Below are positions 1-34,120 of a stretch of 34,120 nt of DNA, piece after piece. The translations under genes and the position numbers were made by a program. The notes below the pieces were generated by a model that had not been told where the DNA came from, searched no databases, and saw only the letters and a program-made list of their open reading frames with translations. Every line of letters begins with the position of its first letter. The first letter of the stretch is position 1. Origin of the DNA: a virus; IMG/VR virus record IMGVR_UViG_3300013104_000056, positions 1 through 34,120 of that record; one strand, given 5' to 3'.

Positions 1-483
1 CTCAACAAAATCGGTTGATTTAATTGTGGTTGATGCTGCTAACTGTCCTGATGAGTTTATATAACCCAGAATATTAAAGTCGGTGTTAATAGCATTAAAA
101 AACACTCGATCACGTAAATTATCTGTATATGCTTTAGATTGATTAAGATAGTCTTTTCCTGTCGGCTTCCAAGCAGCAGACGGAGTAGCAGCAGGATCCC
201 AAAAATATTCAAGACCAGTATCTTGTACACGCGCCAATTGATAATTGAAAGCTGGGGTGCGGGTATTTAATTCAGTTAAAGACGCAGCAGAAACATAGCC
301 CCCTATATTTTCAATTTTCTGAATTGCTGCTGCAAAACCTTCCTGCCCTAGTCTTGATACCATCGGTAGAGATTTGAAAGGTAAGCCATAGCGAGGGGTA
401 ATAATGTTATCCGTATTTACAGCCTTACCAGTATCATCAATATCTCTTTCCAAATTCTGAAAAGTTTCTGGTGTTAGAGCCAT
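1..483 (-). CDS. Phage tail fibre protein, N-terminal part (runs off window)
   Basis: The first 161 codons of a leftward gene continue past the left edge. The ATG at 483 follows a GGAG ribosome site about 7 bases upstream. The protein begins MALTPETFQNLERDIDD and carries a segment of the type RYGLPFKSLPMVSRL, which I associate with tail fibres of Acinetobacter prophages; no enzymatic domain is visible in this part. It is the last gene after the tail-tip gene, the usual place for a receptor-binding fibre. A strong intrinsic terminator lies directly in front of the ribosome site. The C-terminus of a similar gene lies at 34007-34120, so the two are probably ends of one gene on a circular genome. 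Confidence 0.75.
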   Translation of the reverse strand, partial: MALTPETFQNLERDIDDTGKAVNTDNIITPRYGLPFKSLPMVSRLGQEGFAAAIQKIENIGGYVSAASLTELNTRTPAFNYQLARVQDTGLEYFWDPAATPSAAWKPTGKDYLNQSKAYTDNLRDRVFFNAINTDFNILGYINSSGQLAASTTIKSTDFVE

Positions 484-494
484 ATATTTTCTCC

Positions 495-521
495 AAAAAA
501 AATCCCCGCAAATGCGGGGAT
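495..521 (-). terminator. Intrinsic terminator before tail fibre gene
   Basis: Perfect 8-bp stem ATCCCCGC/GCGGGGAT with a 4-base loop, followed on the minus strand by eight T residues. It lies between the gpJ-like tip gene and the tail fibre gene, and the T tract runs straight into the fibre gene's GGAG ribosome site. Confidence 0.85.
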
Positions 522-536
522 CAATAGGGCTAATCA

Positions 537-1184
537 TTAAATAAGGTTGTTTTTTATATCGCTATCATTTTGATAATAACGTTCATCAAGGTTTACCAGC
601 GTTAATTCATTTTCAAACACACCCGCCCTATTTTTGGTTGTAATAAGAAATAGCTCATCGTTTTGTCGATCATCTGTTGAAAGTGAATAAACAGTTTTAA
701 CTTCGCCTTGAGTTACAAGCGCCTCAACTGGTGGACGAGATAAGACAAAATCAAAATCAGTTGGGCCTTGCGTCACCGGTATGATTTCAATGAATCCACT
801 TTTAAGCTGAAGGTGAATCACAAATGAATGTTCGCTTGATAACTTGCAAGGCTGTGAACCTGTAATATTTAAGCCATTCCAAGCCAAAACTTCCCCGGAC
901 AAAATCGCCTGTGAAGGATCACCAAAGAAAGTTGGAGCAAGGCGAGTATCATCAACCACCGCAACTGGATCACCCTTCCCTACAAGCTCGCCTTCACCAA
1001 AGCATGAGTATCGACAATTAATTGCTTGATACTTGATCTTATTCCAAGCGCGCCACGCGATTATGTGCGCCTGACTTTTATAGACAACGCCATAGCCTTC
1101 GATCTTTTTCGGGTTTGTAATTTGGTCATTAGGGATCTTTAAAGTCTTTTCAATCCAGCCTGCCTCACTATCAACGTATGTCAT
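537..1184 (-). CDS. Tail tip protein (TipJ/gpJ-like), C-terminal fragment after in-frame UGA
   Basis: 215 residues, beginning MTYVDSEAGWIEKTLKIPND. This matches the part of gpJ/TipJ host-specificity proteins that follows the ring-forming domains: a segment containing AWRAWNKIKYQ, then GKGDPVAVVDDTR. The 28 codons before this ATG are open in the same frame up to the UGA at 1269-1271 that ends the upstream gene. The two are therefore one reading frame of about 966 codons broken by a single stop. A weak GGTG lies upstream of the ATG, so re-initiation is possible. It could be a separate subunit, a readthrough product, or the remnant of a nonsense mutation. Confidence 0.7.
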   Translation of the reverse strand: MTYVDSEAGWIEKTLKIPNDQITNPKKIEGYGVVYKSQAHIIAWRAWNKIKYQAINCRYSCFGEGELVGKGDPVAVVDDTRLAPTFFGDPSQAILSGEVLAWNGLNITGSQPCKLSSEHSFVIHLQLKSGFIEIIPVTQGPTDFDFVLSRPPVEALVTQGEVKTVYSLSTDDRQNDELFLITTKNRAGVFENELTLVNLDERYYQNDSDIKNNLI

Positions 1185-1268
1185 TTCAACACCGTCATAA
1201 TTATTTTCTGGCTTGGTTCTGATTGTTCTAACTTCTGTACGAGCCTTTTTATTTCGGTGGTTGAATAA

Positions 1269-3371
1269 TCAATAAGGCTCTCGATCTGCCCGTTCAAGCT
1301 CAAAGTAAATCTGACGATTTAGACGGCGGTCATTACAGCAAGAGACACCAGCCAACATCCTGAGAATCTCTTCAAATGATTGGTTAGCATCATCAATTGT
1401 GTAATTAAACTCAGCCATTTTTTCCGATCCAAAATACTCTACAACTTCATCAAAAACATCATAAAGTTTAGCTGTATTGACCTCATTTAAAGTTCTGCGG
1501 CCAACCAGCTTATGCAAAGCCAGTTCAATGACCAGATCTGGAATGAATCTTGAAGGAATGCGATTTGCTGATTGCACACCAGTCCTATAGGAATAAACCA
1601 AGCTCTCAGCAATACAGTTTGTCATACGGCTATCAATGGCCGTTGCTGCACGTGTTGCTTGTGTGCGCTGGCGTATTAAAACCCTGTTGTCATAAACAAG
1701 CTTATCTAAATAACGATATGCATAAGCTGTATAGAACTTTGTTTCATCCGATAAATCTACAGCATCACCATTATCATTAGTGCGGCGAGCTCTAAATCTT
1801 ACAGCCCCAGTAAATGGAAGGGTTATCCACATTGAACCGCCTACACTATCCCTATTGTTGGCTTTACCATTTAAGCGAATAGTTTGATTGTAAACGGTGC
1901 CTGTAGGGTTACCATTTACAACTTGCTGATATTCAACATAGATATCCACAAATTTTGCATCAGAGCCTTGATATAGACCATTCAGGGCTTGGAAATTTAA
2001 TAACAGTCCAGTAGCTTTAGCTGACTCAATCGTAAACCAGCCAATGTAATTGTCTTGGCTACCTCTTAACTTGATTGTACCAACGTTTGTTTTCTGGTCT
2101 GTTAAATCTGCCAGCTTATTCCAGTCACTATTTACAGCACTTGGAGTTGCCAAAGAAATTTGCTTATTGGCAATATCTACACCAGTTACTAAATAGTCGC
2201 CATCTAAAAAGACACTTCCTGTATTAGCAGTTAAATTTGCTGAAAGATTCGCTGTCAAAACCTCAGTAAGGTTTGCAAAGTTTGAGTTAGTGGAGACTGG
2301 GTTCGATAAGTGAATTGTGTAGATACCTGACACATAAGTTATTGAATCAATATTGTACAAGCCTGCAAGATCAAGCTGCCCATTGACTGGATCTGTTACT
2401 AAAAGTGAAGTTACGTTGATCTTTCGGTAATTCTGAAAGTCTACAACTGTCTGGGTTGAAGCTATCGAAAAGGTATTATTTGTGTTATCTACATCCACCT
2501 GACCTGTGATAGATATCTCTTCAATACCAAAGTTTGCACCGCTAATAATGAGTGAGTCATTAATAACAAATTCATTAAACTTATCGGCAGTTCCTTGGTC
2601 GTTAGCCTTAATTAAGTTCGGGTACTGAAAATAAATGTCGCTTGCTTCAATGCGTGTACTGTTTGGTGGTAAAAGGGTTTGACCGTTAATTGATGCGTTC
2701 TGTCGTGCAATAATCGGCGGCTGATCAAAAGTATCACCCCACTTATAAATCGTATCATTCCCTATTAAAGATTGATTGTGCCCATAAGCTGAAACGCTTG
2801 TACCGGGTATTTCCTGTATCGGTGTATCACCTGATTTGAAAGTAGATACTTGAACTTCATTTTCACAAAGACACATCAAAGTCTCTTCAACCTCTACCCC
2901 ATCTTTAAAATATTTAATCACTGGGGCGAAAAGGTCTGGAATAGCTTTAACACGGCCCAAAATGAACGGAATTCGCTGTTTTAAACGCTGGCGGTTCTCT
3001 GGATCTGACAAGTTGTTATTACTTGAACCCGACATGGAACCGTTATTGTTCATGTTTGGCTTCGGTACTTTCACTAAGGCAGAAACAGCAGACCCAAGAA
3101 TTTTTGTAGCAACCCAAGTTACAAATGAGGATAGTTCTCCCGGATGGCAGACAATACTGCAATCATCTGCAATTTCGGTTAACCTAGCGATTGATGCTTT
3201 ATCATTTCGGGTGGGCGTTATGTCATTTTCTGGACATGGATTGCCGCGATAAATTTTTGCTTGTGGAAATTCTTTTTTGACTTTTAAAAATTCATACAGA
3301 ATATTATCTGCATCAATTACATCAACCTCATCTTTATTGAGTGAGTTCTTGTGTAGGTAAATTTGGCTCAT
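1269..3371 (-). CDS. Host-specificity tail tip protein (TipJ/gpJ family), N-terminal fragment
   Basis: 700 residues from the ATG at 3371; an in-frame start at 3437 also exists but overlaps the previous gene more deeply. The protein would form the central tip complex that contacts the host. The family hallmark is the segment DPENRQRLKQRIPFILGRVK near residue 125, followed by long beta-rich repeats. It ends abruptly at ADREPY-UGA, with its natural continuation in the same frame downstream. It follows the gpK-like peptidase gene with a 38-bp overlap, as in the lambda K-I-J order. The premature end is the oddity; the family call itself is firm. Confidence 0.8.
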   Translation of the reverse strand: MSQIYLHKNSLNKDEVDVIDADNILYEFLKVKKEFPQAKIYRGNPCPENDITPTRNDKASIARLTEIADDCSIVCHPGELSSFVTWVATKILGSAVSALVKVPKPNMNNNGSMSGSSNNNLSDPENRQRLKQRIPFILGRVKAIPDLFAPVIKYFKDGVEVEETLMCLCENEVQVSTFKSGDTPIQEIPGTSVSAYGHNQSLIGNDTIYKWGDTFDQPPIIARQNASINGQTLLPPNSTRIEASDIYFQYPNLIKANDQGTADKFNEFVINDSLIISGANFGIEEISITGQVDVDNTNNTFSIASTQTVVDFQNYRKINVTSLLVTDPVNGQLDLAGLYNIDSITYVSGIYTIHLSNPVSTNSNFANLTEVLTANLSANLTANTGSVFLDGDYLVTGVDIANKQISLATPSAVNSDWNKLADLTDQKTNVGTIKLRGSQDNYIGWFTIESAKATGLLLNFQALNGLYQGSDAKFVDIYVEYQQVVNGNPTGTVYNQTIRLNGKANNRDSVGGSMWITLPFTGAVRFRARRTNDNGDAVDLSDETKFYTAYAYRYLDKLVYDNRVLIRQRTQATRAATAIDSRMTNCIAESLVYSYRTGVQSANRIPSRFIPDLVIELALHKLVGRRTLNEVNTAKLYDVFDEVVEYFGSEKMAEFNYTIDDANQSFEEILRMLAGVSCCNDRRLNRQIYFELERADREPY

Positions 3372-3717
3372 AATATCGAATCCGATTAAAAATAATCTCT
3401 GCTTGCTCCACAGTGATTCGCTCTGGTCCACGCTCAATTAAATGAAAAATTCGACCTTGAAAAAAAAGCCCGACATGCGAGCTTTGATCTGAGTAAGTCA
3501 TTAAGACAATGCAGCCATCTTTGGGCTCTTTTATTTGCTTATTTCGATGAACAGTATTGCGCGATGTTTTGACTGTTTCTTGAAGTGGGCCTGTTAAACC
3601 CAAAAAACACGGCGTGTAATCTTTTTCAAAAATGACCTTTGCGGCCAGTATGACAAAATGCACACAGTGGAAGTTTTCAGGATCATAAACACAGTAAAAG
3701 AGCTGCCGAATATTCAT
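3334..3717 (-). CDS. NlpC/P60-like tail-tip cysteine peptidase (gpK-like)
   Basis: 127 residues. Cys18 sits in an NFHCVHF motif at the start of a helix, and His81 in SSHVGLFF with His92 close by. That is the Cys-His-polar layout of small NlpC/P60-fold peptidases that cut peptidoglycan during DNA entry or help tail assembly. It lies between the gpL-like (DUF1833) gene, which it overlaps by 4 bp, and the gpJ-like gene, the same position as lambda K. Cleavage activity is inferred from motif and position only. Confidence 0.7.
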   Translation of the reverse strand: MNIRQLFYCVYDPENFHCVHFVILAAKVIFEKDYTPCFLGLTGPLQETVKTSRNTVHRNKQIKEPKDGCIVLMTYSDQSSHVGLFFQGRIFHLIERGPERITVEQAEIIFNRIRYYEPNLPTQELTQ

Positions 3718-4226
3718 GAATAGAATCCCTCAAGACTAGGATCTGTGCTTGCTGAATAAATCTGACCATTCCCTGAGTTGTTTAAGCCCGGTGCCTGTGC
3801 TTCAAAGCTAGTTCCTTTCCAGTCTCTAGTAATAACAGTGACCTCTAAGTCTTTTGCATAAGTAGAGGGTGTGTCGTACTTGCCAATGATGTAGGCTCTA
3901 TAATTCAGAATAGGTGAAACCCTTTCAGCATCTTGCAAAATAAGGTCAACTAATTCAGGAATTTCTGAACCAACATCACCAATTGCAGCTGTAATTTTTT
4001 GGTCTAAGTTTTCCTCTTCATTACCACGTGTAATATTCAGTGGTGCATAAGAATAGGTAAAGGTTTGACCATCTTCATGTGTCAATTGCATTGGCTCACT
4101 GCCATTCACAATATAGCGAAGTACACGCATCCAATTCGGGTGTGATATCTCTACACATTCCAGCAAACCAACTGGCCCAGATGACTGGTCCAACACATCC
4201 AGCATTTCATCAGTAACTATCATCAT
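3714..4226 (-). CDS. DUF1833-type minor tail protein (gpL-like)
   Basis: 170 residues from the ATG at 4226, which overlaps the preceding stop as TAATG and has AGGAG just upstream. The segment SHPNWMRVLRYIVNG followed by a YSYAPLNI region is typical of the DUF1833 family, which takes the place of lambda gpL in many tail-tip clusters. It probably joins the distal tail to the tip. It is translationally coupled to its neighbours on both sides. No catalytic motif is visible. A start nine codons upstream is possible but lacks a comparable ribosome site. Confidence 0.72.
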   Translation of the reverse strand: MMIVTDEMLDVLDQSSGPVGLLECVEISHPNWMRVLRYIVNGSEPMQLTHEDGQTFTYSYAPLNITRGNEEENLDQKITAAIGDVGSEIPELVDLILQDAERVSPILNYRAYIIGKYDTPSTYAKDLEVTVITRDWKGTSFEAQAPGLNNSGNGQIYSASTDPSLEGFYS

Positions 4227-4699
4227 TAGACTCCTGTAGCGCTTGGGAACCATTCATTAGGAATCTTTTTGATTGTTCCAACTAAAACAGGCCCGCCATT
4301 TTGCCAAGTTTCAATAATATTTCGATCGTTCTCAGGATCTCGATAAATAGGTTTAATCCTTAACTGAAAGCTGATTTGCAAAATCTTGCCGTCACGCTCG
4401 TTTTCTTTAGGCTCAGAATCAGCAATAAACCTACATTCACACTCTTCAAGTGTTCCGTTATCAAGTGCAAGCCTCCAAAGCCAGTTGTTTGGATTGCGTT
4501 GCTTATCCCGCCAAAATGCCCAGAAATATTCTTTCTCATCAGAATTGTTAAGCGAGATAGATACATCGGCTGTGTGCCATGCACCCACAAAAAAGGGGAC
4601 TTGCCTTGGCGGCCCCCCTTCTGTCTCTTGCTCCCTTAAATTGCTTCCGGGTGAAAAGTTGTACCCTTTCATCAAAGGGCAAAGCATGAATCTATCCAA
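4226..4699 (-). CDS. Minor tail protein (gpM-like position)
   Basis: 157 residues. The chosen start is TTG at 4699, because AGGGGG lies 6 bases upstream, overlapping the end of the tape measure gene. The protein contains GAWHTADVSISLNNSDEK and a tryptophan-rich stretch (WAFWRDKQ, NNWLWRL), followed by a beta-strand pattern. Its place between tape measure and the gpL-like gene corresponds to lambda gpM, a distal tail protein. I do not recognise a named domain; the role comes from gene order. Confidence 0.68.
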   Translation of the reverse strand: MDRFMLCPLMKGYNFSPGSNLREQETEGGPPRQVPFFVGAWHTADVSISLNNSDEKEYFWAFWRDKQRNPNNWLWRLALDNGTLEECECRFIADSEPKENERDGKILQISFQLRIKPIYRDPENDRNIIETWQNGGPVLVGTIKKIPNEWFPSATGV

Positions 4700-4702
4700 C
4701 TT

Positions 4703-7597
4703 CTACCCCCTATTTCTCGATACGTTGAAATTTTCTTGCATAGACTGGCTAAATTTACTGTTTGGGTTATATACGTCATCAATAGTCACATATACCTTGC
4801 CATCATCACCAACCGCAGTATCAACCTTGGCTTTACTGTAGTTATTAACTACAACTTGAGCCCCACTATCTTTTCGATTATTTAAATAGTTAGTAAGGTC
4901 TTTGTTTTGGTTAGGATTTAAGACACGTTCACCACCATCAAGCAGCCAAGTACCTTCCTTAGGAACATTGCCAATACCATCGTGTGCCATACCAGTTAAA
5001 GATGTTTGCTTGATCTGTGCTGCCTGTGCCAATTGCACACCAACCGCTGCTGCTGCAAGAGCTGGGGCAATATATGGCCCAATTAATGGGATTGCAGACA
5101 CGGATGTGTATACGTTTGAAAAGGTTTGAGGGGCATTAATTAAAGCTTGTGCCACTGCGAATGCTTTCGACATTGCAAACATGGCCTTATATCCTGCTGA
5201 TTGCTCACCAAGCAAGCCTCCCATTAGGTCAGCCATTCCGCCTAGTGTCTCACTAGCAGACTGTAAGCCCATTGATGTCTTTTTGCGGTTATAGTCCTGA
5301 TCAATCAAAATCATTCGATCAGTGTGCTGTTGCCATAAAGCTTCACGTTGCTCAGCAATTGACTGCAAGTCGGCATTAGGATCTTGTTCTTGTTGATCAA
5401 GAACAGTGGATTGTGAGTCAAAAACTGCAAATGATTCTTCATATCGACCGCTTTTCTCTTGCTGCAATCCATATAAAGGCGAAAACCCAGCCATATCTGC
5501 AAAGTTACTATTCCACTTTTCAGCTGCTTGAGCTGCTGTCTCAGTTGCACTTTTTAACTTTTCATACTGGGCTTCACGATATGCGTCTAAATCCTTCAGG
5601 TAAGCTTTTTCTTGCAATCCTAAATATAGATCGAGTGATTTAGTATCCCCAGCAAAAGCAAGTTGAATCTGCTTTTTAGCCTCTTCATTTTCAAGGACTA
5701 ACTTTTGTTCAGGAGCCGCATATTTAAGAGTAATTGCTAATTGTTTCTTTAAGCGCTCCTCTTGTATTTTGGTTGCTTCATCATTAGCTTTTTGAACAAG
5801 GTCAAGTTCTGCATTTGCATCTTTTAATGCATCTGCTGTGCCCTTGTATCCCAAAACCGAAACATGAATATGACCACCTGTTGCACGTTTTGATGGGTTT
5901 TTATATTCATCAAGAACTTTAACAACAAAGCCATATCTTTTAGCTATCTGCTCGAGCTGTGAAACTGCCTCACCAGACTTTTTCGCATCTTCGAGTGTGA
6001 AGTCAAAAGCATTACCTGTAGCATGTTTGCTATTGGTTCCCTTGTGGTAAAGGTCATTGAATGCGGTAAATCTATTTAGCCCTTTACCCAATGCAGATTG
6101 CGTCATTTGGGCAAAGTTGGCCGTATATGCTCTAACTTGACCACCAGCAATAGACTCTTGCCCTTTGATACGTAAACTACTTAAAGCAGATGCACCTACC
6201 ATTTTATTAAGGTCTTCTTGTGCTTTCGCTGCTTTGGCTGCCGCCTTTGCCTGCTCCTCTTTAGCCTTCGCGTTTTCTTTGGCTGTTTCTGTATCAGTAA
6301 TGGTACTTTTTGAATTAGCTAGATTTGCTTGATTGACTTTTAACTGTGCAGCAGATAAGCCAGTTAAAGCAGGCATTGTTCCTGTTTTAACATTGCTTAC
6401 AAAGGTCATCATGCTGGTGATTGTCTTATCAATTCCAGAAGCAGTATCAACCCAAATGGCCTTCCCTTCACTAAAACCAGATTTAAGGACGTTAATTTGC
6501 TCTTTAATGGTTGTCGCAGCATCAAGCCTTGCAGCGACATTGCCCACATGGTCAATTAGGCTTGCAAAACCACTAATTGACTGAATGACCACCGATACTG
6601 CACTTGCAACTCCAACAATTGCAATGCCGACCACTTTGGCAACCGTACCAACGGCGCTAAGGACAGTTCCAAAGCTCCCACTTTTTACGGCACCGTCAAC
6701 AAAATACTGAATCAAATTACTTAATACAGGAGTCATTTGACCAGCTAACTGGTTTTTGAAACCTTGAAACTGGGTGCCTAATGCTTGTGTTTGAGCGTTA
6801 AGTATAAGTGACTTATCAATACTTTCTTGAGTACGGACCACGCCAGCCTCACGCAACTGGTCGCCATATTCCTTAATTAATGCAGCATTGTTAGCAAATA
6901 GGGGTGCCATGTCTCCTAAATCACTTGCTAATGACTCTAACACGAAACGTTTTTCAGCCGCAGTTGCGCCCATATCATCCAGTTTCGTTGTGATTTGGCC
7001 CAATGCCTCCACGGTATCCATGGTTGATAATTTCTTGGCGAAGTTATCAATTTCTTTTGCTGACATTTTTGTGTTGTTGGCCAACATTTCAAAAAAGTCT
7101 TTCGCTCCACCGCCTTTTGTTGAAGTATATTCACCAAGCTTCTCGGAAGTGTCTGCCAAAATATCGCTTAGCTTTTCTTGCTCAATCCCAAAGGCACTAG
7201 CAGCGCCAGCCACTATCTGGAAATTTTCAGCAGAAGTTACTGCTCTTCGAGATAACTGGTTAAGTTGTGCATCTGCTTTAGCGAGTTCAATTGCCATTTG
7301 ACCAAGTGCGCCAGTCGCCAAAACCGTTCCGCCCACTGCCATTCCTGCAAGCGCTGCACCCGCCATAAGAACACCACCACGCAAAGCCCCTAACTTGCCA
7401 GTAATTCCCTCAATTGCAGATCCAATTTGAGTGCCCCCAATTGCATCTTGAATCTGATCACCAAAGCTTTTGAAAGACTTCTTCATATTGTCGGAAGCTT
7501 CTTTTGCTTTTCTTTCTGCCTGACTCATTCCATCAACAAATGAACCAACTTTCGCAACCAGATCAAGTGTTAAACGACCTAATGAACCAGCAGCCAT
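4703..7597 (-). CDS. Tail tape measure protein with embedded M15-like peptidase domain
   Basis: 964 residues; sets tail length and is ejected with the DNA. Residues 1-130 hold amphipathic and hydrophobic helices, 300-345 a strongly hydrophobic segment, and 430-470 an Ala/Lys coiled coil. Residues about 500-585 form a zinc-peptidase-like module: SKHATGNAFDF (His525, Asp532) and GGHIHVSV (His576, His578), the H-D-H layout of M15 peptidases that cut peptide cross-links. Near the C-terminus, VPKEGTWLL (878-886) begins a motif that recurs in the protein at 18690-19253. A ribosome site GGGAG precedes the ATG. The gene follows an intrinsic terminator and the secreted moron gene. Confidence 0.9.
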   Translation of the reverse strand: MAAGSLGRLTLDLVAKVGSFVDGMSQAERKAKEASDNMKKSFKSFGDQIQDAIGGTQIGSAIEGITGKLGALRGGVLMAGAALAGMAVGGTVLATGALGQMAIELAKADAQLNQLSRRAVTSAENFQIVAGAASAFGIEQEKLSDILADTSEKLGEYTSTKGGGAKDFFEMLANNTKMSAKEIDNFAKKLSTMDTVEALGQITTKLDDMGATAAEKRFVLESLASDLGDMAPLFANNAALIKEYGDQLREAGVVRTQESIDKSLILNAQTQALGTQFQGFKNQLAGQMTPVLSNLIQYFVDGAVKSGSFGTVLSAVGTVAKVVGIAIVGVASAVSVVIQSISGFASLIDHVGNVAARLDAATTIKEQINVLKSGFSEGKAIWVDTASGIDKTITSMMTFVSNVKTGTMPALTGLSAAQLKVNQANLANSKSTITDTETAKENAKAKEEQAKAAAKAAKAQEDLNKMVGASALSSLRIKGQESIAGGQVRAYTANFAQMTQSALGKGLNRFTAFNDLYHKGTNSKHATGNAFDFTLEDAKKSGEAVSQLEQIAKRYGFVVKVLDEYKNPSKRATGGHIHVSVLGYKGTADALKDANAELDLVQKANDEATKIQEERLKKQLAITLKYAAPEQKLVLENEEAKKQIQLAFAGDTKSLDLYLGLQEKAYLKDLDAYREAQYEKLKSATETAAQAAEKWNSNFADMAGFSPLYGLQQEKSGRYEESFAVFDSQSTVLDQQEQDPNADLQSIAEQREALWQQHTDRMILIDQDYNRKKTSMGLQSASETLGGMADLMGGLLGEQSAGYKAMFAMSKAFAVAQALINAPQTFSNVYTSVSAIPLIGPYIAPALAAAAVGVQLAQAAQIKQTSLTGMAHDGIGNVPKEGTWLLDGGERVLNPNQNKDLTNYLNNRKDSGAQVVVNNYSKAKVDTAVGDDGKVYVTIDDVYNPNSKFSQSMQENFNVSRNRG

Positions 7598-7615
7598 TTA
7601 CTTTTCTCCCGGCAA

Positions 7616-7640
7616 TAAAAAACCCCGCTTAAAGCAGGGT
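7616..7640 (-). terminator. Intrinsic terminator before tape measure gene
   Basis: On the minus strand ACCCTGCT-TTA-AGCGGGGT is followed by TTTTTTATTGCC. The single imperfect pair is G-U on the minus strand, as expected for a leftward transcript. It lies after the moron gene and immediately before the tape measure ribosome site. Confidence 0.8.
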
Positions 7641-7661
7641 CTTATTTAAATCTAAGTATTT

Positions 7662-8024
7662 TTAAGGGGTGTTTTTCCAGTTGCGCTTATCACACGCCTC
7701 TCTATCCCTTAATTTTGAATCAATACACTTTTGAGCATGCTTAAAATATGGCGCTCCCGTGATATCCCCTGTGTAGGCAGGGCAGCCCATATCGCGGCTT
7801 TGTTGCATGAACAAGCTTATTTCATTTTGATACTGGGGAATCTTTCTGGACTTCACAAACATCATCCCATCAACCAACTTAGCTCGCTCAATTTCAAAAA
7901 CCTTTTCAAAAGCAATTGATTTTGTTTTTTCATCAATTTTGTTCGTAATATCTTCACAATTTACAGGGTTTGCATGTAAACCTACTGAAAAAAGCGCTGA
8001 AATTAAAAATATTGCTTTTCTCAC
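7662..8024 (-). CDS. Small secreted protein of unknown function (moron candidate)
   Basis: 120 residues from a GTG at 8024 with GGTGA 5 bases upstream; a longer ATG-initiated form at 8063 would bury the signal. The N-terminus is a clear signal peptide: RKAIFLISALFSVGLHA, cleaved before NPVNC. The mature part is charged and helical with four cysteines, which could form two disulfides in the periplasm. No family is recognised. It sits between the tail chaperone genes and the tape measure gene, the position of HK97 gene 15 (superinfection exclusion), and is bracketed by a hairpin and a terminator. This suggests a self-contained host- or phage-exclusion gene, by inference only. Confidence 0.65.
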   Translation of the reverse strand: MRKAIFLISALFSVGLHANPVNCEDITNKIDEKTKSIAFEKVFEIERAKLVDGMMFVKSRKIPQYQNEISLFMQQSRDMGCPAYTGDITGAPYFKHAQKCIDSKLRDREACDKRNWKNTP

Positions 8025-8088
8025 ATTATCACCATTTGTTTTTAGACTTAGACAATTTAACAAACAGTGCGCTTAATGTCATTTACGG

Positions 8089-8116
8089 ATAAGTTGACTT
8101 CTTGAAGCCAACTTAT
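8089..8116 (-). terminator. 13-bp stem-loop at the end of the GT frame
   Basis: ATAAGTTGGCTTC and GAAGTCAACTTAT on the minus strand pair over 13 bp, with one G-U pair and a 2-base gap at the tip. The stem overlaps the stop codon of the GT extension. There is no T tract, so it may protect the 3' end or be processed rather than terminate. Confidence 0.45.
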
Positions 8117-8858
8117 TCGACTGCTAATTGTTCCAAATATTCAGCTAGACTAAGCTCTTCTTTGTATTCGTGAGGCATGAAGTTAAGTGCATCAACCTGC
8201 TCAGGATTTCTTGAATGACTCCTGATATAAGTTGCTGCCAAGTTTCCAATTGCTTGCTCAATACGGCGACCAAGAAAAAGAGAGCCTCGTCTCATGCGAT
8301 AGGCTCTCCAAATATTAAGCTCTTTTAAGCTTATTTTTTGCTTGGCTTCTTCGATGGTGATTCCACCGATTCCGAGGACGAGCTCGCACCAGAATTCGTA
8401 TTCGTCAAGTTCTTCCTCCGTGACTTTCCCATGAAGTTATTCACTTCATCGGCCACGGCATAAAGAGACTCAATGAAAGGGATTTCTGAATTAAGAACGT
8501 CTTGAACTGAGCTAAAGAATGGGGTGCCTTTTGCATCTTCACAAACCGAACCAAGTAAATGTCCTGCTTGCATACGCTTCACACTTACTGACTTGAGCTT
8601 CGAGTCAGCAATATTATCTTCGTTGATTTCCCAGTCATACGCCTTAGAAATTTCATGAAGATCATTAAAGGCTAGTTTTTTAATAAAAACCTGCCCTTCC
8701 AATTCTACTTTTTCACCAAAAGTTAATTCACGTTTGAGTTGAGCAGTAAGAAAATCAATATTTTCTTCTGTAACTTCTACAACCCACTTAACCGTTCTTT
8801 CAACTGGTGCACCAATTTTAGTGACCTTTTTGAATGCTTTAATATTTACCTTAGTCAT
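8113..8858 (-). CDS. Tail assembly chaperone GT fusion by -1 frameshift
   Basis: The long product of the G gene. Ribosomes slipping back one base at G GGA AAG (8424-8430) leave the short frame after Lys145 and continue VTEEELDEYEF for 103 more residues to the stop at 8113, giving about 248 residues. In lambda the same heptamer makes gpGT, where the T part binds the tail tube protein and the G part coats the tape measure. The extension includes FLGRRIEQAIGNLAA and LAEYLEQLA. The 60-residue frame at 8113-8295 is only the tail end of this product and has no convincing ribosome site of its own. Confidence 0.75.
8331..8858 (-). CDS. Tail assembly chaperone (gpG-like)
   Basis: 175 residues. A small acidic protein that would coat the tape measure during tail assembly. 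It begins MTKVNIKAFKKVTKIGAP, has a segment ELTFGEKVELEGQVF, and ends in a Ser/Lys-rich tail that exists only because the ribosome stayed in frame past the slippery GGGAAAG. Its ATG overlaps the tail tube stop (TAATG), as expected for coupled tail genes. Identity rests on position between tail tube and tape measure plus the frameshift arrangement. Confidence 0.75.
   Translation of the reverse strand: MTKVNIKAFKKVTKIGAPVERTVKWVVEVTEENIDFLTAQLKRELTFGEKVELEGQVFIKKLAFNDLHEISKAYDWEINEDNIADSKLKSVSVKRMQAGHLLGSVCEDAKGTPFFSSVQDVLNSEIPFIESLYAVADEVNNFMGKSRRKNLTNTNSGASSSSESVESPSKKPSKK
8424..8430 (-). promoter_or_regulatory. -1 ribosomal frameshift slippery site GGGAAAG
   Basis: Read on the minus strand in the zero frame as ATG GGA AAG, this is X XXY YYZ with the same seven bases as lambda G/T. 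The -1 frame downstream stays open for 103 codons. Confidence 0.75.
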
Positions 8859-9331
8859 TATGGTGTCACCGTGCGTTTAGTTCGAGTTACCTTTGATGTA
8901 CGTACAAGGGTGTACTCGTACCCCATCATTGCATCAACTTCAAGGTCGTTAGGCGCCGCATCATTCAAATAGCCTTTGAATGACAGCCAGTTGCGATCAT
9001 CAGGTAAATCAATACCTGTTGTTGCATCATAAGTTGGTGCAGAGGTTGACTCACCTGTACCAACATACCAATCCAGTTTTTCGCCAGAATCAGCAATTTC
9101 TGCCAACTTATCATGACTTGTATTTGTGTCATTGTAGTCAATGGCAATTGCACCTTCGCCCGGATCGCGTATCCCGCGCTCATACTCTCTGATTTCAGCT
9201 TCAAGACAGGTAACGTCTAGCTTAGAAAAAGAATCTTGCCCGAAGCCAATTTTCTTCATGCAAATAAACTTAACCACCTGCCCATCAATCACAGTAAATA
9301 ACTGTGTACCCTTAGTTTTAACATTAGCCAT
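8858..9331 (-). CDS. Major tail tube protein
   Basis: 157 residues from the ATG at 9331, with GGAG nine bases upstream; upstream in-frame starts would read through a terminator hairpin. It begins MANVKTKGTQLFTVIDG and has a beta-rich pattern with GYEYTLVRTSKVTRT at the end, as in lambda gpV-type tube subunits that stack around the tape measure. It sits between the tail terminator gene and the chaperone gene. A strong terminator lies right in front of its ribosome site, so this abundant protein probably has separately controlled message levels. Confidence 0.82.
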   Translation of the reverse strand: MANVKTKGTQLFTVIDGQVVKFICMKKIGFGQDSFSKLDVTCLEAEIREYERGIRDPGEGAIAIDYNDTNTSHDKLAEIADSGEKLDWYVGTGESTSAPTYDATTGIDLPDDRNWLSFKGYLNDAAPNDLEVDAMMGYEYTLVRTSKVTRTKRTVTP

Positions 9332-9352
9332 TAAGAGCGCTCCTTTAGGCAT

Positions 9353-9376
9353 AAAAAAAGCACCCGTTTGGGTGCT
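9353..9376 (-). terminator. Intrinsic terminator before tail tube gene
   Basis: Perfect 7-bp stem AGCACCC/GGGTGCT with a 4-base loop, followed on the minus strand by seven T residues and then ATGCCTAAAGGAG, which contains the tail tube ribosome site. Confidence 0.85.
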
Positions 9377-9401
9377 AAGTGAAAAAATTTTTTTGATGTT
9401 T

Positions 9402-9773
9402 CTAGCGGTTAATAATCCAACTAGCATCAAATGAACAATGCGGCATATTTGTCACAGGGTCTTTGTCAGGCTCACCATAACGAACGACATAACAATCAAG
9501 CTCAATTGCATCACGTATAGCTTTTGCAACACGCTTTACTGTGTCTATATCAACCGCATAAACATCAATCTGAATTACAGCTCTGTCTGATACTGGCCTA
9601 GAATCTAAATTATTGTCTGGAAAGCCTGTCACTGTTTGCCATGTTGCATAGGGTGTCTCTGGCTCATCTGGTGCACGCGCAAACGGATAAAGCCTTAAGA
9701 TATTCTCGCTTTCAAGCAAGTCTCTGACAGCTTGATCAGCCTTGGCGAGTTTGAAGATTGGAACATCAATCAT
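9402..9773 (-). CDS. Tail terminator / tail completion protein (DUF3168, gpU-like)
   Basis: 123 residues. It caps the growing tail tube. DUF3168 features are visible: an N-terminal helix, then RLYPFARAPDEPETPYATWQ, then a strand AVIQIDVYAVDIDTVKRVAKAIRDAI. Its ATG overlaps the stop of the HK97 gp10-like gene by 4 bp and the tail tube gene follows. The length is normal for the family. The terminator before the tail tube comes shortly after its stop, so this gene may end the head-to-tail connector message. Confidence 0.78.
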   Translation of the reverse strand: MIDVPIFKLAKADQAVRDLLESENILRLYPFARAPDEPETPYATWQTVTGFPDNNLDSRPVSDRAVIQIDVYAVDIDTVKRVAKAIRDAIELDCYVVRYGEPDKDPVTNMPHCSFDASWIINR

Positions 9774-10291
9774 GTTAATTTTCCTCTTCGTATTGCCGAC
9801 TCAACCGACTTCATGAACTCTTTTGCAAATTCATCAGTAACAACTTGAATATTGTTTGCTAATGCAGGTCTCATAAATGGATCTGCTTGCACCTTAGATG
9901 TACCTAGTTCTACATATCTCCAATAAAAAGTATCTCCACCCGGATTAGCTGAATCGCCATCTGTTTGATAGGTCTTCCCTGCTTTACCGGAGCGAACATT
10001 TTCTTTTGTATTTGCGTATGATTTAGCACCGCCAAGAACCCCGACTCTAACCATTACTGAAGATTTATCTCTAGTTTTGCCGTATCTCACAACAATATTT
10101 TCTTGAATGCTTTCCTTGGTTTTTCGGTCATCTATACGTGATGCACCCACTTTTGCAGCAAACTGAACCAATTGCATTGCTTTTCTAGCAGATGCCCTTG
10201 CACGCTTCAGCAAGGCTTTTTTGTCCTTCAGATTTTTCATTTTCTGACTGAACTCTTCCATGCCTTCGATTTTTACTTCACTAACTGCCAT
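9770..10291 (-). CDS. HK97 gp10-like neck/tail completion protein
   Basis: 173 residues. The ending FYWRYVELGTSKVQADPFMRPAL is the signature of HK97 gp10 family proteins, which help join tail to head. The N-terminal half is a basic helix (KDKKALLKRARASARKAMQ). It is packed between the head-tail adaptor (3-bp gap) and the tail terminator (4-bp overlap), the standard order in HK97-like phages. Confidence 0.85.
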   Translation of the reverse strand: MAVSEVKIEGMEEFSQKMKNLKDKKALLKRARASARKAMQLVQFAAKVGASRIDDRKTKESIQENIVVRYGKTRDKSSVMVRVGVLGGAKSYANTKENVRSGKAGKTYQTDGDSANPGGDTFYWRYVELGTSKVQADPFMRPALANNIQVVTDEFAKEFMKSVESAIRRGKLT

Positions 10292-10294
10292 ACG

Positions 10295-10645
10295 TCACCC
10301 ATTCCAAGCTTTGTCACCAGTGGCAAGGTTGATAGTTAAGTATTCACGGCGTGAGTCGGGATCTCGCATTGGGTTGCCATCAATCTTGTAATAGTAGCCA
10401 TCGAAAAACACACGCATGGTGCTATTAATCTGTTTGGTAATATTGCTATATCGAACTTTGGCCCGTGATTGAATTGTGCTGCTGACCGCTTTAGCAGCGA
10501 TAATATCTTTTGTCGAAAGGTCAGTAACTTCTGCCCAAATTGTTGCATGATCTGCCCATGTTGAAATCACAGCACCCGTGTTTGGGTCCTGTGCATTAAC
10601 AGGTTTTTGAATCATTATGCGGTGCTTAAGTTTTCCAGACTGCAT
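10295..10645 (-). CDS. Head-tail adaptor (head closure protein)
   Basis: 116 residues. It begins MQSGKLKHRIMIQKPVNAQD and has the pattern of SPP1 gp16 / phage head-tail joining proteins: basic start, TWADHATIWAEV, then DSRREYLTINLA near the end. It closes the portal after packaging and provides the surface for the tail. It abuts the connector gene upstream with no gap and the gp10-like gene downstream. Confidence 0.85.
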   Translation of the reverse strand: MQSGKLKHRIMIQKPVNAQDPNTGAVISTWADHATIWAEVTDLSTKDIIAAKAVSSTIQSRAKVRYSNITKQINSTMRVFFDGYYYKIDGNPMRDPDSRREYLTINLATGDKAWNG

Positions 10646-11119
10646 TTAACACACTCCCAGATCTGTTCTAAATGGGTGTAAATGCCATTCAGCGCCTCTA
10701 GGTAATTCGTAAACGTTAGCCGTTGTTAGGTCTTCCCGATTCTCGTAAAGATTACCTAGAATCAATAAAACCCCGATTTCAATTGCTTCATTCACAATAA
10801 TGCCGAGGTTAATCATTTTGGCCTTGCGAATTGCTGTATCGTAATTCAGTGAAGCTGTATGAATAAATTTATCAATCAAATCACTATCAAGTGTCTTAGC
10901 AAAAATTACATCCTGGTCGTACTGAACTTTTGCCTCAGAAAGAATCAAAGGTATTTCTTCCTTGGCTAAATCAAGAGCGGCTTTATCTGAGTAAAAATTC
11001 CTATTTAAATACTCTTTAGCTATGCGCTCAGCAGACTCAAGTTTACTTGCAATGTCATTGTCAATGTCTTCATCGACACGCAAGTGAGCCATAGCTTTAT
11101 TTATTGAAATCACTGACAT
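10646..11119 (-). CDS. Head-tail connector protein (gp6-like)
   Basis: 157 residues, all-helical. It contains INKAMAHLRVDEDIDND, the usual opening of gp6/gp15-type connectors in which a short helix binds the portal ring, and it ends RGAEWHLHPFRTDLG. An insertion of about 50 residues between the two family regions makes it longer than the roughly 100-residue members. It lies between the low-complexity protein behind the capsid gene and the head closure gene. Confidence 0.75.
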   Translation of the reverse strand: MSVISINKAMAHLRVDEDIDNDIASKLESAERIAKEYLNRNFYSDKAALDLAKEEIPLILSEAKVQYDQDVIFAKTLDSDLIDKFIHTASLNYDTAIRKAKMINLGIIVNEAIEIGVLLILGNLYENREDLTTANVYELPRGAEWHLHPFRTDLGVC

Positions 11120-11132
11120 GACATTGCCCTAA

Positions 11133-11501
11133 TTATTCTGGTTTTGCATCTTCATTGGTGGTTTTAGCGTTTTCATCAGACTTAGTTTCATCATCTGAAT
11201 TGTTGGTTTCATCAGTTGAGTTATTTGACCCATCTTCAGAACCATTATTCTCATTACCACCTGCGCCATTTTCATCTTTTGGTGGTGCTGTATTCTTACC
11301 TTTACCACCTTTGCCGCCCTTACTGCCTTTGCTTGTTTGTGGTGGCTCTGCTGGATCTTGAGCAGATTTATTGTCCCCATCTAAAACGGCTAAGCCTTTT
11401 TTAATAAGCTCTTCAGCAGTTTGGTCTGAAAACTCGCCAGATTCCCCAGATTTATAAAGGTGAGTGCCCATCTGGATTACATCAAGAAATTTAACTTTCA
11501 T
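11133..11501 (-). CDS. Small head-region protein with disordered acidic tail
   Basis: 122 residues. Residues 1-40 form a compact domain (MKVKFLDVIQMGTHLYKSGE, then SDQTAEELIKKGLAVL) seen in small proteins encoded after phage capsid genes. Residues 45-122 are low complexity: a Gly/Lys stretch followed by an Asn/Asp/Glu/Thr-rich acidic tail, with corresponding DNA repeats. It follows the capsid gene behind a strong terminator and has GGAG upstream of its ATG. It may decorate the capsid or be a minor head protein; I cannot name a function. Confidence 0.7.
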   Translation of the reverse strand: MKVKFLDVIQMGTHLYKSGESGEFSDQTAEELIKKGLAVLDGDNKSAQDPAEPPQTSKGSKGGKGGKGKNTAPPKDENGAGGNENNGSEDGSNNSTDETNNSDDETKSDENAKTTNEDAKPE

Positions 11502-11515
11502 GCGTTTATTGCTCC

Positions 11516-11540
11516 AAAAAAGAGAGGGTTTCCCCTCTCT
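11516..11540 (-). terminator. Intrinsic terminator after capsid gene
   Basis: Perfect 8-bp stem AGAGAGGG/CCCTCTCT, then TTTTTT on the minus strand running directly into the GGAG ribosome site of the next gene. Confidence 0.88.
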
Positions 11541-11547
11541 TCTTCAA

Positions 11548-12762
11548 TTAAGCCGTTGGGAATGTGCCTTTAACGAATGCTTCAGGACGATACACAGCAA
11601 GTGCAAGACGCTCTTCACAGCGAACAGAAATCATGTTCTTTTCAAAGTCGTCTTGGTTTTCTGTAGAAATCACCACATTTGCATCTTCACGATCAAAGAT
11701 TTGAGCGCCTTCAGCAAAAGCACCTGTTAAGAATTTGCCATCTAGACCAGCTTGGTTCGTTTCTGCTACAGGCAAGCCCCATAATGATGGAGTCATGGTT
11801 CCAAATGGGCTTGTAAACAAGTAAGCGCCAGTGGTGTCTTTGAGTAACTGGATTTCGGTCCAGTCTTTTGAGTGTAAAACCGTACCCGTAGCGTAATAAT
11901 CAGCTAATGCCGCTTGAAGCATTGCCAAGCGGATGATGTCCACCTTAGTCGGGTTAGCAATAGTGATTGGTGCACTATAAGCCGCAGCTTGTGTGTAGAT
12001 CCCGTTTAAGTTGTTGCCAACACCTGAACCAAACAAAAGCTGTGTATCTTCTGCGCGCTTCAAACCGTTTAACATACGGTTATTGATGAAGCTTTGAAGT
12101 TGTGGCAAGTCATCAAGAATTTGCTTAGATGCTTTCAACATGTGAGCAATGGTTTTTACACTTTCCATCACTTCTTCGAATGTGATTTCTGAGTAAGGCT
12201 TAGTTGTGTTTTCAGGAACCAGTGCAGCATTATTTGTAAAGCCAGTTTCACGCAAATACGCAATTGCATTTGAACCAGTGCGACCCGGTGCGAGCAAATC
12301 ACGAATAGTTAAACGCTGATTTGGCTTTGCGATAATTGGTGTCGTGCCATCAACCGGATTAACTGCAAAAGAAATTAATGCGTTACGTGGCACATTCACA
12401 TTTAAGCGACTTCCCGCACGAACATCTTTTGTGAAGTTAATTAAAGACTCATCTTTAATAACTAGATCGCCAGCTCGATCGGAAACACCGTTGTTGTTAT
12501 TTCCATTTTTGCTGATTCGAGCGAACATCTGTTCAGCTTCACCCAATTGCACTTGTAAATCATTCTGCACTTGGCGAAGGTTATTAAGGTCTGTTAAAGC
12601 CTTGTCAACCGCCTCTTTTGTTTGGTTTGATAAATCCCCAGCACTTTTAGCTTCGTTAAGTGCTTTTTCAGCCATTGGCTGTACTACTTCTGTTAACTCT
12701 TTAAGGGTCGCATTAACTTGCTTAAGTTGTTCTGCTGCTTGGTCATTATTACGTTCAGACAT
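11548..12762 (-). CDS. Major capsid protein (HK97 fold)
   Basis: 404 residues. Residues 1-90 are a charged coiled coil (the delta/scaffold domain, normally removed by the protease encoded just upstream). The HK97-fold part follows: LRETGFTNNAALVPENTTKPYSE in pieces, the E-loop and spine-helix region with FINNRMLNGLKRAEDTQLLFG, and a C-terminus VRCEERLALAVYRPEAFVKG. The cleavage site is probably near residues 100-115. The gene stands alone between two strong terminators, which suggests its own message control. Confidence 0.92.
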   Translation of the reverse strand: MSERNNDQAAEQLKQVNATLKELTEVVQPMAEKALNEAKSAGDLSNQTKEAVDKALTDLNNLRQVQNDLQVQLGEAEQMFARISKNGNNNNGVSDRAGDLVIKDESLINFTKDVRAGSRLNVNVPRNALISFAVNPVDGTTPIIAKPNQRLTIRDLLAPGRTGSNAIAYLRETGFTNNAALVPENTTKPYSEITFEEVMESVKTIAHMLKASKQILDDLPQLQSFINNRMLNGLKRAEDTQLLFGSGVGNNLNGIYTQAAAYSAPITIANPTKVDIIRLAMLQAALADYYATGTVLHSKDWTEIQLLKDTTGAYLFTSPFGTMTPSLWGLPVAETNQAGLDGKFLTGAFAEGAQIFDREDANVVISTENQDDFEKNMISVRCEERLALAVYRPEAFVKGTFPTA

Positions 12763-12773
12763 AAATTTTACTC

Positions 12774-12800
12774 ACAAAAAAACCACCTCAAAGGGTGGTT
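12774..12800 (-). terminator. Intrinsic terminator before capsid gene
   Basis: Perfect 7-bp stem AACCACC/GGTGGTT followed on the minus strand by seven T residues, 12 bases ahead of the capsid ATG. Confidence 0.85.
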
Positions 12801-12821
12801 ATTAATTAAAAAAATATTGGC

Positions 12822-13661
12822 TTAGAATTTTCGAGCAGCGTCTTGCATGTCTTTTATTAAGCCAGATAAATCAAGACTAGCGCTTGGCATAGTCTCTGTT
12901 TTGGCAGCGCTTGGCATGCCCTTAAAATCCTTCATTAAATTACGTCGATCATTTCGACTAACCCCAGCCTTAGCCATGATTAAATCTATCTTGTGTGCTG
13001 CTATCCGATCTTTTGAAGAGTTGCTTGTGACTTCTTCCACGGCATCAGAGTCAAGATAAGTATCTGCAAAGCCTTGCTCTACCGAGTTCTTACCATTAAT
13101 CCATGATTCCTTGTCCATTTGAGCTTTTAACTCATCAATAGTTAGACCTGTCCGAATGCTGTAAATGTCCGCAATGGTTTCGTCTATTTGCTCAAGAAAG
13201 TCTGCTGTTTCTCGCATATCGTTGCGATTACCCCAAACCCCTGTCCAAGCATTGTGAATCATGAAAAAGCCTGCTCGCGCGATCTGGATCTCATCTGCGG
13301 CCATAGCAATGAATGAGGCAGCAGAAGCAGCCAGACCAAGCACACGGACAGTGACATGACCTTCATATTCTCGAAGCAGGTTATAGATTGTTAAACCCTC
13401 AAAAACATCACCGCCGGGCGAATTGATGTTTACAACCACATCAGCCCCATTCATAGAGCGGAGAGCCGCGCTAATTCGTTTTGCTGTTACACCTGTATCT
13501 GTCCACCAGTCATAACCAATGGGATCCATGATGCTAATTGTATTGTCGCTTTCGTCTGCTGCTTTAATTGCTGGGTTCCATCGGTCCAACGCAAGCGGCA
13601 TAGAAAACCCGTGCTTTTCGGCTTTAAAGTCGGCTTTAGGCAACTGGTTTCGCTTACCCAT
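12822..13661 (-). CDS. ClpP-like head maturation protease
   Basis: 279 residues from the ATG at 13661, with GGGGG eight bases upstream; the 12-codon upstream extension is less likely. ClpP-type features are in order: NINSPGGDVFEGL (79-91), the serine in GLAASAASFIAM (Ser113), His136 in FMIHNAWTG, and an acidic site near MDKESWINGK (183-190) followed by QGFAD. It would cut the capsid delta domain during procapsid maturation. It overlaps the portal stop by 8 bp and precedes the capsid gene, as usual. Confidence 0.9.
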   Translation of the reverse strand: MGKRNQLPKADFKAEKHGFSMPLALDRWNPAIKAADESDNTISIMDPIGYDWWTDTGVTAKRISAALRSMNGADVVVNINSPGGDVFEGLTIYNLLREYEGHVTVRVLGLAASAASFIAMAADEIQIARAGFFMIHNAWTGVWGNRNDMRETADFLEQIDETIADIYSIRTGLTIDELKAQMDKESWINGKNSVEQGFADTYLDSDAVEEVTSNSSKDRIAAHKIDLIMAKAGVSRNDRRNLMKDFKGMPSAAKTETMPSASLDLSGLIKDMQDAARKF

Positions 13662-14907
13662 CGGTATTACCCCCTTCGTAATTTTTACCCACTTCATCGA
13701 GTGAAATTAATGCTGATTGAACTGTGTATGTGTCACCACCCGGTATAGGAGGTAAGTTTTCTTTTGCTCGAATTTCATTTCGATTCATCCAGCCATTATT
13801 AGCAGCAGAAGCGTAATATTCAGACCGTGTTTTACTGTCAGCTCTTAACAAGCCTTCAATGTTAAAACTAGCAAAGTAAATTTCACTTTCGGCACGACCA
13901 ATAAGGCATCGAGATATTTCTTGCTCAATGTTTACTAATAGTGGGCGTAATGAATATTTTAAGAACTGTAAATCTTGCGCCTCAGCAGATGATGCCCAAG
14001 AGCTTTGTTTGTCTAGATGCCCAATCATGAAAGGAGGAACACGGAACCATCGGCAAATCTCTTCAATTTCAAAACTGCGAGTTTCGAGCATCTGAGCCGC
14101 TTCAGGATTCATTGTAATGCCGTTATAGGAATAGCCATTTTCCAGCACCATTACCTTTCCAGCATTTTTAGAGCCCATAAAGCTTTCGATGTTCTTCTTA
14201 AGCTGCTGTCTCTGCTCAGGAGTATTGGCTTTGTCAGTGCTTAAAAAGCCAGATGTTTGAAGCCCATTCTCAAAGAACTTGGCCGCTGTTTGTTCGGCTG
14301 ACATTGCTGTACCGAATGTCTCGCGCCCTTTACCAATTGTATAAATCCCCATAACACCATCAATGCCAAAGCTGCGAATGTGCATTATGTTTTTTTCATC
14401 AATTTGACGGCGAACACCTTCATCGGTATGAAAATATTCTAAAGCCCCACTTACTTTATTTCTTATAACCTGCATGTTTTGTGGCAAAAGAGGGTCGAGT
14501 GAAATAATGCGCTTACCATTGGGACTGCGGATAATTTCAGTATATGAGTTACCCCATAAAACAATGCTTGCCACAATAAATAGTAAAAAGCGGCTTTGGG
14601 TCATTTCATAGTTCGGGGAACTACACAGCACATTATAAAGTGGGTGTGTCCTTGCTAAAGAACTGCTGCCATCAGCATTTGCTTTATAAAGCTTTAATGG
14701 CAATGTAGATACGGTTTCTGAAACTAACCGCACACAGGCAAAAACGGCGCTCAATTGCAGCGCCGAATCTACTGTAACAAACTTACCACTTGCAGTGCTC
14801 TGTAGGTTTTGGAGCACATCAGGAGAAAAGCTTAACTGTCCGTTTAATCCCAGAAAACGCAAAGCCGCTTTAGCCGCTTTGACTAAGCGGTTTGGTTTCT
14901 TATTCAT
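13654..14907 (-). CDS. Portal protein (HK97 family)
   Basis: 417 residues. It forms the dodecameric ring through which DNA enters. Family segments: VFACVRLVSETVSTLPLKLY, the stretch LWGNSYTEIIRSPNGK, FFENGLQTSGFLSTD, and RWFRVPPFMIGHLDK followed by SSWASSAEAQDLQFLKYSLR. It overlaps terminase large (4 bp) and the protease (8 bp), giving a tightly coupled packaging unit. Confidence 0.92.
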   Translation of the reverse strand: MNKKPNRLVKAAKAALRFLGLNGQLSFSPDVLQNLQSTASGKFVTVDSALQLSAVFACVRLVSETVSTLPLKLYKANADGSSSLARTHPLYNVLCSSPNYEMTQSRFLLFIVASIVLWGNSYTEIIRSPNGKRIISLDPLLPQNMQVIRNKVSGALEYFHTDEGVRRQIDEKNIMHIRSFGIDGVMGIYTIGKGRETFGTAMSAEQTAAKFFENGLQTSGFLSTDKANTPEQRQQLKKNIESFMGSKNAGKVMVLENGYSYNGITMNPEAAQMLETRSFEIEEICRWFRVPPFMIGHLDKQSSWASSAEAQDLQFLKYSLRPLLVNIEQEISRCLIGRAESEIYFASFNIEGLLRADSKTRSEYYASAANNGWMNRNEIRAKENLPPIPGGDTYTVQSALISLDEVGKNYEGGNTDG

Positions 14908-16622
14908 ACACCCACCATCACAGGTTCATCATAAAAGCCATTTGGATCTGCTTCACCAGCTAAGAACATGGCGCGATTAATACCCATTAACAAAGCAATA
15001 GCTCCATCAATCTTTTTAGAGTTATTAGCCTTGCGCGGAAAAACGTTGTTGTTAGCATCTGGACTAGCAATAACGTTACTAATCATCCAAGTTAAAATAG
15101 GGTTTCCATCATGATGAAAACGCTTCGCAGCAATAGCTGCCTCTAGCTCGCGCATTGCAGGGGAAAATGACTTGGTTGTTTTTGGAATTTTGACTGCCGT
15201 ATAACCCTTTTCCTCAACTTTGTTAACAATCTGAAAGCCTCCCCACTCATCAAGTGGAACTTCAGTTAGAGCGACATGTTGAGCCATATCAGTGATATCG
15301 TCAGCAATCTTATTAAGGTCGTTTTCAGCCTTATCATGGGCATCAATTAAGCCCATATTTAGCCATTTCTGATAAAGCTTAATTACCTGCTTTTCTTCAC
15401 CATTAAAAACCGTGTCTTCAGGTACATAAAATTTAGGAGCAACACAGTAATAATGAATTTTCCCGTCACTTTCGCGGCGGTAAAACAGATTGACAGTAGC
15501 GGCCAAGTCAATTTTTGCTGCAAGATCGGCAGAAATTAAGCATGGTACCGCCTTAAACTTATCAATTGTAAGTTTGGTGTCTGCACATGCCTTCCACTTT
15601 TCGATGTTGAAAAATGCAGTTCGAGCAGATACCCAGAGGTTTAAATGTTTAGTCTTAAACGTATTCTGTCTAGAAGGATGCTGGATTGCCTTCTGCTGTT
15701 GTGAGATTAAATAATCTTCATAGATTGATACGCCAAAATTTGGATTTGCCTTTTGCAAAACAGCAGGGCTTGTCCAGTCATCATCCTCGTCTATTGTCCA
15801 CAACCATCCAAACAGCTCATCATCTTCAATCACACCGAGCAACATTTGCATGACACGATCACGCAACTCATAACATGGGCCCTCAATATCAAAGCCCGCT
15901 GTTGTAATTGTGAAGATTAAAGGCTGTCTGCGTGCACCCATGCCTGTTTGCATTGTGTCGTACAATCTAGAATCTGAATGCTCGTGGTACTCATCAACAA
16001 TAGCGCAATGAGGTGATTGTCCGTCTCCCGGATCACCAATAATAGGCTCAAAAAGAGAACCGTCTGTTGGTATTGCTAAACTACCAGCATTAACAACAAT
16101 CCCCGTTGCTTCAAGCAAATCAGGCGAACGAGTAACCATGAGTTTTGCAGGCTTAAATACTTCCCATGCTTGTTTTTCAGTAGTTGCCCCAGAGTAAACC
16201 TCAGAACCAAATTCACCATCATTACAAAACATGTTGAGAGCAACACCTGCTGCAATTGCAGATTTACCATTTTTACGTGGCACTTCCCAATAGCTCTCTC
16301 TAAATCTTCGGTACCCATCTTTTTTTCTGACCCAACCAAAGGTGACAGCCAGCCCGAATTTTTGCCAGTCTTCTAAGGTGATTTTGAGTCTTTTTAATGC
16401 CCATTCACCTTTAGTGTGTGGCAGCAGCTGAACAAAAAGAATTTTTTTCTCAGCTAGTCTTGGTTCAAATTTGTATGGGTAATCTTTACTTTTCGATTTT
16501 GCTAAATCATCAAGGTGTCTTTGGCATGCAAGTCTCACCCATTTACATGCAGGGATTTTGCCAGCAACAACTGCTTTACACCATTTGTTGGCAGCCTCAA
16601 CATTTGGGTACATAGCAGCCAT
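14904..16622 (-). CDS. Terminase large subunit
   Basis: 572 residues. DNA packaging motor ATPase and nuclease. A Walker A-like loop is PRKNGKS (115-121), Walker B is HCAIVDEYHEH (205-215), and the coupling motif region follows with TITTAG. The nuclease half starts around ISADLAAKIDLAATVN, with the acidic residues expected for an RNase H fold. Length is typical of HK97-like TerL. It follows the P27-type small subunit with an 8-bp gap and overlaps the portal gene. Confidence 0.92.
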   Translation of the reverse strand: MAAMYPNVEAANKWCKAVVAGKIPACKWVRLACQRHLDDLAKSKSKDYPYKFEPRLAEKKILFVQLLPHTKGEWALKRLKITLEDWQKFGLAVTFGWVRKKDGYRRFRESYWEVPRKNGKSAIAAGVALNMFCNDGEFGSEVYSGATTEKQAWEVFKPAKLMVTRSPDLLEATGIVVNAGSLAIPTDGSLFEPIIGDPGDGQSPHCAIVDEYHEHSDSRLYDTMQTGMGARRQPLIFTITTAGFDIEGPCYELRDRVMQMLLGVIEDDELFGWLWTIDEDDDWTSPAVLQKANPNFGVSIYEDYLISQQQKAIQHPSRQNTFKTKHLNLWVSARTAFFNIEKWKACADTKLTIDKFKAVPCLISADLAAKIDLAATVNLFYRRESDGKIHYYCVAPKFYVPEDTVFNGEEKQVIKLYQKWLNMGLIDAHDKAENDLNKIADDITDMAQHVALTEVPLDEWGGFQIVNKVEEKGYTAVKIPKTTKSFSPAMRELEAAIAAKRFHHDGNPILTWMISNVIASPDANNNVFPRKANNSKKIDGAIALLMGINRAMFLAGEADPNGFYDEPVMVGV

Positions 16623-16630
16623 TTAAATCC

Positions 16631-17122
16631 TCACATTGCTAGAACCCCTGCAAACTGATTGCCTTTATTTTTTTGACCGTCACCAATCAAACGACTTCTT
16701 GAGGATGGATCTAATCCAAGTAAAGAACCAAACATTGCCATTTGACGAGCTGCTTCATTCATTGCTGTTAAGGCTGGGTTTTTAACAGGTCCACCCTGCG
16801 AACCAGCCACAACAATTCCATTCAAAGCAACTTCCTTTTGAGCCTGTCGCCAGTTCTCATAAGCAATGCAGAAACTTTCAACATTGTGCATATCAGTTAT
16901 GCGTAGGATTTTGTTTTTTAAGAGCTCAGGAACAATTTCACGCCAAATGGTTGGCGCATAATCTAAGTCGGCCATGTATTCAGGCACATCAATGTTTGTT
17001 ACTTCTGAAAACTCTGGAACATTGTTATTTAGAGGCCGTTTACCGGGGTTGCCTGCGGCCCGTTTTTTTTCGTCTGGTTTAGACCTTCTACCCCGACCAG
17101 GCACAGAAGCAATTCCACCCAT
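16631..17122 (-). CDS. Terminase small subunit (P27 family)
   Basis: 163 residues. It recognises packaging DNA and feeds it to TerL. P27 family features: basic start GRGRRSKPDEKKRAAGNPGKRPL, then AYENWRQAQKEVALNGIVV and KNPALTAMNEAARQMAMFGS, then LGLDPSSRSRL. It is the first packaging gene, and the G/C-biased DNA just upstream is a candidate cos. The HNH gene nearby supports a cos-type, HK97 gp74-assisted packaging system. Confidence 0.9.
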   Translation of the reverse strand: MGGIASVPGRGRRSKPDEKKRAAGNPGKRPLNNNVPEFSEVTNIDVPEYMADLDYAPTIWREIVPELLKNKILRITDMHNVESFCIAYENWRQAQKEVALNGIVVAGSQGGPVKNPALTAMNEAARQMAMFGSLLGLDPSSRSRLIGDGQKNKGNQFAGVLAM

Positions 17123-17253
17123 TTGTCAATCCACTAAATTTTTAATTTCGCGTGTGTAAAAATGTGACTGGGGGGGCGGTCATTTAGGCTAAGGGCCTGA
17201 ACTTTTACCCCACCCCTCCCCATCACGGCGATTTCTGCACACTTTTTGTGCAC
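17123..17253. other. Candidate cos / packaging region upstream of terS
   Basis: This 131-bp gene-free stretch has strong base skew unlike its surroundings: a run of seven G then CGG at 17170-17179, and a C-rich block at 17208-17222 that could pair with it imperfectly. A perfect TGCACA/TGTGCA hairpin lies at 17236-17252. In HK97-like phages with a P27 small terminase and HNH protein, cos normally lies here. The cut position cannot be read from the sequence. Confidence 0.35.
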
Positions 17254-17469
17254 TCATGCTTTAATTGCCAAGATTATCGAGTCAAGCTTACAAATCAGAA
17301 GAGGGATTGAAATTAAAAGAACTGACAAGAAAACTTTCTTCAAAGTTAGCTCTCTTATTTGTCCTAGCTGTTCTGATTTTACTGAATCATCAATACCGTC
17401 AACTTTAATTCGTGGCGGTGTTTGAACTATTGGCGGTGTTGGTCTTCTCTCTGGAATAGAGCTATTCAT
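17254..17469 (-). CDS. Small C-tail-anchored membrane protein, unknown function
   Basis: 71 residues. The first 30 are rich in proline and arginine (PERRPTPPIVQTPPRI), the middle is charged, and residues about 45-69 are one hydrophobic helix (KVFLSVLLISIPLLICKL), so it is probably anchored in the inner membrane by its C-terminus. AGGAG lies before the ATG. It sits alone between a terminator and the candidate cos region. Not recognised; a late regulator or lysis helper is possible but unsupported. Confidence 0.6.
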   Translation of the reverse strand: MNSSIPERRPTPPIVQTPPRIKVDGIDDSVKSEQLGQIRELTLKKVFLSVLLISIPLLICKLDSIILAIKA

Positions 17470-17512
17470 TGCCTATTCTCCTTGTATGTTTCTTTGCCTT
17501 TGTTGGTGGCAA

Positions 17513-17534
17513 TAAAAAACCTCCCGAAGGAGGC
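17513..17534 (-). terminator. Intrinsic terminator after zinc-ribbon gene
   Basis: 5-bp GC stem CCTCC-TTCG-GGAGG with a stable TTCG loop on the minus strand, followed by TTTTTTATTGCC. That tail is the same as the one after the terminators before the tape measure and holin genes. Confidence 0.8.
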
Positions 17535-17550
17535 CATTAGATTTATTAAG

Positions 17551-17907
17551 TTAGAGTTTTGCTGCTATTACTAATTCACGTAGTGTCGCACCAGTATGAG
17601 TATCTTTCATCTTCGTAACCCAATATAGGTGATTAAACCACTTCTTCAACTCCCAGCAGTAAACATCATCCATTGCTTTGGTATGGGTAGCATCATTCAC
17701 TTTGTCTTTACCGCCAAACTTAAGCAGCAATAACTCATCATGAGAAAATAACCATCCACATTTTGCACATTGATAAGTATGTTTATGCTCATCATGGAAT
17801 CTATTTGGATGAGGAATGATTGAGTCATGAGCACAAGAAGATTGTTCTTGAGTAACAGTGAACTCAAGCTTACGACCATCAATAGTTTTAAAAGTTCGTG
17901 TTGTCAT
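17551..17907 (-). CDS. Small zinc-ribbon-like protein, unknown function
   Basis: 118 residues. Likely zinc ligands are Cys25/His27 and Cys47/Cys50 in CAHD and CAKCGW. The rest is charged with several aromatic residues (WELKKWFNHLYW). An extended -10 promoter (TGG TATAAT) lies 39 bases upstream of the ATG and a perfect hairpin sits at its expected start point, so this gene probably has its own transcript, ended by the terminator at 17513-17534. Function unknown. Confidence 0.7.
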   Translation of the reverse strand: MTTRTFKTIDGRKLEFTVTQEQSSCAHDSIIPHPNRFHDEHKHTYQCAKCGWLFSHDELLLLKFGGKDKVNDATHTKAMDDVYCWELKKWFNHLYWVTKMKDTHTGATLRELVIAAKL

Positions 17908-17924
17908 AATTGCGCTCGCTTGGG

Positions 17925-17942
17925 TTTCGGTGAATGCCGAAA
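17925..17942 (-). promoter_or_regulatory. Palindrome at the expected +1 of the zinc-ribbon gene
   Basis: TTTCGG-N6-CCGAAA, a perfect 6-bp inverted repeat located where transcription from the TATAAT at 17946-17951 would begin. It could be an operator or a 5' stabilising hairpin. Confidence 0.4.
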
Positions 17943-17945
17943 GCC

Positions 17946-17954
17946 ATTATACCA
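17946..17954 (-). promoter_or_regulatory. Extended -10 promoter TGGTATAAT
   Basis: The minus strand reads TGGTATAAT (TGn plus a perfect -10). No good -35 is present, which the extended -10 can compensate. It would drive the zinc-ribbon gene at 17551-17907. Confidence 0.55.
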
Positions 17955-17967
17955 AACTAAGTTGCTG

Positions 17968-18144
17968 TTAAGGTTTCTTAGGTGGTTGTATTGGCTGCCC
18001 ATTAATTGCTTTATTCTGCTTATTGATATTGACAGAACAATTCTTTTGACAAGGCATATAGCCGCCGTGCTTACGGGTATAGAAGCAACCAACGCAATTA
18101 CATTCATCTTTGAATGAGATATGAATAGATCCTGTAATAATCAT
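17968..18144 (-). CDS. 58-residue cysteine-rich protein, unknown function
   Basis: A short gene that starts at an ATG overlapping the HNH stop codon (TAATG), with GGAG upstream. The protein begins MIITGSIHISFKDECNCVGC and has five cysteines: Cys15, Cys17, Cys20, Cys32 and Cys36. That suggests a small zinc finger. It ends in a proline-rich tail (GQPIQPPKKP). The coupling to HNH and the cysteine spacing make it more convincing than the competing 67-residue frame at 17904-18107. Not recognised. Confidence 0.65.
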   Translation of the reverse strand: MIITGSIHISFKDECNCVGCFYTRKHGGYMPCQKNCSVNINKQNKAINGQPIQPPKKP

Positions 18145-18494
18145 TACCCGCTCTCCTTTGCTGTCTTCTCTTTATGGCAAGCACCACAAAGGCTTTGTAG
18201 GTTATCTGGCTCATCATTGCCGCCAAACGCTTTAGCCTTGATATGGTCGACGTCTGTTGCTGGTGATATACGACCAACGGCGCGGCATTGCACACATAGA
18301 TAACCGTCACGCTCTAAAATACTTTCACGCAACTTACGCCATGCATGACCATAACCGCGCTCTGTAGTTGAGCCTGTACGGTCCTGCCGCTTTCCCCAAC
18401 CACTCCGCTTCTCTGCATGATCATCACAATATCCTTTCTGACTTGCAGACTTAACTACGTTTGTGCATCCGAATTCTCGGCAGGGTCTGGACAT
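18144..18494 (-). CDS. HNH endonuclease (HK97 gp74-like)
   Basis: 116 residues. Zinc-finger HNH fold: CVQC (67-70), DVDH (81-84, with the catalytic His84), NLQSLCGACHKEK (98-110, giving the Asn, the second Cys pair and His107). An additional N-terminal Cys motif is CREFGC...YCDDH. In HK97-type phages this nuclease is needed with terminase for cos cleavage. Its position near terS fits that role. It overlaps the upstream gene by 40 bp and is coupled to the small Cys-rich gene. Confidence 0.88.
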   Translation of the reverse strand: MSRPCREFGCTNVVKSASQKGYCDDHAEKRSGWGKRQDRTGSTTERGYGHAWRKLRESILERDGYLCVQCRAVGRISPATDVDHIKAKAFGGNDEPDNLQSLCGACHKEKTAKESG

Positions 18495-18715
18495 AGGCTT
18501 ACTCGCGCATCAACACCATTTAATAAATCAATCGATATCCAATCAATATCCAACCCTTTGCGTTGATATTCTTGGATCAACTTAACCAAGTTGAGTTCCA
18601 TCTGCTTCCGTAGAACTTCTGGTGTTTCAAGTTCGATTCTTACATAAAGTCTTTCAATGTCTTCATTTAAGCCATGAAAAGCCAAGCGATTATTGATAAT
18701 GCTCTTCGGAATCAT
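18455..18715 (-). CDS. Hypothetical protein, helical
   Basis: 86 residues from the ATG at 18715, which has AGGTGA 5 bases upstream; a GTG three codons earlier is the alternative. It is mostly helical and charged (LNEDIERLYVRIELETPEVL). It ends overlapping the HNH gene, and its start overlaps the preceding gene, so it is part of the coupled middle operon. No family recognised. Confidence 0.6.
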   Translation of the reverse strand: MIPKSIINNRLAFHGLNEDIERLYVRIELETPEVLRKQMELNLVKLIQEYQRKGLDIDWISIDLLNGVDARVSLCPDPAENSDAQT

Positions 18716-19253
18716 CTTGCTCACCTTTTAGATCTGGTAGTGAATGAATAACACTATGGATATCTTTAACCTTCTTGGTTACTGCTGGTGGTATCTTCTT
18801 AGAAAGTTCAGAATTAATTTCTAAAAGTTTTTTCAAACTATCATTCTGCTTCGGTGTTAGAACAGTTTCATGCTCATGCAACAACCAAGTACCTTCTTTG
18901 GGCACATAATCCACACCATCAGTCCAGACACCCGACTTTGGCGAACCATGCTCATGCTCAAGAAATGCTTTCTCATCTTGGAGCTTTTGCATTGCTTCTT
19001 GTATTTCATGTAAACGGTTAAAAGCATCATTGCGTTTAGTTACCTTTAGATCACCCAACAAGGCATCAATCTGTTCTTGATTGGTTGGGTGTACTTCAAT
19101 AACCGCCTTCCATGGTTGACCCGGCTCAGCCACTAAAGTGATTTTGTTTACATGTTGAAGATACTCGCCATTATCAAGAAGAACTTTAGTTCCATTGCAC
19201 AATGTGAGGCTACCTTTGCTTTCTGGTGGGATAATGCTTGCTACTCTAGGCAT
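18690..19253 (-). CDS. Hypothetical protein carrying a tape-measure-like VPKEGTWLL module
   Basis: 187 residues. Residues 1-60 look like a small beta domain (LCNGTKVLLDNGEYLQHV), 75-100 a coiled coil, and 108-145 a motif GVDYVPKEGTWLLHEHETVL followed by PKQNDSLKKLLE. That motif closely matches the tape measure C-terminus (GIGNVPKEGTWLL, then ERVL and NQNKDLTNYL). The C-terminal third is charged. Function is unknown. The shared module could bind a common partner, or reflect recombination within the genome. Coupled to genes on both sides. Confidence 0.65.
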   Translation of the reverse strand: MPRVASIIPPESKGSLTLCNGTKVLLDNGEYLQHVNKITLVAEPGQPWKAVIEVHPTNQEQIDALLGDLKVTKRNDAFNRLHEIQEAMQKLQDEKAFLEHEHGSPKSGVWTDGVDYVPKEGTWLLHEHETVLTPKQNDSLKKLLEINSELSKKIPPAVTKKVKDIHSVIHSLPDLKGEQDDSEEHYQ

Positions 19254-19491
19254 CGTTATTAATCCTCTTTAACCCTAGCTTTGCTAAGTCTTCATCACTT
19301 AACTGCTCAATTGTTGTTTTTTTATCTACAGCTGCAACACTTAAGCCTGTATGTTTGGCTATGGCTTGCAATTCTTTATGAAAACATTCGTGTTGGTGTG
19401 ATGAAACAAAACTGCTTAAGTCGTATTTAACAATTAGATATTTTGTTTCTGGTCTGATTTGCTCAATCTCAAAGCTCGGATCTATTACCAT
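19246..19491 (-). CDS. Hypothetical protein
   Basis: 81 residues from the ATG at 19491 with GGTGG upstream, one base after the stop of the preceding gene. It contains TKYLIVKYDLSSFVSSHQHE followed by a Cys/His-containing helix, and ends DEDLAKLGLKRI, a helical hairpin. It overlaps the next gene by 8 bp. Not recognised. Confidence 0.6.
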   Translation of the reverse strand: MVIDPSFEIEQIRPETKYLIVKYDLSSFVSSHQHECFHKELQAIAKHTGLSVAAVDKKTTIEQLSDEDLAKLGLKRINNDA

Positions 19492-19492
19492 A

Positions 19493-19678
19493 TCAACCAC
19501 CATCTAGTGATGCTGAGCTGCTTTTAGGTTCTTCCTCTTCAAACATTGACAAGACTTCACTCAATTGTGCTGCCTGTTCAGCATTGATTTGAATTAATAA
19601 ATTGTTCTGCTCGAGCAATTTATTGTTTTGTTCAATAAGCTTGATTAACAGTTCTTGTTGGTTTATTTCACTGGTCAT
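19493..19678 (-). CDS. Small coiled-coil protein
   Basis: 61 residues from the ATG at 19678 with GGTG upstream. A heptad-like repeat of Leu/Ile with Gln/Asn (QELLIKLIEQNNKLLEQNN) spans most of the protein, then an acidic Ser-rich end. Probably an oligomerising adaptor. It overlaps the NinB gene by 11 bp. No function can be named. Confidence 0.55.
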   Translation of the reverse strand: MTSEINQQELLIKLIEQNNKLLEQNNLLIQINAEQAAQLSEVLSMFEEEEPKSSSASLDGG

Positions 19679-20198
19679 CTTGATAACACCATTTGAGGTC
19701 ATCTGGAATGGTCAGCTTTATGCCTAAGTCTCTATGGGCATATATATTGATCTTGTCCAGATATTTAGTGAATTCTTTGATTGTGGCCTTTCTACTCTGC
19801 AAATGGTCTTTAATGAACGTGTGAACCAATTGTTGGTAGTCCTTCTCAAGCTGCTGGTGTTTAGGGCCATCAAAAGCCTGAATCACATCTTTAAAGTTCT
19901 GCAAGGCGTAGTATTTTTCCGCAGTCTCTTGCCGACTTTCTACATAGATCCGAGCCAAGTATTTTTTCTTGAAAAATAAATGAGTCTGGTTCTTTGAGTT
20001 TCCTGTTTTCAGCCTGATCTGCTCAAGCCAAGCCCAATAGAGTCGATTTTGGGCGGCGCTCCTATCATCAGCTTTCTGATTGATTCTGACGATTAACGGC
20101 GCGCCTTCTGCGATTGCATTTGAATGATGGGTGTTGAGGTAGTTAATTACCTGAACAATCCCAGAATAACTATTGATTGGGAACGTTGCTGGCTCCAT
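19668..20198 (-). CDS. ninB: NinB-like recombination protein
   Basis: 176 residues. NinB (lambda Orf) binds single-stranded DNA and helps Red/RecF-type recombination. Visible family features are an N-terminal helix followed by PLIVRINQKADDRSAAQNRLYW, in which R-S-x-x-Q-N-x-x-Y-W-x-W is the hallmark, then a helical C-terminal half. The length fits (lambda NinB is about 146). It sits in a nin-like cluster with small zinc-finger genes. Confidence 0.8.
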   Translation of the reverse strand: MEPATFPINSYSGIVQVINYLNTHHSNAIAEGAPLIVRINQKADDRSAAQNRLYWAWLEQIRLKTGNSKNQTHLFFKKKYLARIYVESRQETAEKYYALQNFKDVIQAFDGPKHQQLEKDYQQLVHTFIKDHLQSRKATIKEFTKYLDKINIYAHRDLGIKLTIPDDLKWCYQDDQ

Positions 20199-20213
20199 AT
20201 TCCCACCTATAAA

Positions 20214-20612
20214 TTAATCATCCACGGCGGCACGTTTACCAGCTTCTAACACTGGAACATTAGCCTCAGTCGGAACGTAAATAATTTGCTGAATCTTGCC
20301 ATCACGCAAAGCATCACCAAATGCACCAATAAACTCTTGCTTACGGTACTCTGGATAATCTTTTGCGGCTTGACCGATAGTTTTGATTGCTTCTGCACGT
20401 AACTTCGCGCTTTCAAGCTCAGCTCGCGCCGTTTGAACCTGAATCATTTTTGATTGTTCAGCTTCTGCCAATAGTGCTTGACCATTCATGCCCTGCTTCC
20501 ACACCTTATAATGAGGCCATGCAAACATAAGCAACATAATGACAATTAAAATGGCGACAAAGCATAACGCGGCTAACACTACATCAGCTTGGCCTTTCTG
20601 GTTGGTTTTCAT
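20214..20612 (-). CDS. Membrane-anchored helical protein (SPFH/Band 7 C-terminal-like)
   Basis: 132 residues from the ATG at 20612 with GGAAG upstream. One transmembrane helix at about 9-32 (LAALCFVAILIVIMLLMF) is followed by a long Ala/Glu/Gln helix (AEAEQSKMIQVQTARAELES) and a segment YPEYRKQEFIGAFGDALRDG, IQQIIYVPTEANVPVLEAGK. This resembles the tail of stomatin/SPFH proteins without the SPFH domain. It may form a membrane-associated ring or scaffold; function not known. A terminator lies just before it. Confidence 0.65.
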   Translation of the reverse strand: MKTNQKGQADVVLAALCFVAILIVIMLLMFAWPHYKVWKQGMNGQALLAEAEQSKMIQVQTARAELESAKLRAEAIKTIGQAAKDYPEYRKQEFIGAFGDALRDGKIQQIIYVPTEANVPVLEAGKRAAVDD

Positions 20613-20636
20613 TTCTCGCTTCCTTTTTATGGACAC

Positions 20637-20657
20637 AAAAAAAGAGCCTCTCGGCTC
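20637..20657 (-). terminator. Intrinsic terminator before the membrane protein gene
   Basis: GAGCC-GAGA-GGCTC stem followed by seven T on the minus strand. It lies between the zinc-finger gene at 20715-20990 and the membrane protein gene. Confidence 0.78.
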
Positions 20658-20660
20658 CGG

Positions 20661-20700
20661 TTAAAACCCACCGCTTTTAATGGGTTAATTTGGGTTTTAA
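20661..20700 (-). repeat. Competing inverted repeats (possible alternative RNA folds)
   Basis: TTAAAACCCA (20661-20670) can pair fully with TGGGTTTTAA (20691-20700), while its inner AACCCA can instead pair with TGGGTT at 20681-20686. The two folds exclude each other and sit directly upstream of the terminator at 20637-20657 in the direction of transcription. Confidence 0.4.
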
Positions 20701-20714
20701 TAGTTTTTATAATT

Positions 20715-20990
20715 TCAAAATAGGTCATCTTCTGGCTCAAGCATTGCATTGGTCCGCTTAAGCCATTTATCAAATAGTTCTTCACTTTCCTGTCTGCTGC
20801 CTAATTGGTAGGTATCAAATAAATGATGACAGGAAAAACACAATGAAACGGTTTTTGAGTCACAAGCCTTAATGGATCTGCCTTTACCGTCTTTGCTTGA
20901 ATTAGAATGCGCGGCTTGGCTTGGTGCTGGTGCGCCACATCTCATGCATGGCAGCTTGCGAACTTGAGCTAATCGATTAGCATCACGCAT
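20715..20990 (-). CDS. HNH-like zinc-finger protein (putative nuclease, DUF968/NinG-type role)
   Basis: 91 residues. Cys15-x2-Cys18, His28 in QAAHSN, Cys51-x2-Cys54-His55-His56: a treble-clef / His-Me finger pattern like phage proteins that act in Holliday-junction or flap processing (DUF968, NinG, Ref types). The length is below most of those families. It starts 8 bp before the stop of the small gene upstream. Assignment to one family is uncertain; a DNA-binding zinc protein is likely. Confidence 0.65.
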
Positions 20991-21156
20991 TTAGTATTGA
21001 CCGCAAATTGTTAATCTGGCTTTTCAGTCGGAGAATGATGCTATCTATGACAAGCATTTCATCACGACTTAACCCGGTGCGAGATAAATTCTGGTAGCGG
21101 CTTAATTCTTCTGAGTATTTATCAAGATTCTTTTTTGCTTCAACAATATCTGTCAT
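20983..21156 (-). CDS. 57-residue helical protein, unknown function
   Basis: Short gene: the ATG at 21156 has GGGGGAT directly upstream, a very strong ribosome site, and the stop overlaps the next gene's start by 8 bp. The sequence starts MTDIVEAKKNLDKYSEELSR, has RTGLSRDEM in the middle and ILRLKSQINNLRSIL at the end: two amphipathic helices, probably a helical hairpin. It is the first gene after the long terminator-containing leader, so it would be the first product of the candidate late transcript. Confidence 0.65.
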   Translation of the reverse strand: MTDIVEAKKNLDKYSEELSRYQNLSRTGLSRDEMLVIDSIILRLKSQINNLRSILNA

Positions 21157-21167
21157 ATATCCCCCAG

Positions 21168-21208
21168 AAAAATAAAAGCCCCGCCAATAACTAGTATTTG
21201 GCAGGGCT
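21168..21208 (-). terminator. Leader terminator 2 (just before the 57-residue gene)
   Basis: 11-bp stem AGCCCTGCCAA/TTGGCGGGGCT on the minus strand, G-U compatible on that strand only, followed by TTTATTTTT. It lies between the candidate promoter at 21443-21471 and the first gene. Confidence 0.82.
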
Positions 21209-21442
21209 TCATGCGCCGTAATCCGTTCGGCAAAATTGAGAGGTGCCCCAACAAAGCACCTCCCGCGAGATAACTAAAATAAATACCTTCAAATTTGATG
21301 GCATCTTTTTATTCTTCAGAAACGCAAAAAGCCCATCAACTTAATGACAGGCTTTAATCTAGATTCACCTTCTTGCTTATGTTGCAAGGGTTACTAACTA
21401 ATTTAGTTGCACCTTATTTACACTTCGCACAACTTTAACACA
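21209..21442 (-). other. Untranslated leader with three hairpins
   Basis: No gene is visible. From the promoter leftward the leader has AACTAA-T-TTAGTT near 21395-21407, a terminator at 21324-21355, and GAGGTGC/GCACCTC near 21240-21262. A leader with terminators placed before the first gene is the layout of lambda pR'-tR' and of put-type antitermination regions. The assignment is inferred. Confidence 0.5.
21324..21355 (-). terminator. Leader terminator 1
   Basis: AAAGCC and GGCTTT form the base of a hairpin with an inner TCAT/GATG pairing, followed by TTTTT on the minus strand. About 85 bases downstream of the candidate late promoter. Confidence 0.6.
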
Positions 21443-21471
21443 AAAATACCACTACCCCTGATCAGGGTCAA
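21443..21471 (-). promoter_or_regulatory. Candidate late promoter with palindromic spacer
   Basis: On the minus strand: TTGACC, a 17-base spacer, TATTTT. The spacer contains most of the perfect 12-bp palindrome CCCTGATCAGGG (21456-21467), a possible activator or repressor site. It lies immediately after the stop of the gene at 21476 and would drive the leader, nin-like region and structural genes. Confidence 0.55.
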
Positions 21472-21475
21472 GTGC

Positions 21476-22372
21476 TCAAGCAAAATTATTTGCATATTTC
21501 TCAATAATTTTTTGCTCATGTGGTTTTGTAAACAATACGGCGAATTGGATTAAGTTTTCAGGAATAAATAAGCGATTACCTCTTTTAATGTAATCCTCTA
21601 GCTCCCGCAAATTCTGGTCATGTTGTCTTAATTTTTTAGCTAATGCTTTAAGCGCCACCCCTTCCATTTGGTTAGGGTTCTTGATTTCTCTGTACAGTCG
21701 ATCAAAGTAGTCCTTTAATCTTTCGGCATTATGCCAAGCAGCTATCACATCATATTCAGCAATATTTCCGACTAGCACGCGCTTAATATCTGTCACGTTC
21801 TTTTTACCACTCAGAATTTCGGCGTTTACCTCTTCCTCTGTTTTAAAGTCATCAATATATATTGCGCCGCTGCTTGAGACTTCTTGCCCAATTCTTCTAC
21901 GCATCCAGTAATCCAAAGCATCTTCTTTGAAGCTCTTAATTGCCATTTTGATTTGCAAAAATGTCATTCTGCCCGACTGCGTCAAGATACTTTCAAGGTT
22001 TTCTTTTAACTGAGGCAGCTTCTCAAACATTGCTTTAATTTGTAGATATTGATTTGCATTATCTCTAAGGTGCTTAAACTGTTTTGCTTTTTCATCAAAG
22101 GTCATGCCAAAGTGCTTTTTCCCACAGTTGTGGCCAATGATAATTTCATTACCATCATGAAGCTGTGCGATATATCCTTTTTGATGATTCTTCCCGCAAC
22201 TTGAAATTCCACAACTAACCATTTCCCTTAATACATAAAACCCGACTAAATCAGAGATAGTGTTTGAAACGTCTTCCCCCCTAGCAATCGTTACCTTTTC
22301 GACAAAATTGGGTCTAGATGTGATTTCTTCAAAATTTGTTATTAAATTAAAGTGTTGGGGATTTTCTATCAT
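21476..22372 (-). CDS. Unknown 298-residue protein with a zinc site
   Basis: Cys54, Cys59, Cys83 and His87 (VSCGISSCGKNH and GHNCGKKHFGM) look like one zinc site inside a small beta domain. The rest is helical and charged. I do not recognise the family. It is encoded directly upstream of the candidate late promoter and directly downstream of the Q-like gene, so a role in late regulation or replication is possible. Codon use and spacing look normal for the operon. Confidence 0.7.
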   Translation of the reverse strand: MIENPQHFNLITNFEEITSRPNFVEKVTIARGEDVSNTISDLVGFYVLREMVSCGISSCGKNHQKGYIAQLHDGNEIIIGHNCGKKHFGMTFDEKAKQFKHLRDNANQYLQIKAMFEKLPQLKENLESILTQSGRMTFLQIKMAIKSFKEDALDYWMRRRIGQEVSSSGAIYIDDFKTEEEVNAEILSGKKNVTDIKRVLVGNIAEYDVIAAWHNAERLKDYFDRLYREIKNPNQMEGVALKALAKKLRQHDQNLRELEDYIKRGNRLFIPENLIQFAVLFTKPHEQKIIEKYANNFA

Positions 22373-22437
22373 TCTTGCTCACCGTTGCTCAATCTTCATA
22401 CAATTATCTGAATTACCAATAAATATCAATAGTTAGA

Positions 22438-22932
22438 TCATACCGATCCGTTTTTATATTCAATAAACTGATAGCGATTGTGCAAAGCAGCCAACCCGCA
22501 ACGAACATCGTATTTTGCATCCATGGCAGTACGATCTGAATTTACTAGTTGCGTCCAAGATTTTTGATTGAAATATCTCTCTATTATTGCATCCATCCAA
22601 TCAAGCATAGCTTCAGAGGTGCAGCCGTCTAAAATATCAATAATCAAGCGCTGTACGGCTCTAGCCTCATCATCTGTAATTAAACAGACATTAGGTTTTT
22701 TTGAGTTTTTATCAATGAAGCTTTCATCACACATGTAGTAAGCAACAATCTTTTCTCTATCGCCCTTCTTAAGTCTTAGTTTTGCTTTCTTAATCGCCCC
22801 CACTAACGGGTTTTCAGTAGATCCACCAAATCGAATCATTGCACCCTGCCAATAACCAAATTGACGCAACCATTCTGGCAAATCGTATTTAGACCAATCA
22901 ACACCCTGCATGATATGTAACTTTGAATTCAT
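22438..22932 (-). CDS. Possible Q-like antitermination protein
   Basis: 164 residues from the ATG at 22932, which overlaps the previous stop (ATGA). The start LPEWLRQFGYWQGAMIRFGG and the segment CLITDDEARAVQRLIIDIL, followed by a helical end with GLAALHNRYQFIEY, loosely match the phage antitermination Q layout: W-x-x-W-G near the start, C-x-x-D-D-x-A in the middle, and a final helix. Position upstream of the candidate late promoter and leader terminators supports this. The match is by eye, so moderate confidence only. Confidence 0.55.
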   Translation of the reverse strand: MNSKLHIMQGVDWSKYDLPEWLRQFGYWQGAMIRFGGSTENPLVGAIKKAKLRLKKGDREKIVAYYMCDESFIDKNSKKPNVCLITDDEARAVQRLIIDILDGCTSEAMLDWMDAIIERYFNQKSWTQLVNSDRTAMDAKYDVRCGLAALHNRYQFIEYKNGSV

Positions 22933-23384
22933 AGATCCCAACCCTCATTTACCGCTTTATTTGATGTATTCATGCTTACTAGTGTTCGTAGTTCGTCACG
23001 TTCTTGCTTAACCTTTTTCAGGTGATGTTCATGCCCAATTGTTTCGCCGTGATGAGCTGCTTTTAATTGCTTTATTTCTTTATATTTCCGTTCAATCAGT
23101 TGGTTAATAGATTGGTCTTGATATTTGATAATTCTGTGCTGAATGATTACTCGCTTTGTAAGATTATCAAGCACGGTTTGGGTATTTACTGCACCCTCTA
23201 AAACCTCATCCGCTTTAATCGCTGCCTCAAATATTGAGAACACACCCCATAAGAGAACAAGCCATAAAAACCATGACGGCAAGCCATTGGCAGAGAGCGC
23301 TGTATATACAATTGCCACCATGCCAAAAATAGAAAATCTAGCTACCACTAAATCAAGGTTAGGCTTAAACGTCTTCTGATTCAT
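22929..23384 (-). CDS. Membrane protein with coiled-coil tail, unknown function
   Basis: 151 residues. Two transmembrane helices at about 15-33 and 37-55 (FGMVAIVYTALSANG; FLWLVLLWGVFSIF), then a long charged coiled coil (LIERKYKEIKQLKAAHHG). It is coupled to genes on both sides by ATGA overlaps, within the replication operon. Not recognised; a membrane-associated anchor for replication or exclusion is possible. Confidence 0.6.
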   Translation of the reverse strand: MNQKTFKPNLDLVVARFSIFGMVAIVYTALSANGLPSWFLWLVLLWGVFSIFEAAIKADEVLEGAVNTQTVLDNLTKRVIIQHRIIKYQDQSINQLIERKYKEIKQLKAAHHGETIGHEHHLKKVKQERDELRTLVSMNTSNKAVNEGWDL

Positions 23385-23659
23385 GCCTTACGCTCCCACT
23401 TTTTGAACCGATAAAAAATTAGATACAATGCCAACAAAAATAAAATCCCGTGAGAAAACGCCAGATATTTACCTCCACCCAATATGATTAAAGTCAAAAC
23501 ACATAAGAAGAAAAAAGAGATATCCATGAAGGCCAGTGAAAAGCGAAATTTAGTTCGATTTCCTGAAAACTGGTGAAGCTTTGCAGCTAAAGCAGCCATA
23601 ACCAGACCAAGAAAAGTTGCAATACAAATAATGATCATGATGAATAAGAATGTTTTCAC
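23381..23659 (-). CDS. Small polytopic membrane protein, unknown function
   Basis: 92 residues with three hydrophobic helices, at about 3-25, 40-60 and 65-83 (MKTFLFIMIIICIATFLGL; SFFFLCVLTLIILGGG; GILFLLALYLIFY) and a basic C-terminus (RFKKWERKA) that would face the cytoplasm. It overlaps both neighbours by 4 bp. With the next gene it forms a membrane-protein pair inserted between helicase and the Q-like gene. No family recognised. Confidence 0.6.
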   Translation of the reverse strand: MKTFLFIMIIICIATFLGLVMAALAAKLHQFSGNRTKFRFSLAFMDISFFFLCVLTLIILGGGKYLAFSHGILFLLALYLIFYRFKKWERKA

Positions 23660-24987
23660 TCTGCCGCCCCTTCAATTGCCTTAAACTTACAGATATCCAA
23701 GAACTCTAAAACCCGAACACTCCCCCTTTTACCATGGCGATTTTTTGCAATAATCATTTCAGTTACCCCAAGAGGTTGGAGGGTCTTGTCATCAGTTAGT
23801 GGATTAACGAGAATAATTTGATCAGCATCTTGTTCAATTTGCCCTGATTCTTTGATATCAGAGGCTTTAGGCTTCTTGCCTTTTTCAGATTCACGGTTTA
23901 GCTGAACAAGAGCCACAACGGGGCATTCAAACTCTTTAGCCATTGATTTGAGTTCTCGGCTAATTGAGCCAACTTCTTGAAAGCGATCTTTCTTGCTTGG
24001 GTCGCGCACCAACTGAAGGTAGTCAACAATGATGCATCCAAGTTTAGTGCCCGCTTTAGCGAAACGGCGCTTTGCTCTTCTTGCGTATGCTCTTACTTCA
24101 CTAATGCTCGGCTTTTGCTTTGGTTCGATCCAAATAGGCAAGTTGCTATAAACTTCTTTGTAGTTTGCGTACTCTTTTAACAGGCCATCGTAAAGAGTTG
24201 CATTGTGTAGATTGTCGTATGGAATAGAACTGAGTGAGCTAAACATACGATTTGAGAGTGTTTCTTTATCCATCTCAGCAGAGATGAAAAGAACGCCCTC
24301 TTTTTTGAGCATTGCGGTATCAATTGCCATCATTTGGGCTAAAGTTGACTTACCAGAACCGGGGCGACCACCAACCACACAAAAATGACCGTTTTGGACG
24401 GTTCCCAACATTTCATCTAGTGTTTTAAGATTGAACTTAACACCAGTTGTTTCGTGTCTACTCTGTCTGTCAAATTTGTCAATCATTTGCTCTAAGGCGC
24501 TTTCTAGAGCACTGCCAAAACTTGCCCCCATATCTGCATCATCGGTCTTATCCATTTGCCCTAGAAGATTTTCAGCCTCAACAAATACATCAGGCAGTGT
24601 TGTATCTTTTGCCATAGCAGCAATGCGATAACCGATTTGCTCAATTCTTCTGTGAGTTTTAAGTTTATTTAACTGAGTTACATAGCTTTCAGCGTTGTAA
24701 AAACTACTTGGTGCATCTTGCATGAGTTGAATTAAATACTCTTCTCCACCCATCAAATGCAAAACGTTTTTGCCCTTTAGATGATTCGCAACCATAACAA
24801 CATCGTAAGGATAATTACCTTCAGATAATTCAACGATTGATGTGTAGATCTGCTTGTGACGATCAGAGTAAAAACATTCAACATCCAATTCTTGACCAAT
24901 TGTCTCTAGTGATAATGCTGTGGTCATAAGCGCAGCAAGCACGCATTGCTCCATGTTCACATCATGAATATTTGTATTGAGTGACAT
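23656..24987 (-). CDS. dnaB: Replicative DNA helicase (DnaB family)
   Basis: 443 residues from the ATG at 24987, which overlaps the preceding stop (TAATG) with GGAGGG 8 bases upstream. The N-terminal DnaB domain starts VNMEQCVLAALM and contains CFYSDRHKQIY. The RecA-like C-domain has Walker A GGRPGSGKST (206-215), LFISAEMDKETLSNRM, Walker B CIIVDYLQLV, and LKSMAKEFECPVVALVQLNR. Full length for the family. It unwinds phage DNA with the YdaU-type protein as probable loader. Confidence 0.92.
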   Translation of the reverse strand: MSLNTNIHDVNMEQCVLAALMTTALSLETIGQELDVECFYSDRHKQIYTSIVELSEGNYPYDVVMVANHLKGKNVLHLMGGEEYLIQLMQDAPSSFYNAESYVTQLNKLKTHRRIEQIGYRIAAMAKDTTLPDVFVEAENLLGQMDKTDDADMGASFGSALESALEQMIDKFDRQSRHETTGVKFNLKTLDEMLGTVQNGHFCVVGGRPGSGKSTLAQMMAIDTAMLKKEGVLFISAEMDKETLSNRMFSSLSSIPYDNLHNATLYDGLLKEYANYKEVYSNLPIWIEPKQKPSISEVRAYARRAKRRFAKAGTKLGCIIVDYLQLVRDPSKKDRFQEVGSISRELKSMAKEFECPVVALVQLNRESEKGKKPKASDIKESGQIEQDADQIILVNPLTDDKTLQPLGVTEMIIAKNRHGKRGSVRVLEFLDICKFKAIEGAAE

Positions 24988-25871
24988 TACCATCTGCCCT
25001 CCATAGCTTTGTATTGAGTAGGTGGTGCTGTTTCTCCTTGCTGCACATTCTCATCAGAAACTTGGGAACTACCAGCATTAGCCAAGAATTGATCTACATG
25101 TTTCGCGCTTCTGCAAATTAACTCAATGTCAGTAAAATTCTTCTCAATGTGAAATGAGGATTTTGAGCAACCTATCACAGCCTGTTTCAAATCTTGGGAT
25201 GTATACCCCTCCTTGAGTCGAGCTTTGATCTTATTCTTGCGATCATTGCTTAGAACGGTTCTATCGTTTTTGTTAAACGTAACTTTCCAAAAATCGAAAA
25301 TCTCTTGAATCTCATCTTTGAAATTCTCTTTTGGTTTTTCAGCGGGTACAGGTTCGCCGTTAGGCGGACATATATTATTTTCTTGGTTAGATGGTTCGTT
25401 GGTTAGATGGTTAGATGGTTTAGGCTTTGTTTGGCTTTCTTTGGGTTTTTCTGGGTTTAATTCGCTTTCATTTGGGCTTTCTTGGCTTTCTTTTTCAAAG
25501 CCAGAATTATCAAAATCATTCCCATTATTACCAGAATCATTGTTTGGGTTTTTCTTTGGGCGACCACCTTTTTTGCCATTCTCTGCTTGTTTTGCAAGGA
25601 AAGCTTTATACTTTTCAAGATCCTCTTGAATGTGGTTTTGGGTATAAATGCCATTTTCACCACATGTGAAAAATCGCTTCAGGACCAACTTTACCGCTTC
25701 AATTTCTTCTTCGGTTTCAGCCCAAACCCATTCGATGGCCTGTTCAAGCGTTGGAAATGTTTCACGGTCATAACAGGCATCTATAAGCAGGTTATACACC
25801 CCATGCTGCAAAATATTTAATCTTCCAGCCTTGCGGTAATAGTCACCTATATTTCGCTCGTAGTAGTGCAT
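24987..25871 (-). CDS. YdaU-type (DUF1376) replication initiation protein
   Basis: 294 residues. The N-terminal DUF1376 winged-helix domain (MHYYERNIGDYYRKAGRLNI, LQHGVYNLLIDACYDRE) is followed by a basic AENGKKGGRPKKN stretch, a long disordered Asn/Ser/Pro/Glu linker (about 110-185), and a C-terminal helical domain (FDFWKVTFNKNDRTVLSNDR). It probably loads the DnaB helicase at an origin, in the role of lambda O/P. The linker DNA contains short direct repeats that could be the origin itself. Coupled by TAATG to both neighbours. Confidence 0.82.
   Translation of the reverse strand: MHYYERNIGDYYRKAGRLNILQHGVYNLLIDACYDRETFPTLEQAIEWVWAETEEEIEAVKLVLKRFFTCGENGIYTQNHIQEDLEKYKAFLAKQAENGKKGGRPKKNPNNDSGNNGNDFDNSGFEKESQESPNESELNPEKPKESQTKPKPSNHLTNEPSNQENNICPPNGEPVPAEKPKENFKDEIQEIFDFWKVTFNKNDRTVLSNDRKNKIKARLKEGYTSQDLKQAVIGCSKSSFHIEKNFTDIELICRSAKHVDQFLANAGSSQVSDENVQQGETAPPTQYKAMEGRW
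25387..25418. repeat. Direct repeats TTAGATGG x3 (candidate origin iterons)
   Basis: Three copies of TTAGATGG on the plus strand at 25387-25394, 25403-25410 and 25411-25418. They lie inside the linker region of the YdaU-type gene, followed by a T/G-rich block with repeated TTTGGCTTTCTT-like units. The lambda origin likewise lies inside its initiator gene. Confidence 0.45.
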
Positions 25872-26167
25872 TACAACTTATCCTTTGCTCTTAAACGATT
25901 GATTACGGCGCTCTCAAAGCGGTTGATTAGTGCGTACAGGTGCCAGTTCTTTCGCAAGTCTTCAATGACTTCTTTGGCGCTGTGAGATGTTTTGTCAAAG
26001 TCCTTTTCAATGCCTAAAGCTTTTTCAAGATCTCTATGTGTTTCTCTATAAGCATCAAGCGTTTCAACATAAGCATCATGATCTACTTGCCATTGAGTAA
26101 AGACTTGATCTTCTTCAGCGTCTGGGCTTGCACAGATTGAATTTTGTGCTAGTATTGGTTCATTCAT
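25871..26167 (-). CDS. Hypothetical protein of the replication operon
   Basis: 98 residues from the ATG at 26167 with GGAG nine bases upstream; a TTG five codons earlier is less likely. It is helical and acidic at the start (ASPDAEEDQVFTQWQVDHD), basic at the end (FESAVINRLRAKDKL). It is the first gene after cro and is coupled by TAATG to the YdaU-type gene. The position corresponds to lambda cII, but no helix-turn-helix is evident. Function unknown. Confidence 0.6.
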   Translation of the reverse strand: MNEPILAQNSICASPDAEEDQVFTQWQVDHDAYVETLDAYRETHRDLEKALGIEKDFDKTSHSAKEVIEDLRKNWHLYALINRFESAVINRLRAKDKL

Positions 26168-26225
26168 TTTGGTTCGCTCCAAATACGATATTCAGACCGC
26201 TATCTGTTCCCGCAGATGGCGGTTT

Positions 26226-26411
26226 TTATTTCTTTGGTGTTGGAATAAAATCGACTAAGAGTAGTTCAGGGTGTTTAAATCTCTCTTTGGCTGGAATGCC
26301 TCTAATTTTCCAATTTTGAACACGCTGAACGTGGTAGCCCAAAGTTTGAGCCAGCGCAGTAGCACCTCCATGCTTGTCGATTAGCTCGCTATCTTTTTGG
26401 ATACTACTCAT
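26226..26411 (-). CDS. Cro-like repressor (YdaS/Cro-type HTH)
   Basis: 61 residues from the ATG at 26411, with GAGGTG 4 bases upstream; upstream in-frame starts would include the operator region. The helix-turn-helix is HGGATALAQTLGYHVQRVQN followed by WKIRGIPAKERFKHPELLL, which is the Cro/YdaS pattern. It is divergent from the CI-like gene and its promoter overlaps the shared operators. It is expected to repress cI and early promoters during lytic growth. Confidence 0.82.
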   Translation of the reverse strand: MSSIQKDSELIDKHGGATALAQTLGYHVQRVQNWKIRGIPAKERFKHPELLLVDFIPTPKK

Positions 26412-26426
26412 TAGCACCTCGAAATA

Positions 26427-26439
26427 AATCATTTTGATT
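26427..26439. promoter_or_regulatory. Repressor operator AATCA-TTT-TGATT
   Basis: Perfect 5-3-5 inverted repeat at the expected start point of the leftward cro promoter. The identical site in opposite orientation lies at 27297-27309. Confidence 0.65.
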
Positions 26440-26444
26440 GATTT

Positions 26445-26472
26445 AGTATACACAACCAAAAATATCAATCAA
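26445..26472 (-). promoter_or_regulatory. Leftward cro/early promoter
   Basis: Minus strand TTGATT (26467-26472), a 16-base spacer, and TATACT (26445-26450). Start of transcription would fall at about 26438, inside the operator at 26427-26439. Confidence 0.6.
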
Positions 26473-26477
26473 TCATT

Positions 26478-26506
26478 TTGTTTTACACAAAATGTGTTAA
26501 TATACG
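26478..26506 (+). promoter_or_regulatory. Rightward cI promoter (weak) with operator in spacer
   Basis: TTGTTT, a 17-base spacer, TATACG. The spacer holds the perfect inverted repeat ACACA-AAA-TGTGT at 26485-26497, so binding would control cI itself. An AATCATTTTG half site lies at 26471-26480. Confidence 0.5.
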
Positions 26507-26539
26507 CCGCAATTGATTCTGAGCCTGTCTGAGTGAGCC

Positions 26540-27232
26540 ATGGAAAAGAAGTACATCCACCCAACAATGGAACGCGTTTACCAAGTCACAAAAATAACTG
26601 GATCTGATTTGGCCTACGCTATAGAGGAAACACCCCAGATAATTTACAACTGGGAGCGCAGAGGTATTTCTAAACCGGGTGCTTTCAAGGTGTCTAAAAA
26701 ATTCAATATTGATTTAGGCTGGATACTTAGTGGCAATGGTTCCCCAAATATTGAAAGTGTCAGAAGCGAACCAGTACCAACGGTTGTAAGGCGTGGTGGT
26801 TGGGTTCCTGTAAAGTCCTATTCAAAAATGGGTATGGATGGCTATTACACTGAAATGGGTTATTTAGGTAATGGCGGTGATGGCTATGTACCGTCTCTTA
26901 CAGCTGGTCCAAACGCTTATGCTGTAAAAGGTACAGGTGATTCAATGTATCCTGCGATTCGGAATGGATGGTATGTTGTCTGCGATCCAGATGCTGAGCC
27001 TACACCTACAGAGTTTGTAGAAGTTCAGCTTAAAGATGGCAGGCGAACTATTAAAGAATTTATTGGGATTGTTAATGATGTACTTCATCTTTTAGCCGTA
27101 AATGGTGAGGCAAGAATGACTATTGATATGGAAGATGTAGCTGCAATTGTTGCGGTATCTGATATCATCCCGCCAAGCAAGCATGTGCATGAGTATCCGG
27201 TTCAACCAATGCAGAATATATATTTAGATTAA
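26540..27232 (+). CDS. CI-like repressor with S24/LexA peptidase domain
   Basis: 230 residues. The N-terminal helix-turn-helix is about 17-45 (KITGSDLAYAIEETPQIIYN, WERRGI). The C-terminal S24 domain has Ser135 in GTGDSMYPAI and Lys172 in RRTIKEF, the Ser-Lys pair for RecA-triggered self-cleavage. It keeps the lysogenic state by binding the operators upstream and downstream of its own gene. The linker reads RRGGWVPV, with no obvious Ala-Gly cleavage site. A terminator follows the stop. Confidence 0.9.
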   Translation: MEKKYIHPTMERVYQVTKITGSDLAYAIEETPQIIYNWERRGISKPGAFKVSKKFNIDLGWILSGNGSPNIESVRSEPVPTVVRRGGWVPVKSYSKMGMDGYYTEMGYLGNGGDGYVPSLTAGPNAYAVKGTGDSMYPAIRNGWYVVCDPDAEPTPTEFVEVQLKDGRRTIKEFIGIVNDVLHLLAVNGEARMTIDMEDVAAIVAVSDIIPPSKHVHEYPVQPMQNIYLD

Positions 27233-27250
27233 GAAAAATTAAAAATAAAA

Positions 27251-27279
27251 AGCCCGCTATTGGAATAGTGGGCTTTTTT
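27251..27279 (+). terminator. Terminator after cI
   Basis: 10-bp stem AGCCCGCTAT/ATAGTGGGCT with one G-U pair on the plus strand, then six T residues. Confidence 0.88.
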
Positions 27280-27296
27280 ATTAACTAAAAATAATT

Positions 27297-27309
27297 AATC
27301 AAAATGATT
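27297..27309. promoter_or_regulatory. Repressor operator AATCA-AAA-TGATT (second operator region)
   Basis: Exact reverse complement of the operator at 26427-26439, just upstream of the -35 of the second rightward promoter. Confidence 0.65.
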
Positions 27310-27319
27310 TAAAATTATC

Positions 27320-27349
27320 TTGACTCTCTAAAACAAAATGATTTATCTT
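27320..27349 (+). promoter_or_regulatory. Second rightward early promoter
   Basis: TTGACT (27320-27325), an 18-base spacer and TATCTT (27344-27349). Drives the operon at 27482-30496. The operator at 27331-27343 fills the spacer. Confidence 0.62.
27331..27343. promoter_or_regulatory. Repressor operator AAACA-AAA-TGATT
   Basis: Imperfect 5-3-5 copy inside the promoter spacer, so repressor binding would block polymerase. Confidence 0.55.
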
Positions 27350-27354
27350 AAATT

Positions 27355-27367
27355 ACACAAAATGATT
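27355..27367. promoter_or_regulatory. Repressor operator ACACA-AAA-TGATT
   Basis: Hybrid of the two operator types seen upstream of cI, placed just after the transcription start. Confidence 0.55.
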
Positions 27368-27389
27368 GATTCATTTTTTAAACAGGAAA

Positions 27390-27414
27390 ACCAGAGTCAA
27401 TGCTCTGGTCTTTT
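27390..27414 (+). terminator. Leader hairpin with T tract before the early rightward operon
   Basis: Perfect 7-bp stem ACCAGAG/CTCTGGT followed by CTTTT, then a second stem TTGTCC (27426-27431)/GGACAA (27454-27459). The first gene starts at 27482. This looks like an attenuated leader needing antitermination. Confidence 0.55.
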
Positions 27415-27481
27415 AAGGTAAGTCATTGTCCTGAAAATTTTGGTCGAGGATCGGGACAAGCAACTCTTGAGTGGTCACATT

Positions 27482-28225
27482 ATGAACCAAATCACAGATA
27501 CTAGTCAACAAAACAGTATTAATTCACACCTTCGTTCAACTAACAAAAGTAAAACTCTTGAAAAACTTCTTACTCAACTTGATGCATGGATGGTTGATGA
27601 GGGCTCTTGCCATCATTTCGCAATCCAAGTTGAAGGTAAAGAAATTTACCCATTTGGAATAATTAACCGTCCATTCTTTCATCTCGATCAAGCAGAAAGA
27701 AAGCTAGAAAGCTTGAAAAGCGAAAATCCAGAAGTGGATTACTACATTACCGCAGGTGCCTTTGATACCTCTTTTTTAAATTTTGAAGATGAGAGTGCGC
27801 CAATGTGGGAACGTATTTGGCTTAATCAGCATGAATTGCGTTTGATTAAGTTAAGTGTTGAGAAAATGGAGGAAGTTGAACTAGAAAAGTTAATCCCAAA
27901 TTACAAGGACGTTTTAGCTTGGCAACAAGAACAGAACGTTAGTCATAGCTGTCATTACTACTTTGCTCAATCATTCGATGATTCGGAAAATGAGATTAGC
28001 ACATCATCACAATTTTATTTCAACCTAAAAGATGCATTGATCGCTAAGTTGTATTTTGAAAAAACAATGCCTAAACGCCGCTTCAAAATTAATTCTGGCG
28101 TTATGACTACGAAAGGATTGATGAAGCTAAATGGTAGAACAAGCGACCATTTTCAAGAATTAGTTGATGCTCATAAAGAGCGCTTAGCCCTACTTAAAAA
28201 TAAAGGAGTTACTGACAATGCGTAA
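27482..28225 (+). CDS. Unknown protein with two similar tandem domains
   Basis: 247 residues from the ATG at 27482; a TTG 14 codons upstream lies in the leader hairpin region and is less likely. Two halves resemble each other: residues 43-95 (CHHFAIQVEG, then FFHLDQAERKLESLK, then YYITAGAF) and 157-210 (CHYYFAQSFDD, then FYFNLKDALIAKLYFEK, then FKINSGVM). This suggests an internal duplication. It is the first gene of the repressor-controlled rightward operon, a place where phages often carry host-takeover or anti-defence genes. No family recognised. Confidence 0.7.
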   Translation: MNQITDTSQQNSINSHLRSTNKSKTLEKLLTQLDAWMVDEGSCHHFAIQVEGKEIYPFGIINRPFFHLDQAERKLESLKSENPEVDYYITAGAFDTSFLNFEDESAPMWERIWLNQHELRLIKLSVEKMEEVELEKLIPNYKDVLAWQQEQNVSHSCHYYFAQSFDDSENEISTSSQFYFNLKDALIAKLYFEKTMPKRRFKINSGVMTTKGLMKLNGRTSDHFQELVDAHKERLALLKNKGVTDNA

Positions 28226-28634
28226 CGACTTACAAAACTTTAAAGATGCCAAAAACATGACGTTAAATGAATTGGTTGAAGCGCGTAAAGAAGCTAAAAA
28301 TGATATGGGTGATATAAACGCCCTACTTCATGCAATTGAGCTAAGTCTAATGGATAAATTAAAGGACCATGACTTAAGCAAACTATCTTTCGATAAAGTA
28401 TTTCGCCTTATTGGAGTCGCTAAAACTCAGGCGGAAATGTCTCAGGATTATAACAACGGCGAACTTGCTCAGTTAACTGGTGGTCAGTACCAACTTGATG
28501 AACTGACAAACTCTGATTCACATTTAGATTTGCACCAGGATGCGCTCGAAGTAAATACAAACCAATTAGCACCTGCTAATGCTGCTGTCTCTAAAACAAT
28601 TTCAGAAGGCTTTAAGAATGAAAAACGGCGTTAA
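28218..28634 (+). CDS. Hypothetical early protein, helical
   Basis: 138 residues. Its ATG overlaps the previous stop by 8 bp. It is strongly helical and charged (MTLNELVEARKEAKNDMGDI, LLHAIELSLMDKLKDHDLSK), with a polar, Asn/Asp/Leu-rich C-terminal third. No motif is recognised. It overlaps the next gene by 17 bp. Its role is probably linked to the neighbouring early genes. Confidence 0.65.
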   Translation: MRNDLQNFKDAKNMTLNELVEARKEAKNDMGDINALLHAIELSLMDKLKDHDLSKLSFDKVFRLIGVAKTQAEMSQDYNNGELAQLTGGQYQLDELTNSDSHLDLHQDALEVNTNQLAPANAAVSKTISEGFKNEKRR

Positions 28635-28854
28635 ATACGCCGACCTCGCTAATGAGGTGAAATTCGAGGCGTTTCTAATATGGCTTATAAAGATTGGGTA
28701 TCGTGGAATTGTTAGACCTTGTGGGCGCATGGAATTTTACTGCGTCACAGTTAACAAAGCTTTTCCAAGAAACGTGCATATCACGTATGACAGGAAAATG
28801 AACAAAGCAGCTACTCAACTTTTTAAAGAATTTGAAAATCATTTGAAGGCGTGA
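28618..28854 (+). CDS. Hypothetical early protein
   Basis: 78 residues from the ATG at 28618, with GAAGG upstream; an in-frame start 13 codons earlier overlaps the previous gene more deeply. It begins MKNGVKYADLANEVKFEAFL and contains GYRGIVRPCGRMEFYCVTVN, a small alpha/beta pattern with two cysteines. Function unknown. Confidence 0.6.
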   Translation: MKNGVKYADLANEVKFEAFLIWLIKIGYRGIVRPCGRMEFYCVTVNKAFPRNVHITYDRKMNKAATQLFKEFENHLKA

Positions 28855-28856
28855 TT

Positions 28857-29237
28857 ATGAAAAGTGTAATTGTAATTTTTCCTAGACGGAATGGGCTTTC
28901 ACACAAGGTCAGCCTTCAAGATTTAAAGCAAAGATTAATCAATCTAACTAGCGATGTAGAGCTAAAGAAAGTAGATCAAATGCTTGGGATTGATTTTGAA
29001 TGCTTGCCACATGACGAGCTTATTAAACTAGCTCGATCTGGAGTTATAGAGCTAATAAATTCAGAGGCTCGCCATAGTTTAACTAAACAAAGTATTGGAT
29101 TGGTGAGCAGCTTTCTAAAACGGCGATCCAAAGAAGAATGGAAAAAATATAACGATTCCTTGACGTTTGATTTAGAAGCAGCAGCAAAGGCACGTGCATT
29201 TGAAGAAGCTAACGACATATTGCCTGAAAGCACTTAA
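28857..29237 (+). CDS. Hypothetical early protein
   Basis: 126 residues from the ATG at 28857 with GAAGG upstream, two bases after the preceding stop. The N-terminal strand KSVIVIFPRRNGLSHKVSLQ is followed by a helical part (DLKQRLINLTSDVELKKVDQ; ELIKLARSGVIELINSEARH). No recognised domain. A 39-bp gap to the next gene has no obvious promoter. Confidence 0.62.
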   Translation: MKSVIVIFPRRNGLSHKVSLQDLKQRLINLTSDVELKKVDQMLGIDFECLPHDELIKLARSGVIELINSEARHSLTKQSIGLVSSFLKRRSKEEWKKYNDSLTFDLEAAAKARAFEEANDILPEST

Positions 29238-29276
29238 ACCCCGTTCGCAACCGTATTTGAAAAATAGGACATAGAA

Positions 29277-29837
29277 ATGAAAAAGAATATTACCCGTGAA
29301 AATGTGAACTCATTTGAAAGCAATGTTGAGGATGTGGTTGCTTATCTGACAGATCTATTAACTACTGGCGAAGAGCCAACTGTTTTTGAAACTCTTGCAA
29401 TGGGATGGATTGGCACTATCAGCTCGCGCTTTGAAAAGTTATTTAATGAGGCGAAAATTACTCACACAAAACGCCCAACATTCCCTGCTGAATTCTCAGC
29501 AGAAATGGAAAAGTATGAGGCATTAGTTAAATCTAAAGGTGAGGAATCAGAAGAAGCTAGAAATCAATTTATGAAAGCAATGCTTTTAGCTCCTGATTGG
29601 TTTAATGACATGGCTAGAGATAAGGCTAAAGAAATGGGCTTATTGCCTAATGCAGTTTATTGCCTTGAAGACGGAACTCAAGTTTTTACTCCTGAGCAGG
29701 TAGCTGAGCATCTGGGTGTGCCAGTTGAGGATGTCATTAAAAGCATTGGAGAAATGAAATCCTTTCAAAAGGAGCATGGATTGAAAGGATCTGAGCGCCT
29801 AATTATCGATCCATCTAACCTTCAGAAGATTCATTGA
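29277..29837 (+). CDS. Hypothetical early protein with C-terminal HTH-like segment
   Basis: 186 residues. Helical N-terminal two thirds (FESNVEDVVAYLTDLLTTGE; FPAEFSAEMEKYEALVKSKG). Near the end, FTPEQVAEHLGVPVEDVIKS resembles a helix-turn-helix, and the protein ends RLIIDPSNLQKIH. It could be a DNA-binding accessory protein. It is followed closely by the next gene with GAGGTG upstream of that start. Not recognised. Confidence 0.65.
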   Translation: MKKNITRENVNSFESNVEDVVAYLTDLLTTGEEPTVFETLAMGWIGTISSRFEKLFNEAKITHTKRPTFPAEFSAEMEKYEALVKSKGEESEEARNQFMKAMLLAPDWFNDMARDKAKEMGLLPNAVYCLEDGTQVFTPEQVAEHLGVPVEDVIKSIGEMKSFQKEHGLKGSERLIIDPSNLQKIH

Positions 29838-29846
29838 GGTGATGGC

Positions 29847-30218
29847 ATGAATAAACATGGTAATAATTTTGATCGTGCAGCTTTTGACGCTTGGCATTTT
29901 AAAGACTGGAACGACAACTGCGGAAATGAGCTAGATGAAGTGGAAGCAAGACACTTATATAACCGTGTCTATAGTAGTCCAGCAAATAGTAGAGAGCGCG
30001 AACGTAGTTTTATAGCTTGGCAAGCAGCTACAGAGCAGGCAAACAAGAAACTTGATGGCTGCATATTGGTACCGATCACAAATGAAGTGGTCATGGTTAT
30101 TGAGAATGTGATACAGCAGCAATGTGATGCCAGTGGAGTACAAGAGCCACTTCACCGGTTAGATGGATGGCGGGTCCTTGAGGAAATTTCCGATTCATTG
30201 AAGGCAGGTAGCAAATGA
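29847..30218 (+). CDS. Hypothetical phage protein
   Basis: 123 residues. The first half, FDRAAFDAWHFKDW to SFIAWQAATEQ, has repeated aromatic/acid patterns of the type seen in small phage proteins that pack against replication or recombination proteins. The second half ends LHRLDGWRVLEEISDSLKAG, a helical segment. It overlaps the PrtN-like gene by 4 bp. Function not known. Confidence 0.65.
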   Translation: MNKHGNNFDRAAFDAWHFKDWNDNCGNELDEVEARHLYNRVYSSPANSRERERSFIAWQAATEQANKKLDGCILVPITNEVVMVIENVIQQQCDASGVQEPLHRLDGWRVLEEISDSLKAGSK

Positions 30219-30496
30219 AACAAAACCAAAAACCACCTCTTAACACTGCTACTCTATTGGCTCTACAGTACCAATCGCCCGTAGTTAAGCTAGAGGATCT
30301 GATAGATGACTACTTGCCCCATTTATCGCTACCAGTAGCTAAGAAAATGGCAAGAGAACAAAAGTTGCCTTTTCCAGTTTTTAAGTCTGGTGAATCAAAC
30401 AAAGCCCCATGGATGGTAAGTATTTTTGATTTAGCAACTTATATTGATAAGCAAAGATCCATTGCTTCACATGACCACACGGCAATGTCTGGATAA
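30215..30496 (+). CDS. PrtN-family DNA-binding protein (possible excisionase)
   Basis: 93 residues. The pattern TLLALQYQSPVVKLEDLIDD, ARE-x-KLPFPVFKSGES, then KAPWMVSIFDLATYIDKQRS is that of the pyocin activator PrtN family, small winged-helix-like DNA-binding proteins often found next to phage integrases. Here it is the last gene of the early operon, convergent with the integrase. The position suggests it acts as an excisionase or directionality factor; this is inference, not shown by the family name. Confidence 0.78.
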   Translation: MKQNQKPPLNTATLLALQYQSPVVKLEDLIDDYLPHLSLPVAKKMAREQKLPFPVFKSGESNKAPWMVSIFDLATYIDKQRSIASHDHTAMSG

Positions 30497-30499
30497 ATA

Positions 30500-30521
30500 A
30501 AGGCCCCGATTAAGGGGCCTT
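30500..30521. terminator. Bidirectional terminator between PrtN-like gene and integrase
   Basis: Perfect 8-bp stem AAGGCCCC/GGGGCCTT with a 6-base loop between two converging genes. The T-rich flank is better on the minus side. Confidence 0.75.
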
Positions 30522-30523
30522 AC

Positions 30524-31702
30524 TTATAACACATCTATTAATTTTGCATTTTGAGCTGTCTTTAATGCTTCTGTAAATTCAAGCGGCTTTTTACGGATAA
30601 TATCAAGATTAATATAGCGCTTAAGGCTATTCAAATCATCATGTAAGGTGTACTGCATGATGGTTGCAATACTTGCCCCACCTTCTGCAAGTCTAGTTGC
30701 AGCCTCATGGCGAAGGTCGTGAAACTTTAAATCTACTACACCTGCTTTATCCCGGTACTTGCGCCAATTATCAGCAAGTCCTTTCCGTGAGCAAGGTATG
30801 AGCATTTCTGGATCACCACCACGCGCAAGCATCCTTTTTCTCATAACTGGATCAAGAAGCATATCGATTACTTTTTCTGCTCTCTCATCAACAATGAACC
30901 ACTTGTCATTCCCATAAGAGCCATCCGGGTGTTTAATTCCTTCAACGAACCATTTCTTATTTTCTCGATCATAGTTATCTATTTTTAAACGGACAATTTC
31001 ATTTAAGCGTCTAGATGTGTAAATAGCTAACCACATGATTAAAAATATCGGAGTATTAGGATTTTCGCTTAAGTAAAAATCCATATAACTGATTGTCGTG
31101 ATTCGCTGAAGTTCTTCATCTGTTGGCAATCTATCGCGCTCATCAGAATCACCAACCATCCTAGCCTTTCTTAGCCCCTTAATAGCCTTTTCAAACTCAA
31201 TTGACTCAATGGGCAATCCCCAAACAAACTCAGCATAATCTAGAACTGACTTCATGCACTGAAGGTCAAAATTTACTGTTTGTGGTTTTACAGGATCCAA
31301 AGAAACTAAAGCGTTAGTATAGCCATCTCCACGGCGGCGGGCATGGTCCCCAAAATGCGTACGCTTCAATGAGCAAATGTTGATTTGTGCTATATCAAAT
31401 TTTTGAAGCATCTCAAGAGTAAACTTTTTAGATCGGCCATAGTTCGTCACCTCTTCCATATACTTTTGTATGGCTGCACCAAAAGTCATTGATTCGGATA
31501 CTTGACCGGGTTTGATTGACAAAAGCTCAGGATTCTTTTCTAATTTGCGCTCTTGGTCCTTCAACCATTTTTCTGCTAATGATTTGGTGCTGAAAGTTTC
31601 GGTGTCAAAGTAATTAATCCCTTCCTTTGCTTTCCGAACATTGATTACAGCCTTATATCTAGTGCCTTTAGACTTTGATTTAAGTGTTGTGATATAGCCC
31701 AT
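30524..31702 (-). CDS. int: Tyrosine integrase (dusA-type site)
   Basis: 392 residues from the ATG at 31702; a TTG three codons upstream (31711) is an alternative and neither has a good ribosome site. The arm-binding domain is at the N-terminus (GTRYKAVINVRKAKEG). The core-binding part is around 65-180. Catalytic residues: Arg232 in TSRRLNEIVRL, His328-Asp-Leu-Arg331-His in KFHDLRHEAATRL, His354, and Tyr363 in LKRYINL. It would integrate the phage at the dusA core encoded 150 bp away. Its promoter overlaps the left arm sites. Confidence 0.92.
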   Translation of the reverse strand: MGYITTLKSKSKGTRYKAVINVRKAKEGINYFDTETFSTKSLAEKWLKDQERKLEKNPELLSIKPGQVSESMTFGAAIQKYMEEVTNYGRSKKFTLEMLQKFDIAQINICSLKRTHFGDHARRRGDGYTNALVSLDPVKPQTVNFDLQCMKSVLDYAEFVWGLPIESIEFEKAIKGLRKARMVGDSDERDRLPTDEELQRITTISYMDFYLSENPNTPIFLIMWLAIYTSRRLNEIVRLKIDNYDRENKKWFVEGIKHPDGSYGNDKWFIVDERAEKVIDMLLDPVMRKRMLARGGDPEMLIPCSRKGLADNWRKYRDKAGVVDLKFHDLRHEAATRLAEGGASIATIMQYTLHDDLNSLKRYINLDIIRKKPLEFTEALKTAQNAKLIDVL

Positions 31703-31733
31703 CTCTTGCAACCATTTTTTGAATAAGAGAAAT

Positions 31734-31752
31734 TAGTTGCATTATAGTTGCA
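31734..31752. repeat. Left arm-type integrase sites, TAGTTGCA x2
   Basis: TAGTTGCA at 31734-31741 and 31745-31752, same orientation, starts 11 bp apart (one helical turn). They overlap the perfect leftward -10 TATAAT (minus strand, 31741-31746) of the integrase gene, so Int binding could repress its own promoter. Confidence 0.65.
31741..31746 (-). promoter_or_regulatory. Candidate integrase promoter -10
   Basis: Minus strand TATAAT inside the left arm-site pair, 39 bases upstream of the integrase ATG; no clear -35. Confidence 0.45.
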
Positions 31753-31820
31753 GAAAAATAGAAAAAGATCAAAAAAGATTAATAATGATCTAAAATGTTT
31801 AGTGTTTCATAGGTGCTTAA

Positions 31821-31910
31821 ATGTCTGATTTAGAAATAAATTCAATTAAATCAATAACACCACGCATAAGCGTGGCTCCTATGATGGATTGGACACCAAT
31901 ATTAAAATAG
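31821..31910 (+). pseudogene. dusA: Phage-borne 5' end of dusA (attP core region)
   Basis: Thirty codons with AGGTG five bases before the ATG encode MSDLEINSIKSITPRISVAP-MMDWTPILK. The segment PRISVAPMMDWT is the conserved N-terminus of tRNA-dihydrouridine synthase A; after Trp-Thr the frame diverges and stops. dusA is a documented integration site for phages. On integration here, the phage copy would supply a new 5' end (start codon and ribosome site) to the host gene. The core of crossover is expected within 31861-31895. Confidence 0.82.
31861..31895. other. attP core within dusA codons
   Basis: The bases encoding PRISVAPMMDWT end where identity to dusA appears to stop, so the crossover must lie here. 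Arm-type pairs flank it at about 110-130 bp on the left and 55-75 bp on the right. Confidence 0.65.
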
Positions 31911-31950
31911 TAAAATCATTTCAATAGCTTAACCGATATTAAAAAATCAA

Positions 31951-31969
31951 TAGTTGCAAAATAGTTGCA
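31951..31969. repeat. Right arm-type integrase sites, TAGTTGCA x2
   Basis: TAGTTGCA at 31951-31958 and 31962-31969, same orientation and same 11-bp spacing as the left pair. An A/T-rich 21-bp context is shared by both pairs. Confidence 0.65.
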
Positions 31970-32021
31970 TTAAAATCCTAATTTCTTCTAAAAAGATTTG
32001 AAATAACGGTCCAGTCAAAGG

Positions 32022-32304
32022 GTACTCTTATGGTGAGTACCCTTGATACTATCGAGGGTAGTTTCATCACTTACTAACCAACTTAAAGTTGGTTAGTTGA
32101 AACTAACTATCTCAAAGCTAGTTACACTGAGTGACTTTGAGGTACTCAGTTGTGAGTATCTTTAAGCTACTTGCAAAATTAACATGGTGACTTAAAGTCA
32201 TCATGTTATTAACTTTCTCCGATGGTGAAAGTTGAACATAAGCAATCCTTCATTCACATTCCTAAAAAGTCAGGAGCGTACCTGATACTCTCATTCTGAG
32301 TATC
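32022..32304 (+). repeat. Three hairpins sharing GRTACTC-N6/7-GAGTAYC
   Basis: GGTACTC-N7-GAGTACC at about 32021-32041, GGTACTC-N6-GAGTATC at 32141-32160, and GATACTC-N7-GAGTATC at 32284-32304. The apical stem is kept while the flanks differ. Confidence 0.55.
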
Positions 32305-32605
32305 AGATGGTCTTCCTCAATTTGAGGACGCGCTATTACCCCTAAATAAGTAATTTGACTGAACGGAAAATTGCGCTAACCTTTATAATCAATTGGATAG
32401 CTGAATGGTCATTTTGACCATGTAGCTTTTTGGTTTCGGAAAATACCGAAATCAATTTAAAGGTATGCCTGAAAATCGGACTGAGCTAATTTTTCAAATG
32501 TCTGGATTTCGGACATTTGAACTAAAAAAGGTTTGCTGTTGGGGAATTTCCCAATACCAACATATTGCACTTTATTGGCAAAAACCAAAAAACTAAAATT
32601 TAGGC

Positions 32606-32644
32606 AAAAAAATAAGGGGTATGCCAACTAGACATACCCCTTTT
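32606..32644. terminator. Terminator at the end of the lysis operon and of the hairpin array
   Basis: Perfect 10-bp stem AAGGGGTATG/CATACCCCTT with a 9-base loop. The minus strand continues TTATTTTTTT, so it ends the leftward lysis message; TTTT on the plus strand would also end a rightward transcript. Confidence 0.85.
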
Positions 32645-32678
32645 ACGAACGCCAAAATTGGCGCTCGTTAATCATTAT

Positions 32679-32972
32679 TTATTGTGTTGCCTTTGCCAAT
32701 GCTGCGTGTCTTGTTTTGCAATCATTATATTTTGCAACTGTATCAACCGACCAGATCATTAAATCTTTGCCAGTTGTGCCCTCGATCTCATTTAAATTTG
32801 GGCACGCCAGAATAAGGTTAGCTGGTATTGCCGGCTTTAATAAGATCGTTGATCTGGTACACCCCGTCATCATCAATACAGCTAGACTTATAAACAGGAC
32901 GCTCAACGATCTTTTGCACTTCACGTTCAATATATTCGACTTTGCTCCTTTGCTCTGCTTTGACTTGTTCAT
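32679..32972 (-). CDS. Rz1-like outer-membrane spanin lipoprotein
   Basis: 97 residues. It begins with a basic region, then SLSVLFISLAVLMMTGC with lipobox Cys38, so it is a lipoprotein. The mature part is short and proline-containing (KPAIPANLILACPNLNEIEG). A GTG start at 32924 (VKCKRSLSV) would give a more usual signal peptide. It overlaps the Rz gene in another frame, the typical nested Rz/Rz1 arrangement. Together they fuse inner and outer membranes at lysis. Confidence 0.78.
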   Translation of the reverse strand: MNKSKQSKGAKSNILNVKCKRSLSVLFISLAVLMMTGCTRSTILLKPAIPANLILACPNLNEIEGTTGKDLMIWSVDTVAKYNDCKTRHAALAKATQ

Positions 32973-33180
32973 ATTCTGCGCTCACTTTATTGATTTGATT
33001 TTGCTTGACTGCTAAGGCCTCTAAATTTTTCTTCTCAATTTTCTGGATCTGAGCCAAGCATTTTTGGTCAGCTTGATCTAGTTTCCCTGCCAAGTGATTT
33101 GTGTACCCAATCTGAATGAAGTACAAAATTGACAAAACGATGATCAAGGACCAACGTTTATTGTTTAAAACCCAAGTCAT
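32818..33180 (-). CDS. Rz-like inner-membrane spanin
   Basis: 120 residues. One N-terminal transmembrane helix (WSLIIVLSILYFIQIGY), then a long periplasmic coiled coil (KCLAQIQKIEKKNLEALAVK, VSAEYEQVKAEQRSKVEYIE) and a Cys-containing end. Its ATG overlaps the endolysin stop (ATGA). It partners with the overlapping Rz1-like lipoprotein. Confidence 0.82.
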   Translation of the reverse strand: MTWVLNNKRWSLIIVLSILYFIQIGYTNHLAGKLDQADQKCLAQIQKIEKKNLEALAVKQNQINKVSAEYEQVKAEQRSKVEYIEREVQKIVERPVYKSSCIDDDGVYQINDLIKAGNTS

Positions 33181-33689
33181 GAATTAGCACCTACACATTT
33201 TTGATATCGATCGATCTGACGCAACCACACGCCATAGCAGCCATTTTTACGAATAGAGCAATCACGTTTTGCAACGTACTTATACTTAAGTAGTGAGTCA
33301 CAAGCTGCTTTGTATTGACCGGCTTTTAAATGCTTAACCATTGACGATTTTGCGAATGTTGGAACTCCGTATTGATATGAGAAATCAAGGTAAAGGTCAT
33401 ATTCAGTTTGCGATAATTTCACGCCCTTCAATGAATCTTTAAATGCCACTTCACGTTTAGCCACATCATTTCGCAACCATTTATCTGCGGTTGCACGTGT
33501 AATTGGTGGATCCGTCATTTTTACTGGTGAGCCATCTGGCTTAAATGTTGAACCATAGCCCTGTGTTGGTCGGTCCCCTTTGACTGGTATTACTGGCTTA
33601 GAGGTATACCCTTCATCGTTTTTTACGCCCACAAAAAAAGCAGCTGAAGCTGCTAAGAATGCTGCGATATATTTAGTCTTGTTTGACAT
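33177..33689 (-). CDS. SAR endolysin, glycoside hydrolase family 24 lysozyme
   Basis: 170 residues. The N-terminal helix YIAAFLAASAAFFVG is small-residue-rich and only weakly hydrophobic, like a signal-arrest-release helix. Catalytic region: Glu26 in NDEGYTS, an acidic Asp39 (GDRPT) and Thr42 before QGYGST, as in T4-type lysozymes. LSQTEYDLYLDFSYQYGVP and GVWLRQIDRYQKC complete the fold. It degrades peptidoglycan once released by the holin. It starts within the end of the holin gene. Confidence 0.88.
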   Translation of the reverse strand: MSNKTKYIAAFLAASAAFFVGVKNDEGYTSKPVIPVKGDRPTQGYGSTFKPDGSPVKMTDPPITRATADKWLRNDVAKREVAFKDSLKGVKLSQTEYDLYLDFSYQYGVPTFAKSSMVKHLKAGQYKAACDSLLKYKYVAKRDCSIRKNGCYGVWLRQIDRYQKCVGANS

Positions 33690-33939
33690 TGCATTTACTC
33701 TTATTTTCTAGGCTATCTAAATAAGCCTTGTGTGCAATTTCATCACGCTTGTTTTTCTGTCTAGCGTAATACCAGTTCATAAAAAAACCGCCTAGACCAA
33801 TGATGATACTTACCCAAAACGCCAAATCGATTGAGCCAACGTATGCTGAAACTGCGCCCGCCACACTACCCCCGTAGGTTGCCCCTTTACTTGCCGCCAA
33901 AGCGGTTGATGTATCAATTAGTTGCTGATTATCTGGCAT
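33673..33939 (-). CDS. Holin (HP1-type)
   Basis: 88 residues from the ATG at 33939, with GGGGG 4 bases upstream; a longer form at 33984 would read through a terminator. Two hydrophobic helices: about 20-35 (GGSVAGAVSAYVG) and 39-58 (LAFWVSIIIGLGGFFMNWYY), then a basic tail RQKNKRDEIAHK. This fits small class II holins such as that of HP1. It sets the timing of lysis by permeabilising the membrane. A terminator lies directly before it. Confidence 0.8.
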   Translation of the reverse strand: MPDNQQLIDTSTALAASKGATYGGSVAGAVSAYVGSIDLAFWVSIIIGLGGFFMNWYYARQKNKRDEIAHKAYLDSLENKSKCNVKQD

Positions 33940-33961
33940 AAAGCCCCCTAATTTAGGCAAT

Positions 33962-33987
33962 AAAAAAGCCCTGCACTGCTGCAAGGC
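33962..33987 (-). terminator. Intrinsic terminator before holin gene
   Basis: GCCTTGCA-GCAG-TGCAGGGC on the minus strand with one U-G pair, followed by TTTTTTATTGCC. It separates the tail fibre from the lysis cassette. Confidence 0.82.
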
Positions 33988-34006
33988 CTGTAGTAGTTTG
34001 TTGTCT

Positions 34007-34120
34007 TAGACAGTAAAACCAGATGCAATACGATCAAGCTGGCCTGAGCGGATTGCTTGTGCCTGTGTTGCGGATGCAGTCTGCGAAGGCATGATAATTA
34101 TTGGCTTAATACCATTAGCC
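34007..34120 (-). CDS. Tail fibre protein, C-terminal end (runs off window)
   Basis: The last 37 codons of a leftward gene enter from the right edge and end at TAA 34007. The sequence is ANGIKPIIIMPSQTASATQA-QAIRSGQLDRIASGFTV. GIKPIIIMPSQT resembles the strand near the catalytic end of SGNH/GDSL-type hydrolases that are often fused to phage tail fibres. The terminator and holin follow. It is probably the other end of the gene at 1-483. Confidence 0.65.

Follow-up and report, generated by a model that had tools for sequence, protein, structure and literature searches.

Locus and attachment site

The window analyzed here, 34,120 bases long, is a complete record of IMG/VR and, judged from its relatives, is an Acinetobacter-type temperate phage. 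Its array of hairpins is located beyond attP, which adjoins the integrase gene, and before the leftward Rz1/Rz spanin genes (positions 32679 to 33180, minus strand; PHROG Rz-like spanin matches). The attP (31821 to 31910, plus strand) provides a replacement for the 5' coding end of dusA (MSDLEINSIKSITPRISVAPMMDWTPILK*) and includes the crossover core. The sole NCBIfam match of the encoded peptide is DusA (E 0.0017; E 0.00054 for the equivalent peptide of the relative L004), and the same layout is found in L004 and L116. Because no site for the attP core was found in 81 host genomes with as many as 3 mismatches allowed, the dusA assignment rests on the peptide match. From the geometry of the sequence, integration would bring the promoter and first codons of the host dusA to a position immediately upstream of the array, into which they would read rightward, and the phage would supply a new dusA start on the integrase side.

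The TAGTTGCA motifs, found on both sides of the dusA attP (31738 to 31760 and 31946 to 31975) and resembled by words in L116, are candidate integrase arm-binding sites. A small PrtN-like (PyocinActivator) protein encoded next to the integrase gene (30215 to 30496) is probably an excisionase. The array itself was considered as a set of arm sites, and this was rejected: the dusA-type attP of L116 has TAGTTGCA motifs beside it and no array. Arrays adjoin attP or an integrase gene in the window, L004 and L118, and a host gene other than dusA in L083. Because arrays occur at varied sites and the dusA-type attP of L116 lacks one, they are not part of the integration machinery.

Structure and strand of the hairpin array

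Positions 32018 to 32642 are packed with different short hairpins, as a preliminary description of this DNA had noticed; about 15 are counted here. That description also took the region to be noncoding, and no open reading frame of at least 60 amino acids occurs from 31910 to 32679. Half of the bases in the array are in stems (50%, versus 10% in the rest of the window), and the array is the strongest run of locally structured 300-nucleotide segments in the 34-kb record. Folding energy, which the preliminary description had proposed as a check, confirmed the structure (-224.7 kcal/mol and z -12.3 for the 661 nucleotides from 32010 to 32670). The minus strand is also strongly folded (z -11.2), as would be expected for palindromes. 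The array contains no direct repeats of 16 bp or longer, and Rfam searches of it with gathering and relaxed thresholds yielded nothing credible. A weak second copy of the hairpin TTTGGTTTCGG..CCGAAATC (32429 to 32457) is found elsewhere in the window, at 17920 to 17948, near a small ORF.

The strand on which the array might be transcribed had been proposed from seven imperfect stems whose odd pair is G-T on the plus strand. Base-by-base inspection found G-T in all seven; the bias itself is not robust under a symmetric count, because the stems had been picked with G-T counted as a pair and A-C as a break. When both are treated alike, the ratio of internal G.T to A.C in the window is 5:4, or 6:4 if the cut-off is lowered. 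Over 16 array-bearing stretches it is 34:23 (p=0.18), and in a non-array control it is 61:60. The last stem (32645 to 32668) has A-C on the plus strand, and the counterpart in L004 of the stem at 32539 to 32554 has A.C on that strand.

The same proposal had the rightward transcript end at the hairpin at 32614 to 32642. A terminator scan calls this hairpin on the minus strand only, where its T-tract lies (tail ATTTTTTTGC), and it looks like the intrinsic terminator at the end of the leftward lysis operon. Its counterparts in two relatives match loop palindromes of Bro-N or Rha genes (L004, 95.8% to the Bro-N gene L422; L080, 84.8% to the Rha gene L339). A conserved CCCTTA..TTTTTTTGCCTRAA pattern proved to be the late-operon terminator, and its matches are mostly unrelated terminators. 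Rightward transcription is still plausible on grounds other than G-U bias, because the interrupted dusA promoter would read into the array. Promoter prediction on the array itself gave nothing above the expectation from shuffled sequences.

Array elements match antirepressor genes

At least 8 of the roughly 15 window hairpins match one site in antirepressor-type genes of many phages (ORF6N, Rha and P22_AR_N). For sister arrays, the genes that their elements match also include KilA-N and Bro-N. These matches were exposed only by a relaxed search (E up to 10); a search of phage and plasmid records with the whole array at E 1e-5 found none. In the relaxed search, the phage matches with the lowest E values are named BRO family protein, anti-repressor protein, anti-repressor Ant and transcriptional regulator, and they involve three different hairpins. 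The gene sets used here comprise Moraxellaceae and relatives found in IMG/VR.

Among 349 Moraxellaceae genomes, the window hairpins match 12 loci, with matches to flanking sequence (attP, the A-rich stretch from 32567 onward, and Rz1) set aside. Seven of these loci are inside antirepressor-type genes (L115, L117, L119, L127, L138, L140 and L142), two are directly 3' of AntA antirepressor genes (L114 and L120), two are arrays (L118 and L139), and one (L121) is assigned to none of these kinds. Pfam domains of representative matched genes are Phage_pRha/ANT, ORF6N, P22_AR_N and AntA. As a control, the array with its letters reversed, which preserves palindromes and composition, matches one locus in the 349 genomes, in an unrelated gene. 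In a local set of 0.83 Mb, 21 of the 28 distinct matches of five arrays fall in antirepressor stretches, which make up 4.4% of the set (p=3e-23); the reversed arrays have no match in these stretches and one elsewhere.

The best match of the window array in each of three complete phages, qsb1, TCUAN1 and TL-2011b, is the antirepressor gene, in antisense orientation (E 2e-7, 5e-6 and 4.5e-6, respectively; next best 0.03 or worse). The L118 array, located on an integrative element beside an integrase gene, matches a BRO gene and rha genes of Escherichia phages such as HK639, and the L080 array matches Rha of a Pantoea phage and a Plesiomonas phage. When the L083 and L080 arrays were searched jointly against the 349 genomes, two loci were found, L334 (KilA-N) and L335 (Rha), both named from reading their translations. 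Elements of L004, L080 and L118 match Bro-N, P22_AR_N, Rha and ORF6N genes.

Individual elements of the window array

The array is a modular row of palindromic elements of about 25 to 45 nucleotides each. Elements 1 and 2 (GGGTACTC..GAGTACCC and ACTATC..GGTAGT; 32018 to 32062) are overlapping alternatives that have no informative phage match. The relative L080 keeps both (73.8% over 42 nucleotides).

The elements with a corresponding gene are assigned to the plus strand. An ORF6N-type loop palindrome, ACTAACCAACTTAAAGTTGGTTAGT (32073 to 32097), matches the loop of the ORF6N gene L177 in the sense orientation over 43 nucleotides (E 3e-4). Two further ORF6N-type elements, AACTAACTATCTCAAAGCTAGTTA and ACTGAGTGACTTTGAGGTACTCAGT (32104 to 32150), correspond to the ORF6N genes L172 and L185 and show a double compensatory change in L067/L083. 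The element TTGTGAGTATCTTTAAGCTACTTGCAAAAT (32139 to 32180) is antisense to an ORF6N antirepressor loop. It matches the Acinetobacter phages qsb1 (41 nucleotides, 85%) and TCUAN1 (30 nucleotides, 93%), in each of which it is the best match of the array, and the ORF6N gene L140. Another ORF6N-type element, TAACATGGTGACTTAAAGTCATCATGTTA (32180 to 32208), is identical at 15 of 15 positions to the loop palindrome of the ORF6N gene L228.

The Rha-type elements occur in both orientations. The element at 32205 to 32247 is a sense copy of a segment encoding LxPMVKVExKQS in Rha genes L117, L119 and L127 and in Klebsiella phage LASTA, and its homology extends beyond the palindrome at both ends. The element at 32311 to 32343 is antisense to a Rha loop encoding VIARPQIE (L138 and L142; L148 over 30 nucleotides, 90%). 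A diverged sense element (32355 to 32391) corresponds to the ERNFALxFE segment of the Rha gene L335 (73% over 37 nucleotides, E 4e-5 in a pairwise search). The element at 32394 to 32431 is antisense to the P22_AR_N gene Ant where it encodes CMVKMTIQL (L115 and Escherichia phage TL-2011b Ant, 32 nucleotides, 90.6%), and its palindrome is also found just 3' of the AntA genes L114 and L120.

The target search yielded no target for six array hairpins. These include CTGATACTCTCATTCTGAGTATCAG (32282 to 32306) and three hairpins at 32430 to 32560 (TTGGTTTCGGAAAATACCGAAATCAA, TTCAAATGTCTGGATTTCGGACATTTGAA and TTGCTGTTGGGGAATTTCCCAATACCAA), the middle one of which is cleanly absent from L004.

In some elements, gene context continues past the palindrome, as with LxPMVKVExKQS (32205 to 32247) and VIARPQIE (32311 to 32343). 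Homology that runs into conserved codons would be expected had the arrays received these segments from genes. At least half of the elements are homologous to the palindromic segment of antirepressor genes and were probably captured from it.

A selected palindrome in the antirepressor genes

The matched site is a hypervariable loop at about nucleotides 120 to 230 of antirepressor-type genes. In ORF6N genes, it is flanked by two invariant motifs, GKHF and LWTE.GA, and both the sequence and the length of the protein are hypervariable there. The DNA of this site forms a hairpin, the sequence of which varies from phage to phage. Similar palindromes are found at the corresponding place in many Moraxellaceae Bro-N, KilA-N, P22_AR_N and Rha genes. 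Among 130 non-redundant genes of five families, the palindrome score of the loop exceeds that of synonymous-codon shuffles (Wilcoxon p=4e-20) and of downstream segments (p=7e-31), and this is seen in each family, with Rha the weakest. Because palindromy exceeds what the protein requires, the reason for its retention must lie at the level of nucleic acid. An AlphaFold model of an ORF6N protein, of moderate quality and with no confident PDB relative, places the palindrome-encoded residues at a helix end and in a low-confidence loop.

We found no description of palindromes in these antirepressor genes in the openly licensed literature. A selected palindrome that encodes the variable loop of ORF6N, Bro-N, KilA-N, P22_AR_N and Rha genes is unexpected, whatever its function, and is easy to verify in public genomes.

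Additional palindromes are found near some of these genes. Phage TCUAN1 (L313:12410-12429) and L168 (L168:2902-2921) carry the internal palindrome of the antirepressor a second time, in unchanged orientation, immediately past the stop codon, and a palindrome likewise adjoins the 3' end of the AntA genes L114 and L120. A second palindrome near most ORF6N genes was considered as a cis regulator and dropped, as it is clear only in L168 and TCUAN1. The ORF6N genes L162, L196 and L219 (around 2213-2259) contain a second in-frame hairpin that encodes LQPSxRGLQIS and resembles a hairpin cassette inserted into the gene.

Gain, loss and change of elements

Arrays recur in several other Acinetobacter-type phages and in islands, and their elements occur in both sense and antisense orientation. 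L004 lacks exactly positions 32490 to 32524 and most of 32132 to 32359. Compensatory change, which had been suggested as a check on the stems, is found for only part of them: some stems are kept through double changes in relatives, and other stems decay. For example, ACTGAG..CTCAGT is ACTAAG..CTTAGT in L083, and GTATG..CATAC is GTGTG..CACAC in L080. Such double changes, together with the gain and loss of whole units, support the earlier suggestion that the hairpins are under selection. Three array-bearing elements also encode a Rha or Bro-N gene, and none of the three has a clear copy of its own loop in its own array.

Possible functions

Antirepressors decide whether a prophage stays dormant, and those of one phage can act on other phages. 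The search for an antirepressor-type domain in the window phage itself found none, which points to targets in other phages. The favored reading, to which we give close to an even chance, tilted slightly against, is that RNA from the array pairs with and silences the antirepressor mRNAs of other phages and thereby protects lysogeny. In a lysogen, the interrupted dusA promoter could plausibly drive transcription of the array. The product would be an untranslated RNA of independent hairpins, each of which would pair with the matching mRNA hairpin of the antirepressor of an incoming or co-resident phage and block its expression. This would shield the resident CI-type repressor, and thus lysogeny, against antirepressors of foreign phages. 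Since the target is a palindrome, the arms of an element captured in either orientation remain complementary to it, and base pairing would explain how such different sequences are recognized. The analysis shows the homology and its concentration in antirepressor loops, the excess palindromy of the targets, the turnover of units, and the recurrence of arrays; the direction of capture, transcription, pairing in the cell, silencing and any benefit are inferred.

Complementarity to antirepressor mRNA, the property by which membership in the class of antirepressor-silencing RNAs was tested, is seen in both the enrichment of matches and the duplex predictions. The energies of predicted duplexes with antirepressor mRNAs lie between -27 and -61 kcal/mol (z between -4 and -10.8), with values of -52 kcal/mol and 31 contiguous pairs for qsb1, -49 for TCUAN1, -61 for TL-2011b and -43 for L142; sense-type elements reach -27 to -32 kcal/mol through their arms. 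Differences in antisense matches keep a G-U pair in 25 cases and break pairing in 10 (p=0.017). Sense matches lean the same way, less strongly (27:20; Fisher p=0.25 against antisense), so the 25:10 count could reflect mutational drift.

Several observations count against silencing. Elements are of mixed orientation, the stems show no strand bias, no promoter is predicted above chance, and the target search yielded nothing for six hairpins. The target is well inside the gene, whereas C4 and sar use the ribosome-binding site. Also, being silenced by others does not explain why antirepressor genes keep the palindrome.

A more far-reaching reading of the array is possible and rather less probable: temperate phages and satellites may hold a repeat-free, RNA-based immune memory, in which captured antirepressor palindromes are stored beside attP and silence in trans, and the hypervariable palindromic loop serves as a recognition tag. 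If true, this would be a previously unseen layer of conflict among temperate phages, with CRISPR-like logic and neither repeats nor Cas proteins. The finding of a selected palindrome in antirepressor-type genes, independent of function, turns a hairpin cluster that was formerly unexplained into directly testable target predictions.

Alternately, the array could be a DNA-level store of cassettes, the donor or by-product of recombination that swaps variable-loop segments and diversifies antirepressor specificity, with no RNA function. The loop segments are hypervariable and modular, the extra LQPSxRGLQIS hairpin of some ORF6N genes resembles an inserted cassette, and both orientations and the lack of strand bias fit. 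However, donor segments would have no need of palindromes, and palindromy is under selection beyond what the protein sequence demands. The window phage also lacks an antirepressor gene that could be diversified, and at least one element (32205 to 32247) is shifted in frame by a gap relative to its gene. We consider this store unlikely.

It is quite unlikely that the array is a decoy, or sponge, that mimics the mRNA hairpins and soaks up whatever binds them, whether an antisense sRNA, an RNA-binding protein or the antirepressor protein itself. Sense-orientation elements do resemble target mimics, orientation would not matter to such a decoy, and a phage sponge sRNA of the AgvB type is known (PMC12197685). 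However, no known regulator binds these hairpins, and a protein binder would face dozens of unrelated palindromes that, in addition, encode part of the binder itself. Such recognition is hard to maintain for a protein but comes automatically with base pairing.

Non-functional debris, namely palindromic fragments that gather at the edge of an element by illegitimate recombination and then decay, is a distinctly improbable source of the arrays. The edge beside att is a common place of insertion, and the arrays of L319, L321 and L322 look degraded, but some stems are kept through double changes, one gene class and one site dominate the matches, and arrays recur in independent phages and islands. 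The original proposal of a self-contained structured noncoding RNA that has a conserved fold of its own, favored by very strong folding energy and some compensatory changes, is very improbable because hairpins are gained and lost unit by unit and differ between relatives, which leaves no common fold, there is no Rfam match, and at least half of the hairpins are explained as gene-related; a row of separate elements is a better description of the array, and at least half of these elements match the palindromic segment of antirepressor genes.

Relation to known systems

Silencing of antirepressors by phage RNA is established for sar and C4 and has been proposed for 24B_1 (PMC12197685). Acinetobacter baumannii has many C4-like sRNAs (Group 1), as well as sRNAs composed of modular hairpins (groups 3-6) and the cluster ABUWs048-051 (PMC5320573). 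The C4 RNA of phages P1 and P7 (RF01695) is similar to the array in that phage hairpins are complementary to antirepressor mRNA, a variable part sets specificity, and the role is in immunity, a role that for the array is proposed. However, C4 is one conserved three-stem RNA that is processed by RNase P from a longer transcript and whose loops bind at and upstream of the ribosome site of ant, whereas the array comprises about 15 unrelated hairpins that match the coding segment at nucleotides 120 to 230, or 3' of the gene, and span several antirepressor families. The C4 covariance model matches neither the window nor any of 16 related loci.

The P22 sar RNA (RF00262) is antisense to the antirepressor gene ant, and the array is predicted to share such complementarity. 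The gene for sar overlaps the ant leader in cis, whereas the phage that carries the array lacks ant, and the site matched by the array is another one. RF00262 has no match in the window and is found only in TL-2011b, adjoining ant.

CRISPR arrays are likewise rows of short segments with matches in the genes of other phages, and these segments are gained and lost unit by unit. In contrast to them, the hairpin array has no direct repeats (at least 16 bp), no Cas proteins are seen in the window, and its elements, which are palindromic, come from a single site in one functional class of genes.

Rickettsia palindromic elements are palindromes located in frame within protein genes. The palindromes described here differ from that general description in that there is no single repeated family, they occupy one equivalent loop of antirepressor genes, and they are found in noncoding arrays as well.

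Other features were observed near related arrays. In L118 (L118:2100-2590) and L317 (L317:1900-2330), the array is followed by a long noncoding stretch with recurring AACCTGATAAAACCTGA-like words. A tandemly repeated unit (KIALVNELRNFRSRTAQNCVHLHARVVVPKPEFSVIDQR in one frame) adjoins array-like hairpins in L325 (L325:1123-1554). A Pseudomonadales-1 RNA (RF03046, 91 bits) is located at L080:1134-1295, on the same contig as a hairpin array.
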